DNA of 58,870 nt from a virus. How positions within the stretch are numbered: position 1 is the stretch's first letter; each line of letters opens with the position of its first letter. The DNA lies in IMG/VR virus record IMGVR_UViG_3300047564_002916, positions 1 through 58,870 of that record; one strand, 5' to 3'. A program made the position numbers and the translations under genes. Shown here piece after piece: positions 1 through 58,870 of the stretch. The notes beneath the pieces were generated by a model. That model was given only the letters and a program-made list of their open reading frames with translations, was not told the origin of the DNA and ran no database searches.

Positions 1-548
1 CCGCCACCGCCGCCACCATCAAATCCTACGTCTCCACCAGTTCCACCAGCACTTAACCCACCAACTGATGTAGCCCATCCCCCAGCACCTATCCCAGGTT
101 GAGCATTTGTATCCCAGGAAGCACCACCACCGCCTCCACCGCCACCAGAAACTAAAATTGCCGTTCCCGAATCATTTAAAACTCCAGTAGCACCACCACC
201 ACCACCGCCGCCGCCAGAATAACCTCTACCTCCACCAGCATTGCCTCCTCTTCCGCCAGAAGCAAGGCTACTAGATCCACCAGCACCGCCACCAGTTCCT
301 GTAGCATTATTAGCTCCATTGTTACCAATAGCACCAATAACTACAGTTATGTTTCTATTTACAAAATTAGTAATGTACCTAAAAACGCCTCTTCTTCCTC
401 CAGCACCAGGACCACCACTACTGCCGCCATCAACACCGCCGTTACCTCCTCTAGCGCCAGCAATAGTAATGGTTACAGCATCAGCATTGCTTGGAATGCT
501 AACAGCAGAATTGCCAGTATAAGTATTACTTACGTTAGTTCTAGACAT
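1..548 (-). CDS. Glycine-rich tail-fibre-type structural protein (partial, C-terminus outside window)
   Basis: The reading frame opens at ATG 548 and is still open at the left edge, so only the N-terminal 182 codons are visible. The N-terminus (MSRTNVSNTYTGNSAVSIPS) is followed by a short ordered stretch and then long glycine-rich runs (GGGGGGGG tracts broken by A, S, W, D and N). This composition is typical of glycine-rich sandwich domains in phage tail fibres and adhesins. It follows two tail-collar proteins with a 6-nt gap and reads in the same direction, so it probably belongs to the same late operon. The polyglycine regions read as proline-rich shadow ORFs on the plus strand. The fibre role is inferred from composition and context. 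Confidence 0.7.
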   Translation of the reverse strand, partial: MSRTNVSNTYTGNSAVSIPSNADAVTITIAGARGGNGGVDGGSSGGPGAGGRRGVFRYITNFVNRNITVVIGAIGNNGANNATGTGGGAGGSSSLASGGRGGNAGGGRGYSGGGGGGGGATGVLNDSGTAILVSGGGGGGGGASWDTNAQPGIGAGGWATSVGGLSAGGTGGDVGFDGGGGG

Positions 549-554
549 CTGTTA

Positions 555-1436
555 TCAAATTTTGATAATAAATTCTACCATCATATAAGGAGAAATAGCA
601 GTATCAAGTTTTTTAACGTTTTCTGTAGTAATAATAACTTCACTTTCTAATCCGTCAGCTGCTATCTGAGTGTTAAAAAATTCATATGCAAAAGTTGTAT
701 TATCTTTTAATTCTTTTGATGCTGGTAATTGTATTCCGTGAGTGTGATCTACAGTAAAACCAGCGCCATCTGGAGGTTCAATTGTTATGAGAACGTTAGA
801 TCCTTCCGTTTGAGCATCGTTACCACCTTTTCCTCCACCAGTAAATTGGATAAATGAAGAGTCTGTCCAATTTCCTAGGTAAGTAAATACACCAACATCA
901 GCATCATGACCGTGAGCCTGAAAATTTTCTTCTGACAGTGGAGCATTTAAAGTGGCACCAGTAGAAGTTTTATAAATCGGGTTTCCGCCAAAAGCATTTT
1001 CTTGTCCAATGACTTCAAAATTACCACCATATCTAATTGTTACAGAATCTCCTACCAAAGATTGAATGATTGTTTCAGCACCTACTTTTAATGTTGTTTG
1101 ATCTTGATCTAAAGTAGTATTTAAATATTGCCCAGATGAATTAGCACATCTAATATATTTTGAACCCAAATCTGGCAATTGAAATTGATTATCAGTTAGA
1201 ATATCTTGTTCTTTGGCAAATTTACAATTATTACCAGTTCCCAATACAACGGCTAATTCTGGATACACACTAGCAGAAAGAATACTTCCATCACATCTTA
1301 AATATCCAGCAGGCAAAAATTCTCTCCATTCTGCCTGATCTGGGATATTTACATCTGGCAATTTAATCATAAAAGGCATGATTAAACCTGTAATTCCACC
1401 AAATTTTGCTTTTTCTCTAGTATAATACTTAGCCAT
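555..1436 (-). CDS. Tail-collar-domain structural protein (293 aa)
   Basis: The N-terminal third contains a phage tail collar signature: a hydrophobic start (GGITGLIMPFMIKLPD), then GYLRCDGSILSASVYPELAVVLG, where the C-D-G-S and Y-P-x-L positions match the collar consensus found in short tail fibres. The rest is beta-rich and ends in a hydrophobic strand (SPYMMVEFIIKI), a typical end for trimeric fibre proteins. It lies one base downstream of the next collar gene and is probably cotranscribed with it. It is expected to be a virion tail-fibre or baseplate appendage protein. Its host receptor cannot be read from the sequence. Confidence 0.75.
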   Translation of the reverse strand: MAKYYTREKAKFGGITGLIMPFMIKLPDVNIPDQAEWREFLPAGYLRCDGSILSASVYPELAVVLGTGNNCKFAKEQDILTDNQFQLPDLGSKYIRCANSSGQYLNTTLDQDQTTLKVGAETIIQSLVGDSVTIRYGGNFEVIGQENAFGGNPIYKTSTGATLNAPLSEENFQAHGHDADVGVFTYLGNWTDSSFIQFTGGGKGGNDAQTEGSNVLITIEPPDGAGFTVDHTHGIQLPASKELKDNTTFAYEFFNTQIAADGLESEVIITTENVKKLDTAISPYMMVEFIIKI

Positions 1437-1437
1437 A

Positions 1438-3048
1438 TTAATATGCTCTAATTAAATTTGTTACTGATAAAGATGGCGAAGTTAAAGTAAAAGCTATCTG
1501 TAAAGCTTCGGGAACATTATCAGGAATAACATTTGGTTGGCAATCAACAGAAATAAAATCTTTGATGTTTAAATTTCCTGGGTCATATGTCACCAAAAAT
1601 TCACCTTCGTGATCGTGTGGTTCAATAACATCATTTATAGTAGAATCATTTTTAGTTGTAACCGTAAAGCTAACAGCAGCATTATTATACAAAGTTTTTT
1701 TAAAATTATCTGCTAAATCGCTACCACCTCCACCAGAATCATAATTAGGTTGTTTAATCGGAGAAACATCATCAGCAAAAGGAAGAATGCTATTAACGTT
1801 TAATCTTCCACTTGTTCTAATATTTATTAAGTCGGACGTTTCTGTTTCTCCTGATGCTCTTGATCTTAATTTTTTGGCAGATGTAAACCAAGGTTTTCCT
1901 ACACCATGAGAAGCAGCACTTGTTTGAATAGGTGAGTGTGTTCTTGCTGGCTTTGATCCACCAATGACTGCCAAAGCATATCTACCATAACCTTGAGTAA
2001 ATGGACTATTAGATGATCCAACCGTAGCTTGATTACTATTTTCCCCTGTTTGATCTCCCCAATAATTAGCAATACCAGTGCTTTCTAAAGGACCATCTGG
2101 ATCACAATTATTATTAAAACAGAAGTCATTTGGACATCCATTGTTTTGTCTGTATGTCTGAGATAAGAATATCTGTGGGTTATCCCAAACACCAACACCC
2201 GTTCCAGGCTGAGTGTCGGAATCATTTTTATTGATTGTTTCGTATGTTCCTGGGTGAACGTGCTGAGGCATATGATTTCTGCCTAGCTTACGAGGGACAA
2301 CGTATACAGATCTCACATCAAAACCACCAATAAAAGTTTGTCCTTCTATTGTTCCTTGAAAATATGAATTTCCTATGGCATCAACTGTAATAGTAACATC
2401 TCCACCGCCGCCAATAAGAGAACCACTAATTGTTAAAGTATCTCCTTGAGTATAACCTTCTCCTTTATCTTTAATAGCTACAGAATATGCTCCATCACTT
2501 GCAACAATAACATTAAATATTGCTCCTTCTCCAGTTCCACCAGTAGAAGAAATATTTTTAAATACTTGAGTAGACCCACCAGCAGTTCCAGATCCAGTTG
2601 TTGTGTACGAAGCAATAAAACCGTCTGGATCTGGAGTATAGGTAAAATTAATATCAGTTGTAGCAAAAAATGATGATGGTGGTCCTAAATCACCGTCATC
2701 CCCCATAAATTCAGTAACTATGTTGGCAGCAGCACTATCATCAATAGAAGAAGGAGCTATGCTAGCACTGGCATTAAAATGCTCTGGACCAATATCGGCA
2801 AGAGTTTTTTGATTAACAATCGGCAATCTGAAAGTGCCTTCATAATCTGGAAATGATCCATCAAATCCAGTACCACCGTAACTGTCTTTTAAAATTCTAG
2901 CTAATAGAGGATATTCATCAGCTCTTAATTCAGCTCCATTACATAATAGCCACCCTTTAGGTATTCTTGTTAATTGGCCAGTCCAAGGCATTACCGAACC
3001 AATCGGTAATGCCTTTTGTGTTCTTACAGCGTTGTAATTTCTTGGCAT
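1438..3048 (-). CDS. Tail-collar-domain fibre protein (536 aa)
   Basis: Residues 14-75 carry a canonical tail collar motif: LPIGSVMPWTG, PKGWLLCNGAEL, DEYPLLARIL and the trailing FRLP. This is the module shared by T4-like short tail fibres and many phage adhesins. A glycine- and serine-rich middle and a C-terminal beta-rich region follow. HxH pairs occur in the C-terminal half (for example MPQHVHPG and EPHDHEG), which recall metal-coordinating HxH sites of fibre tips. That comparison is inference. The gene is one base from its neighbours on both sides, inside the late structural operon headed by the 3504-aa gene. Confidence 0.75.
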   Translation of the reverse strand: MPRNYNAVRTQKALPIGSVMPWTGQLTRIPKGWLLCNGAELRADEYPLLARILKDSYGGTGFDGSFPDYEGTFRLPIVNQKTLADIGPEHFNASASIAPSSIDDSAAANIVTEFMGDDGDLGPPSSFFATTDINFTYTPDPDGFIASYTTTGSGTAGGSTQVFKNISSTGGTGEGAIFNVIVASDGAYSVAIKDKGEGYTQGDTLTISGSLIGGGGDVTITVDAIGNSYFQGTIEGQTFIGGFDVRSVYVVPRKLGRNHMPQHVHPGTYETINKNDSDTQPGTGVGVWDNPQIFLSQTYRQNNGCPNDFCFNNNCDPDGPLESTGIANYWGDQTGENSNQATVGSSNSPFTQGYGRYALAVIGGSKPARTHSPIQTSAASHGVGKPWFTSAKKLRSRASGETETSDLINIRTSGRLNVNSILPFADDVSPIKQPNYDSGGGGSDLADNFKKTLYNNAAVSFTVTTKNDSTINDVIEPHDHEGEFLVTYDPGNLNIKDFISVDCQPNVIPDNVPEALQIAFTLTSPSLSVTNLIRAY

Positions 3049-3049
3049 T

Positions 3050-6000
3050 TTAGATTTCCATTAACCACCAACCTTGTTGTGAAGGAGGAGCACCAGTAGT
3101 AGTTCCATCATAATTTAATGCTCCAACGTATACTAACCCAAGACCAGCATTTGGAGATTGTACTACTAGTTCACCACCATTATATGTAGAACCGATAGAA
3201 GGTCCTTGTCCAGAATTTGTACTATCACCCTGTACACGAACACCAGTTGGTCCTCTAAATCTCAAGGAAATATTGTATGTTAGGTTTCCACCAACATCAA
3301 CTACTCTAATAATATCACCTGTTGTTGGATTTTGTGGAAGCTTGACAATAGTATCGGCACTAGGAGCAACGAAGTAATTCACATTAGATACAGCCTCGAT
3401 AACATCTTCTCCACCACTGACATATACCCACTTTCTGGCACCAGATGGAGTAAAGAATCCAGTAACTCCAGCAAAATCCATTGATCCATCGTTGCCGATT
3501 TCAAATAGTTTTTGCTCTAGAGTTCCACCATCACCATCACTAACAATCTTGTTGACTGTTAGATCGCCACCGTTAATCTTAACATCGCCAGAGAATGTGC
3601 TGAGGCCAGTTCCTTCTACAGATAGGGTTCCAGAAATTGTTAGGTTTCCAGTGCTATTCTGTAAGAATAGTTTCTGACCAAATACAAGTCCGCCGTCGCC
3701 ATCATCAACAGGATTATTGTCAGTAATTAGTAAATTACCGCCTCTCAATGTAGTGTTGGATGTAGAACCTTGTACAGTAAATCTATCACAGTTAGCACCA
3801 CCAATACCAAGATCACCAAAGATACATGTATTGCCAGTAGCACTATCAACAGCAAACCTTTGACTGGTTCCATTAGTAATAACTAAACGTTCTTGGTTTG
3901 TAGTTGTTGATCCAATTAATGTAAATGTCTTATTAACATTTAAAGTTCCAAGAATGTCAGTATTGCCTGTGGTTGAATCTACTACAAATACTTCAGTTGC
4001 TGGATTACCACCATCATTGATAACAAATTTCTGGTTTGTCGTTTGGTTGATAGCATTTACATTAGCTAGTTCTCCGTCACTAAATCTCAAAATATCGCCA
4101 GAAATTACAGATCCGCTGAATACACCAGTTTGAATTGTCTGTATAGTTCCAGAACCTGGATTATTCAATCCATTTTCTTCATTAATAAAACTTACATCAT
4201 TTGCTAGAGTATATTTAACAAGAACAGCATTATCTGGGTGATCAGTTCTTAGGTAACGATAAGTTCCAGTGGAAGATCCTACATTTGGTCCAGAAACCAT
4301 TAGCTGATCGCCAGTAAGAGCATTTCTTGCTCTTCGGACTTTAATTCTTAGTGGCAGATCGGAAATATCATTTAAATTAGTTAATTCAATAACTTGTACA
4401 AGTTCGCTATATTGTTCGCCAACTGGAGAAGCTGTAGTATTTTGACCTGTTACTTGGAGAGAACGATCAATAAGGACATAATCACCAATACCAAATTGAT
4501 TGAAGCTTTCCTCCCCAATAGGTAAGAAATATTCTTCTGGATTAGCTGGGTTAACTTGATACTCACTTCCGCCCCATAGTGATAGACCTTGAGTATCAAT
4601 GGTTCTTTCAATTTCAACTTTTTTGAAAATATCGACATTTAAATTATCAATATTTCCTCTGGAATGTAATGTAGTAGGAGTTCCAAAAGATCCTCTTCTT
4701 ACAGTGAAAGCACCAGCGTTTAAACCACCAATTAATGTAATATCACCTTTAATTTCGGCGGCGTTTTCAGCAACAAGAGTATTGTTAATCGTCGTGAAAC
4801 CACCAGCTCCACCAATCTTTAATCTTGTTACAGACGTAGCAAAATCAAGTGTAGAAACGTTTCTACTGAACATCTCAAGTTCTCTAGAATTAACTTGGAA
4901 CTCAGAAAATCCAGTGCCAGGAGGATTATATGTACCAATTGTTAAATTACCATCAATTTCAGTGAATCTATTTTTAATATTAAATAAACTTTCTACGTTA
5001 CTGAGTTTTCCATAAGCACCACCCATTCTGATAATGCTGGTGTTAGTATTTGTTTCAGATACTGTACCAATATCAATTAAGGAATTAGTAGATCCACTAT
5101 GAATCCAAAGTTCTGTAATTGGAGCAAATCTACCAACGTTTACTACTTGAGTATTAGAAACATTACCAACGTTAATTGTCTGATCTTCATTTGTAATATT
5201 ACCTATGTTTAACTCTTCAGCAACACTAAAAGCATTTACAGAAGTAGCAACCGTATCAATTAAATTAAACGCTGTGCTAGTAGTAGTTAATGATCCACCA
5301 TTTATCGCCAAATTAGATTCTAATTTAAGATCATTTGTAATTCTAGCATTACCCTTGACTACAAAATTTCTATCTAATTCAGCTAGTGTAGTGTTAATAC
5401 CAATTCTACCACCAACATTTGAAGCAGTTACTGCAGTTGTTGAAGCAACACGAAGAACAACTTCGTCGTCTGGAGTATTTACTCTCGGGTCAAAACCTAC
5501 AATGAAAGCATGATCAACTTTATTAAATGTTCTATTTGCTAGAAGTGGGTTATCAATAAAATTATTTGGTGTTGTACTTAGAGTTCTACCACTAATGAAA
5601 GCATTGCCAACTACGTCTAAGTTTGCTCTAGGATCAACTGCTTCGGATACAAATCCTTCTAATTGATCCCCACCACTACCATGCTTTGCTCTAGAAAGAG
5701 TGTTAATTCCTAGCTTAAAGTCACCATAGTTATCAGTATTTGTTCTAATTGTTTCGGCACCTAGAACTCCAAATTCTTTCCAAGAATTTCTAGAAATTTC
5801 AATTTTCCAGTCAGCTGGAATAATTGTTGGATCATCAATACTGGTAGAAATAATAAATGGAGATGTTACTTGGAATTTATTAGTTGTAACTGTGCCAACT
5901 GTTCTTAGTCCATTTAAATTAGCAAATCTTCCAGTAAATCCAGTAATTTTTAATTTAGAACCTTGGACAATTCCAATATCAGCATTAGTTACACCAACTT

Positions 6001-9000
6001 GTAGTGTAAATTCAACAACATTAGAACCAAGAGCAGTAACAGTAAATACACTCTCAGTTACTTCATCGTAGAAATTGCTGAAAATCCAACCAAGAGATCC
6101 AGTTTTGTCTACTTGATTTCCTTTTAGAAGGATATCGCCTGGAATTGGAGAAACAGAACCAAATTCAACATTTAATCCAAGAGTATTTAATTCTTGATTT
6201 GGAGTATAATTTGATGGAACATTACCGTTTGTTTGATCTACATGTGTTCTAATGCTGTAGTTTTGACCACTTAAAGCAGTATTTCCTCTTGGGTTTAAAG
6301 TAAAGATAGCAGAATAAATGTTATTCTTGCTAAGTACAATATTGCCTTCAGAAGGAATGTCACTTAAAGCAAATGTAGCACTATCTAATGTTACATCTTC
6401 ACCAGCAGCAGAATTCAAGTTAGAAACTACAGTTAGAGCGAATGGCTCCTGTGGTTCTACATTGATTGTAACTGGATTATTAAAATTGGCATCACCATCT
6501 ACAGTAATATCTCTCTCAAATACTACAGGTAGTTCAAATGTAGTTACTAGACCGCCGAGATCTCCCTCTTCATCATCAGAAGAAACTAGCTCAGCTTTTT
6601 CAAGGAATGTTTCTTCGCCAGTGATAGCGTTGATCTTTCTATTACCAATATAAAGATCGCCGTTAGAGTTTAGACCAGTGTAGAATACAATACCACCATC
6701 TTCACGCTTAGACTGAGCATAGAAGTCTTGAATATCTGAAAGAACAACTTCCTGACGTAGTGGGAAGCCAGTTGAGTAGTTACCAGGACCAAATCCTAAG
6801 TATTCAAACGTATGGTTTCCAGAACGAGCAATAGATGGACGACGAAGTTCTACATATAGTCTATTTTCTGTTGGATATGGAGAATCACCTGAAATAGGAA
6901 TTAATCTGTCTTCAGATCCAGAAGTAGCATTACCAGACTGAGCAGTAATGGCATTTGTAACATAATCATATCTATCAAGTGCTGGATTATTAATAAAATC
7001 TAAAACAACTTCTTTAGTTTCACTATTCTTTGAATCGTTTGTTGTTACAAGACCATGTACAAAGTTATCAGCAGCACAAATTGTAGCAGGAACATCAGTA
7101 ATTGACGTATCTCTCGTACCATCTGGTCTTACTTGGAACCATAATGGATCATTCTTATAATCTAATGGATATAATTGAGAAATTGGTTGGCTGAATTTAA
7201 AGTTTCTGAAGTTTGTACCAACACCAGGACCAGTTGGATATGGAGAAACATTTCCTTTAATACAAGTTAGATAGTAAATACCAGCTTGTTGATTAGGAAT
7301 ACGGCGTTGAATTTCATCAATGTCAAAAATATAGAATGAATCTTCGATCTCCCCAGCATCTTCAACAGAAATAATTCTGTACTGGGTGCTATCATCGTCT
7401 TCGATAATATCACCAGGAGTCATTGTTAATACATTAGCATCCTTAATACTGTATAGATAATCTTTTCTATCAGACTTACTAAGTGTATTATTTGGGCTTC
7501 CTACACTATTTTCTTTAGCTTCTAAAGTAGCAAAAATTACAACAGCATTGCCGTTGCCATCAAATACTGGTTCCCCGTCATTATCAAGAACAGGTTGTGT
7601 GAACACAGTATCTACCAATGAATTGTATTCAATTCTCTTATTATCATCAATATTTTTGATAATTAAATAATGTTCATCGGTATCTTCAACATTAAAATAA
7701 CCTTGTAGATAACCAGAACCAGCGGAGAATCCAGACCAAGTAATTCTGTTATTAGATACACTACTTAAAGTGTTGAATCTAAACGATCCACCCTGAGGGG
7801 CATTAATTTTAACAGTAGTGAATTTCTCGTTTCTTAACTGATCGTTAGTAATACCATAATCAAATACAGTTAGCTCAAGATAATTTGAACCTTCTACTTC
7901 TACTTGACGAGCAGACTGAATGCTAAACGATACTTTACTCTGGGTTTTGTCACTATCAACTACTTTTACTTGATTAATATTATAGGGATCATAAGCAAAA
8001 TTAATATCTAGTTCATTCTTAGGAAGACCTAATTGCTGAGCAATTGTTCCTCCAGTTGGTTGTTGTACTTGAATTTCAAAATAAGCTAGATCAGGTGATC
8101 CAGAAGCAACGGGAGAAAGAACAATTCTTTGTGGTAAAAGTTTTCTAGTTTCGTCAGTTCTTGCTTTGAGAACAAATCCATTAAGAGGATCACGAACACC
8201 TTGAGCATACTCAGGAATTACATAACGTAAACGATAAATTCTATCCTGAGCGTTTCTGCCGTCTTTAAGTCTCTTATAGAAAGTATTTTTACTTCTAGCA
8301 TCTTTTAATGTATCACCAAGCTCTTGAATTCTTTTAATAATGTTAAAATTATTGCTAATTTCATTTTTTGTATTAATATACCATTGACCAGTTGTTGTAT
8401 CTGAATTAACTAAAGCAGCATCAAACTTAACTGGGCTTTCTCTTTTATCAGAAAATACGTAGAAATTTTTACCAAAACCTGGAGTAAAAATAATTCTAGG
8501 TGTTCCAGCGATAGCTTCAGCAGAACTATAAAATAGAGCAAATGTTTTTGGAGTTACAAATCTAGCGTAGTAGTACGTAGTAGTATCAATTGGTTCAGTA
8601 ATGCCAGCATTAGTAATTTGAGGTAGTTCTGATTCGCTAGGATCACCAAAAGTTCTAAAGAATACTTTATGTACTGTATCCGAAGAAGAAGGTACATCAA
8701 AAATATGAGGAACGTCTGTTTGAATTACATCAGTTTGACCAGTAACAAAGTTACATAGGTATTGATGTAAGTCGTATGTATCATCTAATACATATTGCTG
8801 AAGTTCAATTTCTACATCAGGATCTATAGAATCAGTTTCTGATGAATAGATGTAAATGCCAGCAGCTGCGTTTTCTTTAGTTCTGGCAAGCATAATCTTA
8901 GTAGATTCATCTGATCCAAAAGTATTTGGATATTTTACTTCATCCGAATAATCTTCTGGAGAAGTTGCTCTGCCAGGAGCAATTACATAGTAAATTGTAT

Positions 9001-12000
9001 TGGTTTCAAATCCTCTAGGAAGTCTAATTACTCTCTTGTCTGGATTAGTTCCTTCCCTCGCTTTGGGTACTAGACGAACTGCCGTACCAGTTTCAAATTT
9101 ATGTGGATTAGAAGTGCCACCACCAGTATTTACTGTAAATAAAGTTGATCTAGAAGCAAGATTAGCTGTATCAAGAACTGGTTCAACTCGTGTTACATTA
9201 TTAAATTCTGGTTCAGTTCTATTAATTCCTATCAAATCTCCAGGATCAGCATCAGTTCCAATAGCTTGAGTTAAAATACCAGCAAATGTTGTAATTGTGC
9301 TGGCAACATCAGCACAATCATTTGCTGGATCATATACCCCAGCTTCACCAGAAATATCACCAATAACAGTGTTATCTATTACTTGAGATAAATTGTGATC
9401 ACCTTCAATAGTAATCACTTGATTTTTCATTGCTTGAATAGCAAGATCTCTTACTTCAACATAAACTTGAATAGCTTGAGGTCTTTCTCCAGATAAAATA
9501 TTTGGCTGAAGTACATATTCTCTAGAAAAATCATATACATCATTATTTCCACCAAATTTAACATTGTAAGCAATAGCGTCAACAAAAAGTCTTACATCAC
9601 TAATAAATTCTGGGTAAAAACTGGATAAATTAAATCCAGAATTATCTCCAAGCATTCTATCAATTGCTTCTTGTACAATTAATTCTTTGTTGGAAAGAAT
9701 TAAATTAGAAGCATCGATTTCTCTGCCGCCCAATGGCGTTAATCCTTGGTTAAGAATTAAGAAAATATTTACAAAATATTCTTGAATAGCATTAGCTACA
9801 TTTGAACACTCTGGATATCCATTTCCTTCAGTAGGACCCCAAGTGCTTACATCTTGAATTAGAGTGTCATCTTTGATGGCTGGAGTAGCTGCCCAAGTTC
9901 CTTGTAAGTTTGAATCACTATCAATAATAGAAGCTGTTTTGGGGAATTGAAAATACAAATAAGCAGAAGAAGAATTTAAATTAGCAGGTACACTCAATCC
10001 TTCATCTAATTTACTTCCAATATTTCCTAATTCAATTCTAGTTGAATCGACAATTCTCTTAACATAAACATTATTAGGAATTACTGGATTTATTTGAACA
10101 GGGGTAGCAAGAGGATTTAATTTACCATTAGTAAAATTAGCTATAGTGTAATCATATTGAGTAACTTTCATACCAACAAGAATACCACTAGTATCACCAA
10201 TATCTACAATAGCAGATCCTTGGGTAGTAATACAATTTCTGATGAGATAATCATAATTTCTCATCGCTGCTATACAAAGATTCTTAACGTAATCTAACGC
10301 TTCAATAGTTTCGTTAAGTTCGTTAGGAATATAAGCTAGCTGACCACCAATATAATAACCTTCAGCAGCCTGAATGGTGTTAATATTACCACCAAGTCTC
10401 AAATCCTGAACAACAGCATCTACAAAATAACCGATATCTCTTTCACACTTAGAAATATTAATTGTTGTCTTGGTAGTAAGTTCAGGATACTTTTGAAGAA
10501 TGTATCCATAAGCTTCTTGCTGAATAAATGTTTTGTTGGTTTCAATAATATTTGAAGCATCCTGTGCTCTGTTATCAATTGAAATACCATCGGGATTTAA
10601 AGTTTCTAAAGCTACAGTATATCTCTTAAAGCCATTAGGAGTAACAGTAGAGAAATAATTCTCTGTTGTTCCTGAAGGAGATTTTAGCTTTAAAAATATT
10701 TTTTCGTCTGTTTTAGCACCAAGTCTATAACCGCTAATTGATGTTGATGGCCTATCAAAAGGACTATATGAATCATCGCTACCATAATATAGTTTAGTTT
10801 GATTAGTTACATCTTTTGATGGCTGCAAAGCAATAGAATAATACTTTAATTCCGTTTCATTAAAGGCACTATCATCAACTTCTTTTACAGGAATAATATC
10901 AGTAATGTAACCACCTTTATCCTGGTTGAAAGAGAATCCTTTAAATCCTACAGCGTGGAGTGAAGTGTTACCAAAGTTAGAGTTGGAGTTGGTGATAGAC
11001 ATATCACCGCCAGATTCCATCAAGAAGTGATCAAAGAATCCTACAGCAAATACCGAAACACACTGAATGAAAGAATCATCAGAAGCACGGATGTGGAAAT
11101 TTCTCCAATCATCTTTCCAGTAAGCATCACCTTTGGTATGGTAAGGAATCGTAGCAAAAGCGTCTGTTAATGATGCTTGATTCCAAGTATTAGAGAACTC
11201 GTCATAACGAATAAATGCTCTATCATCTCTTTGTAGAGAAACACCAGTATACTGGGCAACAACCATCGACTTGAATCCAGTTGCTTTAGATCCATCTGCC
11301 CACATACCACACTGACCCCAGGTGGAACGAATAGAACAGTTAAAAACGTATGGTGAAGCGGATTCTACAGAGTCAATTTCTGCCTGTGATCTAGCACTCA
11401 AATTTAATGATGGTGTACTGGAATTACTGTATCCAGTTTCATTAATATCAAGACCTAAAATTGCTGGGGTAGTAGCAACTTCATACTCAAATACTCGGGG
11501 ATCTTCTTGATCAACAGCAGTTACTTTGAAAGTACCATTTAATAAATCATTGAGACCATTATCTACAATAGCAACATACTGATTTACAAAATATCCATGA
11601 GCAATTTTAGTAGTAGCTACAATTATAGTCTTAGATGGATTTGTTGACTGCTTAAGTCTAAGGTTTACAATGCTTCTTGTATCAGAAAGAGGACCCACAA
11701 TTCTATTTTCTTGTGGTAGAGCCTCTAAGTCACCATCATCAATTGTTGGTTGGAATAAAGCAAAAGCAGTAGCAACTTTGTTGTAATACAGATCTAGATC
11801 ATCTAGATCAGCATACGTCATGATGGTGATCTTGTGGTGTGAATACTCAGGTACTGCTAATTGAGTATTATTTCCTTTCTGGAAATACACTTTACCAACT
11901 CTATCATTACTATCATAAAGAGGAGAATTTTCTGATAAATCTCCGTCCTTGATGGTAAATTGCCAAATATAACAACCACCAGTTAGATTAAAGATCGAAG

Positions 12001-13564
12001 TTCTTTCCTGAGTGCCGTCAGCAGGATCGGGGACATAAAGAGGTCTAACAATAGTTCTACGTAGGTCATAGCCGATTAGAGAGCAACCTCTGGGAACAAT
12101 AGCACCACCAGTAGAAGCATTAAATTTGTAAAGAACGTTATCTGGATTGGAAAGATCAAGAATAGAATTATCTTCCCACTCTTCCAATGCTCTATTGTAA
12201 TTAAATACTGGAATATCACCAGTAATTTGAATACTAGAAAGACTTGTAATATCTCCTTCTGAAATTACAGTGGTAATGATGCTAACAAGAGTATCAATTG
12301 TTGATTGTACATCAACACAAGTAGCAGCATTTCCTGATGGAAGATTTGGAACAATTGCTCCACCAGAGCCATAAGTTGCTGGACCAGCAAGAATATTTAA
12401 GTCTTTTGAATAAAGCTGATTGGTTACAGCTTTTTTCATCATATCACGAGCAGCATTAAAAGCAAACACAGATTGTGCTTCTTCGCCCAAAAGACCATTA
12501 GAAATTGGAAGACCTTCTTTTGTGAAATATGCTTTAGATGCGGCAACGACATTAGCATTTCCGCCATTAGCGAGGTCAGCAGCAACAGCATCAACAATGT
12601 AACCAATGTCACGTTTACACTTAGCTTCCCCAGTACCGATGGTAGCAACTGTTTCTACAGGAAGATTTTCAAGATTACCAGTATTAATAATACTAGTTAC
12701 AATTGCTGTAAGAGTGTCAATTGTAGTTTGAATATCAGCACAAGAATTTACATTGGTATTTGATCCTGTAAGAGGATCTGCATTGAGCGTTAAATCTTTA
12801 TAAGTTAGCTGATTGGTTACAGCAGATTTCATCAAATCTCTTGCTTTATTAAAAGCAGTGATTGACTCTGCTTCTTCTCCCTGAAGACCATTATCAATCC
12901 AAGCAGTTCCAGAATTATTGAAGTAATTTTGAAGGAATTTACGAGTATAGCGATTACCGCCACCTAGCAATACATCCAAAGATACAGCATCAATAAAAAA
13001 TCCAATATCACGTTGACATTTAACTGAATCTGGATTTACAAATGTAGGATGAGTAATAGCAATTTGAGCAAAAGCTCCACTGATAATTTCTTGACGATTT
13101 TTTTGAATTAAACGATATGAGTCAAATCCTCTATTTAAAGGACTTTCAATTGGATCTCCAGGTACTACCCAATCAGTTCCCCAAGCAGCTTCGTCATATT
13201 GAATAGCAATTTCGCCAAAAGCTCGATCAATAATTTCTTGTCTATTAGAAATAATTAAAGTTTTAGCGTCAAAATATCTTTGCTTTTCTCCTCGGTCAAT
13301 TTCAACAAGTCCTGGTCTGTTATCAATAAAGTGATCACCAGGCATCAACATGATGCTAAATTGGTCAAATCTATCGTTATCTTGTCCTGGCAGATAAGAA
13401 TAACGGGCTACTTCAAGAAAGGCTCTTTGAATTGTCTTAAATGGACGTAAAGGAGAGTTACCTCTATTGTCTAACTCATCTGTAGCATTGAAATCATCTG
13501 GAGAAACATAGAGATATTTACCAGTTTTGCTTGAATACAGATTATCAAGTCTTGTAAGAGCCAT
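3050..13564 (-). CDS. Giant virion structural protein (3504 aa)
   Basis: This is the longest ORF in the window and is probably a tail-fibre or baseplate-attached structural protein. Four copies of a helical motif of the form C-x-R-D-I-G-[FY]-x-x-D-A-V-x-x-D-L-x-x-G-G-N lie near residues 181, 315, 1040 and 1323 (the last is divergent, DVRLFVDAIAYNVKFGGN). Around residues 600-900 there are beta-helix-like stretches, and the C-terminal 1000 residues are Gly/Asn/Thr-rich beta repeats of the fibre type. The start is the ATG at 13564, about 45 nt downstream of a TATAAATA late promoter. Very large proteins of this kind are common in cyanomyoviruses next to collar proteins. The exact position in the virion is not deducible here. 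Confidence 0.8.
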   Translation of the reverse strand: MALTRLDNLYSSKTGKYLYVSPDDFNATDELDNRGNSPLRPFKTIQRAFLEVARYSYLPGQDNDRFDQFSIMLMPGDHFIDNRPGLVEIDRGEKQRYFDAKTLIISNRQEIIDRAFGEIAIQYDEAAWGTDWVVPGDPIESPLNRGFDSYRLIQKNRQEIISGAFAQIAITHPTFVNPDSVKCQRDIGFFIDAVSLDVLLGGGNRYTRKFLQNYFNNSGTAWIDNGLQGEEAESITAFNKARDLMKSAVTNQLTYKDLTLNADPLTGSNTNVNSCADIQTTIDTLTAIVTSIINTGNLENLPVETVATIGTGEAKCKRDIGYIVDAVAADLANGGNANVVAASKAYFTKEGLPISNGLLGEEAQSVFAFNAARDMMKKAVTNQLYSKDLNILAGPATYGSGGAIVPNLPSGNAATCVDVQSTIDTLVSIITTVISEGDITSLSSIQITGDIPVFNYNRALEEWEDNSILDLSNPDNVLYKFNASTGGAIVPRGCSLIGYDLRRTIVRPLYVPDPADGTQERTSIFNLTGGCYIWQFTIKDGDLSENSPLYDSNDRVGKVYFQKGNNTQLAVPEYSHHKITIMTYADLDDLDLYYNKVATAFALFQPTIDDGDLEALPQENRIVGPLSDTRSIVNLRLKQSTNPSKTIIVATTKIAHGYFVNQYVAIVDNGLNDLLNGTFKVTAVDQEDPRVFEYEVATTPAILGLDINETGYSNSSTPSLNLSARSQAEIDSVESASPYVFNCSIRSTWGQCGMWADGSKATGFKSMVVAQYTGVSLQRDDRAFIRYDEFSNTWNQASLTDAFATIPYHTKGDAYWKDDWRNFHIRASDDSFIQCVSVFAVGFFDHFLMESGGDMSITNSNSNFGNTSLHAVGFKGFSFNQDKGGYITDIIPVKEVDDSAFNETELKYYSIALQPSKDVTNQTKLYYGSDDSYSPFDRPSTSISGYRLGAKTDEKIFLKLKSPSGTTENYFSTVTPNGFKRYTVALETLNPDGISIDNRAQDASNIIETNKTFIQQEAYGYILQKYPELTTKTTINISKCERDIGYFVDAVVQDLRLGGNINTIQAAEGYYIGGQLAYIPNELNETIEALDYVKNLCIAAMRNYDYLIRNCITTQGSAIVDIGDTSGILVGMKVTQYDYTIANFTNGKLNPLATPVQINPVIPNNVYVKRIVDSTRIELGNIGSKLDEGLSVPANLNSSSAYLYFQFPKTASIIDSDSNLQGTWAATPAIKDDTLIQDVSTWGPTEGNGYPECSNVANAIQEYFVNIFLILNQGLTPLGGREIDASNLILSNKELIVQEAIDRMLGDNSGFNLSSFYPEFISDVRLFVDAIAYNVKFGGNNDVYDFSREYVLQPNILSGERPQAIQVYVEVRDLAIQAMKNQVITIEGDHNLSQVIDNTVIGDISGEAGVYDPANDCADVASTITTFAGILTQAIGTDADPGDLIGINRTEPEFNNVTRVEPVLDTANLASRSTLFTVNTGGGTSNPHKFETGTAVRLVPKAREGTNPDKRVIRLPRGFETNTIYYVIAPGRATSPEDYSDEVKYPNTFGSDESTKIMLARTKENAAAGIYIYSSETDSIDPDVEIELQQYVLDDTYDLHQYLCNFVTGQTDVIQTDVPHIFDVPSSSDTVHKVFFRTFGDPSESELPQITNAGITEPIDTTTYYYARFVTPKTFALFYSSAEAIAGTPRIIFTPGFGKNFYVFSDKRESPVKFDAALVNSDTTTGQWYINTKNEISNNFNIIKRIQELGDTLKDARSKNTFYKRLKDGRNAQDRIYRLRYVIPEYAQGVRDPLNGFVLKARTDETRKLLPQRIVLSPVASGSPDLAYFEIQVQQPTGGTIAQQLGLPKNELDINFAYDPYNINQVKVVDSDKTQSKVSFSIQSARQVEVEGSNYLELTVFDYGITNDQLRNEKFTTVKINAPQGGSFRFNTLSSVSNNRITWSGFSAGSGYLQGYFNVEDTDEHYLIIKNIDDNKRIEYNSLVDTVFTQPVLDNDGEPVFDGNGNAVVIFATLEAKENSVGSPNNTLSKSDRKDYLYSIKDANVLTMTPGDIIEDDDSTQYRIISVEDAGEIEDSFYIFDIDEIQRRIPNQQAGIYYLTCIKGNVSPYPTGPGVGTNFRNFKFSQPISQLYPLDYKNDPLWFQVRPDGTRDTSITDVPATICAADNFVHGLVTTNDSKNSETKEVVLDFINNPALDRYDYVTNAITAQSGNATSGSEDRLIPISGDSPYPTENRLYVELRRPSIARSGNHTFEYLGFGPGNYSTGFPLRQEVVLSDIQDFYAQSKREDGGIVFYTGLNSNGDLYIGNRKINAITGEETFLEKAELVSSDDEEGDLGGLVTTFELPVVFERDITVDGDANFNNPVTINVEPQEPFALTVVSNLNSAAGEDVTLDSATFALSDIPSEGNIVLSKNNIYSAIFTLNPRGNTALSGQNYSIRTHVDQTNGNVPSNYTPNQELNTLGLNVEFGSVSPIPGDILLKGNQVDKTGSLGWIFSNFYDEVTESVFTVTALGSNVVEFTLQVGVTNADIGIVQGSKLKITGFTGRFANLNGLRTVGTVTTNKFQVTSPFIISTSIDDPTIIPADWKIEISRNSWKEFGVLGAETIRTNTDNYGDFKLGINTLSRAKHGSGGDQLEGFVSEAVDPRANLDVVGNAFISGRTLSTTPNNFIDNPLLANRTFNKVDHAFIVGFDPRVNTPDDEVVLRVASTTAVTASNVGGRIGINTTLAELDRNFVVKGNARITNDLKLESNLAINGGSLTTTSTAFNLIDTVATSVNAFSVAEELNIGNITNEDQTINVGNVSNTQVVNVGRFAPITELWIHSGSTNSLIDIGTVSETNTNTSIIRMGGAYGKLSNVESLFNIKNRFTEIDGNLTIGTYNPPGTGFSEFQVNSRELEMFSRNVSTLDFATSVTRLKIGGAGGFTTINNTLVAENAAEIKGDITLIGGLNAGAFTVRRGSFGTPTTLHSRGNIDNLNVDIFKKVEIERTIDTQGLSLWGGSEYQVNPANPEEYFLPIGEESFNQFGIGDYVLIDRSLQVTGQNTTASPVGEQYSELVQVIELTNLNDISDLPLRIKVRRARNALTGDQLMVSGPNVGSSTGTYRYLRTDHPDNAVLVKYTLANDVSFINEENGLNNPGSGTIQTIQTGVFSGSVISGDILRFSDGELANVNAINQTTNQKFVINDGGNPATEVFVVDSTTGNTDILGTLNVNKTFTLIGSTTTNQERLVITNGTSQRFAVDSATGNTCIFGDLGIGGANCDRFTVQGSTSNTTLRGGNLLITDNNPVDDGDGGLVFGQKLFLQNSTGNLTISGTLSVEGTGLSTFSGDVKINGGDLTVNKIVSDGDGGTLEQKLFEIGNDGSMDFAGVTGFFTPSGARKWVYVSGGEDVIEAVSNVNYFVAPSADTIVKLPQNPTTGDIIRVVDVGGNLTYNISLRFRGPTGVRVQGDSTNSGQGPSIGSTYNGGELVVQSPNAGLGLVYVGALNYDGTTTGAPPSQQGWWLMEI

Positions 13565-13605
13565 AATTACTCAGACCTACTAGTTGTGTGCTTTCTTCTT
13601 CAAAG

Positions 13606-13613
13606 TATTTATA
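13606..13613 (-). promoter_or_regulatory. T4-type late promoter TATAAATA for the giant structural gene
   Basis: A perfect T4 late-promoter octamer lies about 42 nt before the start of the 3504-aa ORF. It immediately follows the terminator at 13618-13643, so transcription of the tRNA region can stop and late transcription can start within about 40 nt. Confidence 0.75.
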
Positions 13614-13617
13614 CAAT

Positions 13618-13643
13618 AAAACCCCTCCCGAAGGAGAGGTTTT
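13618..13643 (-). terminator. Rho-independent-like terminator with TTCG loop
   Basis: The minus-strand RNA folds as an A4-CC stem, one mismatch, then CTCC-TTCG-GGAG closing to GG-T4. It lies 3' of tRNA-Asn and just before the late promoter of the giant gene. The stem is nearly symmetrical, so weak activity on the plus strand is possible. Confidence 0.65.
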
Positions 13644-13684
13644 AAGGCACACGGAAGGGGTTTGGATCATGGCAGTATCGCCAA

Positions 13685-13756
13685 CTGGGGCGGCGGGATT
13701 CGAACCTGCAACCGATCGGTTAACAGCCGATAGCTCTGCCGTTGAGCTACACCCCA
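13685..13756 (-). tRNA. tRNA-Asn (GUU)
   Basis: The cloverleaf is complete. Acceptor TGGGGTG pairs with CGCCCCA, the D arm is GCTC...GAGC, the anticodon loop CTGTTAA carries GTT, and the T arm contains GGTTCGAATC. The discriminator base is G, as expected for bacterial tRNA-Asn. CCA is not encoded. The gene directly abuts the TAA stop of the endonuclease VII-like gene upstream. Confidence 0.93.
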
Positions 13757-14182
13757 TTAAGTTAAATATGATCCTTGTAAATATTTGAGAGCTTTTTCAA
13801 CACCTTCAACAGTATCACCAAGTCTCCCAATACCCACATTACAGTTATCACAAATAAATCCACGAATAGTTTGGGTGTTATGAATATGGTCACAAACTAA
13901 TTTTAGATCAGTTCTGCCACAGCAAGAACAAGGAGTTCCTACTGGAGGAGTTTTAATTTTAAATATGCTCATTAATTTACGAGCAGCTTTATTATATTTT
14001 TTCCCAACAGAACTTCTACACACTTTACACACTGATCGAAGGTCTCCTTTAGACCCCCGATTTACATGATAATAATCTTTATTGAAGGGTTTTTCAATTC
14101 CACAACAAGCACATGCTTTTCTGATTTGTTGGGACAATTCAGATTTTTCATTAAAAAGAATTTCAATAACAGATGCAGACAT
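13757..14182 (-). CDS. Endonuclease VII-like HNH nuclease (141 aa)
   Basis: The protein has two zinc-finger-like pairs (CACCGIEKPF with CKVCRSS, and CSCCGRTD) followed by CDHIHNTQTIRGFICDNCN. That last segment matches the core of the recombination endonuclease VII family (T4 gp49-like): D-H-x-H, then R-G-x-x-C-x-x-C-N. Free-standing genes of this family in phages act either as Holliday-junction resolvases or as homing endonucleases. The position among tRNA genes, directly adjoining tRNA-Asn, favours a homing or mobile role, but this is inference. The start at 14182 lies 2 nt after the stop of a small upstream ORF, which suggests translational coupling. Confidence 0.8.
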   Translation of the reverse strand: MSASVIEILFNEKSELSQQIRKACACCGIEKPFNKDYYHVNRGSKGDLRSVCKVCRSSVGKKYNKAARKLMSIFKIKTPPVGTPCSCCGRTDLKLVCDHIHNTQTIRGFICDNCNVGIGRLGDTVEGVEKALKYLQGSYLT

Positions 14183-14184
14183 AA

Positions 14185-14328
14185 CTAAAATACTTCTTTA
14201 GATTTAATTTTTACCCAATTGAGTAAATTCAAATATTGAAACTTATCGTCGGTTTCCTCCTTTGTTTGAATTAGGGTTTCAAGTGCTTCGATAACCATTT
14301 CGTGATCTTTTTTAGATAAAAGAGTCAT
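14185..14328 (-). CDS. Small hypothetical protein (47 aa)
   Basis: The short ORF begins with MTLLSKKDHEMVIEALETL and ends with WVKIKSKEVF. It is predicted to be helical and charged. A GAGGG Shine-Dalgarno sequence lies 8 nt before the ATG. Its stop is 2 nt before the start of the endonuclease VII-like gene, so the two are probably one translational unit. I do not recognise a family. Good ribosome binding site and tight packing are the reasons to call it real. Confidence 0.6.
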   Translation of the reverse strand: MTLLSKKDHEMVIEALETLIQTKEETDDKFQYLNLLNWVKIKSKEVF

Positions 14329-14366
14329 TTGTTTACCCTCGACTTTTTTGACGATTTTTTGGCGGG

Positions 14367-14406
14367 GAATTTTTTCCCGATTTCATGGATTTAGTTTTTC
14401 AATTTC
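14367..14406 (+). repeat. 40-bp direct repeat, copy A
   Basis: This copy matches 17563-17602 at 38 of 40 positions in the same orientation. It begins GAATTTTTTCCCGATTTC. It lies between tRNA-Leu(UAG) and the small ORF at 14185-14328. The two copies enclose about 3.2 kb of tRNA, HNH and auxiliary genes. Confidence 0.85.
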
Positions 14407-14422
14407 GGATTATAGAATCCGA

Positions 14423-14504
14423 TGTCGATGAGAGGACTTGAACCTCCACGTCCGAAGACACTGGAACCTAAACCCAGTGCGTCTACCAATTCCGCCACAT
14501 CGAC
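14423..14504 (-). tRNA. tRNA-Leu (UAG)
   Basis: This is a class II tRNA with a long variable arm (GTGTCTTCGGACGTG). The acceptor GTCGATG pairs with CATCGAC, the D loop is typical for Leu (GGCGGAATTGGTAGACGC), and the anticodon loop TTTAGGT gives TAG. The discriminator is A. A hairpin (CGGATT-CTAT-AATCCG) follows the 3' end within about 20 nt and may act in processing or termination. Confidence 0.93.
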
Positions 14505-14551
14505 ATAACCACCACGGCATTCTGGTTTATCTTTCCAGCGCAAATGATGGT

Positions 14552-14623
14552 TCCTCTGTCTGGGAATTGAACCCAGTTTCCAACTCCCTTGTCGGGGTGT
14601 CCTTACCAATAGACTACCAGAGG
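14552..14623 (-). tRNA. tRNA-like gene with aberrant anticodon arm (possible tRNA pseudogene)
   Basis: Acceptor (CCTCTGG with ACAGAGG, one G-A mismatch next to the body), D arm (GTCT...GGAC) and T arm (CTGGG-TTCAATT-CCCAG) are intact and the discriminator is A. The 22 nt between the D and T arms do not form a 5-bp stem with a 7-nt loop containing T33. The best pairing is CCGAC with GTTGG around a 6-nt loop AAGGGA. No anticodon can be assigned safely. The body recalls tRNA-Glu. It sits between good tRNA-Leu and tRNA-Thr genes. Confidence 0.55.
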
Positions 14624-14688
14624 ATTGGTGAGTCGGATATGATGATCCCGACTCGTATGAAAGATCCGAACATTTCCAGACCTTTCAA

Positions 14689-14762
14689 AGCCCAAGGTCG
14701 GACTCGAACCGACGACCTACGCTTTACAAAAGCGTTGCTCTATCCAACTGAGCTACTGAGGC
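14689..14762 (-). tRNA. tRNA-Thr (UGU)
   Basis: The acceptor GCCTCAG pairs with CTTGGGC with one mismatch. The D arm is GCTC...GAGC, the anticodon stem-loop ACGCT-TTTGTAA-AGCGT gives TGT, and the T arm is GTCGG-TTCGAGT-CCGAC. The discriminator is T. The first 10 nt overlap the end of the upstream CpeT-like gene, whose TAG stop is tRNA positions 8-10. Confidence 0.9.
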
Positions 14763-15277
14763 ATTCTAGCAAATTCAAACCTACCATATTTAGATCCCCA
14801 AAGCTGATGTTTATGTTCAGCACAGAATCCACGGTCCATAACATAATAATGAGTTGGAGTCAACTCAATTTGATTTTGAAGATAAGTCTCTCGACCCATC
14901 CAGTCTACCATACAATCACAACCTTGTATACCCCCGACAAATGACTGACCTTGTTGAGTGAGAACTACATCACAGCCAGACTTTAATTTTAGCACATCCT
15001 TGTCAATGTTGTCAAGGTGTTTAAATCCAAGATAAGTTTCTTTATTTTGGATTTCATAATTATAAATTCTAATTTGGTTATTTTCTTGAATTGGTTCAAG
15101 AACAAATTGCCTGTATGGTTTATTTAATTGATAATTGTATGCTTGTTCGCCATAAATTAATCCTTCACCCAAATTTACATGAGTAACTCTAATGTAGGCG
15201 TACTTACTTGGGTGAGAAAATGCTTGAATTTTATTTTCAAATCTTCCTTCAATTAATCTAAAAAATTCATTAATCAT
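14753..15277 (-). CDS. cpeT: CpeT-like protein, copy 1 (174 aa)
   Basis: The protein matches the CpeT/CpcT pattern along its whole length: an N-terminal F-x-x-x-x-Q-A segment (ENKIQAFSHPSKYAYIRV), then E-Q-A-Y...K-P-Y-R-Q, a G-C-D motif, S-F-x-G...G-C-x-C with W-M-G-R-E-T-Y, and C-terminal D-R-G-F...W-G-x-x-x-G-x-x-x-F. Cellular CpeT proteins are phycobiliprotein lyases or lyase-like chaperones, and cyanophage homologues are auxiliary genes thought to act on host light-harvesting pigments. The final three sense codons and the TAG stop lie inside tRNA-Thr. The start overlaps the preceding 88-aa ORF by 8 nt. A second, divergent copy is at 53410-53853. Confidence 0.85.
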   Translation of the reverse strand: MINEFFRLIEGRFENKIQAFSHPSKYAYIRVTHVNLGEGLIYGEQAYNYQLNKPYRQFVLEPIQENNQIRIYNYEIQNKETYLGFKHLDNIDKDVLKLKSGCDVVLTQQGQSFVGGIQGCDCMVDWMGRETYLQNQIELTPTHYYVMDRGFCAEHKHQLWGSKYGRFEFARMPQ

Positions 15278-15536
15278 CTTTTGGCAGTAATTCAGGATTT
15301 TCTAATTCAAGTTCAAACATTAATGGATGTACTTCTTCTAGTATCAAATAGTTAGACCATACATAAAGATCTTCATCATCAAAATCTCTATTACTAAGAG
15401 CTTCTGTTTGAATGCCTGGGTGATCTTGAACTATTTGTGGAAGTTCATCAAAGGTATATGGCATACCTTGAATGAAATACATACGAACTACCTCGCCCAT
15501 ATAAAAGCAATATGATTGAGATAGTGTGTATTTCAT
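15270..15536 (-). CDS. Hypothetical protein (88 aa)
   Basis: I do not recognise a family. The protein begins MKYTLSQSYCFYMGEVVRMYF and has an acidic C-terminus (FELELENPELLPKDD). It overlaps the cpeT-like gene by 8 nt, so the two are probably translated together. An ACTAAATA late-promoter-like motif lies at 15556-15563, about 20 nt upstream. The coupling suggests a linked function, but nothing in the sequence shows what it is. Confidence 0.65.
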   Translation of the reverse strand: MKYTLSQSYCFYMGEVVRMYFIQGMPYTFDELPQIVQDHPGIQTEALSNRDFDDEDLYVWSNYLILEEVHPLMFELELENPELLPKDD

Positions 15537-15544
15537 TACTTTTT

Positions 15545-15567
15545 TCCACTCAATTTATTTAGTGGAA
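15545..15567 (-). promoter_or_regulatory. Hairpin with late-promoter-like ACTAAATA, 3' of tRNA-Leu(UAA)
   Basis: A 7-bp inverted repeat (TTCCACT with AGTGGAA) directly follows the tRNA 3' end. The 5' arm and loop hold ACTAAATA (15556-15563). The hairpin could end or process the tRNA transcript while the motif starts the 88-aa/cpeT-like unit. Neither role is proven. Confidence 0.45.
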
Positions 15568-15640
15568 TACCCGTGGTCAGATTCGAACTGACCCTGGAAG
15601 CATTTTAAGTGCTCTGTCTCTGCCGCTGGACTACACGGGC
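15568..15640 (-). tRNA. tRNA with UAA anticodon (Leu by code) but short variable loop
   Basis: Acceptor GCCCGTG pairs with CACGGGT, and the T arm is GTCAG-TTCGAAT-CTGAC. The anticodon stem-loop GAGCA-CTTAAAA-TGCTT gives TAA. The variable loop is only 5 nt (CCAGG), whereas leucine tRNAs are class II with a long variable arm. The D stem has only three good pairs. The discriminator is A. Identity is Leu from the anticodon, but the body is atypical. Confidence 0.8.
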
Positions 15641-15654
15641 ATGTGTATGAGACA

Positions 15655-15683
15655 ATCATAGCAGGTTTTGCTGAGATTGTCAA
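15655..15683 (-). promoter_or_regulatory. Early sigma70-type promoter (TTGACA-17-TATGAT)
   Basis: A consensus -35 (TTGACA, 15678-15683) and a -10 (TATGAT, 15655-15660) are separated by exactly 17 bp. They lie between tRNA(CAU) and tRNA(UAA) and point to the tRNA(UAA), 88-aa and cpeT-like genes. Confidence 0.75.
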
Positions 15684-15684
15684 G

Positions 15685-15757
15685 TGCTGGTTGTGGGGAT
15701 CGAACCCACCTGTCTTGCCTTATGAGGGCAGTGCTTTCTCCAGAGAGCTAAACCAGC
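15685..15757 (-). tRNA. tRNA (CAU), probably Met
   Basis: Acceptor GCTGGTT pairs perfectly with AACCAGC. The anticodon loop CTCATAA gives CAT, the T arm is GTGGG-TTCGATC-CCCAC, and the discriminator is A. A CAT anticodon can be Met or lysidine-modified Ile2. A separate tRNA-Ile(UAU) 475 bp away would make Ile2 redundant, so Met is preferred. The first 10 nt overlap the end of the HNH gene, which takes its TAG stop from tRNA positions 8-10. Confidence 0.85.
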
Positions 15758-16179
15758 GTTTGTAAAAACTCTCCCCAACTATCACCATAATGTAAGATAT
15801 GGTGACAATTATGACAAAGAAGATCACATTTGTCAACTTCTTCTTTAATGGTTTCCCATTTTCTATTAGCAAAAGATCTTCCATCAAGTTTTAATTCTTT
15901 TTGAGATGGGTCTCTGTGGTGAAAACATAGAGTTGCTGGTCTATCTTCGCCACATTTTTCACATTTGCCACCTTTATATTGAAGGGCTTTCCATTTATTA
16001 GAATAACCTCTTGCTTTTTGTTCAGTATAAGTGTCTCGGTTTATTGTAACTGGGTCATTTTTATAACGCCATTTTTGCCTACAAGCATTACTACACCATT
16101 TTTTTAGTCGTCCTTTTGTCATTCTCTCATTAAGAATGTCACATCCACAACCTTGACAAGTAGTAATATTAGTATCCAT
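15748..16179 (-). CDS. HNH endonuclease with N-terminal zinc finger
   Basis: The N-terminal segment has CQGCGCDIL...CSNACRQKW (a zinc-finger pair). The C-terminal half has C-E-K-C-G...CFHHRDPSQKE and CDLLCHNCHHILHYG, an HNH fold with a Cys4 structural zinc site. Free-standing HNH genes beside tRNAs are usually homing endonucleases. The start chosen is ATG 16179 (MDTNITTC). An in-frame ATG at 16206 lies upstream of the transcript start expected from the TATAAATA at 16208-16215. The stop codon is inside the downstream tRNA(CAU). Confidence 0.8.
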   Translation of the reverse strand: MDTNITTCQGCGCDILNERMTKGRLKKWCSNACRQKWRYKNDPVTINRDTYTEQKARGYSNKWKALQYKGGKCEKCGEDRPATLCFHHRDPSQKELKLDGRSFANRKWETIKEEVDKCDLLCHNCHHILHYGDSWGEFLQTLV

Positions 16180-16207
16180 AATGGTGTTATGAAGATATAC
16201 ATACACC

Positions 16208-16215
16208 TATTTATA
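16208..16215 (-). promoter_or_regulatory. T4-type late promoter TATAAATA
   Basis: A perfect octamer sits between tRNA-Ile(UAU) and the HNH gene, reading toward the HNH gene. Confidence 0.7.
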
Positions 16216-16231
16216 CAACAAGTGTATGTAA

Positions 16232-16303
16232 TGGGAATACTGGGAGTTGAACCCAGACTAAGCCCTTATAAGGAGCCCGCTCTAACCATTAAGCTATACT
16301 CCC
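16232..16303 (-). tRNA. tRNA-Ile (UAU)
   Basis: Acceptor GGGAGTA pairs with TATTCCC, the D arm is GCTT...GAGC, the anticodon loop CTTATAA gives TAT, and the T arm is CTGGG-TTCAACT-CCCAG. The discriminator is A. Isoacceptors with UAU reading AUA are uncommon in bacteria, which normally use a modified CAU tRNA. Confidence 0.85.
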
Positions 16304-16336
16304 ATGAAATGAAGTGATTATATCAATTTAATGGCT

Positions 16337-16912
16337 TCATATTCGTCCTGTTGCTTTCGATAGCCAATTTAAATTAAGAACTAACCTATGAGAAGTGTTT
16401 GTCGAAGAAACTCCTGTGTGAAGCATGTTATTCGGAAACACACAAATTCTATTTTCTATAGATTTTACTATAGTACCGTCAGAAAATTCTGTAAACCCAT
16501 TATTGGTATTAATGTAATAAATTGCCGTCATTCCTTTTCCCAAAAAAGAGTTAGATACATCTACATGAAACCCTGCTTTATTAAAGCGTCCTGTGTTGGG
16601 GGTTAAATTAATTTGTGCTCTCAATAAAGAAGATATTTGTAGTTTATCTACAATTGGCTCTATTATAGGATAGTATTCATTTCTTGTAACATCATGTGAT
16701 ACTTGAGTATCTTCAATATAGCGGTGATGAACACTAACTAGTTTATGTACAAAATGTAAATTACTATTTGGATTTCCTACATAAAGATTATTTGGTAAAA
16801 TAGTTCCTCTATTCCAAGGAAATTTAGAGCTGTTTGTAGTATTTAAAATATTTAAATGCTGAGAGGCTTCTAAAAAATTATCGATCGTTGTTATACTATC
16901 TACATATAACAT
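16337..16912 (-). CDS. 2OG-Fe(II) oxygenase superfamily protein (191 aa)
   Basis: The C-terminal half carries the double-stranded beta-helix signature: A-G-F-H-V-D (iron-binding H-x-D), M-T-A-I-Y-Y-I-N-T-N-N-G-F-T-E-F, N-R-x-x-V-F-P-N, L-H-T-G (distal iron-binding His) and H-R-L-V-L-N-L-N (Arg for 2-oxoglutarate). Such enzymes are common in cyanophage genomes and their substrates are mostly unknown. The ATG at 16912 is preferred over a TTG three bases earlier. The gene overlaps the upstream 42-aa ORF by 17 nt, so it is probably expressed from the late promoter at 17044. Confidence 0.8.
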   Translation of the reverse strand: MLYVDSITTIDNFLEASQHLNILNTTNSSKFPWNRGTILPNNLYVGNPNSNLHFVHKLVSVHHRYIEDTQVSHDVTRNEYYPIIEPIVDKLQISSLLRAQINLTPNTGRFNKAGFHVDVSNSFLGKGMTAIYYINTNNGFTEFSDGTIVKSIENRICVFPNNMLHTGVSSTNTSHRLVLNLNWLSKATGRI

Positions 16913-17024
16913 CAAATTTTTTCTTCATTTGTTTTACACGTTTTTTAGCAGCTCGTAAAGCCTGAGGTTTAAGAGTCCTCTTTTGTTCTTTGCTGCTGTG
17001 ATGTTGCCAGTTTGGAACAGTCAT
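16896..17024 (-). CDS. Small basic protein (42 aa)
   Basis: The ORF begins MTVPNWQHHSSKEQKRTLKP and has a lysine- and arginine-rich helical second half. It follows a TATAAATA late promoter by about 20 nt and overlaps the 2OG oxygenase gene. I do not recognise a family. High basic charge suggests nucleic-acid binding, which is inference only. Confidence 0.6.
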   Translation of the reverse strand: MTVPNWQHHSSKEQKRTLKPQALRAAKKRVKQMKKKFDVICR

Positions 17025-17043
17025 TGGATTTCTTTGACCTGTG

Positions 17044-17051
17044 TGTATTTA
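17044..17051 (-). promoter_or_regulatory. T4-type late promoter TATAAATA
   Basis: A perfect octamer lies about 20 nt upstream of the 42-aa ORF and the 2OG-Fe(II) oxygenase gene. Confidence 0.7.
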
Positions 17052-17092
17052 TAGTACCACCTACAGGTGAGCTTGTCAAGCCGATTGTGCCA

Positions 17093-17413
17093 CTAGTCTC
17101 TTTGTCTCCAGTCATCAGGCTTATCCTTGGTCCACCAATCAACCATATCATCAATACTATCGAAACCACTCTTACCAAACCGTTCGTGTCCAGTGCCACC
17201 TATATCAAGTTGGTTTAAAAAATCATCCATATCTCCCTCCACCATATGTGGATTTTCTGCTGTTCGTCTCGCCTGTCTCAACATAGTACCAGCAGTTCGA
17301 TTAGCTTTGGCTAATTTTTCTGCCCATATCATTTCTTCCAAGCTCACTTCTTCATGTTGAGCGATCTTGTTACAGATACCTTCTAAACGTAGACGATATT
17401 GTGTAGACAGCAT
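17093..17413 (-). CDS. Hypothetical protein (106 aa)
   Basis: The N-terminal 60 residues are predicted helical (MLSTQYRLRLEGICNKIAQH, with EEVSLEEMIWAEKLAKANRTA following). The acidic C-terminal part has W-W-T-K-D-K-P-D-D-W. A GGAG ribosome-binding site precedes the ATG. Upstream are both a late-like AATAAATA (17435) and a strong early promoter (17467-17495), so it may be expressed through most of infection. No family is recognised. Confidence 0.7.
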   Translation of the reverse strand: MLSTQYRLRLEGICNKIAQHEEVSLEEMIWAEKLAKANRTAGTMLRQARRTAENPHMVEGDMDDFLNQLDIGGTGHERFGKSGFDSIDDMVDWWTKDKPDDWRQRD

Positions 17414-17434
17414 GTATATTCTCCATATAGAATT

Positions 17435-17442
17435 ATTTATTA
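17435..17442 (-). promoter_or_regulatory. Late-promoter-like AATAAATA
   Basis: A one-mismatch variant of TATAAATA lies about 22 nt upstream of the 106-aa ORF. Confidence 0.5.
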
Positions 17443-17466
17443 GGACCCTTAACCCCTGACAGAGCT

Positions 17467-17495
17467 ATCATACTGAGGTTTTGGGAAATTGTCAA
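17467..17495 (-). promoter_or_regulatory. Early sigma70-type promoter (TTGACA-17-TATGAT)
   Basis: The -35 TTGACA is at 17490-17495 and the -10 TATGAT at 17467-17472, with exactly 17 bp between. It reads into the 106-aa ORF and the accessory island. Confidence 0.75.
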
Positions 17496-17562
17496 GGGTA
17501 TTGACTTTAAAAGCAAAATGGTTTAATATGGTACTCAACTTTTTTACTCATTTTTACCTGGA

Positions 17563-17602
17563 GAATTTTTTCCCGATTTCGTGGATTTAGTTTTTGAATT
17601 TC
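17563..17602 (+). repeat. 40-bp direct repeat, copy B
   Basis: This copy differs from 14367-14406 at 2 of 40 positions. Its last two bases touch the stop codon of the 398-aa spike-like gene. About 3.2 kb of accessory genes lie between the copies. Confidence 0.85.
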
Positions 17603-18797
17603 AGTTTAGGTAAATCTGTGTAGCAACTACAGAAACTTTAGCTGGTTCTAAAGTTATTTTAGATGTCTCAGCAAAAGAAATTAATGCTTGGGTTTGAGTT
17701 AATTCAATGGCTCCTAATTTACTACCAACATTAACTTTAAATTCTTTTTCATCTAAAGTCATTTTACTGACTTGACCAGCAGCTTCAAATTTATATCCAC
17801 CTGTAGTAGTAGACATCTCAACTTTACCACCGCTAGAAACTTTATACGTAGCAATTTCTGGTGTTGGATTTGCTCCTATCTCAAGGACATAAGACTCTTG
17901 TTGAGTGCTTTCCCGAATTGAAGTTCCTGTGATAACAGTCTTTTGTTTTCCTATAGTTTTTTCCGATAGGTTTCCTTTTACTTCCCTAGCATAGTCAAGA
18001 TCTACGTTCAAAGAGTAATTTTTGTTTACGATTTGTTTGTAATCTCCTGTCACACCTAGTTCATAATTACCATTTACAGTATAATTAATACTACCTGGAG
18101 TAGAAACAGATGTGACAGCGTTAGGATTATACTGTTCAATTTGTACTTCACCTGCCCCTTTGGAATATTCTCCGCCGCTTAAATTTTTCTCAAAGAAACT
18201 AGTGTTTAGATTAAAAGTTCCCCCAAACATGTTAATTCTGCCTCCTTCTTTACCAGCAGAAATGTTTATGTCTTTTCCTGAAGTTAAATTTAATGTGCTC
18301 GAAGCATTTAATGTAATATTTTCTCCTTTTATTACAGCTTCTCCGCCAATACATTCAATGAGAACATCACCATATACTTTCAAAGAATATGCTGGTAGTT
18401 TTGTTTCGTCTATTCCACCTTTACTATTAGTTTCTTTTTTTAAAGATCCATCATCTGGTCTTCCCTCAACTTCAATGGCAACAGACTTTGTTTTTTGTAG
18501 TTGGGATTCAGATTTCATGATAAGTTTTCCACCACAGCCACTTTGAGATGGAGAACCAGTGCCAAAAATTATATTTCCTTGGTTATCAATATGGAAAGCA
18601 GATTTTCCATCAGTAATAGCAAATCCAGAAGAGCCATCTTCTGGAAAAGTATAGGTAGTTAGAGTCCATTTGCCAAGAATATAAGAATAATCTGGAATAG
18701 GACCTTCACCATAGCTAACAGATAAATCCCCAGTTGAATTAGGAACTGTACCTTTAGTTACATCTGGATTTGAAGCTGGTTTGTTAGTTACAGACAT
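17601..18797 (-). CDS. Baseplate spike-like beta-helix protein (398 aa)
   Basis: The middle and C-terminal parts are short beta-strand repeats (VLIECIGGEAVIKGENITLN, then INISAGKEGG-type and later GNYELGVTGDY repeats). They resemble the needle-like beta-helix of gp5/VgrG spike proteins. The preferred start is ATG 18797, which shares its A with the TAA of the preceding 1212-aa hub-like gene (TAATG). That junction shows strong translational coupling to an OB-fold protein, which suggests that the gp5 OB domain and the spike helix are split between two proteins here. The assignment is from repeat character and context. Confidence 0.65.
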   Translation of the reverse strand: MSVTNKPASNPDVTKGTVPNSTGDLSVSYGEGPIPDYSYILGKWTLTTYTFPEDGSSGFAITDGKSAFHIDNQGNIIFGTGSPSQSGCGGKLIMKSESQLQKTKSVAIEVEGRPDDGSLKKETNSKGGIDETKLPAYSLKVYGDVLIECIGGEAVIKGENITLNASSTLNLTSGKDINISAGKEGGRINMFGGTFNLNTSFFEKNLSGGEYSKGAGEVQIEQYNPNAVTSVSTPGSINYTVNGNYELGVTGDYKQIVNKNYSLNVDLDYAREVKGNLSEKTIGKQKTVITGTSIRESTQQESYVLEIGANPTPEIATYKVSSGGKVEMSTTTGGYKFEAAGQVSKMTLDEKEFKVNVGSKLGAIELTQTQALISFAETSKITLEPAKVSVVATQIYLN

Positions 18798-21700
18798 TAT
18801 GGACAATCAATATATTTACCTGTTCCGATCTTGGTGTATCCTCTGGTCTCAAGTTCAACTTTATCTAGACAATTTAGACTTGGTAATACTCTAGCACCAG
18901 CACCTCCACCACCTCTAATTATAATACTAGGAATGTTCTTAAATGTTTTTGTTCTATCTAAAACTTCGACACTAAAAACGTATCCCAATTCATTTATTCT
19001 AGCTCTAGCAATTCCTTGCTCTCCATTGATAAACACATCAGGCTCAGAAGTATATCCTCTTCCTGGATTTAATAGTGTATATGAATCAATTACACAAGTT
19101 AAATTTTGGTTATCTGGATTATTTTTAACGTATCCTCTTCCAGTTCTAGTAACTCTAATTTCACTAACGTAGCCATTTTCATCCAATAAAGCTATGGCAG
19201 AAGCTCCGTAACCTTTACCACGTACAATAACTCTAGGTGGTTTTTGATATGGGCAACCCCTTCTACTGATTGGTATGCTTATGATTGCTCCAGAGTCATT
19301 TGTTACAGGAACACCAGCAGTTGGCGGATTGATACATGGGACCAATGGTGTTATAATGACTGGTTCATCTTCTATAATGTCACCAAGTACAATAATTTGA
19401 GCTGATGCTCCAGTTCCATTAATAATAAATGTAATTGTTTCATTAGTTTCTATTTCCAAATCTTTATTAATGCCAACATAAATTTTTGCTGTGTTGTTGT
19501 AAATAACAAACGTTCCAAACAATTTACCGTTGATAATGTCGTTTGATTTCAATGAAGAACCGTATAGTACATATTGTAAATTAGTTCCATCAGGAACATT
19601 AGATGTAGTTACAGTAAATTCTGCCGTTTCTCCTTCCATATATTCTATTTTATCTGATTCGACAAAGAAAGATGGTGTAATGATAGTAACTTCTTCGTCT
19701 TCTGGTATAGGATCAGCAGAAATTATTACTGAAGTAGCATCACCATTTTCAACGCCAACAATACTAAATGTCAATAACTCAGAATTTTCTATATCAGCAT
19801 CTTTTGCTATTTGTACAAGAACTGTAGCAGCATTATTAACTATAGTAAATGTTCCAGATAATTCATATTCAATAATATCAGTTTTTTCGATTTCTGGTCC
19901 AGATAATTCGTAATTAACTACTGTATTGTCTGGAACATTTACTGATGTAATTGTATAAGTAATTGTTTCTCCTTCATCATAAACAATCTTATCAGACTCA
20001 ACAAAATAATACGGATCTTCTGGAATATCATCCCCCAAAATAGTGACAATAGCCGAAGCATTAGTGTTATCAATACTAAAGATAAGTCTTTCACTTGGGT
20101 CTGGAATGTCTTCATCAATTAAATTACCATCCTCATCTTCTACTTGAGTAGAAAAATCATTATTAATTGTTGTTTTAATTTTAACCTCAGCAAAATTATT
20201 CACAACTGTAAACGATCCTGTTAATTGACCACCATCAACATCATTTGAACTGATGTCTCCAGAAATTGTGTATGATAGCGTTACGTTATCAGACACATTT
20301 TGAGTTACTATATTAAAAGTTATTTCTTCTCCTTCAAAAAAAGAATTTCTATTTGGAATAACAGTATAAGTAGGAAGAGTGGGAAGAATTGTATTTAAAG
20401 TTGTCTTAGTTTTGACAGGAGATGTAATAAAATTAGCGGGTGGGTTTAAAATAGTAGTTGATTGCGTTGATGTAATCTCTCCAATGCCAGTAGGTAATTC
20501 ACTAATTGGATCTTTAATAGCATTCAAATCATAATTTAAAATTTCACATACAAAAATTTTCCCATCAGGGAACGAAACTACAGATCCTTCTGGAGTTGTA
20601 CCTTCAGAAAGTTTTATTTGAAATGTTTCAACATTTTCATCTATATCATCAGCTAAAGTTTTAAACACCAAAGTTTTTTCTGATTCTCCTGGAGCAAAAC
20701 CTAATGTTCCTCCATTAGTAGGTTTGATAAAATCAATTCCTTCTGTTGCAGATCCATTAATTACTTGATATTTGACGCTAGAAGACACTAAAGTGTTTCC
20801 TTCTCGAAAAATTGTGAACGTAGCGTTCTTTCCTTCTACTACCTGAACATCACTTGATCGATAAACAAAAATATTTTCGAGACTTGCTACATCAGAATCA
20901 ACTGGAACATCTTCTGCTGGTTCAAAAATACCACCAACAAATACGATACTAGTTTCTTCATCTTCTGTAGATTCTTTTGATTCATCACAAATGGAAGATC
21001 CAGCTAAAGGACCATCTTCTAATTGCTCGATTAATTTATCTAACCAATCTTCTGTATCTTCTGTACCACAATCAGTACATTCTTTCGTTACCTTTTCACA
21101 CTGTGTGGAAGGACCATCACAACTAATACCAAGTAAACTAAAAACTTCATTGATAGCTGATCCGATTACATTAAGTGGGTCTGCTAAAGTATCTAAGAAA
21201 TCTTGTAAAGGTCCCAATACTGTACTTAAAATTTCTTCTAGTCCATTTAAAATTTCGTTAATAATAGACTCTACTACAGCATCAATTAAACATGTAACAG
21301 CATTAAATGCTTCCATGAAAATATCTAATAATAAATCAGTAAGCCACTGTGCTAGAGTGTCTGTAAAATCAGCCATCTCACAGCCAAGGTCATCAAGAAT
21401 TTCATTGATTACATCTAGTACTGGCTTTAATCTGCTTTCTTTTTTAGTAATTGGTTGGAAAGGTTCCACACCAAGATCAGGAGCTACTGGTCCAGTGTTA
21501 ACATTCCCAAGCTCATCTGTAGTTGGAACATCAGCAATCAATGTGACTTCCACTAAACCATCAATACCTTCTCTAACTACATTGACAACTTCTCCTTTTG
21601 CTCGGGAAACAAAACTGGATACAAGTCTTGTTGCTTTGTTAACGTAAGTTCTGGCGATTGATTCGTAATTACTTAACTCTCCGTTAATCTGACTGACATA

Positions 21701-22435
21701 ATAATCTCCAAGCTGACCACCAGATTGTTGATTGGCTGCCAGCATTTCAGATAAAATATTTGTTAACCCTCCAGACAAATCAGATTCTGATCCACATTTT
21801 GGATTAGCGATTTCCACACATACTTTTGCTCCAGTTGGGTTTGTAGCAGTGTTTTCAGCAAATAAAGCATAGAAACTTGCTGGGGCTTTTCCAGGTACAG
21901 CGGCAGCAATTAATCCAGTTTGCCCAGGTTTAGTATATTTTGAATCGTCAGCTTCAGCTTCACCACCATCTTTCTTTTTTTCTGGTAGAGGTTCGTGCTT
22001 GTAAGGATTTCTTTCTGGATCAAAATATGTCGTAAAAGATTTACATGTTCCAGATGGATTAGGATCTTTCTCATAATTTTCTATTAGCGTGGACCCAGCT
22101 GTATGTCCAATTGATCCCATGATAATTGGTTTTTGTTTATCAGCATCTAAGTAAAAACCAATTACCCAATTACCTTGTCTTAAGTCTACAGAAGCTCCAG
22201 TTGTACCACCATCGGTAAATGGTGTAGTGACTGGCATCATTACGTTTGCCCATGGCAATTCATTAGTAGGTGTAGCATCACAGTCCTTCAGATGCTGACC
22301 TACAATTCTTACACGATACCTACCAGAATTTTTTGGATCATCGTTTTTGTTTGATTCAACTTGTCCAACCCACCAGTTAAATCCATCAGAACCTATTTGA
22401 TTTATTGGAAACAAAGATGATAATACTGGATCCAT
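18797..22435 (-). CDS. gp5-like baseplate hub protein with Calx-beta repeats (1212 aa)
   Basis: Residues about 10-125 match the gp5/VgrG OB-fold: W-W-V-G-Q-V, G-R-Y-R-V-R-I-V-G-Q-H, L-P-W-A-N-V-M-M-P, G-x-W-V-I-G-F-Y-L-D-A-D and P-I-I-M-G-S-I. No lysozyme domain of the T4 gp5 kind is visible. Residues about 520-640 form a Calx-beta-like domain, followed by three related beta modules beginning near 693, 808 and 923 (each with F-V-E-S-D-K or a similar start and E-G-E-x). The C-terminus has repeated R-G-x-G-Y-G motifs. It probably sits at the tail-tip hub. A late-like AATAAATA lies about 25 nt upstream. Confidence 0.75.
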   Translation of the reverse strand: MDPVLSSLFPINQIGSDGFNWWVGQVESNKNDDPKNSGRYRVRIVGQHLKDCDATPTNELPWANVMMPVTTPFTDGGTTGASVDLRQGNWVIGFYLDADKQKPIIMGSIGHTAGSTLIENYEKDPNPSGTCKSFTTYFDPERNPYKHEPLPEKKKDGGEAEADDSKYTKPGQTGLIAAAVPGKAPASFYALFAENTATNPTGAKVCVEIANPKCGSESDLSGGLTNILSEMLAANQQSGGQLGDYYVSQINGELSNYESIARTYVNKATRLVSSFVSRAKGEVVNVVREGIDGLVEVTLIADVPTTDELGNVNTGPVAPDLGVEPFQPITKKESRLKPVLDVINEILDDLGCEMADFTDTLAQWLTDLLLDIFMEAFNAVTCLIDAVVESIINEILNGLEEILSTVLGPLQDFLDTLADPLNVIGSAINEVFSLLGISCDGPSTQCEKVTKECTDCGTEDTEDWLDKLIEQLEDGPLAGSSICDESKESTEDEETSIVFVGGIFEPAEDVPVDSDVASLENIFVYRSSDVQVVEGKNATFTIFREGNTLVSSSVKYQVINGSATEGIDFIKPTNGGTLGFAPGESEKTLVFKTLADDIDENVETFQIKLSEGTTPEGSVVSFPDGKIFVCEILNYDLNAIKDPISELPTGIGEITSTQSTTILNPPANFITSPVKTKTTLNTILPTLPTYTVIPNRNSFFEGEEITFNIVTQNVSDNVTLSYTISGDISSNDVDGGQLTGSFTVVNNFAEVKIKTTINNDFSTQVEDEDGNLIDEDIPDPSERLIFSIDNTNASAIVTILGDDIPEDPYYFVESDKIVYDEGETITYTITSVNVPDNTVVNYELSGPEIEKTDIIEYELSGTFTIVNNAATVLVQIAKDADIENSELLTFSIVGVENGDATSVIISADPIPEDEEVTIITPSFFVESDKIEYMEGETAEFTVTTSNVPDGTNLQYVLYGSSLKSNDIINGKLFGTFVIYNNTAKIYVGINKDLEIETNETITFIINGTGASAQIIVLGDIIEDEPVIITPLVPCINPPTAGVPVTNDSGAIISIPISRRGCPYQKPPRVIVRGKGYGASAIALLDENGYVSEIRVTRTGRGYVKNNPDNQNLTCVIDSYTLLNPGRGYTSEPDVFINGEQGIARARINELGYVFSVEVLDRTKTFKNIPSIIIRGGGGAGARVLPSLNCLDKVELETRGYTKIGTGKYIDCP

Positions 22436-22456
22436 ATCACACAGGATTTTATATAT

Positions 22457-22464
22457 TATTTATT
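22457..22464 (-). promoter_or_regulatory. Late-promoter-like AATAAATA
   Basis: The motif overlaps the stop codon of the upstream 469-aa gene and lies about 22 nt before the 1212-aa hub gene. Confidence 0.5.
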
Positions 22465-23869
22465 GTGTTTTAGAAGCATAATCTTTCATCCCATAAGAAT
22501 CTCTAATTAGAGTGAGAAAAGTATAACATCTTCTTTTCTTTGGATCAAAAACATGATTGACTTCGGAAATTAAATATGTTCCGCTATGCTCGGGGTCATA
22601 TTTTTCTGTAATTTTTTGTTCTTGGGTGACTTGGTTTGGAATCATGATGTCAATAACATCCCCAACTTTAATAGCTGGTGATCCATTTAATTTAATTTTT
22701 ACTTTCTGGTTTGTTAACGAATTTAATCTAGAAATAGATTGAGCCATGTAAAACTTTTGGTAATCTGGAAACTGAGTTGCTCCATTTTCTCCGTCTCTTT
22801 TTTCTGGAGAAGCAGAATCCTCCCCGTCATACCAAGTTTCGTGGTCTAACACCATACTCATAACACGAGTAGGATACTTAGATAATTCTTTCTGACCATA
22901 AGGCAATCCTTTTTGAGAGCCCAGATGCTTCATGCTTTCATATGATTTGTCGAGAGAATACACATATTCTTCATAGGCACCTGTACTATAATTGTAATAA
23001 CAAATTACAGAAGAGAATGCTCCTGTTCTAAGCTTGTTAAGAATATCAATCTCGTTTAAGAAATCAATTGATAATATTTTTCTATCGGGTGAAGAATTTA
23101 CATCAGCAGGTTCTTGAAAATATGTTCCAACTGATTTTTCTCCAGCACATAAAGTATCAATTGATTTAAAAACATATCCATCTTTATTTTCAAAGAAGAA
23201 ATATCCAGCACTACCGTCCACACTACCGTAGTCAGAACTATCTACTGGTTTTAAAGAAGAAACACTTTGATTACTTGATGTGGTGGTTTTTGATTCTTTA
23301 TTTTCTGTAACTTTAGATGTGCTAGAATTTGCTACTGCTTTAGATTGAATACTATTGATGATAGAAAATGGAGATTTTTTTCCTGGGTTGAAAATAATAT
23401 TAAATTTTGTTGATTCTTCTTCTAATTCTTTATCTGTCTTTAAGTAATCTTTTAAAAGAGTTTGAACAATTGTGTTTGGTTTGCCACTTAATGTTTTTGT
23501 AACACGGATACCTTCATTAAGCAATCCTTCATTAGATATTAACCCAAGCGTATATGTTTGAAATCTTTCGGCACCAAATCTACTATAAATTTTATACACA
23601 TTCATATCATAATCATATTGTTGATTGTCTGGTCCAATTAAACTCACCTGTATTCGTTCGGTTCCTTGTATTGGCAACGATGATATAAGGTTAGCACCAG
23701 AATCAACCATCACTAAAGTTCCCGACACTACAGGAGATGTGACACTTTCGAAGTAATCAAATCTTTGAACAAGATCTGTAATATCATAAGATTCGTTAGA
23801 CTTAACACGATATATGACTACAGATTTAATTTGAAAACTTGAAGCATATGGTTTTATATTATCTGACAT
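22460..23869 (-). CDS. Baseplate hub protein, gp27-like (469 aa)
   Basis: The N-terminal region (Y-D-I-T-D-L-V-Q-R-F-D-Y-F-E-S-V-T-S-P, then E-R-I-Q-V-S-L and Y-D-M-N-V-Y-K-I) and the C-terminal G-T-Y-L-I-S-E-V-N-H-V-F-D-P segment have the tail-hub tube-like beta-barrel pattern seen in gp27-type proteins. In T4 gp27 forms the hub that holds the gp5 spike. Here the gene lies directly upstream of the gp5-like gene, which supports that role. The start ATG overlaps the stop of the preceding gene (TAATG). The gp27 name is inferred from order and pattern, not from a search. Confidence 0.6.
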   Translation of the reverse strand: MSDNIKPYASSFQIKSVVIYRVKSNESYDITDLVQRFDYFESVTSPVVSGTLVMVDSGANLISSLPIQGTERIQVSLIGPDNQQYDYDMNVYKIYSRFGAERFQTYTLGLISNEGLLNEGIRVTKTLSGKPNTIVQTLLKDYLKTDKELEEESTKFNIIFNPGKKSPFSIINSIQSKAVANSSTSKVTENKESKTTTSSNQSVSSLKPVDSSDYGSVDGSAGYFFFENKDGYVFKSIDTLCAGEKSVGTYFQEPADVNSSPDRKILSIDFLNEIDILNKLRTGAFSSVICYYNYSTGAYEEYVYSLDKSYESMKHLGSQKGLPYGQKELSKYPTRVMSMVLDHETWYDGEDSASPEKRDGENGATQFPDYQKFYMAQSISRLNSLTNQKVKIKLNGSPAIKVGDVIDIMIPNQVTQEQKITEKYDPEHSGTYLISEVNHVFDPKKRRCYTFLTLIRDSYGMKDYASKTQ

Positions 23870-26541
23870 TAACCAATACCTAACGAGAATGGACTATTAT
23901 AAAAATCTTGAGTAGGATTTCTGCCAGATTCTATGCCCATTTCTCCGCTTGGAGGAGGAGCAGAACCAGCAGAAGCAATTTGTTGCCCACCACCTGTATT
24001 TAATACAGTTATTCCTCCGCCAACAGATTTATTTGAAGAAGAAGAAGGAGTAATTGAACTTATTCGATTTGCTCTTTCTGTTGCTCTATCTAAAGCCTGA
24101 TCAAATTGATTTCTATTACTTTGTCTAATTATATCAGGATCTCCCCCATTTGTAGATGTAAAATATTCTACAATTGATTTGCCCTGTGGTTTAGACATGT
24201 CAAGTTTTGTTGCCCCATCATAAAAATCAAATCCAACTGTTGTCTTATGTGCTTTAATTTCTCCATATTCGGGATGATTAAAAATTCTTTCTTGGCCTAC
24301 TTTAAGACCATAATTACTTGTTATTGCTTGTCCAAGTTGTGCTGCTGGCGATGATGGGGGTGGAGTATTAGCTACAGTTTCATACTTTTTCAAATGTTCT
24401 GTATATCTTTTTGCCGCCTCTGGAGTATGAACATTTGGTTGACTACCTCCAGGTAATGAAGGCCATCCTAGATCTTTAGATAATTTAGGGAACACTTGAG
24501 TTTCTAACTGCCCCGATTTCAATGCGTTAACCAAGCCCGCTTCTCCTCCTTCACCTCCACCAGCATTCCAAACAGAAGTCATAAAAGTTCTCATAATTTT
24601 AGTTTGATTTTCCATGCTAAATTTATCTTTTGTTGGATCTAAACCAGCATTAACTGCTCTTTCTCTTAGGTAAGAAGAATGAAATTGAAATGCTCCTAAA
24701 GCACCAGTCGATGAACCATTACCAATATATGATTTAGCTTTAGATATAGCATCATCAATAGTCATGTCAGAAAGTCCCTGTACTTCACCAATTCCTTGAA
24801 CGGAATTAGGACCACCTTCTCCACCAGATATAGTTTGCATTAACGCTTTAATTTCTGCTGGAGCATCTCCTGGAAGCAAGCTCCCATCTCCACTTCCTGG
24901 TCCTGGTCCTGGTCCTGGTGTTTTGTTTATACTATCACCAAGTTTTTCAAGTAATTTCCCAAACCCATCAGTTAATTTGGCAAATAAATTTTTCTTAGAC
25001 TCACCAGTTTCTTCTTCTGCTCCTTGTTCTTTTTTTGTTGACACTGATTTTTTAGTTGCGCTTACTATGGATGGAGGCAATCCAAACACTCCAGCAATTG
25101 GTCTCGCCACTCTTTCTATTTCTGGATTGATGTTAGCTCCTTCCCCACCAAGACGCTGCATGTAATATGTGGTGGCGGCAAGAATACTGCCACCAGCAGC
25201 CATCATTGGTAGTGACATTACATCAACCATTGATTGAGATAGTTTTGATGCTTCGGTAGTGCCACCTCCAGCAGTACCAATGATATTTTTTGTGGTATTA
25301 AATCCAAATTTAGATGTTATGGGGGCGGCATTTACTGTAGTATTTGTTCCTGTTTCATAAGTAGGAAAGTTGTTGAATGTATTAGATGATACAGGCGAAA
25401 TATTATTGAATGTATTAGATGTTTTAGTTGTGCCCATTTCATACTTGGGCGTAGAATTTATAGTCTTTTGATTAACAATAGACTCTGTTGGTTTTGGTCT
25501 TACTTTGCCATCAATAGCACTAGGTTCCCCTTGAGTATAGTTGTTATCTAAGGGAACTACAGCTTCATTACCATGTAATTCTACCATGTATCCACTATCA
25601 GGACCAGAAAATACAGCGCCTGTTTCTGCTTTAGGGATATCATCTCTGTCATAAGCAGACATCTGCTGAAACTCTATGTCCTGAGCAGATGTTGCTGGTA
25701 TTTTACTTTCGTCTTCTTTAGTAAGAAGGTTATCAAAATTAACTATACTAGCAGCATCTTTTTGTTTTTCTAATTTAGTTTCTGTTTCTTTAGTTTCGGC
25801 TTTATCTACAGCTTGCTTTTGAAACTCCGTTTGATTTGAAAGAGCATTGATAATTTTTTGTAATTTATCATCTAAAGAATTAGCATTAGCTTTCAATTGC
25901 TGGTGCATCATTCCCTGTAGTACAGAAGAATGAATCATCTGGTCAGCAACTACTTTATTTTTTTCAGCAATAGATTCAGCAACTTTTTGTATTGATTCAG
26001 TGATTGCTCCAAGAGAATCTAAGATGTCTTCTTTACTTACTCGCTGTTTTTTATTGACGGCTTTCTGTGTTTTCTTTGCTGTAGTTGGATCCACCCACTT
26101 GCTCTTTGGTCTGAGCATTGGATCATCTACAAAGCCCTCATAAAGTGGTTTAAATTTATCTCTAAATGTTTTTGCTTTATCTCCTGTATTAAACATGTCA
26201 AAAAGAACTTGAGTTCTTTCAAACTTATCAAGTTTATTCCTTCCTGACTTACCAGTGATGGCTGACTTCAGCATACCACCACGATTTTTCCATGTTTTTA
26301 ATTGAGAAAGTTTCTTTTGTTTATATTCTCCCCCAAATTTCCAACGTAAAGCCTTCTTGAAGAAGTATCCTCTTTGAATTCCAGATTCTTCGAGAGAAGT
26401 TTGATATTTTTCAGCCTGAGCTTCAGCATACTTTCTTTCATCTTCGGCAAGCTTTCTTGCTTCGAGTATCCTACTGATAACCATACCAATATGATTGGTA
26501 TCCTCTCTTGTATCAGTAAAGCCTACTGTTCCTGCTGACAT
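23869..26541 (-). CDS. Tail/baseplate protein with muralytic-like domain (890 aa)
   Basis: The N-terminal 150 residues are basic and helical. Around residue 325 is E-L-H-G-N-E-A-V-V-P-L-D, a motif common in tape-measure and tail-interior proteins. Residues about 569-660 look like a peptidoglycan-hydrolase domain: I-S-G-G-E-G-G, G-A-L-G-A-F-Q-F, S-Y-L-R-E-R-A-V-N-A-G-L and M-E-N-Q. It could open host peptidoglycan during DNA injection, which would fit the missing lysozyme domain in the gp5-like protein. That link is inference. The gene overlaps the next by TAATG and has an AATAAATA motif 22 nt upstream. Confidence 0.65.
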   Translation of the reverse strand: MSAGTVGFTDTREDTNHIGMVISRILEARKLAEDERKYAEAQAEKYQTSLEESGIQRGYFFKKALRWKFGGEYKQKKLSQLKTWKNRGGMLKSAITGKSGRNKLDKFERTQVLFDMFNTGDKAKTFRDKFKPLYEGFVDDPMLRPKSKWVDPTTAKKTQKAVNKKQRVSKEDILDSLGAITESIQKVAESIAEKNKVVADQMIHSSVLQGMMHQQLKANANSLDDKLQKIINALSNQTEFQKQAVDKAETKETETKLEKQKDAASIVNFDNLLTKEDESKIPATSAQDIEFQQMSAYDRDDIPKAETGAVFSGPDSGYMVELHGNEAVVPLDNNYTQGEPSAIDGKVRPKPTESIVNQKTINSTPKYEMGTTKTSNTFNNISPVSSNTFNNFPTYETGTNTTVNAAPITSKFGFNTTKNIIGTAGGGTTEASKLSQSMVDVMSLPMMAAGGSILAATTYYMQRLGGEGANINPEIERVARPIAGVFGLPPSIVSATKKSVSTKKEQGAEEETGESKKNLFAKLTDGFGKLLEKLGDSINKTPGPGPGPGSGDGSLLPGDAPAEIKALMQTISGGEGGPNSVQGIGEVQGLSDMTIDDAISKAKSYIGNGSSTGALGAFQFHSSYLRERAVNAGLDPTKDKFSMENQTKIMRTFMTSVWNAGGGEGGEAGLVNALKSGQLETQVFPKLSKDLGWPSLPGGSQPNVHTPEAAKRYTEHLKKYETVANTPPPSSPAAQLGQAITSNYGLKVGQERIFNHPEYGEIKAHKTTVGFDFYDGATKLDMSKPQGKSIVEYFTSTNGGDPDIIRQSNRNQFDQALDRATERANRISSITPSSSSNKSVGGGITVLNTGGGQQIASAGSAPPPSGEMGIESGRNPTQDFYNSPFSLGIG

Positions 26542-26562
26542 TATACTTACCTGCTATCCTGC

Positions 26563-26570
26563 TATTTATT
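26563..26570 (-). promoter_or_regulatory. Late-promoter-like AATAAATA
   Basis: The motif lies in the 32-nt gap before the 890-aa gene, with an AGCAGG-type ribosome-binding site between them. Confidence 0.45.
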
Positions 26571-26573
26571 TTG

Positions 26574-29500
26574 CTATGCTGTTAATCTTTGAAGTAGCAA
26601 ATCCTTCATCAATTCTGAAGAGGTTTTACCTGGAGAATTAAACATCATTGGCGGTTGGCTAGCTGGCATAGTTGGCATTTGTGGTTGTTGATTATTAATA
26701 ATCATCATGTCATTTGTTGACTGTTCTTCTTGTGAAGATAATTGTTCTATTTGAGCAATTGTATTTTGTTGAGATTGGGAAGCTGGAGAAATAAAATTAT
26801 TATAAGTTGGCGAATTTAAATTTGTTACTGACGCCATTAAATTGTTAGGTGCTGCCGAGAACTGAGAAGTAGATGACACCGCCTGAGCTGGTGGGGTAGC
26901 AGTGGCAGAGGGAGTGGGCTGTGGTTGCTGAGGTTTAGCTATTGTTGATGGTATTTTTCCTCCTTTAGGTAATGCTATATCAGTTCTACCATGAATCAAT
27001 TTTAATATCTCCACACCATCTTTGACCATGGACATACCAGCACCTGCCCCACCACCAGAAAAATATCTAGTTTCTGCTCCTTCAATGACGGGAGCAAGCA
27101 TAGAAGTATTTTCTACAGAACTTCCAAATCTATCTCCCGACTTTACTGGAGTATAAAAATCAATAGCATTTCTTCCAGTGCCTCCATTTCTAGCACGATG
27201 GGCAGCTTCAGCATCTGTAATCCACTTATTTTGTTCGTCCTTGGTTCCGTTCACAGGGAAAATTCTGCCACCAACGCCAGCATTGCTAAGTTCCATTTTC
27301 CTACCAACTCTATCATAAGCTACAGCCATTTGTAATATTAATTTTCTCTTGTCTTCCATGCTAACGTTAGGTCCAAAAGAAAGGTCTTGGTGGAAGTCAG
27401 CACTTCCTCCAATAACTCCGCTTGGTCCTGTTTTTAAACCAGTGTCAAAGGCACCATCGCCAATAAGATTGAGGTCCATTCCGCCTCCTCCTCCGCCTCC
27501 TCCACCTCCACCAGGACCACCAGTGTTGAGATTTTTCAATAAATTTTCTAACTTTCCTTCTGGGTCGATCATACTCAGAAGTCTTTCGGCAAATAAATCC
27601 TCATTTTGGGTGTCAAGTAATTCTTTTTCTTTTCCAGTAAATTCTTCTTCAGCAGATCCTGTTCTTTTTTCTTTAACTTTCTTCAATTCTTTATCAAGTT
27701 GTGGCAAAGACCCCCCAACATTAGTTTGAGTAACAGTTGATGGAATATCATACTCTTTAGCCATCTGCCCAGCAATACCTTTAAATGTTGGAGCAATTGG
27801 TGCCGCTACAGCGCCAGCAGAATTAATGTATTGTGATGTGGCAGCTAACATAACACCACCAAGAGTGCTCATTGGAGACATATCCAACGGAGCATCTTTT
27901 TTAACAACAGCTTCAGTGCCGTGTAGTATTGCCGTGCCTGGTTTAGTTAATCCTGTGCCAGTTTCATGTGCTCCAGTAACTTTATCAGCTACAGCACCAC
28001 CAGCCATTCCGCCACCAATTGATCCCACAAGGCCGCCTAGGACGGCTCCAATAGCGGCACCAGGGGCAGCGCCAACACCGCCAAACCATACCCCTATAGC
28101 CGCTCCTAGAGCAGCTCCAGCCTTTGCTCCGACAGCACCACCAGCAGCAGCACCAGCTAATCCTCCGCCAACTCCAGATAATGCTTGAACTTCGCTTTGC
28201 CCAGATTGTTTTCTATCAGCATATTCCAATCCAGCAAAAACATATCTAGCAGGACCAGCCATCCTGCCAACATTACCCATGCCACGAACTTTACTTAGAG
28301 CACCAACAGCTCGTTTTCCTTGGGTAGGAAGAATAGAAGTTATTTTATTTGCTACCTTTGCTTGTGCTTTACCAGGAAGACGCTGTAATTTTCTTACTTT
28401 TTGCCTAGCATTTCTTACAGACTTAGGCAGTTTACGGTATAATTTTCTAGTTAATCTAGACTTTAAATATTTTACAAGTTTATTTTCTCTTTTCTTTTTT
28501 TGTGGTCCTTTAGTTAAATCTTGATAATCAGAAATTCCAGCAGCATCTCGCTGTGCTTCGAGTTTATTTTCAGACGATTTAGATTCTAGTACTTCGCTTT
28601 GTTGTTGTGATATATTTGCCTGTGCTTCAAACTGTTGTAATATTAAACCAAATTTATCTTCAAGTATATTTGTTTGAGATGAAATTAATTCTCCTATTGC
28701 TAATTGAGTTTCGATAGAAGCTTTAATTAATTCATTTTGATTTTCTAAGTTTTTATTTACAGTATCTAATGTTGCTTGAATTCTACCGAAGTTAACAACA
28801 ATAGCATCAAATATTTTTTTGTTGCTTGTGTATGTGGATTCTTTTTTTGGCTTGTTTATTTTATCAAGTAGTTGCTCAAGTAGTTCTGGATCTACTTCAT
28901 CCTGTAATAGTTCATCGGGTATATCATCTTCAGATCCAAAATCCTCATCGTCTTCGTCTTCTCCAGCAGCATCTACAATCTCTTCTTCAATATTTTCTAT
29001 TACCTGTTCATCATCTTGATCTTCTTTCTCGTCTTCTCTAACTTCATTAAGTAAATCATCTAAATTACTACCATAAAGATCATCATAATCTTCGTCATCC
29101 ATCTCCTCTTCATCTTCTTCTTCATCCTCATCTGGATCTTGATAGTATCCATCATAGACTGGAGGAACAATTACTTCAGTTTCATCTGGTTTTAATTTTA
29201 CTAACTGAAGAATAAGTTCAAGAATTTTAGCACGATATTCCTTAACCTCTTCATAATCATCACGAACATTTAAACCAGTAGCTAAGAATAACCACTGCCT
29301 AACAGCTACTTTATCTTGACTATCTTTATTATCGCCACCTAACTTACCAGCAAAATAAATTGCTCTATCAATATCTGATTTAAATTCTAAATCATAAAGT
29401 CCATTCTGTCCCCACATGTAGCGGGTCTTGATGTGTTGTAGTTCTGAAAATAGTTCTGGATGGTTTACCTTTCTAGTAACCTTAGCTTTGAACTCTTCAA

Positions 29501-30248
29501 TCCTTCTTTTATCTTCTGCTATGATGGCATCAATAGCATCCATAATCTCATCTGACTTTTTCTCAAGAGCAGTATCAAGATTATCTACTATTTCATCAGC
29601 AAATTCTTTGCCATCATCTACAAATTTATCTCCTGGATTGTATACCTGTGTCTGTCCATATTCAGGTAAATATGTATCTACTAACCAATTAATATAGTTC
29701 TCTAAGTTATCACCAGATTCATTTTCTAATCCAGGATAATATCCAGATTGTTTAATATTTTGTATCAGCTTATCGGCATCACGTTCAGGTAAATTTACAA
29801 AAGAAGAAAGCTTTCCAAACAACTCATCCTTTATACCAGTAAGCCTTGCCTTTAATTTACGCCAGATTTTTTCGCTAACTTGATTGATAGGATACCAACG
29901 TATTGGTAAACCAGAAGGAACTTTTGGTTTGGTATCTTCTACTCTCGTATCAACAAAGTCTGCTGTTCCAGCAGAAGATATACCATAAAATTCTTTTAAC
30001 TGACTAGTAATAGCACGAATAGCATCGTTCTCCTTACCAGTCATTAAATCGCTATCAATACCATCATAGTATTCTGGAAGCAATGATGGCACTAACCATT
30101 CATCACTACTAGCAATTAATTTCTTTGCCTGTTCTATTCCTTCTGAAGTATGTGGAAATACACGATAAGCAATAAGAGTTCCGACAGCAATTTCAGTATT
30201 GTCCCTGCCGTTTTTTCTAATAGGTTTTATTGCTTTTGATGGTATCAT
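26574..30248 (-). CDS. Tape-measure-like tail protein (1224 aa)
   Basis: Residues about 369-443 are strongly acidic (runs of E and D). Residues about 530-620 are helical and Gln-rich, and 620-690 very basic. Residues 689-754 are a Gly/Ala-rich hydrophobic stretch suited to membrane insertion. H-G-T-E-A-V-V occurs near 774 and a run of glycines near 916. A later segment with D-F-H-Q-D-L and G-R-N-A-I-D-F-Y may be a peptidase-like domain. The arrangement (large, hydrophobic, just after the gp26/-1-frame chaperone region) is that of a tail tape measure. The ATG overlaps the TGA of the -1 frame (ATGA), which suggests coupling. Confidence 0.65.
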   Translation of the reverse strand: MIPSKAIKPIRKNGRDNTEIAVGTLIAYRVFPHTSEGIEQAKKLIASSDEWLVPSLLPEYYDGIDSDLMTGKENDAIRAITSQLKEFYGISSAGTADFVDTRVEDTKPKVPSGLPIRWYPINQVSEKIWRKLKARLTGIKDELFGKLSSFVNLPERDADKLIQNIKQSGYYPGLENESGDNLENYINWLVDTYLPEYGQTQVYNPGDKFVDDGKEFADEIVDNLDTALEKKSDEIMDAIDAIIAEDKRRIEEFKAKVTRKVNHPELFSELQHIKTRYMWGQNGLYDLEFKSDIDRAIYFAGKLGGDNKDSQDKVAVRQWLFLATGLNVRDDYEEVKEYRAKILELILQLVKLKPDETEVIVPPVYDGYYQDPDEDEEEDEEEMDDEDYDDLYGSNLDDLLNEVREDEKEDQDDEQVIENIEEEIVDAAGEDEDDEDFGSEDDIPDELLQDEVDPELLEQLLDKINKPKKESTYTSNKKIFDAIVVNFGRIQATLDTVNKNLENQNELIKASIETQLAIGELISSQTNILEDKFGLILQQFEAQANISQQQSEVLESKSSENKLEAQRDAAGISDYQDLTKGPQKKKRENKLVKYLKSRLTRKLYRKLPKSVRNARQKVRKLQRLPGKAQAKVANKITSILPTQGKRAVGALSKVRGMGNVGRMAGPARYVFAGLEYADRKQSGQSEVQALSGVGGGLAGAAAGGAVGAKAGAALGAAIGVWFGGVGAAPGAAIGAVLGGLVGSIGGGMAGGAVADKVTGAHETGTGLTKPGTAILHGTEAVVKKDAPLDMSPMSTLGGVMLAATSQYINSAGAVAAPIAPTFKGIAGQMAKEYDIPSTVTQTNVGGSLPQLDKELKKVKEKRTGSAEEEFTGKEKELLDTQNEDLFAERLLSMIDPEGKLENLLKNLNTGGPGGGGGGGGGGGMDLNLIGDGAFDTGLKTGPSGVIGGSADFHQDLSFGPNVSMEDKRKLILQMAVAYDRVGRKMELSNAGVGGRIFPVNGTKDEQNKWITDAEAAHRARNGGTGRNAIDFYTPVKSGDRFGSSVENTSMLAPVIEGAETRYFSGGGAGAGMSMVKDGVEILKLIHGRTDIALPKGGKIPSTIAKPQQPQPTPSATATPPAQAVSSTSQFSAAPNNLMASVTNLNSPTYNNFISPASQSQQNTIAQIEQLSSQEEQSTNDMMIINNQQPQMPTMPASQPPMMFNSPGKTSSELMKDLLLQRLTA

Positions 30249-30430
30249 TGATTAGCTGCTGCTCTCTTTGCTTCTTCTTCCTTAAGGTGTTGAATTAACA
30301 AGGATACATACACTTCTCTTTCCCAAGGAATTAAATTTTCTACTTCCGTCAAAGAATATTTATGATACTGTAACAAAGCAAAATTAGTTCTGAAGTACCC
30401 TTCCAAACTATTTTGGAAGAGTGCTATACG
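30245..30430 (-). CDS. -1-frame extension of gp26 (61 codons), gp51-like position
   Basis: An open frame overlaps the end of gp26 and has no ATG, GTG or TTG before its conserved part. It encodes RIALFQNSLEGYFRTNFALL followed by a helical, charged tail with P-W-E-R-E-V-Y. It is in the -1 frame relative to gp26 and is entered exactly at the slippery T TTT TTC. A -1 shift would make a 297-aa gp26 fusion (236 + 61). It ends in a TGA overlapping the tape-measure ATG. In T4, genes 26 and 51 are adjacent here, and in lambda-like phages the chaperone pair G/GT before the tape measure is made by -1 frameshifting. An internal TTG start at the tenth codon is a weaker alternative. Confidence 0.7.
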   Translation of the reverse strand, partial: RIALFQNSLEGYFRTNFALLQYHKYSLTEVENLIPWEREVYVSLLIQHLKEEEAKRAAANQ

Positions 30431-30450
30431 AAAAAATTCTGTAACCCTTC
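30398..30450 (-). promoter_or_regulatory. Candidate programmed -1 frameshift signal in gp26
   Basis: In mRNA order: a Shine-Dalgarno-like GAAGGG (30445-30450), 8 nt, the slippery heptamer T TTT TTC in the gp26 frame (30430-30436), an 8-nt spacer with the gp26 TAG stop, then a 10-bp hairpin (CTCTTCCAAA pairing with TTTGGAAGGG, loop ATAG, 30398-30421). All standard elements are present at normal spacing. Confidence 0.75.
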
Positions 30451-31137
30451 TATAGTATATTCAGATTCTACTCCAGTATTAGGATTGATTACTTTAAACT
30501 TATGAATAAGACGAGGCATTGATTCATAGAAAGTTTGAATTGCTTCAAATTGTTTTGCTGTAAGACTTTCCACAAATTCTTTCATTTCTTTTTTAGAAGT
30601 TGTAGAAGAGTCCCATACTTCTTCCGTGTTAAAAATTTGATCAATTGAATCAGCAATAAAATCAAATATTTCTTCTGTTTTAATATTTTTATTAAGAAAT
30701 TCTGATTCAATAAATCTATCCATACCAGGATATTTCATGACAATACCAGTAGTATCATCAAGCATAATTTTACTTGTATGACCTTCTGGTTTAAAAACAT
30801 TTACATCATTGATATTAATAGACACTTCCATCTGTGTTGTGTTGTCATCTTGACAAGTAACATTCATAATAATCTCTTCACTTACCGAGGCAGCTCTAAT
30901 TTTTAAAAAGATATACTCAAGATCAAAGCTTGGGAGATCATCTACCTTAATTCTTGATTGAACACAATTTTTAATCAGATCTTTGACAGCATTTTTGATG
31001 TCCTTTTCTTCTTCCGATTCCAAAGCTAACAGTAAAACCTTTTCTTCTTTCACTACAAAAGGTCTATACTTAATTGTCTTACCAGTAGAAGGTAGTTCTA
31101 GTTCGTATGTAGGAATTCCAATCTTTGGTAATGCCAT
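30424..31137 (-). CDS. 26: gp26-like baseplate hub/tail assembly protein (237 aa)
   Basis: The N-terminus (L-P-x-P-T-Y-E-L-x-L-P-S-T-G-K-x-I-x-Y-R-P-F-V-V-K-E-E-K-V-L-L-L-A) and a middle C-Q-D-D-N-T-T pattern match the T4 gp26 family of baseplate hub subunits. It lies immediately upstream of the tape-measure region, where long-tailed phages carry tail assembly chaperones. The last codons contain a slippery sequence that would let some ribosomes shift into the -1 frame and make a 297-aa form. A GATAAATA late-like motif (31164-31171) lies about 27 nt upstream. Confidence 0.75.
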   Translation of the reverse strand: MALPKIGIPTYELELPSTGKTIKYRPFVVKEEKVLLLALESEEEKDIKNAVKDLIKNCVQSRIKVDDLPSFDLEYIFLKIRAASVSEEIIMNVTCQDDNTTQMEVSININDVNVFKPEGHTSKIMLDDTTGIVMKYPGMDRFIESEFLNKNIKTEEIFDFIADSIDQIFNTEEVWDSSTTSKKEMKEFVESLTAKQFEAIQTFYESMPRLIHKFKVINPNTGVESEYTIEGLQNFFV

Positions 31138-31163
31138 AAAACTTTATTTCAATTCGGTATCAT

Positions 31164-31171
31164 TATTTATC
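31164..31171 (-). promoter_or_regulatory. Late-promoter-like GATAAATA
   Basis: The motif overlaps the 3' end of the tail-tube-like gene and reads into gp26. Confidence 0.5.
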
Positions 31172-31874
31172 CGTTGTATTTACGGATATCTACATTCCAA
31201 TATGTGTGACGAGTATAATAAAAATTAGCACTCACCTTTGTAATTTGAGATGATCCATATGATAATGGAACAGCATCAATAGAATAAGGATATACATTTT
31301 CTAATACACATACTAAAGATACTCTTCCGTTGGGAGCGTTCTGACCTCTTTCTGCTTTAGATATTCTCAATGTAGCTTGATATTCTTCTGGGTATTGTAA
31401 TCTATTAATTCGATTGTCTGCTCTTTTTATAGCAAAACTTTTAACATCCTTCAATAAAGATGATGTTGCTTTTTCTTCAAACATAGTATCACCAAATATA
31501 AATCCATGCCAAGCATTTAGAAATTTAAATGGAATCATATTGGCATCACACATCCACGATAAAGAAAAGTCACTAACCATTCTTGTGTGAGCATAATTGA
31601 TAGTTCCTTCACCTAAATATCTGCCATTGATTTGACCAGTAGCAGCAGAAATATTTGGAAGTTGTGCCTCATCACAAAACATATTAATTAAGGCACCTGG
31701 CTGTCCAGTAGTGGTATTTTCTGGAAGTTTTATTCCTAGTCTACCAATAGTATTAACTAGGCTGCTCAGCTTACCATTGGTAAAATCAAATTCAACATCA
31801 TAACCATTGGACATCGCCATACCGCCATTGGCGGCAATAGCAGCTACGAAGTTGTCTATTGATTTGGTTGCCAC
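31167..31874 (-). CDS. Tail-tube-fold protein, gp54/gp19-like (235 aa)
   Basis: The protein has Y-D-V-E-F-D-F near the N-terminus, C-D-E-A-Q-L-P-N-I-S-A-A-T-G-Q-I-N-G-R-Y and Y-A-H-T-R-M-V-S-D-F-S-L-S-W-M in the middle, and a C-terminal beta region. These resemble the T4 tail tube family (gp19 and the tube initiator gp54). The gene is next to gp48 and gp26, which points to a tube initiator in the baseplate. The start is GTG at 31874. A TATAAATA late promoter at 31895 serves it. The precise choice between gp54 and another tube-like subunit is uncertain. Confidence 0.6.
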   Translation of the reverse strand: MATKSIDNFVAAIAANGGMAMSNGYDVEFDFTNGKLSSLVNTIGRLGIKLPENTTTGQPGALINMFCDEAQLPNISAATGQINGRYLGEGTINYAHTRMVSDFSLSWMCDANMIPFKFLNAWHGFIFGDTMFEEKATSSLLKDVKSFAIKRADNRINRLQYPEEYQATLRISKAERGQNAPNGRVSLVCVLENVYPYSIDAVPLSYGSSQITKVSANFYYTRHTYWNVDIRKYNG

Positions 31875-31882
31875 TCTAAATA
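31875..31882 (+). promoter_or_regulatory. Late-promoter-like TCTAAATA (plus strand)
   Basis: The motif begins one base after the opposing GTG start and reads toward gp4, whose GGAGG ribosome-binding site is at 31888-31892. Confidence 0.5.
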
Positions 31883-31894
31883 CAGTCGGAGGTT

Positions 31895-31902
31895 TATTTA
31901 TA
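31895..31902 (-). promoter_or_regulatory. T4-type late promoter TATAAATA (minus strand)
   Basis: A perfect octamer reads toward the tail-tube-like gene. It lies only 4 bp from the plus-strand gp4 start, so the two divergent late transcription units overlap. Confidence 0.65.
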
Positions 31903-31905
31903 TTT

Positions 31906-32343
31906 ATGGCGTACTCTGGTATCTACAAACCTATCAACCCAAAAAAGTACAGGGGCAATCCCACTAGAATTATCTATCGTTCTATGTGGGAGAGAAAGTT
32001 TATGGTATTTTGTGATAACAACGATAGCATTGTAGAGTGGGGTAGTGAAGAAGTTATCATCCCATACCGTTGTCCTACCGATGGCAGAGTACATAGATAC
32101 TATCCTGATTTTTATGTAAAGATTAAAACTAAACAAGGAGTTATCAACAAGTATCTGATTGAAGTTAAGCCAAAGAAGCAAGTCTTAGGTCCACCAGAAA
32201 AACCAAAAAAGAAAACAGCTGCTTGGAAAAGAGAGGTTCTTACATACATGAAGAACCGTGCCAAGTGGTCTGCTGCTGAAGACTTTTGTGAAGATAGGCA
32301 GATGAAATTTTTAATCCTCACCGAAGATCATCTAGGAGTATAA
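31906..32343 (+). CDS. 4: gp4 head completion protein (145 aa)
   Basis: The start of the protein (MAYSGIYKPINPKKYRGNP) and the blocks I-I-Y-R-S-M-W-E-R-K-F-M-V-F-C-D, V-E-W-G-S-E-E-V-I-I-P-Y and H-R-Y-Y-P-D-F-Y-V-K are the conserved signature of T4 gp4 (head completion, also called gp50/65 region protein). The E...P-D-F...E-V-K pattern is like PD-(D/E)XK nucleases, as noted for this family. The ATG at 31906 has a GGAGG site. An in-frame upstream extension to 31807 would run through the opposing gene and is rejected. It heads the plus-strand gp4-gp48-gp53 block. Confidence 0.85.
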   Translation: MAYSGIYKPINPKKYRGNPTRIIYRSMWERKFMVFCDNNDSIVEWGSEEVIIPYRCPTDGRVHRYYPDFYVKIKTKQGVINKYLIEVKPKKQVLGPPEKPKKKTAAWKREVLTYMKNRAKWSAAEDFCEDRQMKFLILTEDHLGV

Positions 32344-32344
32344 C

Positions 32345-33208
32345 ATGGCAGCCAAGAATAATTTAAAACCAAAACCATACGCCAAAAATAATATTGATCG
32401 ATGGATATATCTTACTGGTCATGAATTAAATTCATTAGATGATTATACTAGAGATCAAATTCGTGCCCTCGCTTCTAAGTATGGAGTAAAACGTTACTCT
32501 TCATACAAAGATATGACAGAGTTAGCAAAGATTGTAAGTGAAACTGAAGGATTTAAACAAGCAGGAAAGAAAGAAGGTTATAAAACTATCTACGAAAAGA
32601 TCAAAGAAAAATCACAGGGAGAATCACAAAGTTTAATATGGTATAGATCTAATCTTAAAACATTAAGTGCTAATATTCAAGCAGAACCTTCTCGAATGAA
32701 TGAGCAAGAAAAGTTTGATTCAATTAGTGCTTTAGTCAATCAAGATCAAAATGTAAATCGTCGTAGAGTATTTCCTGGACACTTGTGCTTTTTTGAATAC
32801 AAAGCTGAGACAGAATCCCTTCCGTATTACGACAAATATCCTCTTGTATACATTCTTAAAGTTGAAGGTTCGGCATTTTATGGTGCTAGCTTACATTACT
32901 TAATACCAAAGAAAAGATTAATTGTTGTCAATAAATTACAAGATGGTAAAATAGATATCCCCCGTGTAATTATTCATAAATATCTTTATAAAAGGTGTAA
33001 AAGTTTATTCTTGGATTTAGCCAAACAAGAATGGGTTACTGCTTCTGCTCTTCCTGTAGAAGATTTTGTGTTAATGAAAGGTGGTGGCAAGATTGAATAT
33101 CCTAAAGAATATGTTTGGGAAGAAATTGATCAGCACTGGAATGATAGAATCAAAGGCACAAGGATCATTAAAGGTACTAACAGGAACGACATAGAGAGGG
33201 TCAAATAA
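32345..33208 (+). CDS. Conserved T4-like structural protein, unassigned (287 aa)
   Basis: The N-terminal half is helical and basic with a SAP-like look (L-D-D-Y-T-R-D-Q-I-R-A-L-A-S-K-Y-G-V). The C-terminal half has F-P-G-H-L-C-F-F-E-Y-K-A...L-P-Y-Y-D-K-Y-P-L-V-Y, then G-A-S-L-H-Y-L-I-P. That L-P-Y-Y-D-x-x-P-L-V motif recurs in T4-like phage proteins but I cannot tie it to a function. The gene follows gp4 by 1 nt and abuts gp48, so it is probably a late virion or assembly protein. Confidence 0.65.
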   Translation: MAAKNNLKPKPYAKNNIDRWIYLTGHELNSLDDYTRDQIRALASKYGVKRYSSYKDMTELAKIVSETEGFKQAGKKEGYKTIYEKIKEKSQGESQSLIWYRSNLKTLSANIQAEPSRMNEQEKFDSISALVNQDQNVNRRRVFPGHLCFFEYKAETESLPYYDKYPLVYILKVEGSAFYGASLHYLIPKKRLIVVNKLQDGKIDIPRVIIHKYLYKRCKSLFLDLAKQEWVTASALPVEDFVLMKGGGKIEYPKEYVWEEIDQHWNDRIKGTRIIKGTNRNDIERVK

Positions 33209-34318
33209 ATGAGCACAGCGTCTAGACAAAAAGCTAACATAGAAAATGCTAAAAAAAAGCAAGCAGCTGCTCCAGCAACTAACAGTGATGTAAAGCCAGG
33301 ATCTACTACTACTGGGCGAGCTGGTGCGGCAGAAAAAACTCAAGAAGAAGATGCCCCGATCAATTTAGTTATATACACCCCCAAAGCCACAGCAGGAAGC
33401 ACGACAACAGGAGTTCTTAGATACCCAGCAGATCCAGAAATTACCGAAGACAGCGACTATGTAGTATTCAGCTTTTTTAAATATGCTCCTCCATTTGGTG
33501 GTGGCGAAAATACACCAAACTCGGCAGCAGCAAATTCGACAACCAATACCCAACAAGCGAAATGGGGATACACAAATTACCAAAATTCAAACGATAGATC
33601 ATATAACAACGAATCATACGCTCCAATAATTCTTTACATGCCAGAAGATATTCAATCTCAATTTGGAGCTGGTTGGAATGGAGCTGGATTTGGAGCTACA
33701 GCTGCTGGCATGATGGGGCTAGCTGGTATGGTAAACAATCAAAGAGATTTCACAGCAATGCTTCAAGGTCTTGGTGGAGCATTTCCTGGGGCAGTAAAAG
33801 CAGCTACATTTAATGCCTTGACTCAGGGAATAAATGCTGTAGCTGGAGCAAATATTTCATTGAATCAAGCACTAGGAACAATATCTGGTACAATTCTAAA
33901 CCCTAATGTAGAGTTAGCATACGAAGCCCCAAAGCTAAGAACATTTAATTTAAGATTTAAATTAGTTCCTCGAAGTAAAAAAGAGGCAGAACAAATAAAA
34001 AAAATATGTAATAGATTTAAAAAAGCTATGCTGCCCAGTTTTGGTGGACAAGCTATTTTTGGACAAGCAGAAGCATCTAACATGCTAACAATACCAGATC
34101 TATGCCAAGTTTCTTTTATGAAAGGTGGTAGCTTACATGAGTATCTACCCAAATATAAATTATGTGGTATTACTGATGTAAATATTAACTATACTGCTGC
34201 TGGAGCTTATGCTACGTTACCAGATGGATCTCCTGTAGCAACTGAACTTTCATTATCATTCCTAGAATCTAAACTTGTATTCTCGGACGAAGTAAACGAA
34301 GACGGATCAGGTATCTAA
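33209..34318 (+). CDS. 48: gp48 baseplate tail-tube cap (369 aa)
   Basis: The C-terminal half fits T4 gp48: I-I-L-Y-M-P-E-D-I, then N-P-N-V-E-L-A-Y-E-A-P-K-L-R-T-F-N-L-R-F-K-L-V-P-R-S-K-K-E-A-E-Q, and Y-L-P-K-Y-K-L-C-G-I-T-D-V-N-I-N-Y-T followed by D-G-S-P-V-A-T-E-L-S-L-S-F. The N-terminal 60 residues are Ala/Thr/Lys-rich linker. gp48 caps the baseplate side of the tail tube. The start abuts the preceding stop (TAA-ATG). Confidence 0.8.
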   Translation: MSTASRQKANIENAKKKQAAAPATNSDVKPGSTTTGRAGAAEKTQEEDAPINLVIYTPKATAGSTTTGVLRYPADPEITEDSDYVVFSFFKYAPPFGGGENTPNSAAANSTTNTQQAKWGYTNYQNSNDRSYNNESYAPIILYMPEDIQSQFGAGWNGAGFGATAAGMMGLAGMVNNQRDFTAMLQGLGGAFPGAVKAATFNALTQGINAVAGANISLNQALGTISGTILNPNVELAYEAPKLRTFNLRFKLVPRSKKEAEQIKKICNRFKKAMLPSFGGQAIFGQAEASNMLTIPDLCQVSFMKGGSLHEYLPKYKLCGITDVNINYTAAGAYATLPDGSPVATELSLSFLESKLVFSDEVNEDGSGI

Positions 34319-34319
34319 A

Positions 34320-35654
34320 ATGTATTTTTCATTCATACCAAACATAGAGTACGACAAAAAACCAATTCAGTATCCATTTTCTGAATCAGATTTTGTTGTA
34401 GCTAAAAATTTCTTTAGAAGATATCAAGTAAATCCAGATGTCTTTTCATACTCAGTTTACTTTAAAAAATATGCTATCCAAGATGGTGATAGATTAGATA
34501 CTATTGCCGAAGCAGCATACGGTAATTCTTTTTATGATTGGGTAATTGCTTTAACTAACAATATGATAAATCCTTTGTTTGATTTACCATTATCAAGTGA
34601 TGATCTAAGAAAATACTTAGAATCAAAATACGACGATCCATATTCAACAATCAAACATTATGAAGTAATTAGTAACCAAGAGCAAATTGAAGCTTTTGGA
34701 AAAGTTATTATTCAAGGTGGCACTATAGTTGACGAAACTTTTTATAATAGTTCTGAGAGATATATTGTTGGCACGTTACCACAGGTAGATCCAACCGTAG
34801 AAACTATTCCCATTAATAAAGTAATTGATACTAGAATAACTACAAACATTCAAGAATTTAATGGCACTTATATCGCCCCAAACGGAACTGGAGTAGGAAG
34901 TAATGGTGGATTTGCTGTAGGTCCACATTTAAAATTTGGAAATATTAAAGGTGGAGTAAGATGGGCTACATTAAAAGCTATTGATGCTACAAATTTCGAA
35001 AGTGTAGAAGGATTAGTTATACGAGGGAATGATACCAACGGAGGAGAAGTTCCTGATATCGCTGGGGAAGAAGAATTGAGGTTACAGTATCAGGTTGGTG
35101 GAACAGATCCCGACGAATGGATTACTATTGGAGTTATTGTTCCGACAACATCCGAAGGCAGCAATGCTGGAGACGAATTTAATTTGTACTCAATTAACTT
35201 ACCAGAGGGAGCTAAACAAAACAATACATTTTTCAGATTATATCAAATTAGTAGTAGTGGTCCTAGCAATGATCATTACGGTATTCGTAGTATAGAATTT
35301 AAAGGATCATATGAAAAAATAACACCTCTTGATTACGAGGTAATTCCGTTAGATCAAAACTCTTATATAATTGATGGAGTATATTGGAAATACGATGGTC
35401 AAAATTGGACCAGAAAAATTTCAACAGGTGTCAAATATAATATCAATAATATTATAACAGAAATTCCTGGGCAACAATTATGCCAACCTGTATATATTTT
35501 TGAATACGAAGAACAACAAAATGAAAAGAAAAGAGAAATTTATTTATTGAAACCATCTTACTTAGATGCTTTCTTAACTGACTTTAGAAAGACAAATTTA
35601 TATGGTAAGTCAAGTGACTTTATTAACAATAGATTAAAACGAACTGGCATATAA
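34320..35654 (+). CDS. 53: gp53 baseplate wedge protein (444 aa)
   Basis: The N-terminal 120 residues match gp53: M-Y-F-S-F-I-P-N-I-x-Y-D, F-F-R-R-Y-Q-V, D-R-L-D-T-I-A-E-A-A-Y-G-N-S-F-Y-D-W-V-I-A-L-T-N-N (LysM-like) and L-P-L-S-S-D-D-L-R-K-Y. The protein is much longer than T4 gp53 (about 200 aa). Residues about 160-340 look like an inserted beta-sandwich or carbohydrate-binding-like domain (G-T-Y-I-A-P-N-G, F-F-R-L-Y-Q-I-S). The C-terminal part resumes a gp53-like end (K-P-S-Y-L-D-A-F-L-T-D-F-R-K). The inserted module may add host-contact function. That is inference. Confidence 0.8.
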   Translation: MYFSFIPNIEYDKKPIQYPFSESDFVVAKNFFRRYQVNPDVFSYSVYFKKYAIQDGDRLDTIAEAAYGNSFYDWVIALTNNMINPLFDLPLSSDDLRKYLESKYDDPYSTIKHYEVISNQEQIEAFGKVIIQGGTIVDETFYNSSERYIVGTLPQVDPTVETIPINKVIDTRITTNIQEFNGTYIAPNGTGVGSNGGFAVGPHLKFGNIKGGVRWATLKAIDATNFESVEGLVIRGNDTNGGEVPDIAGEEELRLQYQVGGTDPDEWITIGVIVPTTSEGSNAGDEFNLYSINLPEGAKQNNTFFRLYQISSSGPSNDHYGIRSIEFKGSYEKITPLDYEVIPLDQNSYIIDGVYWKYDGQNWTRKISTGVKYNINNIITEIPGQQLCQPVYIFEYEEQQNEKKREIYLLKPSYLDAFLTDFRKTNLYGKSSDFINNRLKRTGI

Positions 35655-35680
35655 AAAAGGGGGCTTACGCCCCCTTAATT
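35653..35680. terminator. Bidirectional terminator between gp53 and gp32
   Basis: A GGGGGC-TTAC-GCCCCC stem is flanked by A-run and TTAATT, in the 29 bp between the convergent gp53 and gp32 genes. It can serve both strands. Confidence 0.75.
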
Positions 35681-35683
35681 GTA

Positions 35684-36568
35684 TCAATCTTCTTCAGCCA
35701 AACGAGCGAAGTAACTCAGAGCATCATCATCTTCATCAGATTTAAACGACGGAGTAGAAACAGGTTCACGCTCACGAGTCACGGTAGCGACAGGAGCAGG
35801 ATCTTCATCTTCCTCATACTGAGCCTGACGAACTTCGGGAGCAGTATTCAGAACAGCACTCATACGAGTTTCGAGTTCTTCATAAGTCTTAAATTCACCA
35901 GCATTAGTGAAAGCTTCGAGAGAATACTCTTGCTTCCAAATAGCTTCTAGCTCGTCATCATCGTTGCTAAGAACAGCAGGAGCAGCAAACTCAGAAGCAT
36001 CATAGTTCCAGTAACCACCAATGGTACGGATCTTGATTTTGAAGTTAGCTCCTTCCCAAAGATCAAAGACATTTACAGGAGTCTCATCTTGAAACTCAGG
36101 TTGCATGGCAGCAAGAATCTTATCATGAATCTTCTTACCATACTTGAACAAGAACACCTTACCATTATTGTCTGGGTTCTTAGGATCGTTTACAACATAG
36201 ATGTTGCTGTAGTAAGAAAGCTTACGCTTACGCTGACGAGCTACATCTTTATCAGATTCATGACCACTGTTCCACAGCTTAGTGTTGGTGGCACAGATGG
36301 GGCACTTATCACCATTGGTGGTGGGGCAGTTATCAATCAGCCAACCACCAGGACCTTTGAAGGCATGGTTGTAAACTTTAGCCCAAGGCACGCTCTCTCC
36401 TTCGGGAGCGGGCAGGAAACGGACAACGGCATAGCCGTTACCCGAAGCGTCAAGTTCGGGCTTCCAGAGCCTATCGTCGGCACCATTGTTGGTGCTGGAC
36501 TTTTCAAGCTCCTTCTGGAGAAACTCGAAACTGCTCTGGGACTTACGCTTAAGATCAGCAAAAGACAT
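35684..36568 (-). CDS. 32: gp32 single-stranded DNA-binding protein (294 aa)
   Basis: The protein has the N-terminal cooperativity segment, K-R-K-S-Q-S-S, followed by an OB-fold core with Y-A-V-V-R-F-L-P-A, and a zinc-binding block I-D-N-C-P-T-T-N-G-D-K-C-P-I-C. An acidic C-terminal tail ends D-D-D-A-L-S-Y-F-A-R-L-A-E-E-D. These are the hallmarks of T4 gp32. It coats ssDNA during replication and recombination and recruits partners through its acidic tail. A sigma70-type promoter folded into a hairpin lies just upstream (36624-36665). Confidence 0.93.
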   Translation of the reverse strand: MSFADLKRKSQSSFEFLQKELEKSSTNNGADDRLWKPELDASGNGYAVVRFLPAPEGESVPWAKVYNHAFKGPGGWLIDNCPTTNGDKCPICATNTKLWNSGHESDKDVARQRKRKLSYYSNIYVVNDPKNPDNNGKVFLFKYGKKIHDKILAAMQPEFQDETPVNVFDLWEGANFKIKIRTIGGYWNYDASEFAAPAVLSNDDDELEAIWKQEYSLEAFTNAGEFKTYEELETRMSAVLNTAPEVRQAQYEEDEDPAPVATVTREREPVSTPSFKSDEDDDALSYFARLAEED

Positions 36569-36623
36569 ACGGATTTCCTTGGATAATTTGGATTTGGCTT
36601 GTGTGACGCTGAATCACCTAGAC

Positions 36624-36665
36624 ATCATAGCACAGGCTCAAGGGAGCGTCAATCCCCTTGAGCCT
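36624..36665 (-). promoter_or_regulatory. Early promoter for gp32 inside a hairpin at the end of the DUF1825 gene
   Basis: -35 TTGACG (36647-36652) and -10 TATGAT (36624-36629) are 17 bp apart. The -35 lies in the loop of an 11-bp stem (AGGCTCAAGGG pairing with CCCTTGAGCCT, 36634-36665) that spans the stop codon of the upstream gene. No clear T-run follows. Confidence 0.75.
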
Positions 36666-36990
36666 CTAGTTGGTCTTTCATGACACGGACTTTCTCAAGT
36701 AAGTCATCAAACATAGCCCCCATGGTCTTGCCAGGAGTAGCTCCAAGCATAACAGCAGCTTGCTTCATGCTTTCAGCCATCTCCATGGCTTCGGGATCAT
36801 CGCTTAAACAAATTCTAGCATGAAAGATTTTTTGTTTTTCGATCAGTTGTTCCATCACTTCAAAATATTGAAGTTTCTTTTCCTTGTTTAAAACAGCAAA
36901 AGCAACCATAGATCTCATACAGAACTGTTGAAGTTCTGCCATTTCTTGAAGATCACCCCGAACCATTTCGGATTTAAAAAAGTTTCCCAT
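36649..36990 (-). CDS. DUF1825-family protein (113 aa)
   Basis: The protein matches the small cyanobacterial DUF1825 family in layout: M-G-x-F-F-x-S-E-x-V at the start, a long helix ending with L-Q-Y-F-E-V-M-E-Q-L-I-E-K-Q-K-I-F-H-A-R, and a C-terminal M-L-G-A-T-P-G-x-T-M-x-x-M-F-x-x-L-L-E. It probably came from a host. It is 2 nt downstream of gp33, which suggests a role at the transcription or replication stage, but no biochemical function is established to my knowledge. A hairpin with the gp32 promoter overlaps its stop. Confidence 0.75.
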   Translation of the reverse strand: MGNFFKSEMVRGDLQEMAELQQFCMRSMVAFAVLNKEKKLQYFEVMEQLIEKQKIFHARICLSDDPEAMEMAESMKQAAVMLGATPGKTMGAMFDDLLEKVRVMKDQLEAQGD

Positions 36991-36992
36991 AG

Positions 36993-37238
36993 TTATACAA
37001 GCATGAGTTTTGCTCGTGAAGTTTTCTTCATGAAGTTAAGCTTCTGAGCATCGTATTTAAGTTTTTCTTTTAGTGGCTTTGACATCAGTTTAGAAACTGA
37101 TTCAATTTCAATCTCATTATGTTCACAGTAGTGAATGATAGCATCAATATAATTCATTGAATTGTCGTGAGCTATTTTTTCAACCTCCTGAGCAAACTTA
37201 GTAGGCGTCATAAAATTATTCTCTAATATTTCTTTCAT
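36993..37238 (-). CDS. 33: gp33-like late transcription accessory protein (81 aa)
   Basis: The pattern M-T-P-T-x-F-A-Q-E-V-E-K-I, Y-I-D-A-I-I-H-Y-C-E-x-N-E-I-E-I-E-S-V and P-L-K-E-K-L-K-Y-D-A-Q-x-L-N-F-x-K-K-T-S-R-A-K is that of the cyanophage gp33 family. In T4, gp33 links the sliding clamp, RNA polymerase and the late sigma factor gp55 at TATAAATA promoters. This fits the many late promoters in the window. It overlaps the upstream nuclease gene by 23 nt. Confidence 0.75.
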   Translation of the reverse strand: MKEILENNFMTPTKFAQEVEKIAHDNSMNYIDAIIHYCEHNEIEIESVSKLMSKPLKEKLKYDAQKLNFMKKTSRAKLMLV

Positions 37239-37908
37239 ACCTCTGTTCGTATTCTTGAATGTATTGTTGTAATTTAATAAAATATTCTTTTTTGGGAGGC
37301 TGAATACTCACTTGTGTTTCGCCGTTTTCACAAGCAACAATAGTAACTAACTGCTCTACCTTCAGATTATAAAGTTCCTGTAGCATACAAGCATATGCCA
37401 CTTCTTGAACGTAATAATCGTAGAGATACTCTTCTTTCTTTTCTTCGGCTGAAGTTTTAAAGTCGATGATAGAAAGTTTACCGTTGTACTCAGCAATACA
37501 ATCTACACGACCAGCAATTCCAAGAGTGTCAGAATAAAGGCCAGCCTCTTGTAAGTATATGTTATTTATATTATCAAGAATTTTACGTGAGGAATTGAAC
37601 ATAATCCAAACCAAAGGATATTCCTTATAAAGATCTACATTATGTTCGTTGTTCAGGTAATTCTCTACCAGTTTATGATAACGATTACCACGAGTAGTGG
37701 AGCGAGAAGAGATTCGGTTTGCTTTATCCTCACCAACTCTCGCCCGCCACTTAGCAATGATTTCCTTTTTCTTTGGGTTGTTGCTAATCACAGTGGTAAC
37801 TGATTTGTGCTTTTGTCCAGTGGGAGTATTGTAATACCTCCGACCTTCAATCATAACGGTGTTCATTTCAATAGGCTCAATCAGCCCAACATGATTAAAA
37901 ACTTTCAT
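37216..37908 (-). CDS. PD-(D/E)XK nuclease, exonuclease-like (230 aa)
   Basis: The core G-I-A-G-R-V-D-C-I-A-E-Y-N-G-K-L-S-I-I-D-F-K-T-S has the RecB/Cas4-type nuclease motif (G-R-V-D, then I-I-D-F-K-T-S). It is followed by the Q-E-V-A-Y-A motif (Y-Y-V-Q-E-V-A-Y-A) typical of RecB-like exonucleases. The N-terminal S-V-T-T-V-I-S and R-G-N-R-Y-H-K-L-V-E segment also fits. It probably acts in DNA recombination or degradation. It lies directly behind phoH in the same operon. Confidence 0.8.
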   Translation of the reverse strand: MKVFNHVGLIEPIEMNTVMIEGRRYYNTPTGQKHKSVTTVISNNPKKKEIIAKWRARVGEDKANRISSRSTTRGNRYHKLVENYLNNEHNVDLYKEYPLVWIMFNSSRKILDNINNIYLQEAGLYSDTLGIAGRVDCIAEYNGKLSIIDFKTSAEEKKEEYLYDYYVQEVAYACMLQELYNLKVEQLVTIVACENGETQVSIQPPKKEYFIKLQQYIQEYEQRYERNIRE

Positions 37909-38661
37909 TTACATTCCCAAATTAATTTTAGCGATAAGATAAGACTTCACAAGACCAGAGCGAACGATGTCTTCAATACCAAATTCGATAAGTGAAAACT
38001 CATCCATGTTCTGAAGAATTCGTTGGAAATCAATGATACCAGTTCGTTCGTTAGTACGTTGTAGGTCCGACTGACTAGCATCACCACAGAACATAATCTT
38101 ACTATCTTGACCGATACGAGTCATAATAGAATCAAGTTCGTGGAAGTTAAGGTTCTGACATTCATCAACAATTACAATTGAATTGTCGAGGGTAGAACCA
38201 CGAAGGAAAGATGTACTCCAGAAACTGATTGTTTCTTGTTGTTTGAGGTTGTCGTACAACATGTCAAACGAAGGATCGTCTGGCAGCTCAAACATATACT
38301 TTACCATATTCTTGTATGGGATTTGGTAAAGCGATGACTTGTCTTCGTGTGTGCCAGGAAGGAAACCAATTTCTCTAGTAGCAACTAGAGAGCGAACGAT
38401 GTAAATCTTTTCGTAAGGTGTTTTTTCATCTAGAACATCACGAAGAGCAAGGTAGAGGGCAACGAATGTCTTACCCGTTCCAGCGGCACCATAGGCAAAG
38501 ATGTTTTGACCAGTTCCATATTGTTCAAACATTTTAGTTTGATTTTCTGTAAGAGGTTCAATGTCAAGAAGATAATCTGAATTGATTGGCTTCTTTCTTC
38601 TCATTTGCTTAGCACTCATACCATTAAGGTCTGGAGTATTTCTTTTTCTTGCTCTTGGCAT
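37909..38661 (-). CDS. phoH: PhoH-like P-loop ATPase (250 aa)
   Basis: Walker A is G-A-A-G-T-G-K-T and Walker B is S-I-V-I-V-D-E-C-Q-N. The middle has L-V-A-T-R-E-I-G-F-L-P-G-T and later C-G-D-A-S-Q-S-D-L, the standard PhoH pattern. phoH is one of the most frequent auxiliary genes in marine phages. Its function in infection is still uncertain and a phosphate-starvation role should not be assumed. The gene abuts the downstream nuclease gene. Confidence 0.9.
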   Translation of the reverse strand: MPRARKRNTPDLNGMSAKQMRRKKPINSDYLLDIEPLTENQTKMFEQYGTGQNIFAYGAAGTGKTFVALYLALRDVLDEKTPYEKIYIVRSLVATREIGFLPGTHEDKSSLYQIPYKNMVKYMFELPDDPSFDMLYDNLKQQETISFWSTSFLRGSTLDNSIVIVDECQNLNFHELDSIMTRIGQDSKIMFCGDASQSDLQRTNERTGIIDFQRILQNMDEFSLIEFGIEDIVRSGLVKSYLIAKINLGM

Positions 38662-38681
38662 AGTTGTTTATAGTGATTAAT

Positions 38682-38924
38682 TTACCATTGAACACGAGAA
38701 CCAGGGGCTTTTGCCACTTTGTTCTTCATAATATCAGCCCAACCTGGATGAGTTTTATTCATCTTGTCTTTCCAATCTCCGACTTCACCAACGCCAGCTA
38801 CACCAGCGGACCAATCCTTATCCCATTGGGGATTATCTTTTCTCCACTGATCATACTCCACCATTGACATGTAGAGTTCTTGTTTCTCTCCAGTTTCTTT
38901 ATGAATTACAGGGTATGTTGGCAT
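38682..38924 (-). CDS. Conserved phage hypothetical protein (80 aa)
   Basis: The protein starts MPTYPVIHKETGEKQELYMS, which resembles the first strand of FmdB-like regulators but lacks their cysteine pairs. The middle has W-R-K-D-N-P-Q-W-D-K-D-W and the C-terminal part is Gly/Lys-rich (W-A-D-I-M-K-N-K-V-A-K). The ATG overlaps the thyX stop as TGATG, so translational coupling is likely. A GTG start at 38933 is an alternative. Function is unknown. Confidence 0.65.
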   Translation of the reverse strand: MPTYPVIHKETGEKQELYMSMVEYDQWRKDNPQWDKDWSAGVAGVGEVGDWKDKMNKTHPGWADIMKNKVAKAPGSRVQW

Positions 38925-39616
38925 CAGTTCCACTCCAAAGCTTGGGCAACAGTCGGGAATTGTGTAGAGAAAATTTCTTTACACATCTCAGCAATTTCCA
39001 TGTGCTCTTTTTGAGTACCATTTGCTGAGCGTAATTCTATATAGTGTACCCATGACCGTACAGATCCAGTCATATAAATTCTGGTTGGTACTGCCAAAGG
39101 CAATACAAACCTCGAACATTCCTTAGCAACTCCAGCGCCAAGCATATCATCATACAATTCTTGTGCTTCAGCAAACAGCATTTTCATTCGTCGCTGGAAA
39201 GCAATCACAAGTTCAGGATCAAGATCATCAATAGAATTCTGACGATTCTTAGTATCCTGACGACGAAGTTCGGGCAAAGGAATTTCTTCGGTCAGAAGAT
39301 TAGTGTCAGCGTAACGTTGTGAAAATTCTTGATATGTAAATGAACGGTGCCGCAAAATTTGAGCCGCCAGTCCACGAGTAGTATTGATTTCTAGGGTCAT
39401 GTGTGCCTGTTCAAAGACACTCCAATGTCCATGCTGAATACAATATTTAAGCAGCCCCGAGATCTTCGGGTTGTCCTGGTTGTTCGGGTTGCTCACTCTC
39501 GCTACATACGCCATCATCTCCTCTGCTTTCGGTGTCACTGTCACCAGCTTCACTGATTGGTTGTTCAAAGATCGTTGGATCGACGGTGTATCCAAATCCA
39601 CGGGTTGCTCGCTCAT
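38924..39616 (-). CDS. thyX: Flavin-dependent thymidylate synthase ThyX (230 aa)
   Basis: The ThyX signature R-H-R-x7-S is present as RHRSFTYQEFS, followed by Q-R-Y. H-W-S-V-F-E-Q-A-H-M and the C-terminal L-P-L-A-V-P-T-R-I-Y-M-T-G-S-V-R-S-W-V-H-Y match the family. It makes dTMP from dUMP using methylene-tetrahydrofolate and FAD. The ATG chosen (MSEQPVDLD) leaves a normal length. About 170 nt of its 5' end overlap the 100-aa gene in another frame. Confidence 0.9.
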   Translation of the reverse strand: MSEQPVDLDTPSIQRSLNNQSVKLVTVTPKAEEMMAYVARVSNPNNQDNPKISGLLKYCIQHGHWSVFEQAHMTLEINTTRGLAAQILRHRSFTYQEFSQRYADTNLLTEEIPLPELRRQDTKNRQNSIDDLDPELVIAFQRRMKMLFAEAQELYDDMLGAGVAKECSRFVLPLAVPTRIYMTGSVRSWVHYIELRSANGTQKEHMEIAEMCKEIFSTQFPTVAQALEWN

Positions 39617-39749
39617 AGTCTGTAAGATTTTTCCGAAGTTTTTTAATTTGATGCCGACGCTTAAGAATCTCGACATATTGATCTGTACTATATTTTGGGT
39701 CTCCTAATGCCTGGGTAAGCATTTTGGTAGCCCGCTTTAATGAAGTCAT
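39447..39749 (-). CDS. Hypothetical protein overlapping thyX (100 aa)
   Basis: The N-terminal 65 residues (from MTSLKRATKMLTQALGDPKY to R-G-F-G-Y-T-V-D-P) look like an ordered helical protein with K-R-R-H-Q-I-K-K-L-R. The C-terminal 35 residues are acidic and Glu/Gln/Pro-rich and are read in a different frame over the start of thyX. This suggests overprinting of the tail. A sigma70-type promoter inside a terminator hairpin lies directly upstream (39773-39807). No function is recognised. Confidence 0.65.
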   Translation of the reverse strand: MTSLKRATKMLTQALGDPKYSTDQYVEILKRRHQIKKLRKNLTDYERATRGFGYTVDPTIFEQPISEAGDSDTESRGDDGVCSESEQPEQPGQPEDLGAA

Positions 39750-39772
39750 AAAATCAAAGCAGATTTGTTCGT

Positions 39773-39807
39773 ATCATAACACAAAAAAAGGGGGCTGTCA
39801 AGCCCCC
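39773..39807 (-). promoter_or_regulatory. Terminator hairpin with early promoter in it
   Basis: GGGGGC-TTGACA-GCCCCC followed by TTTTTTT is a terminator whose 6-nt loop is a consensus -35 (39796-39801). The T-run forms part of the 17-bp spacer to a -10 TATGAT (39773-39778). It ends the small-peptide transcript and starts the thyX-phoH-gp33 unit. Confidence 0.85.
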
Positions 39808-39814
39808 GTCTGAT

Positions 39815-39898
39815 TTATTTCATCGCCATTACCATCTGAGCTTGGTGTAGACGATTTTGTTTTTGAATTTGTTTACGAATAACATTCAACCAATTCAT
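39815..39898 (-). CDS. Small peptide (27 aa)
   Basis: The ORF encodes MNWLNVIRKQIQKQNRLHQA and a Met-rich end. A perfect AGGAGGT ribosome-binding site lies 5 nt before the ATG. The start overlaps the stop of the preceding 52-aa gene (ATGA). It is the second peptide gene downstream of the glutamine-riboswitch-like leader. Function is unknown. The strong ribosome-binding site and coupling are the evidence that it is translated. Confidence 0.65.
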   Translation of the reverse strand: MNWLNVIRKQIQKQNRLHQAQMVMAMK

Positions 39899-40053
39899 TT
39901 TGCTACCTCCTGATTGTGGCAAGGACGATAGGCAACACCACGATAAGTGTTTGCTGGATGTGCTGGGGCATGTGTTTCGGAATACCACTTTTGATATTCT
40001 TGCTTTGGGGTTTCAGTGTTGTACTTACATCCACGATAAGTTGCTTGTGACAT
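39895..40053 (-). CDS. YRG-motif small protein, DUF4278-like (52 aa)
   Basis: The protein has two Y-R-G elements: A-T-Y-R-G-C-K-Y near the start and N-T-Y-R-G-V-A-Y-R-P near the end. This is the mark of the small cyanobacterial DUF4278 proteins. An AAGGAG site lies 6 nt before the ATG. Peptides of this kind are known as typical neighbours of glutamine-sensing aptamers in cyanobacteria and their phages, and such an element lies directly upstream (40086-40184). Confidence 0.75.
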   Translation of the reverse strand: MSQATYRGCKYNTETPKQEYQKWYSETHAPAHPANTYRGVAYRPCHNQEVAK

Positions 40054-40085
40054 TAGGTTTTCTCCTTAGGGTTTTAAGTTAAAGA

Positions 40086-40184
40086 GCGTTCCTTCAGTCG
40101 GCTTTTGCGTTCGCTATTTCCAAATAGCGAATGAACGATCCGTTCCGAGTCGGCTTACTTCCGTCGCCAATGGCGATGAACGAT
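40086..40184 (-). ncRNA. Tandem glutamine-riboswitch-like aptamers (glnA / Downstream-peptide type)
   Basis: Two adjacent units (40138-40184 and 40086-40139) both begin ATCGTTCAT and end with GGAACG, so CGTTC pairs with GAACG as P1. Unit 1 has P2 CGCC-ATT-GGCG, the segment ACGGAAGTAAG and a small P3 (CCG-ACT-CGG). Unit 2 has a longer P2 (TTCGCTATTT pairing with AAATAGCGAA) and shares AAGCCGACT but lacks the CGGAAGTA block, so it may be variant. The arrangement, repeat in tandem and downstream DUF4278-like peptide match the known glutamine aptamer class. Confidence 0.75.
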
Positions 40185-40219
40185 AGGAGTATTTTAGCAC
40201 TCCTATCGTATCTAGTCAA
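40180..40219 (-). promoter_or_regulatory. Early promoter for the riboswitch-peptide unit, -10 inside an inverted repeat
   Basis: -35 TTGACT (40214-40219) and -10 TAAAAT (40191-40196) are 17 bp apart. The -10 lies in the 8-nt loop of a perfect 11-bp inverted repeat (ACGATAGGAGT with ACTCCTATCGT, 40180-40209). The expected transcript start is at the first base of aptamer 1. Confidence 0.7.
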
Positions 40220-40221
40220 CT

Positions 40222-40247
40222 AATATTGTATTTTTTTATACAATATT
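40222..40247 (-). terminator. AT-rich hairpin after speD
   Basis: A 10-bp stem (AATATTGTAT with ATACAATATT, 6-nt loop) lies 2 nt after the speD stop. A T-run follows only on the plus strand, so it may be a weak terminator or an mRNA 3'-end stabiliser. Confidence 0.4.
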
Positions 40248-40248
40248 T

Positions 40249-40575
40249 TTATCGTATAATATATTCTAATGTGTAATCTTTCGCTTTTAATTGTTCGATG
40301 ATAATGTCACAAGCAATCTTGGGTTCAGAATCTCCACAAGTAAATACATCTACAGCAGCTTCTCCTTTCTCTGGCCAAGTATGAATACTAATATGACTTT
40401 CAGAAAGTAAACAAATTGCTGTCACACCTTGTGGTTTAAATTGGTGTGACATAGTTTGTAGAACATGTGCTCCACATGCTTCTGCCGAATTCTCAAGCAA
40501 ATCACATAGAAAAAACTCATTATCTAATAAAGATAATGAGCATCCATACAGGTTGAGTAAGTAATGCTTTCCCAT
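40249..40575 (-). CDS. speD: S-adenosylmethionine decarboxylase proenzyme (108 aa)
   Basis: The family signature is clear: L-S-E-S-H-I-S-I-H-T-W-P-E, where the Ser before His is the self-cleavage site that yields the pyruvoyl group, then A-A-V-D-V-F-T-C-G. Length fits the class 1B enzymes. It makes decarboxylated SAM for spermidine synthesis, a known cyanophage auxiliary function. The start abuts the stop of the upstream 82-aa ORF. Confidence 0.92.
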   Translation of the reverse strand: MGKHYLLNLYGCSLSLLDNEFFLCDLLENSAEACGAHVLQTMSHQFKPQGVTAICLLSESHISIHTWPEKGEAAVDVFTCGDSEPKIACDIIIEQLKAKDYTLEYIIR

Positions 40576-40824
40576 TTAAATTAACCAAAGTGTATCGTTG
40601 TTTCCTTCACAACATTTTCTAATTTTAATATCATATCCTTTTTCCATAAGCAATCTAGCATCTGGCATAGCCTCTTGTAAATTTGTATAGAAAAAAACTT
40701 CAGAATATTTTTTTGTTAGAACTGCTGTCCCATTTTTATTAATTCTTTTTAATACTTTTGTATCTTTTAAATTATTATTTTTCCAAACTTGAATACAATA
40801 AGTATTTTTCCAGCTTCCTGCCAT
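40576..40824 (-). CDS. Hypothetical protein (82 aa)
   Basis: The protein begins MAGSWKNTYCIQVWKNNNLK and ends K-C-C-E-G-N-N-D-T-L-W-L-I. I do not recognise it. It abuts speD and shares one base with the stop of the next gene upstream, so it is in the same translation-coupled operon. Confidence 0.6.
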   Translation of the reverse strand: MAGSWKNTYCIQVWKNNNLKDTKVLKRINKNGTAVLTKKYSEVFFYTNLQEAMPDARLLMEKGYDIKIRKCCEGNNDTLWLI

Positions 40825-41081
40825 TATCGTTTCCTTTTTTCTTCTTTGGGTGGTTTATTTCCCCAAAGTTTGGGGTTTACTCTACCTTCGGATTGCTTAA
40901 ATGATTTTAATCCTTCACGATATCTATCCCAATAATAATCAAATAATTCAATTTTGTTTCTAGGGATTGCTATATCGTAGGTAATTGCTCCATCAATTTC
41001 ATAAGTTACGATGTATGCTGTGTATGGCAAATTTCGATCATTTGCTAGTTCAGGATCACAGTTTTGATGAAGAATCACCAT
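40824..41081 (-). CDS. Hypothetical protein (85 aa)
   Basis: The start chosen, ATG 41081 (MVILHQNCDPELANDRNLPY), shares its A with the stop of the upstream gene (TGATG). The protein has an acidic middle and a very basic tail (K-P-P-K-E-E-K-R-K-R). No family is recognised. An in-frame extension to 41099 is possible but less likely. Confidence 0.6.
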   Translation of the reverse strand: MVILHQNCDPELANDRNLPYTAYIVTYEIDGAITYDIAIPRNKIELFDYYWDRYREGLKSFKQSEGRVNPKLWGNKPPKEEKRKR

Positions 41082-41515
41082 CAACCACGTCCCCCCCACT
41101 TAATATTGGGGAACGCTTCTTCTACACAAGCACGAGTAATTTTATACTTTCTACCAAGAGATTTATCTTTCACAAGAACAAGAAGATCCGCTTCTTCTTC
41201 TTGAAGACCTTCGAGAAGTTGAATAAAAAGATTTTCTCTGGTAGTCTGGTTGATTGAAGAATTGCCGCCCTTGAAGAAAAGGTACAGCTTACGATACTCA
41301 TGCTCTAGGACAGTATGCTCTGTACCCTTGGGAGCGTCGTTGGGCGTAAATGGAACTTTTCCCTCAGGTAACATAGAAATCACGCTTTCATCAAAGTTAG
41401 CGATGAGTAGGGAGCGAAGAGCAGGAGTATTGTATTCGTTGAGAAGTTTGATCTTTTCAGCTTTAGTTTTGGCGTTGCTCACTTTTTGGAGCACTTCGGA
41501 AATTAGCAATTTCAT
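41081..41515 (-). CDS. Conserved cyanophage protein, DUF6433-like (144 aa)
   Basis: The pattern S-E-V-L-x-x-V-S-x-A-K-T-K-A-E-K-I-x-L-L, L-R-S-L-L-I-A-N-F-D-E-S-V, G-T-E-H-T-V-L-E-H-E-Y-R-K-L-Y, and R-E-N-L-F-I-Q-L-L-E-G-L-Q-E-E-E-A is common in T4-like cyanophages. I associate it with DUF6433 from memory, so the name needs a search. It is all-helical and overlaps RNase H by 4 nt (ATGA). Operon context suggests a DNA-metabolism or regulatory role. Confidence 0.6.
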   Translation of the reverse strand: MKLLISEVLQKVSNAKTKAEKIKLLNEYNTPALRSLLIANFDESVISMLPEGKVPFTPNDAPKGTEHTVLEHEYRKLYLFFKGGNSSINQTTRENLFIQLLEGLQEEEADLLVLVKDKSLGRKYKITRACVEEAFPNIKWGGRG

Positions 41516-42375
41516 TTCTTAAATGGCGAGGAACTACGAAAATAAAACACTTCCATCAAATCAGTTAATTGATTTTGCTGAAAGTATTCTAATGAGATTT
41601 GTTTGTCGTTAATATTTATAGTGTTAAATTGATCTAGGATCTTTTGTTCAAGATCTTCTGGCACATAATCTAGATCAATAAGAGTTCTGTTCCTATAGTA
41701 ATTATCAATTTCTGATTTAGTTTTACAAAACACTGATGGATCTTGATCTACCCAAAGATTTAATTTCTTTTGGCTGATGGGTTTTTGTCTTTTTTCAGCT
41801 ACAAAAGTATCATCATCAGACAAAAAGTTAGGAATGCCATCTGACTTATCACCTTTAATAATATGCTCTTTAATAAAAGCATATGGGTCGTCAGATGAAA
41901 TATAACTTTTCATGATAGGGTTGTATTGATACACCCCAGGATACTTGTGAAGTTGAATAAAATCTTTATCTCCAGAAAGAATTAAAACTTTTTCTTTCGG
42001 TTTCTTGTGTCGGCACAATACGGAGATTACATCATCAGCTTCAGCACCATATACTTCCATCACTTTGTATGGAAAGTATTCTTTAATTTCATCACGAATT
42101 TTATTCAAGACATCAAAGATTGAATGCCAATCTAGTCCAGAACTTTTACGATCTTTCTTTCTATTATATTTGTAGTAGGGAAAGAAATCTTTTCTCCAAT
42201 AGTGTTTGCTATCGTAAGCTAAAACTACTTCCCCATATTCTTGTTTATATTGTTTCTCATAAGCAATTAAACTTCTGAGAACCATATGACGAACCAATTT
42301 TTCATTAAGGTCGTCTTTCTTAAGTTGTGCCATCAAGTTACTAATCATAACTTGATTCATGTCAATAATAATCAT
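41512..42375 (-). CDS. rnh: T4-type RNase H / 5'-3' exonuclease (287 aa)
   Basis: FEN-family acidic motifs are present: I-I-I-D-M-N-Q, A-Y-D-S...Y-W-R-K-D-F-F-P-Y-Y-K, G-A-E-A-D-D-V-I and L-S-G-D-K-D-F-I-Q-L-H. This matches T4 RNase H, which removes lagging-strand RNA primers. The ATG at 42375 is preferred over a TTG at 42402. It overlaps the end of the upstream membrane-protein gene by 14 nt, where the acidic GAA/GAG repeat doubles as the ribosome-binding region. Confidence 0.88.
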   Translation of the reverse strand: MIIIDMNQVMISNLMAQLKKDDLNEKLVRHMVLRSLIAYEKQYKQEYGEVVLAYDSKHYWRKDFFPYYKYNRKKDRKSSGLDWHSIFDVLNKIRDEIKEYFPYKVMEVYGAEADDVISVLCRHKKPKEKVLILSGDKDFIQLHKYPGVYQYNPIMKSYISSDDPYAFIKEHIIKGDKSDGIPNFLSDDDTFVAEKRQKPISQKKLNLWVDQDPSVFCKTKSEIDNYYRNRTLIDLDYVPEDLEQKILDQFNTININDKQISLEYFQQNQLTDLMEVFYFRSSSPFKK

Positions 42376-42598
42376 CCTCTTCTTCTTCCTCTTCTTCGTC
42401 AATAAAGGTTACAGCAAGTAGCTCTTCGTTAATAACAATTCCTTGGTCATCATACATTTCTGGATGAAGTTGAGGAGAATTATTTTTATTGTAAAAATTA
42501 TAAACAATGTCGTTGATAAACCAACCAGCTATAATTCCAACTATAAGAAATAGAACTACAAAGCAGCCCATGAAAAAGAGGATTGTAGGCGATTCCAT
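42362..42598 (-). CDS. Small membrane protein with acidic tail (78 aa)
   Basis: One long hydrophobic segment (about residues 5-32, I-L-F-F-M-G-C-F-V-V-L-F-L-I-V-G-I-I-A-G-W) is followed by a soluble part ending in E-E-E-E-E-E-E-D-D-Y-Y. A GGAG site precedes the ATG. I do not recognise the family. The poly-Glu codons overlap the start of rnh in another frame. Confidence 0.65.
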   Translation of the reverse strand: MESPTILFFMGCFVVLFLIVGIIAGWFINDIVYNFYNKNNSPQLHPEMYDDQGIVINEELLAVTFIDEEEEEEEDDYY

Positions 42599-42620
42599 TT
42601 TAATTCTCCGAGTGACTTGG

Positions 42621-42782
42621 TTAGTTTAAGTCCCTCCAACTGAATTCAAATTTAAAAAAGAATTGTTTTTGTAGGAGGGAAAATTGTTTAATTAATTTTA
42701 GACCATGTGTTTCTGGCTCTTTTGTAGCCCTCCTGAGCATTAGCTCCACACCTTTATTTATGGGAGTTTTGGGGTCATTCAT
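42621..42782 (-). CDS. Small basic protein (53 aa)
   Basis: The ORF starts MNDPKTPINKGVELMLRRAT and ends F-F-F-K-F-E-F-S-W-R-D-L-N. Its ATG overlaps the end of the glutaredoxin gene by 8 nt, which favours a coupled gene. A CATAAATA late-like motif (42755-42762) lies inside it and may serve the genes below. A GGAGGGA/TCCCTCC pair near its 3' end could form a long-range hairpin. Function unknown. Confidence 0.5.
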   Translation of the reverse strand: MNDPKTPINKGVELMLRRATKEPETHGLKLIKQFSLLQKQFFFKFEFSWRDLN

Positions 42783-43035
42783 GATCTTTTTTGGAAGAAA
42801 CTAATTTCTTCTCAACAAAATACTTCACAGTTTCTATTAGACCACCAATTACTTGATCATCAATAATTACAAAAGGAAATCCTTTTGCTAAGGGATATTC
42901 ATTTTTAAATTCTTCTAGAGTTAAATCTTTACCCACAACATAATCAGTATATTCAACACCAGCTCTGTTCATCAATTCAATAATTTTTACACAATACCCA
43001 CAACCAGTTGTTTTGTAAATTTTAATGTTCATCAT
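42775..43035 (-). CDS. grx: Glutaredoxin (86 aa)
   Basis: The active site C-G-Y-C lies in K-T-T-G-C-G-Y-C, and the cis-proline region reads K-G-F-P-F-V-I-I-D-D with G-G-L-I-E-T following, as in class I glutaredoxins. It can supply electrons to ribonucleotide reductase (nrdB is at the window end). The start at 43035 overlaps the upstream stop as ATGATG. Confidence 0.88.
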   Translation of the reverse strand: MMNIKIYKTTGCGYCVKIIELMNRAGVEYTDYVVGKDLTLEEFKNEYPLAKGFPFVIIDDQVIGGLIETVKYFVEKKLVSSKKDHE

Positions 43036-43700
43036 TTGAAACTCTCCAATTCTCCTTTGTAATAAACATACCAATCAATTCCTTTGCCCATAGTATCGCC
43101 ATCACAATAGATGTCTTCTCCATCATACTCCATACCAGTAACAATGGTCCAGGAATCAGCAACTTCAGTAATATTAACTACAAGTTTTTTTGGATCAAAC
43201 TCCACCCCATCAGGAATTTCAAACTCTCCAATGTAACTACCACGTTCGTAAGAATTGTAAAGCATCCAAACGCCTTCTGATTCATTCATCTCATAAAAAA
43301 TTCTACCAATGGCATTTTCTTCTCCGTTTTCTTTTGGAGCGTCATCGTCAATTTCTTCTTTAGAATACCACGTAAGTTGATTGATCGGTGATGTCCAGAT
43401 TTGATTTTCCTCATCATCTGCTAAGCAAACACCAATGTTTTGATCATCAGTATCTGGACCCCAGCACATACATCCATCAGTAATCTCATCCCACGTAGGA
43501 AGATTTTTTTCTGGATCATTCCAATCACGATCAGTTTCCTCGGAAAGTAAATCAGCATCAAAATGAATTTGATCGTCTTCATCAAAAGTAAAATACTTGT
43601 CTACTTGTTCTTGAGTTAGTTGTACTGCTCCAAGCTCATTGAAATACGTTCGATGCCACGAACTTTCTCCACAACTAATCCAAACGTTATACTTAGCCAT
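43032..43700 (-). CDS. Acidic hypothetical protein (222 aa)
   Basis: The start chosen is ATG 43700 (MAKYNVWISCGESSWHR). An extension to 43772 would cross the promoter-terminator. The protein is strongly acidic and rich in Trp and Tyr (for example W-D-E-I-T-D-G-C-M-C-W-G and C-D-G-D-T-M-G-K-G-I-D-W-Y-V-Y-Y). It may be a DNA-mimic or host-takeover protein, but that is speculation. It is driven by the promoter at 43725-43753 and overlaps grx. Confidence 0.65.
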   Translation of the reverse strand: MAKYNVWISCGESSWHRTYFNELGAVQLTQEQVDKYFTFDEDDQIHFDADLLSEETDRDWNDPEKNLPTWDEITDGCMCWGPDTDDQNIGVCLADDEENQIWTSPINQLTWYSKEEIDDDAPKENGEENAIGRIFYEMNESEGVWMLYNSYERGSYIGEFEIPDGVEFDPKKLVVNITEVADSWTIVTGMEYDGEDIYCDGDTMGKGIDWYVYYKGELESFK

Positions 43701-43705
43701 AGCCA

Positions 43706-43753
43706 ATAAAAAAACCACCTGCTTATTGTAGGTGGTTCGGGGGGTTTTGTCAA
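43706..43753 (-). promoter_or_regulatory. Early promoter whose -10 lies in a terminator loop
   Basis: -35 TTGACA (43748-43753) and -10 TACAAT (43725-43730) are 17 bp apart. AACCACCT pairs with AGGTGGTT (8 bp, 43713-43737), followed by a T-run, so the -10 falls at the stem-loop junction. It ends the HNH transcript and starts the acidic-protein/grx/rnh/speD unit. Confidence 0.8.
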
Positions 43754-43780
43754 GTGTCCTAGGGGTAGTCAATGATTATT

Positions 43781-44149
43781 TTAATTAATTCTTCTTCTTG
43801 GTGGATATCGATACACATTAGATGGTGCTTCTGGTTTCATCCAGTTATTAATCTTCTCATAGTTCTCGTGAGAAAAGAAATACTGACTGTTATACCATTC
43901 TTCCCAAGGAGTATGACCTTTAGATTGATTACATGAATGACAACATGCCACCACATTTGTTTTAATATCTAGACCACCCTTACATTGGGGTAGAATATGG
44001 TCTAGTGTAATATTTTCTTCTGATTTACAATAAGCACATTCGTTGTTCCAAGCATCTTTTATATTCTGTTTCCATAATCGTTTTGCTTCACTCTTAGATG
44101 TTGTATGAAGATTAAACAGGTAGTCCTTAGGCGAATGTAAGGGAACCAT
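43781..44149 (-). CDS. HNH endonuclease next to psbA, F-CphI-like (122 aa)
   Basis: The HNH core is C-A-Y-C-K-S-E-E-N-I-T-L-D-H-I-L-P-Q-C-K-G-G and N-V-V-A-C-C-H-S-C-N-Q-S-K-G, with both zinc CxxC pairs. F-CphI of cyanophage S-PM2 is a free-standing HNH homing endonuclease next to psbA that cuts psbA at an intron site. This gene has the same position. The psbA here has no intron. The ATG at 44149 follows a late-like AATAAATA (44170-44177). A TTG four codons earlier is the alternative. Confidence 0.82.
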   Translation of the reverse strand: MVPLHSPKDYLFNLHTTSKSEAKRLWKQNIKDAWNNECAYCKSEENITLDHILPQCKGGLDIKTNVVACCHSCNQSKGHTPWEEWYNSQYFFSHENYEKINNWMKPEAPSNVYRYPPRRRIN

Positions 44150-44169
44150 AAGTGCTTGCAACTTATTGA

Positions 44170-44177
44170 TATTTATT
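44170..44177 (-). promoter_or_regulatory. Late-promoter-like AATAAATA
   Basis: The motif lies between the psbA terminator and the HNH gene, about 21 nt before its ATG. Confidence 0.5.
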
Positions 44178-44186
44178 ATTTGACAT

Positions 44187-44210
44187 AAAAAAAATCCCCC
44201 GAAGGGGATT
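44187..44210 (-). terminator. psbA terminator
   Basis: The minus strand reads AATCCCC-TTCG-GGGGATT followed by T-run. It is 25 nt after the psbA stop. Confidence 0.85.
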
Positions 44211-44235
44211 GATTTATTTTATACCCGATAAAGTA

Positions 44236-45315
44236 TCAACCAATAGCAGGTGCTGTGAGAGCAACAGGAGTGCTATCAGCAGCAGCAAGGTCGAGCGGGA
44301 AGTTGTGAGCGTTACGCTCGTGCATCACTTCCATGCCAAGACCACCACGGTTTAGGATGTCTGCCCAAGTGTTAATCACATGTCCCTGTGAATCCTGGAT
44401 GGACTGGTTGAAGTTGAATCCATTGAGGTTGAACGCCATTGTGCTAACGCCCAAGGCAGTAAACCAGATACCGACAACAGGCCAAGCAGCAAGGAAGAAG
44501 TGTAGCGAACGAGAGTTGTTGAACGAGGCATATTGGAAAATCAGACGACCGAAGTAACCATGAGCAGCTACAATGTTGTAGGTCTCTTCTTCTTGTCCAA
44601 ACTTGTATCCATAGTTCTGTGACTCAGTTTCTGTCGTCTCACGGACGAGAGAAGAGGTGACAAGAGATCCGTGCATAGCAGAGAAAAGAGAACCACCGAA
44701 GACACCAGCAACTCCCAGCATGTGGAAAGGGTGCATAAGAATGTTGTGTTCTGCCTGGAAAACAAGCATGTAGTTGAAAGTTCCCGAAATCCCAAGAGGC
44801 ATTGCGTCACTGAAGGATCCTTGACCAAAGGGATAGACCAGGAACACTGCAGAAGCAGCAGCAACGGGTGCTGAGTAGGCAACACAAATCCAAGGACGCA
44901 TGCCCAATCGGTAAGACAGTTCCCATTCACGACCCATGTAGGCATAGATACCAATCAGAAAGTGGAAGACGACCAGTTGAAATGGTCCACCATTATATAG
45001 CCATTCATCAAGTGAATTGGCTTCCCAGATAGGATAGAAGTGAAGTCCGATAGCATTGGAACTAGGAACAACAGCACCAGAGATGATGTTGTTGCCATAC
45101 ATGAGTGAACCAGCAACTGGTTCACGGATACCGTCGATGTCAACGGGGGGAGCAGCGATAAAAGCAACGATGAAACAAATAGTAGCGGCGAGAAGGGTAG
45201 GGATCATCAGGGTTCCAAACCAACCTACGTAGAGGCGGTTATCGGTAGATGTTACCCACTCACAGAATTGTTCCCAAGTATTGCTTTGTCGCTGTTGGGC
45301 GATAGTAGCAGTCAT
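44236..45315 (-). CDS. psbA: Photosystem II D1 protein (359 aa)
   Basis: The full D1 sequence is present, with no intron. It has the N-terminal W-E-Q-F-C-E-W, transmembrane helices and the Mn-cluster C-terminus [13 protein letters not shown], where His332, Glu333, His337, Asp342 and Ala344 lie in register. A 15-residue extension follows Ala344, the normal processing site. Phage D1 replaces photodamaged host D1 and keeps photosynthesis running during infection. The start is MTATIAQQ; the longer upstream frame is not needed. It has overlapping early and late promoters (45378-45411) and its own terminator. Confidence 0.97.
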
Positions 45316-45377
45316 AATTTTATTAGTCCGTAAGGTTTGTGAAAGTATGTGAAGAAATGTTTCCATTCCTTAACACT

Positions 45378-45411
45378 TATTTATAATACAACCTTTTATT
45401 TAGGATGTCAA
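45378..45411 (-). promoter_or_regulatory. Overlapping early and late promoters of psbA
   Basis: -35 TTGACA (45406-45411) and -10 TATTAT (45383-45388) are 17 bp apart, and TATAAATA (45378-45385) overlaps the -10. psbA can thus be read by unmodified host polymerase early and by the T4-type late machinery later. Confidence 0.75.
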
Positions 45412-45481
45412 TAGGTGTTAGTACCTACTTATGTCATGAGGTGCTAACATTAAAATCCTTTATGGGTCGAGTCTTCACAGG

Positions 45482-45505
45482 CATAAATAACTTTAAGAAT
45501 AAATA
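45482..45505 (+). promoter_or_regulatory. Two late-promoter-like motifs for the tail fibre
   Basis: CATAAATA (45482-45489) and AATAAATA (45498-45505) lie 38 and 22 nt before the plus-strand fibre gene. Confidence 0.55.
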
Positions 45506-45526
45506 TGCCCTTCTGTAGTTAGTGTA

Positions 45527-48500
45527 ATGGCAAATCGCTTTCCTTTAATTGTAAACCCAGATACAAAAAAAATCGAAGAATTAGCTTCGGGTGATAATAT
45601 TGATTTAACAAGCAATAGTATATACGCTGGGGGTAGTATTGGAACGTTTGGGCAATACTTAAAGTCAACTGGCACTGGATTGGTATGGGATACTCCAGGA
45701 GATGTATTTTTATCTGCTTCTCAGACACTGATAAACAAAACATTTGCTAATGCTGTCATTTCTGGATTGAATAATAACATTTATGATATTCCAAATTCTT
45801 CTTTAGTAAATTCTTCCATTACACTTAACGGTCAAGAAGTAGAATTAGGTGGTTCATTTACATTTCCAATTGACACTAACACAACTTACAGCATTTCATT
45901 AACTGATGGCGCTGATGCCACCAGAAAAATTTTAAGATTAACTGGAACTAATCCATCTTCTACAGATGATATTACATTTAAAGCAGGGCAAAATGTAACC
46001 ATTTCAAGAACTAACGACGAAATTACTTTCAATAGTTCATACGTAGATACTATTACTAGAGTACAAGGTGAAGCGGGAGGCACACCTGTTTCTGGTGATG
46101 TAGTTATTGTTGGTACTGGGTCAACTGATGTATCACAAGCTGGACAAACAATTACAATCAATTCGTTTTACATCGATACAATTACAAGATTAAAAGGAGA
46201 AGCAGCAGGAACATTTAGAAGTGGTGACGTTACTATACTTCAAGGTGGAGCAACTACAGTTACACAGGCTGATAATAATATCACAATTTCTTCTCAAGAT
46301 ACTATCACCAGATTAAAAGGTGGTGCTGGTGGTGTATTCCTTTTTGGTGATATTACTTTTACTGGATCTAACGCCACTAGTGTTACCCAAACAGGAGATG
46401 TAATTACAATCGATTCTACCAATACTGTTACCAGAGTATCAGGTGGGTTGTCTGGTACTCCAGTAACTGGAGATGTTAGAATTTTAACGGGTGGAGCTTC
46501 TAGCGTTACTCAATCTGGAAACGACGTTACTATTTCTTCTGTAGATACTATTACTAGATTAAGAGGTGGTACAGGAGAACAGCTTGCTTCTGGTGACTTT
46601 ACAATCATCGGAGCTGGTGCCGCTGCTGTAACTCAATCTGGCAATACGATTACTGTTACTGGAACAGATACAAATACAGTTACTAGAGTACAAGGATCTC
46701 CTGCTAATGGAGGCAATTTACTTTCAGGTGACATCACAATTACTGGTGCTGGAGCCGCTACCGTATCACAATCTGGTTCAACAATCACAGTAACAGCAAC
46801 TGATACAGACACAACATATTCTGCTGGCATTGGATTAGCATTAAACGGCACTATTTTTAGTTTAAAGAACCAAGATTCATTAACTAATAATAGATTAGTA
46901 AAATGGAATGCTTCTAATGGTCAATTAGTTAACTCCAACATTGCCGACGATGGTTCTACAGTAACTATTACTGGAAACCTAAACGTTGCTGGTACTACAA
47001 CTACTGTTAACACGGCAACTCTTGTTGTTAATGATGCCGAAATTGAATTAAGAACAGGAGCTAACATAACTCCTTCCAATGGCGGCATTCAAATCAACAG
47101 AACTACAGATGGTACTGGAGCAGTAACAGCATATCAATCACTTCAATGGTTTGAATCTGGTGGATTCTGGAGATCATTTAACGGTACAGTATCAAACAGA
47201 TTTGTAACCGAAAACGAAACTCAAACCTTAACTAACAAAACTTTAACTTCACCAATTCTAACTTCACCTCAGTTAGGTATTGCCACTGTAACTACCATCA
47301 ATAAAGTTTCAGTTACTCAACCAGCAACAGGTGCTACGTTAACAATCAACGAAGGCAAAGCATTAACTGTAAGCAATAGTGTATCATTCTCTGGCACAGA
47401 TAACTCCACAGTAAACTTTGGTGGTGGTGGTTCTGTTGCCTACGTATCAAACAAATTAAGTTTATTTGCTGCCACAACTTCAGATGAATTTAGAGGTGTT
47501 ATTTCTGATGAAACTGGAACTGGTAGACTTGTATTTGCTACCAGTCCAGAATTTGTCACCTCTATAACAACAGCAAGCACTACATTTAGCGTATTTAATA
47601 CTAACGTTTCAGCAATTAATGCTTTTGGTTCTGCTACTTCTATCACAATCGGTGCTACAAGTGGCGAAACAACAATTAGAAATAGCTTAACAGTCAATGG
47701 TAATATTACATTAGGAAATGATATTGCTGACACAGCAACCATCAATGCTACAACCACATTTAACAACGAAGATGTAACAGTTCGTGGTATTCGTGTTGGT
47801 AGAGGTGCTTCTGGTGTTGATACAAACACTGCTTTTGGTAAAGAAGCACTAAGACTTGTTGTTGGTATTGGAGCAGGTAATCAAAACACTGCTCTTGGTT
47901 ACGAAACTCTATTCTCAAACAACACTGGTAGCAGAAACGTTGTTGTTGGATTTAGAGCAGGTAGAACAATTACCAATGGTGCCGATAACGTGGCAATGGG
48001 TAATGATGCCCTTTACACAACTACAGTTGGTACTAAAAATATTGCTATTGGTACAGAAACTTTATTCAGTAACGTAGCAGGCGAGCATAACGTTGTTATT
48101 GGTTATAAAGCGGGATGGGGCATTAGTGGTAGCGGTAACGTTGTCATTGGTCCTGCTCAAAATGGTAACACAAGCGATGTCACATATCAACTACCTAACC
48201 CAACAGGAAGCAATCAATTAGTTATTGGTTCTGGTGCTGGTGCTTGGATTAGAGGAGATAATAATTTTGATATTACAGTTCCAAATAACTTAGGTGTCTC
48301 TGGAAATCTTACCATTGCTGGTTCTACAACTAATTTAAACAGCAGAATTCTAACAGTAAGAGCATCTAATGTAACCTTTGTTGATAAAGAATTAACTCTT
48401 GGTAATGTAACTACAACTACATTCAGTGCTATCGTTCAGCAAGGGCAAACATCAATTACTTTAACTTCATTTGGTACTGGTATTATTCCAGGAATGATTG

Positions 48501-50155
48501 TTGTATCTCAGACTGATGGTATCACAGTTCCTGCCAACACAACTATTGTTTCGATTGATGAAGTTAATTCCCTTGCTGTTCTTTCGGCAGCACCAAACCT
48601 TGGAACTGGTAGTGTAACATTCCAGGCAACAGGTCCATCAAATACTTCTGCTGACGGTGGTGGTATCCGTGTTAAAGGAACCACAGATAAGACTTTCGTT
48701 TGGGATAACACAAACACTTCATGGACAAGCAACCAAAACCTAAACCTTGTTGCTGGTCTAAGTTATAGAATTAATGGTACTTCAGTTCTAAACGCTACCA
48801 CACTAGGAGCAAACGTAGTTAATTCTTCGCTGACTTCAGTTGGAACTTTAAATGCTCTCTCCATTGCTAATAGTGGCACTGCTGTTGGATTAACAATTAC
48901 CAACACTGGTACTGGAGATTGCTTAGTTGTTAACGATGAAGCAAGTGATACCACACCCTTTAAGATTGGTAATGACGGCACAGTTTATATCACTGGAAAC
49001 ATTTCTGATTTCACTGCTAGCACTGGAACAACTAACCAAGTTCTTGCTAGAAAAGCAGGTGGTGGTATTGAATGGAAAGGTCTCAATACACTTGCCGATC
49101 CTAACACAGTAACCAACGCTGGCACTTCTACCGATAATGCTATTGCTAGATTTGATTTAGCAACTGGTAAAATTGTTCAAAACTCTGGTGTTACTATTGA
49201 TGATAATGGTGTTGTTGATATTGGAACTGCTGGCAATCTTACAGGAAATGGATCTCCAGCAAAACTTAAAATCAATTCTTCTGCTCAATACGATGGTATT
49301 GCTTTAGGAAACGGTGCTTCTTATAGCACAATATCCCGTGGAGCAACAAATCCTGGTCTAGTGTTTACGGCCAACGCTGCTCCAGCAAACTTAGGGGGAT
49401 CAGAAACTACTGTATTTGAATGGCATTCTGGCAGTGCTGGTGGAGGAGGACCAAGTAGATTAGCAGATCTTTCTACATCACAGAATTTTAGATTAGGAAA
49501 TGTTGATTCAAATCCAAATATAATTTTACATTCAGTAAATAATGGAACGGCAAGAATTAGATTTAGAGAAGGTGGATCACTAACTACTGGATTTAATGAA
49601 TACTCTTTAGGAATGGCGGGTAATGCCAATAGAATGACATTTGAAATGCAGGGTCAGGGTGAAGTAGCTTATGTAACTGAAACTGGTATTGCCTTCCCAT
49701 CTGGCAAAGGTATTGACTTCTCTGCTGCTGACAACGCCGCTGGAATGACTAGTGAGTTATTGAATGATTATGAAGAGGGAACATGGACACCAGCAGTAGC
49801 AGGAAGCACTTTAGCGGGAACAGCATCATACGTAGTACAACAAGGAAGATACACAAAAGTAGGAAGACAAGTGTTTGTGGAAATGTATATAAGCTGGTCA
49901 TCTGGAACTGGAACAGGAAATCTATTAGTTAGTGGATTGCCATTTACATCAGCAAATGTAGCAATATATCCTTCTCTAGCGATTGGTTTTGTAAATGAAG
50001 TGTCAATGGGTTCAAATGCTTATCTGACAGCATATGTAGGTATTAATTCCACAACTATAAATATTGATTCTGCTCAAGTTGGTGGTACAACAAGAGCTGC
50101 TACGGCATATAGTGCTAGTGGGGGAATACAAATTTCTGGTTGCTACACCGTTTGA
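45527..50155 (+). CDS. Tail fibre / adhesin-like structural protein (1542 aa)
   Basis: The N-terminus begins MANRFPLIVNPDTKKIEELA. Residues about 174-429 are six tandem repeats of 41-43 aa. Residues about 765-875 hold N-T-A-x-G and N-V-V-x-G repeats resembling bacterial adhesin head repeats. The C-terminal 200 residues (G-T-W-T-P near the start, Y-T-K-V-G-R-Q-V and L-P-F-T-S) are a receptor-binding-like fibre tip found in many phage tail proteins. It is probably a long tail fibre. It is the only large plus-strand gene of this kind here and is separate from the left-end fibre block. Confidence 0.75.
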   Translation: MANRFPLIVNPDTKKIEELASGDNIDLTSNSIYAGGSIGTFGQYLKSTGTGLVWDTPGDVFLSASQTLINKTFANAVISGLNNNIYDIPNSSLVNSSITLNGQEVELGGSFTFPIDTNTTYSISLTDGADATRKILRLTGTNPSSTDDITFKAGQNVTISRTNDEITFNSSYVDTITRVQGEAGGTPVSGDVVIVGTGSTDVSQAGQTITINSFYIDTITRLKGEAAGTFRSGDVTILQGGATTVTQADNNITISSQDTITRLKGGAGGVFLFGDITFTGSNATSVTQTGDVITIDSTNTVTRVSGGLSGTPVTGDVRILTGGASSVTQSGNDVTISSVDTITRLRGGTGEQLASGDFTIIGAGAAAVTQSGNTITVTGTDTNTVTRVQGSPANGGNLLSGDITITGAGAATVSQSGSTITVTATDTDTTYSAGIGLALNGTIFSLKNQDSLTNNRLVKWNASNGQLVNSNIADDGSTVTITGNLNVAGTTTTVNTATLVVNDAEIELRTGANITPSNGGIQINRTTDGTGAVTAYQSLQWFESGGFWRSFNGTVSNRFVTENETQTLTNKTLTSPILTSPQLGIATVTTINKVSVTQPATGATLTINEGKALTVSNSVSFSGTDNSTVNFGGGGSVAYVSNKLSLFAATTSDEFRGVISDETGTGRLVFATSPEFVTSITTASTTFSVFNTNVSAINAFGSATSITIGATSGETTIRNSLTVNGNITLGNDIADTATINATTTFNNEDVTVRGIRVGRGASGVDTNTAFGKEALRLVVGIGAGNQNTALGYETLFSNNTGSRNVVVGFRAGRTITNGADNVAMGNDALYTTTVGTKNIAIGTETLFSNVAGEHNVVIGYKAGWGISGSGNVVIGPAQNGNTSDVTYQLPNPTGSNQLVIGSGAGAWIRGDNNFDITVPNNLGVSGNLTIAGSTTNLNSRILTVRASNVTFVDKELTLGNVTTTTFSAIVQQGQTSITLTSFGTGIIPGMIVVSQTDGITVPANTTIVSIDEVNSLAVLSAAPNLGTGSVTFQATGPSNTSADGGGIRVKGTTDKTFVWDNTNTSWTSNQNLNLVAGLSYRINGTSVLNATTLGANVVNSSLTSVGTLNALSIANSGTAVGLTITNTGTGDCLVVNDEASDTTPFKIGNDGTVYITGNISDFTASTGTTNQVLARKAGGGIEWKGLNTLADPNTVTNAGTSTDNAIARFDLATGKIVQNSGVTIDDNGVVDIGTAGNLTGNGSPAKLKINSSAQYDGIALGNGASYSTISRGATNPGLVFTANAAPANLGGSETTVFEWHSGSAGGGGPSRLADLSTSQNFRLGNVDSNPNIILHSVNNGTARIRFREGGSLTTGFNEYSLGMAGNANRMTFEMQGQGEVAYVTETGIAFPSGKGIDFSAADNAAGMTSELLNDYEEGTWTPAVAGSTLAGTASYVVQQGRYTKVGRQVFVEMYISWSSGTGTGNLLVSGLPFTSANVAIYPSLAIGFVNEVSMGSNAYLTAYVGINSTTINIDSAQVGGTTRAATAYSASGGIQISGCYTV
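46046..46811 (+). repeat. Six tandem ~126-bp coding repeats
   Basis: Units begin at 46046, 46175, 46298, 46421, 46544 and 46673 (period 123 or 129 bp). Each encodes the pattern [DN]-T-[IV]-T-R-[LV]-x-G, then S-G-D-x-x-I, G-A-x-x-V-T-Q-x-G-x-x-I-T-I. Homologous recombination could change the copy number and hence fibre length. Confidence 0.8.
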
Positions 50156-50161
50156 TAAATA
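50154..50161 (+). promoter_or_regulatory. Late-promoter-like GATAAATA
   Basis: The motif overlaps the fibre stop codon and lies about 38 nt before the 84-aa gene, whose ribosome-binding site is CGGAG. Confidence 0.5.
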
Positions 50162-50199
50162 ACTCTGCCTAACCCTGTTTTATTCGGAGAATAACCCTA

Positions 50200-50454
50200 A
50201 TGGCATTAGAAGAAGTATCAGTAGTAGATAAGATTGAAGTTCTACTCAACGGATCTATTCAAGTAAGAAGAAGAGATCAAATCCTCAAAGATGGTGTAGA
50301 AGTTGCTGCTACCTATCATCGTCACGTTATCAATCCTGGTGACGACCCAGCAAACGAAGATCCTAGAGTTGCTGCTATCGCTGCTGCTACGTGGACTGAA
50401 GAAGTAATTGCTGCTTACCAAGCATCTCTACCACAACCAGAAGTAACTGAATAA
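50200..50454 (+). CDS. Hypothetical protein downstream of tail fibre (84 aa)
   Basis: The protein begins MALEEVSVVDKIEVLLNGSI and has V-R-R-R-D-Q-I, then A-A-T-Y-H-R-H-V-I-N-P-G. The C-terminus is acidic and helical (W-T-E-E-V-I-A-A-Y-Q). It may be a small virion protein or a fibre chaperone, because fibre genes are often followed by one. That is only contextual. A terminator follows. Confidence 0.6.
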   Translation: MALEEVSVVDKIEVLLNGSIQVRRRDQILKDGVEVAATYHRHVINPGDDPANEDPRVAAIAAATWTEEVIAAYQASLPQPEVTE

Positions 50455-50455
50455 T

Positions 50456-50486
50456 AAAAAAAGGGGGTCGAAAGACCCCCTTTAAT
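50456..50486. terminator. Bidirectional terminator
   Basis: AAAAAAA-GGGGGTC-GAAA-GACCCCC-TTTAATTTT separates the plus-strand fibre unit from the minus-strand 96-aa gene and serves both. Confidence 0.85.
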
Positions 50487-50487
50487 T

Positions 50488-50778
50488 TTATTCGTTTGCT
50501 TTTATAATTTCATTAAGATTAATTTCTTCACATGTTAAATGCTCAGCAAATCCAGGCATATTATTGTATTTGGGATTGCCATGAGAAGTGAAAACATCTC
50601 GTTCGACGTAATTGTTTGTTAAAGGATCTTTATCAAACATTTCAATCTGAATGACATTTGTTCCTCCCATTCTATAAACAATAATTTTCATATCTGTGTC
50701 ATCTATTTCACAGATATTACACCATCCACCACTGTTTCTATATTTAATTTTACAAAAAAGATTTTGAAAAAATTTCAT
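50488..50778 (-). CDS. Hypothetical protein (96 aa)
   Basis: The protein begins MKFFQNLFCKIKYRNSGGWC and has W-C-N-I-C-E-I-D-D-T-D. The C-terminal part includes P-G-F-A-E-H-L-T-C-E-E. I do not recognise a family. It lies directly downstream of hli, so it may be part of the same early operon. Confidence 0.6.
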   Translation of the reverse strand: MKFFQNLFCKIKYRNSGGWCNICEIDDTDMKIIVYRMGGTNVIQIEMFDKDPLTNNYVERDVFTSHGNPKYNNMPGFAEHLTCEEINLNEIIKANE

Positions 50779-50787
50779 AATCCTTTA

Positions 50788-50907
50788 TCACCACACGCCA
50801 GGGATGATCTGCCCAGTGGTCATATAAGTGCCAACAGCAATGACGAAACCGAGCATAGCTAGACGAGCGTTGAGGATCTCTGCCTCAGGTGTAAATCCGA
50901 ATTTCAT
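50788..50907 (-). CDS. hli: High-light-inducible protein, short (39 aa)
   Basis: The short Hli core is clear: F-G-F-T-P-E-A-E-I-L-N-A-R-L-A-M-L-G-F-V, matching the chlorophyll-binding E-x-x-N-x-R-x-A-M-x-G-F motif, then one membrane helix. Hli proteins protect photosystem II under stress and are frequent in cyanophages. A GGAG site precedes the ATG, which overlaps the upstream stop as ATGA. It is below 60 codons and easily missed. Confidence 0.92.
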   Translation of the reverse strand: MKFGFTPEAEILNARLAMLGFVIAVGTYMTTGQIIPGVW

Positions 50908-51101
50908 TTTGTTTCTCCTTTATAAATGTGTTGTTGTTTGAGATCAGGGTTTGGTTCAGAACAAACCACTTGTTTGACAGGTTTAATAACAATAAATTTG
51001 TCATTTTTTAGAGTGCCTGCCACTTTCACTTCAAGTTCTAGATTATTCCAATCTAGACTTTGGAGAGCAACTCCAAGTTGCCCAAGCATTCCAGCACTCA
51101 C
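50904..51101 (-). CDS. Hypothetical protein between hli and petF (65 aa)
   Basis: The protein begins [20 protein letters not shown] and has [16 protein letters not shown], then [12 protein letters not shown]. It overlaps petF by 4 nt upstream and hli by 4 nt downstream (ATGA at both), so the three are translationally coupled. I do not recognise a function. Its linkage suggests a role with photosynthetic electron flow. Confidence 0.65.
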
Positions 51102-51391
51102 AGGTTCTCTTCCTGCTCAGTGAGAATCACACAATCGCTGGTAGGGTATGCTACACAAGTCAACACCCAACCATCTTCAAGTTGATCATCATCAAGGAAT
51201 GATTGCTCTTCATTATCTACGGTGCCGCTAATCAGTTTGCCAGCACAAGCAGAACAAGCACCAGCACGGCAAGAGGAAGGAAGATCTACGCCTGCCTCTT
51301 CAGCAGCTTCAAGAATGTATTGATCATCAGGACACTGAATAGTTTGCTCGGTTCCATCAGGGGATTGGAGAGTAACAGAATAGGTAGCCAT
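51098..51391 (-). CDS. petF: [2Fe-2S] plant-type ferredoxin (97 aa)
   Basis: The cluster cysteines C41, C46, C49 and C79 lie in [12 protein letters not shown] and [10 protein letters not shown]. This is a normal plant-type ferredoxin. It can redirect electrons from photosystem I to phage-favoured reductases. A sigma70-type promoter (51455-51483) lies upstream. Confidence 0.95.
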
Positions 51392-51454
51392 TAGTAAGTT
51401 TCAGATAGTTGATTAATGGAATGTGCCAACAAAACGAGGAAGGCAACTGAGGTC

Positions 51455-51483
51455 ATTGTAAACAAAAGTTCAGTCATTGTCAA
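51455..51483 (-). promoter_or_regulatory. Early sigma70-type promoter for petF-hli (TTGACA-17-TACAAT)
   Basis: -35 TTGACA is at 51478-51483 and -10 TACAAT at 51455-51460. They read into petF, the 65-aa gene and the short hli. Confidence 0.7.
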
Positions 51484-51490
51484 TCAATTG

Positions 51491-51700
51491 TCAGAGAATG
51501 CCAAAAAAGAGTTTGCCAGTGGCAACGTAAGACACGATGCCTGCTACGAATCCTAGCATAGCCCAACGTCCGTTGGCAAGCTCAGCACGTTCGTTATGGG
51601 TCATCATGCCATACTTAATGGCATCCTCATCCGAGATATACATCACGGGTTCTTTGGCAAACATGTTTTGCTGCCCACGGTCATTAGTCGTTACGGTCAT
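51491..51700 (-). CDS. hli: High-light-inducible protein (69 aa)
   Basis: The C-terminal half has E-R-A-E-L-A-N-G-R-W-A-M-L-G-F-V-A-G, the Hli chlorophyll-binding motif, and then a membrane helix. The longer N-terminus is typical of stand-alone cyanobacterial Hli proteins. A consensus promoter in a terminator hairpin lies upstream (51727-51763). Confidence 0.95.
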   Translation of the reverse strand: MTVTTNDRGQQNMFAKEPVMYISDEDAIKYGMMTHNERAELANGRWAMLGFVAGIVSYVATGKLFFGIL

Positions 51701-51726
51701 TTCAATTTGTTACGATTTGTTACGAT

Positions 51727-51763
51727 ATTATATAGGAAAAAAGGAGGGGTGTCAACCCCTCCT
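51727..51763 (-). promoter_or_regulatory. Perfect-consensus early promoter inside a terminator hairpin
   Basis: AGGAGGGG-TTGACA-CCCCTCCT followed by T-run is a terminator just after the porin gene (stem 51742-51763). Its loop is the -35 (51750-51755) and 17 bp later is -10 TATAAT (51727-51732). Both hexamers are perfect sigma70 consensus. It drives hli. Confidence 0.88.
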
Positions 51764-51772
51764 GTCAGAAAA

Positions 51773-53254
51773 TCAGAACGTAAACTTGGTTTGGATTACG
51801 CCACCCCAGTTAGAGGAAGCACCTTGGAATGCTTGATTGTTAGCAACATAGATTACAGCAGGAGTAATGCTGATGTTGTCACTCACACGATACTTGTAGA
51901 AGATCTCAAGCAAACCAGCCTTATCACTAAGACCAGAAGCATTGCCAGGTTGTCCATAAGCAATACCAGCACCATTGCCCCTACCAAATACATCGCTCCA
52001 CTGAAGACCAGCAAACCATGTAGAAGTGTTGGTAGCACCGTTAGGAGTAGAAGGACCACTTACAGTGTTCCAACCATAACCACCACTCACAGAAGGAACG
52101 ATACCAGAAGTCTTGGGTTGCCAGTAAGCGTTGATGGCATAACCATTAGATGCTTGATTGGCAGCAAGAGCACCAGAAGCACCCAGAACACCGTTGTAAG
52201 TACGAACACGAGTGCCTTGAGTACCATAACGATAACCAAAGGCAGCACCCCACTGAGGAGCACGATAACCGATCTGAGCAAGAGTGTTCAGAGCACCTGC
52301 TGAGTTGAATACGCCAGTATCACTATTGTCACCTTGTTGAGCAACATAGTTCAGACCAGCAACAAATCCACCTTTCTTGCCAGGTTGAACATACTGAACA
52401 CCAAAACCAGAACCAGTTGCCTTGTTATATACACCAGGAACGCCAGCAGTGGTAAAGAAGTCAAGGATTTCAGAACGATATGCCGTAGGAACCCATGCCA
52501 TCTCAGTGTTACGAACCAGAGCACCAGCGGTAAGAGTCATACCTTTGGTGAGAGCAGGGAAACTATAATAGAGACGATCAATCTGAACCGAGTTCTCATA
52601 AGTTTCCGCTTTATCCAGCTTCAGAACAGACGAGGAAGAACCAAAAGGTTGTGCTGAGAAGTTGCCCGAACGAAGACGGGTACGAAGCAGATCCTTACCA
52701 GTGAACGATGTATCAAAGTTCAGACGAAGATCGTAGTTGAAAGTAGTGTTTCCAACATTAGCACCAGCAGTAGTTTTGGCACCAGGAACACCACCAAGAA
52801 TGAAGTTTACTTCACCCTTCAGTTTGGTTGTGGTTGAGAACTGAGTTGCTTCAAGTTCACCAACCTTTGCTTCAAGACCATCTACACGACCACGAAGAAC
52901 AGCAAGTTCCTGAGCAAATTCTGCTTGGAGTTTACGAAGTTCATCGGTAACTTCAGTTACACGATCCAGGCAAGCATTCAACAATGCTGCTGCTTCATAA
53001 CGGGTCATTGCCTTGCCGCCACCATAGGTGCCGTTAGGATAACCAGCAACACAACCATAACGCTCAACTAGATTGTTGAGTGCCTGATATGCCCAGTCAG
53101 TAGGTTGAACATCAGAAAATTGAGTGATAGAAGTGACCTGTTCTGCCGAAGCATACTTATTAACCTCACTCATATTTACTTCAAAAGCTGATACAGGAGA
53201 AACCACCGAAGTAGTAACTACAGCACCAGCAGCAATAAATGAACGAATCATCAT
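51773..53254 (-). CDS. SomA/OprB-type outer membrane porin with SLH domain (493 aa)
   Basis: A signal peptide (about residues 1-23, ending S-P-V-S-A) is followed by an SLH domain (Q-F-S-D-V-Q-P-T-D-W-A-Y-Q-A-L, G-Y-P-N-G-T-Y-G-G-G-K-A-M-T-R-Y-E-A-A-A-L-L) and a coiled coil (residues about 103-135, L-R-K-L-Q-A-E-F). The rest is a beta-barrel ending in F-T-F. This is the architecture of cyanobacterial major outer membrane porins. A phage could use it to alter host uptake or block superinfection, but neither is known. A late-like AATAAATA lies 28 nt upstream and a promoter-terminator follows. Confidence 0.88.
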   Translation of the reverse strand: MMIRSFIAAGAVVTTSVVSPVSAFEVNMSEVNKYASAEQVTSITQFSDVQPTDWAYQALNNLVERYGCVAGYPNGTYGGGKAMTRYEAAALLNACLDRVTEVTDELRKLQAEFAQELAVLRGRVDGLEAKVGELEATQFSTTTKLKGEVNFILGGVPGAKTTAGANVGNTTFNYDLRLNFDTSFTGKDLLRTRLRSGNFSAQPFGSSSSVLKLDKAETYENSVQIDRLYYSFPALTKGMTLTAGALVRNTEMAWVPTAYRSEILDFFTTAGVPGVYNKATGSGFGVQYVQPGKKGGFVAGLNYVAQQGDNSDTGVFNSAGALNTLAQIGYRAPQWGAAFGYRYGTQGTRVRTYNGVLGASGALAANQASNGYAINAYWQPKTSGIVPSVSGGYGWNTVSGPSTPNGATNTSTWFAGLQWSDVFGRGNGAGIAYGQPGNASGLSDKAGLLEIFYKYRVSDNISITPAVIYVANNQAFQGASSNWGGVIQTKFTF

Positions 53255-53281
53255 AGTATTATTTAAATTAACTACAAGGTT

Positions 53282-53289
53282 TATTTATT
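53282..53289 (-). promoter_or_regulatory. Late-promoter-like AATAAATA for the porin
   Basis: The motif lies about 28 nt before the porin ATG and 35 nt after tRNA-Gly, with a weak hairpin (AAAGTT-GTAA-AACTTT) between. Confidence 0.5.
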
Positions 53290-53323
53290 CCCTATTTGTA
53301 AAGTTTTACAACTTTAAAGGGAA

Positions 53324-53395
53324 AGCGGGGTATCGGAATCGAACCGACGACATCTAACTTGGAAGGATAGCGTTCTACCGCTGAACTAACCCCGC
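53324..53395 (-). tRNA. tRNA-Gly (UCC)
   Basis: Acceptor GCGGGGT pairs with ACCCCGC. The anticodon loop CTTCCAA gives TCC. The T arm contains GGTTCGATTCC. The discriminator is T, as expected for Gly. The anticodon stem has one T-T mismatch. Confidence 0.9.
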
Positions 53396-53409
53396 AAAAA
53401 AGTGGGTAA

Positions 53410-53853
53410 TTAAATTACCCGATCAAATTCAAATAATCCAGAATCTTTTCCCCAAACAAGTTTGCCACTTTCATCATAGCCAGCGTCTCTAGAAAAACAT
53501 TTTTCTCGGTTGAATTTAAATTCACTTTCGATTCTAATATCTTTTACGATACACTCACCACAGGTTTTAGCAACCCAGAAAGCACCATTCCAATAAATGT
53601 TATGGTCACAAGTTGGGTTCCAGTCCATATCGAAACTCCGAAGAAGAACTTCTTCATCTGTAATCATTTCATAAGTATGATATGATTGTCGATATGGATC
53701 TGTTTTAGGATAATCGTATTCATAAAAGCTTTGAGATTGTAATTTGTTTTCACCCAAATCTTTCCAAACTAAACGTATCATAGCATAATTGCATGGATAC
53801 ATAAAAGCTTGGTTTTTATTAGAATACTCGCCTACAATTTCTTTAAACTCCAT
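53410..53853 (-). CDS. CpeT-like protein, copy 2 (147 aa)
   Basis: The CpeT pattern is present but divergent: F-K-E-I-V-G-E-Y-S-N-K-N-Q-A-F-M-Y-P, then K-T-D-P-Y-R-Q-S-Y, W-N-P-T-C-D-H, K-T-C-G-E-C and C-F-S-R-D-A-G-Y...W-G-K-D-S-G-L-F-E-F. It shares little sequence with copy 1. ATG 53853 with a GGAGG site 10 nt before is the start. The longer frame runs through a structured leader and is not likely coding. Its substrate may differ from that of copy 1. Confidence 0.75.
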   Translation of the reverse strand: MEFKEIVGEYSNKNQAFMYPCNYAMIRLVWKDLGENKLQSQSFYEYDYPKTDPYRQSYHTYEMITDEEVLLRSFDMDWNPTCDHNIYWNGAFWVAKTCGECIVKDIRIESEFKFNREKCFSRDAGYDESGKLVWGKDSGLFEFDRVI

Positions 53854-53861
53854 AAACACAT

Positions 53862-53985
53862 TACCTCCAGGCTCGCCACCTGCCCTTTGACCAGAGGCAG
53901 GAAACTGGGCGGGAGAGAGTCCCATCCGCACCACCAATTTTTTAGAGAAATTGGAAACTCATCGAGGGGGTTCCCGACCAGTGCT
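53862..53985 (-). ncRNA. Structured leader RNA before cpeT-like copy 2 (candidate cis-regulatory RNA)
   Basis: In RNA order: GCAC...GTGC outer pairing, GGGAAC with GTTTCC around CTC-GAT-GAG, CCAATTT-CTCTAA-AAATTGG (7-bp stem), GGGACTCTCTCCC and CGCC/GGCG around CTGCC/GGCAG. The last stem ends at the GGAGG ribosome-binding site of the gene. It could control translation. I cannot assign it to a known family. The manA and wcaG motifs of marine cyanophages should be compared. Confidence 0.5.
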
Positions 53986-53986
53986 G

Positions 53987-54187
53987 TTATAGTCCATCCG
54001 TGACTGTTTGAAGAATTAGATCTTCATACGCTGCTTCCACAGCATCGTCAAAGTCCTCGTAAGGACCGTGATTGACATCATTATACACGTAGTAGAATTT
54101 TTTGTCAATCATTTTTACGCTGTAATACGTGATCACTTTGTCATCATTGTCGAGTTCTTCGACAAATCTCATGTTAGTTTCAAGCAT
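53987..54187 (-). CDS. Hypothetical protein (66 aa)
   Basis: The protein has M-L-E-T-N-M-R-F-V-E-E-L-D-N, Y-Y-S-V-K-M-I-D-K-K-F-Y-Y-V-Y and an acidic C-terminal helix (Y-E-D-F-D-D-A-V-E-A-A-Y-E-D-L). ATG 54187 is chosen, and GTG 54211 is in frame upstream. I do not recognise a family. Confidence 0.6.
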   Translation of the reverse strand: MLETNMRFVEELDNDDKVITYYSVKMIDKKFYYVYNDVNHGPYEDFDDAVEAAYEDLILQTVTDGL

Positions 54188-54227
54188 AGCATTTAGGGTA
54201 ATTGGCTCCACCAGAGTAAGTTAAGGT

Positions 54228-54467
54228 CTAACCCAGACCATTAAACGAAATAACATCATCACTCATAGAACCACCATAATAACTAGTGGGGATATTATTC
54301 CCGATACAAAATACATTTTTATTTGTTTCAGTAATTTGTATACTTACAAGTTTATTATAAGAATCAAACAAATCACTGATAGCAGTTTCATTTTTATCTT
54401 GAAGTGCTGTAATAAGTGCTTTGCTTACAGCATCTTTTGCTGTTTCAATCTGTGATTTCAGGGACAT
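54228..54467 (-). CDS. Conserved cyanophage hypothetical protein (79 aa)
   Basis: The N-terminal helix is MSLKSQIETAKDAVSKALI, followed by D-L-F-D-S-Y-N-K-L and a C-terminal stretch with polar residues and Gly (G-G-S-M-S-D-D-V-I-S-F-N-G-L-G). A GAGGA site precedes ATG 54467. It overlaps the Phd-like gene by 23 nt. A longer frame from 54515 is less likely. Function unknown. Confidence 0.65.
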   Translation of the reverse strand: MSLKSQIETAKDAVSKALITALQDKNETAISDLFDSYNKLVSIQITETNKNVFCIGNNIPTSYYGGSMSDDVISFNGLG

Positions 54468-54639
54468 AATTTTCCTCAATAACATTATCGAAAAGATCTT
54501 TAAGATCATCACCAACTGGTGTCATTACAACACCTTTACCATCAGGTAGTCGGATCAAAAATAATTCTTGGTTTTTTTCAACCCGATCCATATAAGCATC
54601 GAAGTTGTCTTCAAACTCTTGTTGGGTGATTTCAATCAT
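54445..54639 (-). CDS. Phd/YefM-like small protein (64 aa)
   Basis: The N-terminal 50 residues (M-I-E-I-T-Q-Q-E-F-E-D-N-F-D-A-Y-M-D-R-V-E, then L-F-L-I-R-L-P-D-G-K-G-V-V-M-T-P) follow the antitoxin Phd/YefM pattern: a short strand, a helix with F-x-x-x-x-D, then strands with P. No recognisable toxin follows. Its role may be DNA binding or autoregulation. The match is by eye and weak. Confidence 0.55.
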   Translation of the reverse strand: MIEITQQEFEDNFDAYMDRVEKNQELFLIRLPDGKGVVMTPVGDDLKDLFDNVIEENYVPEITD

Positions 54640-54657
54640 AGTTTGTCATGTAGACAA

Positions 54658-54732
54658 TCGGGGTGATAGGACTCGAACCTACGACTTCCGCTTCCCAAAA
54701 GCGGCGCTCTAGCCAAACTGAGCTACACCCCG
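54658..54732 (-). tRNA. tRNA-Pro (UGG)
   Basis: Acceptor CGGGGTG pairs perfectly with CACCCCG. The anticodon stem-loop CCGCT-TTTGGGA-AGCGG gives TGG. The T stem (GTAGG with CCTAT) includes one G-T wobble. The discriminator is A. The first 10 nt overlap the end of the 40-aa ORF upstream, whose TAG stop is tRNA positions 8-10. Confidence 0.93.
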
Positions 54733-54845
54733 TTGGTTTTCCGATGTATGATCATGATACCACAGATCGGAGGAATAATCAAGAGAGAACCCATTAGAGA
54801 AACTAATAATGGATTCTCCATAATCGAAACAATTAAATGTCTCAT
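54723..54845 (-). CDS. Small membrane protein ending inside tRNA-Pro (40 aa)
   Basis: The ORF begins MRHLIVSIMENPLLVSLMGS and has one membrane segment (S-L-M-G-S-L-L-I-I-P-P-I-C-G-I-M-I-I). Its ATG overlaps the stop of the zinc-ribbon gene (ATGA). Its stop TAG lies in tRNA-Pro. It is too short for standard calls but has coupled start and clean membrane segment. Function unknown. Confidence 0.55.
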   Translation of the reverse strand: MRHLIVSIMENPLLVSLMGSLLIIPPICGIMIIHRKTNGV

Positions 54846-55096
54846 CTTACTTCATAATCTAATTTACGAACTTTACGCTGCTTCCTTTGCTCCTGAAACT
54901 CCAGATCCTGTCTCGTCAAGATCGATTGATCCTGACGCTTGGACTTGGCCCCCGAGATTATTTCTACAAGGGTAAGATCCAAGGCGCTGATATTCCCACC
55001 ACGGATGCTGGTAAGGTTGGGACACTGACAGCATCTGAGTTGTGACGGGTGCTCCTCTAATACTTTCCCGCAATTTTTGCATCTGATTATTAACAT
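54842..55096 (-). CDS. Zinc-ribbon protein (84 aa)
   Basis: C-K-N-C near residue 6 and C-C-Q-C near 22 form a C4 zinc ribbon, then I-S-A-L-D-L and a basic C-terminal half (K-R-Q-D-Q-S-I, Q-E-Q-R-K-Q-R-K-V-R-K-L-D). Similar small ribbons are common in cyanophages with no known role. The 5' part is overlapped in another frame by the 107-aa ORF. Confidence 0.7.
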   Translation of the reverse strand: MLIIRCKNCGKVLEEHPSQLRCCQCPNLTSIRGGNISALDLTLVEIISGAKSKRQDQSILTRQDLEFQEQRKQRKVRKLDYEVR

Positions 55097-55196
55097 CTCT
55101 AAGCATTCCTTTTATCGCTTCAAGTTCTTCATGAATATCTTGATGATGAAACCTAAGTGGTTTCTGAATCAACTCATTAAACTTTTTCTTTTTCAT
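54873..55196 (-). CDS. Hypothetical protein overlapping the zinc-ribbon gene (107 aa)
   Basis: The first 35 residues (MKKKKFNELIQKPLRFHHQD, then a helix I-H-E-E-L-E-A-I-K-G-M-L-R-D-V) look like a real small protein. From residue 34 on it shares 224 nt with the zinc-ribbon gene in another frame, and that part is Gly/Ser/Gln-rich. Either it is a true overprinted gene or the real protein is shorter and the tail is fortuitous. tRNA-Val lies 19 bp upstream. Confidence 0.45.
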   Translation of the reverse strand: MKKKKFNELIQKPLRFHHQDIHEELEAIKGMLRDVNNQMQKLRESIRGAPVTTQMLSVSQPYQHPWWEYQRLGSYPCRNNLGGQVQASGSIDLDETGSGVSGAKEAA

Positions 55197-55214
55197 GATT
55201 ATTTATGAGTGTAA

Positions 55215-55286
55215 TGGGCGATACTGGATTCGAACCAGTGACCATCTCCGTGTAAAGGAGGCACTCTACCGCTGAGTTAATCGCCC
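55215..55286 (-). tRNA. tRNA-Val (UAC)
   Basis: Acceptor GGGCGAT pairs with ATCGCCC. The anticodon loop TTTACAC gives TAC. The T arm is ACTGG-TTCGAAT-CCAGT. The discriminator is A. The anticodon stem has one mismatch at its outer pair. Confidence 0.93.
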
Positions 55287-55290
55287 TAGG

Positions 55291-55364
55291 CGCTTCAGGT
55301 TGGATTCGAACCAACGACTCACGCTTTAGAAGAGCGTTACTCTATTCCACTGAGTTACTGAAGC
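55291..55364 (-). tRNA. tRNA-Arg (UCU)
   Basis: Acceptor GCTTCAG pairs perfectly with CTGAAGC. The anticodon stem-loop ACGCT-CTTCTAA-AGCGT gives TCT, and the T arm is GTTGG-TTCGAAT-CCAAC. The discriminator is G. It is 4 nt upstream of tRNA-Val, so the two are cotranscribed. Confidence 0.93.
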
Positions 55365-55370
55365 ATGTTT

Positions 55371-55772
55371 TTATTTTACCACACTTGATGGGCAGTTGTC
55401 AACCCATGGGGAACACAACCTCATTTCTCCACCCAGTGCTTGACACTCATCAGTATAGCACACAGAGGTGTCAACTGGTTTTTCTGAGTATCTTGGTGAC
55501 GGCATCCTAACAGTTCCGTCGTCTCCTGTCAAGCGTTCATACTCGGCAATTGCTTTATCAACATCACGCTTAACTCTATTATCTAAAAGTTTAGGATCTT
55601 TGATAATGTATTCATTCAATTCTGTATTCGGAAAATACTTTCTTTGAATTTCATCAATCAGGTCATAAAGATGTTTCTCATCAATACCTGTACATTCTGA
55701 AAAAGATGCTACGATTGTTGTTAACGTAATGCCTATAATGGCAAACCTAATTGTTTTTTGTTTGAGGTTCAT
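55371..55772 (-). CDS. Secreted hypothetical protein (133 aa)
   Basis: A signal peptide (M-N-L-K-Q-K-T-I-R-F-A-I-I-G-I-T-L-T-T-I-V-A-S-F-S) is followed by a helical domain and four cysteines in C-Y-T-D-E-C and L-C-S-P-W-V-D-N-C, likely two disulfides. It is next to the RlpA-like gene and may act in the envelope. A GATAAATA motif and terminator hairpin lie just upstream of the ATG. Confidence 0.65.
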   Translation of the reverse strand: MNLKQKTIRFAIIGITLTTIVASFSECTGIDEKHLYDLIDEIQRKYFPNTELNEYIIKDPKLLDNRVKRDVDKAIAEYERLTGDDGTVRMPSPRYSEKPVDTSVCYTDECQALGGEMRLCSPWVDNCPSSVVK

Positions 55773-55807
55773 AAAAAAGGGGAGTGTGGCACTCCCCAGT
55801 ATTTATC
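55773..55807 (-). terminator. Terminator with late-promoter-like GATAAATA at its edge
   Basis: GGGGAGTG-CCA-CACTCCCC-TTTTTT ends the RlpA transcript directly before the next ATG. GATAAATA (55800-55807) lies just before the stem, so a late transcript would start inside the hairpin. Confidence 0.7.
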
Positions 55808-55809
55808 TA

Positions 55810-56172
55810 TTACATACGAGAGTAACAGACACGAACAACCCCTGATCCTGGAGAAGCGATTTTAGTAAACGCTCCATAAGATAGATCAAGAGATCGTCCA
55901 CCCACAAATGGTCCACGATCATTCACACGAACAATGACAGATTTGCCATTCGATTGGTTAGTCACCCGCAACCTAGTTCCGAAAGGAAGGCTTCTGTGTG
56001 CTGTTGAATGACCGTAAGCATTATATCTTTCTCCGTTAGCGGTGGTTAAACCGTGATATCCATCACCGACTCCATAATGTGAGGCGAGGGAACATCCGCT
56101 CGCTGCCTTTGCTTGAAGGGGTGCCAGTCCTACAGTGGCAATGGCTAGAATTGAAAGTGTTTTAAAAAGCAT
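55810..56172 (-). CDS. RlpA-like double-psi beta-barrel protein (120 aa)
   Basis: A signal peptide ends A-K-A-A near residue 24. The RlpA/DPBB block follows: A-S-H-Y-G-V-G, T-A-N-G-E-R-Y, H-R-S-L-P-F-G-T-R-L-R-V-T-N, V-R-V-N-D-R-G-P-F and R-S-L-D-L-S-Y-G-A. Cellular RlpA cleaves denuded glycan strands at the septum. Here it may aid envelope remodelling or lysis. It has a sigma70-type promoter and a structured leader upstream. Confidence 0.85.
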   Translation of the reverse strand: MLFKTLSILAIATVGLAPLQAKAASGCSLASHYGVGDGYHGLTTANGERYNAYGHSTAHRSLPFGTRLRVTNQSNGKSVIVRVNDRGPFVGGRSLDLSYGAFTKIASPGSGVVRVCYSRM

Positions 56173-56200
56173 TTAGTTAAATAGAATTCTACATCCGTAT

Positions 56201-56239
56201 AGAAAGGGGGTACACCCAACCTCTCGGAGGGCACTTTCC
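56201..56239 (-). promoter_or_regulatory. Possible three-way-junction leader of the RlpA-like gene
   Basis: In RNA order GAAAG pairs with CTTTC and encloses CCTC-CGA-GAGG and GGGT-GT-ACCC. A further hairpin (TTTACA with TGTAAA) lies nearer the promoter. Fold inferred by eye only. Confidence 0.35.
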
Positions 56240-56309
56240 ACGGCTCTAATTGTCACTCACGTTGTCATGATATGAGCTTTACAATTATTACAAACTGTAA
56301 AGCACTCAT

Positions 56310-56339
56310 ACTATAGCACCTATTTAGTTGTCTTGTCAA
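56310..56339 (-). promoter_or_regulatory. Early sigma70-type promoter of the RlpA-like gene
   Basis: -35 TTGACA (56334-56339) and -10 TATAGT (56310-56315), 18 bp apart. CTAAATA lies in the spacer, as in the psbA promoter. Confidence 0.6.
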
Positions 56340-56348
56340 CCCCCCGTG

Positions 56349-56356
56349 GATAAATA
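56349..56356 (+). promoter_or_regulatory. Late-promoter-like GATAAATA (plus strand)
   Basis: The motif reads into the two plus-strand small genes at 56380 and 56568. It is 10 bp from the divergent RlpA promoter. Confidence 0.55.
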
Positions 56357-56379
56357 TATTTGGTGGGGAACCCGAACGT

Positions 56380-56571
56380 ATGCCGAGAGAGTGGAACACT
56401 CCGATTAGAGAGCCATGGAATGCTCCTATTCATAACACATTAAAAGCAATAGATAACCACACTCAAGAATACTTTAAGAGTGGCGATAAATGGCATCTAC
56501 AAAAAGCAGATCAACTTAGGCAATATTTACACGAGTTAAAAACCTGGATACATCATCAAGAAGGAAGATGA
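56380..56571 (+). CDS. Hypothetical protein (63 aa)
   Basis: The protein is helical and rich in Trp and His (begins MPREWNTPIREPWNAPIHNT, then a helix W-H-L-Q-K-A-D-Q-L-R-Q-Y-L). It overlaps the next gene by ATGA. It is in the lysis-gene neighbourhood but no role is shown. Confidence 0.6.
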   Translation: MPREWNTPIREPWNAPIHNTLKAIDNHTQEYFKSGDKWHLQKADQLRQYLHELKTWIHHQEGR

Positions 56572-56807
56572 AATTTAATTTAACCAAACTTATTTTTATA
56601 GTTTGTTTTTCTACTGTTGGATTTGTTGGGTTAAATTTCATTGCCTGTAATTTCATGTTACCAGGATCAATCATTAGTGCTAATGTTCTTGGGGGATTAA
56701 AAAACCCCCCTCCTTTAGATTGTAAGGAATCTGAAAGAAGAGGGTATGAAACTTTATTAACTATTCTCACTACAGTAATTGCTCTACGAGCTAAGGTAGA
56801 AGATTAA
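56568..56807 (+). CDS. Small membrane protein, possible lysis accessory (79 aa)
   Basis: One N-terminal membrane segment (residues about 7-28, L-I-F-I-V-C-F-S-T-V-G-F-V-G-L-N-F-I-A-C) is followed by a soluble part with a final helix that ends A-L-R-A-K-V-E-D. Cys27 and Cys66 flank the linker. It converges with the lysozyme frame, sharing the TTAA at both stops. A holin or spanin role is possible from position only. Confidence 0.55.
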   Translation: MKFNLTKLIFIVCFSTVGFVGLNFIACNFMLPGSIISANVLGGLKNPPPLDCKESERRGYETLLTILTTVIALRAKVED

Positions 56808-57274
56808 GAAACCCAGAGTTTACCCTCTGCCTTTCTTCTTCTAAGTAGTCCTGCCTCTACATTACTACCAGGATTACGATACATCTCTAGAACTTTAGGA
56901 ACGTCGTTCCATTTTTGATCTTTTAAGATACGAGTGATAGTATTAAAATTCCCAGAACCATAGAAATTAGCGCCGAGATTATAAGCAAAAGATAATAATG
57001 CTCCACGTTGATTGTCATTCATCTCACTCCAATAAGGAATTTTTTGTAGGGCAGGTAAGAATCTATGCTCAACATCATACATCAGATATTCATCTGCTTG
57101 CTGTTGAGTAATAAACTGACCTAACATAAAGGTAGATCCATCTGGTCTACGAGTGCTTCCCCATCCTATTGTAATAGGAGCAGCACCTGTTTTGGGATCT
57201 GGGTATGCTTTTAAATGACAACCTTCAAACTCTTTGATTAGTTCTAGCCCTCGATGAGGAATAGAACTTACTAC
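56804..57274 (-). CDS. GH24 phage-type lysozyme in the -1 frame of the upstream peptidase gene
   Basis: From the shift point, 156 codons encode V-V-S-S-I-P-H-R-G-L-E-L-I-K-E-F-E-G, then a catalytic triad in the T4-lysozyme manner (Glu in E-F-E-G, Asp in Y-P-D-P, Thr in I-T-I-G-W-G). The later F-A-Y-N-L-G-A-N-F-Y-G-S-G and R-R-R-K-A-E-G-K-L-W match the lysozyme C-terminal lobe. No ATG, GTG or TTG occurs in frame before the catalytic Glu. The first ATG, 57127, would lose the catalytic residues. The frame is entered exactly where the upstream A AAA AAG would slip by -1. A -1 shift would make a 390-aa peptidase-lysozyme fusion. Confidence 0.85.
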   Translation of the reverse strand, partial: VVSSIPHRGLELIKEFEGCHLKAYPDPKTGAAPITIGWGSTRRPDGSTFMLGQFITQQQADEYLMYDVEHRFLPALQKIPYWSEMNDNQRGALLSFAYNLGANFYGSGNFNTITRILKDQKWNDVPKVLEMYRNPGSNVEAGLLRRRKAEGKLWVS

Positions 57275-57280
57275 TTTTTT
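57240..57280 (-). promoter_or_regulatory. Candidate programmed -1 frameshift signal in the endolysin
   Basis: A AAA AAG (57274-57280, zero frame GTA-AAA-AAG) lies directly before the TAG stop. After a 5-nt spacer comes a hairpin (57240-57268): AGTTCTA pairs with TAGAACT (7 bp), with CCTC-ATC-GAGG inside. The slippery heptamer is the dnaX type. Confidence 0.75.
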
Positions 57281-57975
57281 ACGGCGTCAAAAACTCTACC
57301 CCAACCATCATTGCCTTTTGGGCACCATCTACGTGCCAACTCAGATCGTTTGTATACCGCTCCTCTACCATTGGTAACAGGACCCGTATAGCCATCGTTA
57401 AGGCTTCCATACGGGTCATGAACGATGTAGTCTCCAGCGGGGGTCTTCCCAATCACAACACACATGTGGCCTCCTGTAGGAGCACTGAGAGGTCCCCTGT
57501 GAAGGATGCCAATTACCATTGGACGATTTGCTGCTAATTCTTTATCGAGATCAGCAAATGACAAATCATATTTGAATGCAGATTTAATACCATACCCCAT
57601 CAAGACACGAGTTTGTACAGTATGATCGGTTGTATCCCCAGCAGCAAATACTTTCTGAACATAAGCATCGTCACCTTTAGGACCTTTCAGTGTGCCTGGT
57701 TTAAAATATTCAAGACACATAGCACAAGCAGAACTATTACAAGTTCGTTGAGCATCACGATAATTATCTGTTTGAGGGAACCAAGGGAAGTTTTCAAGAA
57801 TATTAGTTGCTTGTTTTTGAACTGATGTTCTGTATGTTTTAACCCAACCAGAAGTATCTTCTAATTCTTCTGGGGCTGATTTTTCCAAAGCATGAAAAAA
57901 CATTTCAACTGCTTTTACGTGATTGGGATTCTTCTCATCAAAATGTTTAAAGAAGTTATGTAAATTAATTTTCAT
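57271..57975 (-). CDS. C39/papain-like cysteine peptidase, endolysin N-terminal part (234 aa)
   Basis: The catalytic-type motifs are C-N-S-S-A-C-A-M-C-L-E-Y (Cys) and G-G-H-M-C-V-V-I-G...G-D-Y-I-V-H-D-P-Y-G (His and Asp), as in C39-like peptidases. Such domains cut peptide cross-links in some phage endolysins. The C-terminal end D-A-V-K-K lies at the slippery site, and the -1 frame continues as lysozyme. In zero frame it ends TAG TAA. It overlaps the upstream nuclease gene by ATGA. Confidence 0.78.
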   Translation of the reverse strand: MKINLHNFFKHFDEKNPNHVKAVEMFFHALEKSAPEELEDTSGWVKTYRTSVQKQATNILENFPWFPQTDNYRDAQRTCNSSACAMCLEYFKPGTLKGPKGDDAYVQKVFAAGDTTDHTVQTRVLMGYGIKSAFKYDLSFADLDKELAANRPMVIGILHRGPLSAPTGGHMCVVIGKTPAGDYIVHDPYGSLNDGYTGPVTNGRGAVYKRSELARRWCPKGNDGWGRVFDAVKK

Positions 57976-58310
57976 TGTTTTTCTCTGTGAAGTTGAATGT
58001 AATACTCGGCATCTACTACGACTAATGGTTTCTTGCCATTCTTTTTCATGACAAGGACTGGTTCATAATCACCTGAGTTTGCTTGAGCTTGTTCGTAAGC
58101 ATCCCAAACATTTAACTTTTCTACATTCTTACATTCAATGCTGTGGGGAAACTTTTGTCTGGCAGCTCGTGCCATGATTAAATCTTCTCCACCAGCGCCC
58201 ATCGATCTAGATTCAATATCTTCAGGATGAACGTCAAGCATTTCAATAAGTTTGTCACGTACCCATTGCTGAAGACGACGACCTTTCGCTTTCGCTGACT
58301 GAACTTTCAT
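57972..58310 (-). CDS. PD-(D/E)XK-type endonuclease (112 aa)
   Basis: The motif G-A-G-G-E-D-L-I-M-A followed by F-P-H-S-I-E-C-K-N-V-E and later W-D-A-Y-E-Q-A fits small restriction-like or VRR-type nucleases, with D/E-x-K in E-C-K. The N-terminus is basic (MKVQSAKAKGRRLQQWVRDK). It overlaps the peptidase gene by ATGA. Its exact role, repair or homing, is unknown. Confidence 0.72.
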   Translation of the reverse strand: MKVQSAKAKGRRLQQWVRDKLIEMLDVHPEDIESRSMGAGGEDLIMARAARQKFPHSIECKNVEKLNVWDAYEQAQANSGDYEPVLVMKKNGKKPLVVVDAEYYIQLHREKQ

Positions 58311-58313
58311 AAT

Positions 58314-58342
58314 AAAAAACCCCCATATAGGAGGTATTTATC
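58314..58342 (-). terminator. Terminator with late-promoter-like GATAAATA
   Basis: ACCTCC-TATAT-GGGGGT (one G-T pair) and T-run follow nrdB, and GATAAATA (58335-58342) directly abuts the 5' arm. The transcript from it would start within the hairpin. Confidence 0.65.
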
Positions 58343-58349
58343 TATTCAA

Positions 58350-58870
58350 TTAAAGTTGGAACCCAACAAATGTATCTTTAGTTACGTCTTGTTTGAGACC
58401 ACCAATAACATAACTTTCAACTTCTGTTTCTTGTGGTGCTACTTGCATAGACTTAGAATTTAACCAGTGCTCAGTCCAAGGAAGTGGATTGTTATTAAGA
58501 GGAGCATCAAAGATTGGATTAAATCCAATTGCTTTTAGACGACGATTAGCAGTCCACTCAACATACTTCTGAAGTAGTTTAGCATTCAAACCAATCATAG
58601 AACCATCTTTAAACAGATAGTCAGCCCAAAGTTTTTCTTCTTCTACACATTGTTTGAACATGTTATAAACAGTCTGCTCTTCTTCTTTAGCAATTTTAAT
58701 CATATCAGAATCATCACCCTGATTCCATTTATTAATAATGTTCTGGGTAATAACAAGATGCTGTGACTCATCACGGGCGATTAAACCAATGATCTTAGCA
58801 TTACCTTCCATGAGTTTGAGTTCACCGAAAGCAAACGAGCAAGCAAAAGAAACGTAGAAACGAATACCCT
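58350..58870 (-). CDS. nrdB: Ribonucleotide reductase beta subunit (partial; N-ter outside window)
   Basis: The frame is open to the right edge. It contains F-Y-V-S-F-A-C-S-F-A-F-G-E-L, then G-N-A-K-I-I-G-L-I-A-R-D-E-S-Q-H-L, the helix with the iron ligands Glu and His, and the C-terminal tail D-T-F-V-G-F-Q-L that docks to the alpha subunit. NrdB carries the diferric-tyrosyl radical needed to make deoxyribonucleotides. The N-terminal half lies outside the window and nrdA is probably beyond. Confidence 0.92.
   Translation of the reverse strand, partial: GIRFYVSFACSFAFGELKLMEGNAKIIGLIARDESQHLVITQNIINKWNQGDDSDMIKIAKEEEQTVYNMFKQCVEEEKLWADYLFKDGSMIGLNAKLLQKYVEWTANRRLKAIGFNPIFDAPLNNNPLPWTEHWLNSKSMQVAPQETEVESYVIGGLKQDVTKDTFVGFQL

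Follow-up and report, generated by a model that had tools for sequence, protein, structure and literature searches.

The window, by which we mean the whole stretch of 58,870 nucleotides that was analysed, carries on its minus strand a tail tube gene, a probable tail assembly chaperone gene and a tape-measure-like gene in that order, with an overlapping second frame at the junction of the last two. The features of this locus are as follows.

31167..31874, minus strand: tail tube protein gene, upstream (PF23849, E 2.4e-52; phrog_45, E 9.3e-41).
30424..31137, minus strand: predicted short form of the tail assembly chaperone, 237 aa, named gp26 or baseplate hub in relatives (PF12322, E 6.7e-70; phrog_150, E 3.6e-76; the model of its N-domain best matches tail assembly chaperones).
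30445..30450, minus strand: SD-like GAAGGG, 8 nt before the heptamer; a possible stimulator.
30430..30436, minus strand: slippery heptamer T TTT TTC, in zero frame.
30424..30426, minus strand: zero-frame stop TAG, within the spacer.
30397..30422, minus strand: hairpin of 11 pairs (30422-30412 with 30407-30397) and a 4-nt loop; a likely stimulator, judged by folding, pair counts and a minimum of mean folding energy.
30245..30433, minus strand: C-terminal extension in the -1 frame, 62 aa from the slippery Phe plus the stop TGA, named gp51 or hub assembly catalyst in relatives (phrog_634, E 5.1e-27; an HMM of 96 such peptides matches the C-terminus of gp51).
26574..30248, minus strand: tape-measure-like gene, 1224 aa, downstream; its ATG overlaps the stop of the -1 ORF (ATGA).

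The short-form gene, read from 31137 to 30424, ends in CAG AAT TTT TTC GTA TAG. Beyond the slip the -1 frame runs for 61 codons without a single ATG until it reaches the start of the tape-measure-like gene, and the predicted fused product is 236 + 61 = 297 aa long, as the earlier note had said. Its GAAGGG, the distance of 8 nt and the in-frame T TTT TTC were likewise found on the minus strand (30450-30445 and 30436-30430), as were the spacer with its TAG and the 4-nt loop, but the 10 pairs and 8-nt spacer that it gave omit the outermost A-U pair; the hairpin has 11 pairs and starts 7 nt past the heptamer. Its folding energy is -14 kcal/mol (z -3.7), equalled by one of 200 shuffles. All the described elements are thus confirmed, among them the core of a bacterial -1 frameshift cassette, which consists of a zero-frame heptamer of the form X XXY YYZ and a structure downstream of it. 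The tape-measure identity of the downstream gene is given by its length, its position and the annotation of relatives only (in HTVC008M and Cr30 the tape measure gene is annotated after one small extra gene); the 1224-aa ORF had no Pfam match, and its PHROG matches are mostly of unknown function.

The heptamer by itself is not unusual in the AT-rich window, where 31 were found against 33.3 expected; its combination with the end of an ORF is. Among the 69 stop-to-stop ORFs of at least 100 codons, that of the chaperone is the only one whose last 10 codons hold an in-frame T TTT TTN, and three others end, within the same distance, with a different XXXYYYN heptamer.

In tblastn searches the short form matched 639 phage records and the -1 extension 548, mostly of Synechococcus phages but also of phages of Vibrio, Prochlorococcus, Sinorhizobium and others. 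The loci that we compared were drawn from phage records and from IMG/VR, and the IMG/VR relatives were the best 80 per search, so that the counts are no census. A run of six T in slippery phase (N NNT TTT TTN) was present in 262 of 264 single-gene loci, a number that counts near-copies and a few duplicate records and in which single-gene means every locus outside the list of two-gene loci; the two exceptions are K361 and YC. Four ORFs without an end and the repeat loci (L099, L101-L119 and L301-L325) were excluded, and L326-L328, which were added later, stand outside the 264. The T run was absent from the matching place in all 28 gene rows of the two-gene loci. The initial count covered the last 14 codons and misses the matching place in genes that bear the extension, hence whole ORFs were scanned for these 28 rows; five T4-type gp51 rows carry six T 221-222 codons from the end, i.e. 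near the start of the gene. At the level of whole records, 22 of the 24 with one PF12322 gene have the T run, and at the matching place it is missing from all nine that have two.

The base after the T run varies (C in 201, T in 49, A in 10 and G in 2 of the 262 loci), and the run is thus kept even where the slip codon has changed from Phe to Leu, as it has in 12 loci. The zero-frame stop follows the heptamer at 0, 1, 2 or 8 codons in 14, 204, 6 and 38 loci, respectively, so the place of the slip site does not depend on that of the stop. The 38 loci have lost the adjacent zero-frame stop and have a short form 8 codons longer, with the slip site retained; 13 of them are L228, L226, L184, L176, L171-L174, L180, L232, L143, L147 and L170. 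Nor is an invariant N NNT TTT expected from codon use alone, since in the rest of these genes 672 of 937 codons for Phe are TTT, and 2505 of 3668 codons for Asn, Ser and Asp end in T. The codon counts, like most of those below, are taken over 96 clusters at 80% identity that were chosen for the T run, five of the 262 loci being too short for clustering.

The -1 frame itself is open for 55-69 codons in all 96 clusters. Behind the zero-frame stop the entropy at its codon positions 1, 2 and 3 is 1.22, 0.74 and 1.72 bits (84 clusters); the third position is thus the most variable, and conservation of the peptide begins at the slip. Such a conserved frame could also be a separate small gene that is translated by termination and reinitiation at or near the stop, i.e. 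by translational coupling. Most of the annotated records examined do give the second frame as a gene of its own, the first ATG stands at codon 2-3 in 21 of the 96 clusters, and K361 and YC, the two loci without the T run, have TAATG. The window, on the other hand, has no ATG in this frame, and 56 of the 96 clusters have no ATG, GTG or TTG in its first 10 codons. The window does have a TTG at codon 8, but this is a varying Leu codon, written TTG in 17, CTA in 16, CTT in 14, TTA in 12, CTG in 8 and CTC in 7 of 84 clusters. In the 38 loci with the longer short form the stop of the zero frame is 8 codons away, and a phased T run would not be required for coupling at all. We therefore consider coupling improbable as the explanation of the second frame.

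Even less probable is transcriptional slippage, in which the RNA polymerase would slip on the T run and produce mRNAs of mixed frame. The site is a homopolymer, and 49 of the 262 runs comprise 7 or 8 T, but the other 213 are exactly 6 T long and transcriptional slippage usually needs longer runs than that. An RNA polymerase would moreover have no need for the N NNT TTT TTN phase found in the 262 loci, and a structure directly behind the T run also speaks against it. That the frame change is a sequencing error or the mark of a decayed gene is hardly credible, for although it falls at a homopolymer, the same arrangement recurs in 262 of 264 loci, from metagenome contigs as well as from phage isolates.

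With these alternatives weighed, the comparison strongly implies -1 frameshifting and a pair of isoforms, and we think it very probable that the one gene encodes two isoforms of a tail assembly chaperone by this means. Homologues of the two kinds that the earlier note had named as arguing against this reading do exist. A non-slippery sequence is found in the two of 264 loci and in two further Ackermannviridae, and an ATG or GTG occurs in the first 10 codons of the second frame in 26 of the 96 clusters, which were chosen for the heptamer, so that start codon and slip site coexist there.

The structure behind the slip site can be compared in the same way. Over the 96 clusters the 45 nt that follow the heptamer have a mean minimum free energy of -9.21, and the minimum sits exactly there; other positions have means between -3.4 and -7.0, save for those at -12, -6 and +6, whose windows overlap it. 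The mean z is -2.0, with 48% of the clusters below -2, but 36% are at -1 or above, so a strong hairpin is not universal. Against synonymous shuffles of the -1 frame the mean z is -1.42 and 45% of the clusters are at 0.05 or less, which argues that the structure is not merely a by-product of the -1 peptide. We have not relied on the chance estimate for the folding of the clusters, which treats them as independent.

Pairs of the stem were counted in 35 hand-picked sequences that share the stem register of the window, with a reference structure taken from one of them and with 8 sequences whose stem is one column off omitted. Pairing is found in 95.6% of 385 cells, against 42-58% in slid registers. 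The covariation score reaches 0.21, compared to 0.12 at most. Two-sided changes occur in 8 cells, whereas the register slid by -1 has 6 of them, and additional pair types are no more frequent than in shuffles; RNAalifold recovered only 6 pairs from the 35-sequence alignment. Covariation thus gives the hairpin modest support, as the two-sided changes hardly exceed those of the -1 register and the sequences were hand-picked. We also considered the hairpin as an intrinsic terminator and rejected this, since a scan of 29900-31900 gave two terminator-like sites, neither of them at 30397-30422.

A 4-nt SD match lies within 20 nt upstream of the heptamer in 83 of the 96 clusters, compared to 437 of 1728 control windows. 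When the count is centred on the conserved Gly codon, however, such a match occurs in 79 of 95 cases, and around other Gly codons of the same genes in 68 of 98. The excess therefore mostly reflects the conserved Gly codon, and the SD-like element, weakly supported as a stimulator, is not claimed as one. Across the relatives, the SD-like element is not separable from this Gly codon.

The family of the protein is clear, with PF12322 (T4_baseplate) matching at 235.6 bits where the cut-off is 24.5. Both PF12322 and phrog_150 match the window protein, T4 gp26 and T4 gp51 alike. The family of the cyanophage gp51, phrog_634, matches residues 147-246 of T4 gp51, and among 684 ORFs the HMM of 96 -1 peptides picks out the gp51 copies of ten two-gene loci, T4 included (E 1e-10 to 2e-5), as well as a piece of a split gp51 copy in L212, but no gp26 copy of the two-gene loci. 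As both T4 proteins hold PF12322 and gp51 alone carries the extension, gp26 is by homology the counterpart of the predicted short form and gp51 that of the long form, and two genes in T4 would do the job of one gene in the window phage. The reading of the earlier note, a pair of the lambda G/GT kind, fits the tests that were run, with the correction that T4 genes 26 and 51 do not correspond to two halves of the locus, the whole PF12322 domain being present in both.

Over 34 whole records, PF12322 is found once in 24, twice in nine (T4 among them) and three times in G006. In one set of whole records, near relatives of the window included, 18 of 19 have a single match and T4 has two; a search with the window protein in its own 58,870-base record, which is a fragment, matches only itself. 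The gp51 copy of the T4-like G006 (L212, 1501-2246) matches PF12322 in two pieces in different frames, which suggests a broken gene or a sequencing error. In a tree of 41 N-domains, eight gp26 copies fall on one side of a branch (95/94), eight gp51 copies group on another (100/100) and four Ackermannviridae are separate (100/99). We infer the direction of duplication from the gene layout only, as the root of this tree is not known.

The AlphaFold model of the window protein has a mean pLDDT of 89. Its best matches among 999 chains, over residues 1-94, are 3KLU, 2OB9 and 3FGX (Z 6.9, 6.8 and 6.3; the next is 3.0); 2OB9 is the tail assembly chaperone of HK97, and the other two are of chaperone type. 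These Z-scores, under 8, are moderate, and the model points with moderate confidence to a tail-assembly-chaperone fold of the N-domain, with the HK97 gp13 type as the best fit. Foldseek against the PDB gave no match at E 0.001 or better (2OB9 came at E 1.4), and a sequence search of the PDB with the window gp26 and T4 gp51 gave none at E 1. Against viral models Foldseek gave 61 matches at E 0.001 or better, and those with a name among the best 50 of the 61 are mostly baseplate hub or uncharacterized.

Four phages of the Ackermannviridae type (phiMAM1, STP07, YC and K361; L326 2253, L327 2313, L300 2064 and L012 2079) have a -1 extension without the T run. Their junctions read GTT TTC ATC TGA in phiMAM1, ATT TTC ATT TAA in STP07, GCT TTC ATG TAA TG in YC and CTT TTC AAG TAA TG in K361. 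The extension HMM matches phiMAM1 (E 1.6e-8), YC (3.6e-8) and STP07 (5.9e-4), and K361 only at 0.24. K361 is unclassified in its own record and is grouped with the Ackermannviridae by the N-domain tree; viral contigs scanned with K361 and Desulfovibrio phage proteins yielded no relatives. Ahead of the conserved portion of the extension, phiMAM1 and STP07 lack any start codon, and their records leave the ORF unannotated.

We picture the mechanism in the window phage as follows. Most ribosomes would stop at the TAG and give the 237-aa short form, while a minority would be held up by the hairpin, both tRNAs would slip from TTT TTC to TTT TTT, and the slipped ribosomes would continue in the -1 frame to give the 297-aa long form. 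If lambda gpG/gpGT are a guide, the domain that both forms share could coat the tape measure protein, and the extension could recruit tail tube subunits. What the comparison shows is the homology, the conserved slip site, the structure behind it and the coding -1 frame; that ribosomes do slip here is inferred, and how they slip, how often, and what the protein does in tail assembly are carried over from lambda (PMC5009743).

More tentatively, and with somewhat less than even confidence, we hypothesize that PF12322 chaperones have come to two isoforms by three solutions. One would be frameshifting at the heptamer, in cyanophages, a pelagiphage, rhizobial phages and phages of Vibrio and Aeromonas. 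The second would be a single duplication in one T4 branch, after which the isoforms were separate genes and the slip site was lost. The third would belong to the Ackermannviridae, where an extension behind (N)NT TTC, without a heptamer and in two of four without a start codon, may be read by a non-canonical slip. The family offers a clean natural comparison of recoding and gene duplication as ways of making two isoforms.

Another consequence concerns annotation. The gp51 hub assembly catalyst of the cyanophage records examined would be the tail end of a frameshifted chaperone, misannotated as a gene of its own and often shortened or missing. In public cyanophage records (e.g. L005, L007, L017 and L003) the start of gp51 has been placed inside the second frame, with the conserved beginning cut off, and in S-CAM1 (L003) the -1 extension is not annotated at all.

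The window contains a second candidate for frameshifting, with these features.

57975-57271, minus strand: C39-like peptidase ORF ending in A AAA AAG TAG (PF13529, E 1.5e-10).
57280-57274, minus strand: heptamer A AAA AAG.
Down to 56804, minus strand: phage lysozyme in the -1 frame (PF00959, E 2.2e-23).

No ATG, GTG or TTG stands in the -1 frame before the lysozyme motif, and the hairpin behind the heptamer has -14.2 kcal/mol (z -2.2), with 10 of 200 shuffles as good. We compared 81 rows, i.e. the best 80 IMG/VR loci and the window, near-copies included. Among these a lysozyme match is in reach in 58, always in the -1 frame; AAAAAAG is present in 56 of the 58 and in none of the 23 rows without a lysozyme match. 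The lysozyme match has no start codon before it in 48 of the 58, and both rows without the heptamer have start codons. The 46 distinct windows behind AAAAAAG have a mean z of -3.4. It looks like a conserved -1 frameshift that would make a peptidase-lysozyme fusion, and no publication on such a frameshift was found by title or abstract start among the matches listed.

How the site of the window phage stands beside known systems depends partly on the literature. A -1 frameshift in phage tail assembly chaperones was reportedly described by Xu et al. in 2004, and Vladimirov, Gautam and Davidson in 2022 (Virology 566:9-15) are said to have presented T4 gp26 and gp51 as tail assembly chaperones. Among the matches listed, we found by title or abstract start no publication on cyanophage slip sites themselves. 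The paper on PRFect (PMC10885494) credits Vladimirov et al. 2022 with some T4-like phages that have one short and one long gene, and the paper on phage Adele (PMC12846349) cites the same work for T4-like phages whose TAC-N genes carry poly-T slip signals. Atkins et al. 2016 (PMC5009743) call G-T frameshifting widely conserved in long-tailed phages "except T4". By these accounts the kind is already in print, as very likely are sites of the window type in T4-like phages, and we regard the site, for the most part, as a real and good new example of a known mechanism rather than a new kind.

In comparison to T4, the window protein has a domain homologous to gp26 and gp51 and its extension is homologous to the C-terminus of gp51, but T4 has two genes and the window phage one gene and a predicted frameshift. 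The lambda heptamer is G GGA AAG, and unlike lambda the window phage is contractile-tailed and T4-like, with a chaperone of the PF12322 family and T TTT TTC as its slip site. What the two have in common, as far as gpG/gpGT are described in the available passages of PMC5009743, is a gene just upstream of the tape measure, a short form and a -1 extended form, a slip site near the 3' end and a chaperone-like fold of the N-domain. The chaperone locus of phage Adele and the Vandenendeviridae belongs to other phage families and has the motif GTTTTT, but according to the corresponding passages of PMC12846349 it shares with the window a conserved T-rich slip site and an open -1 frame.
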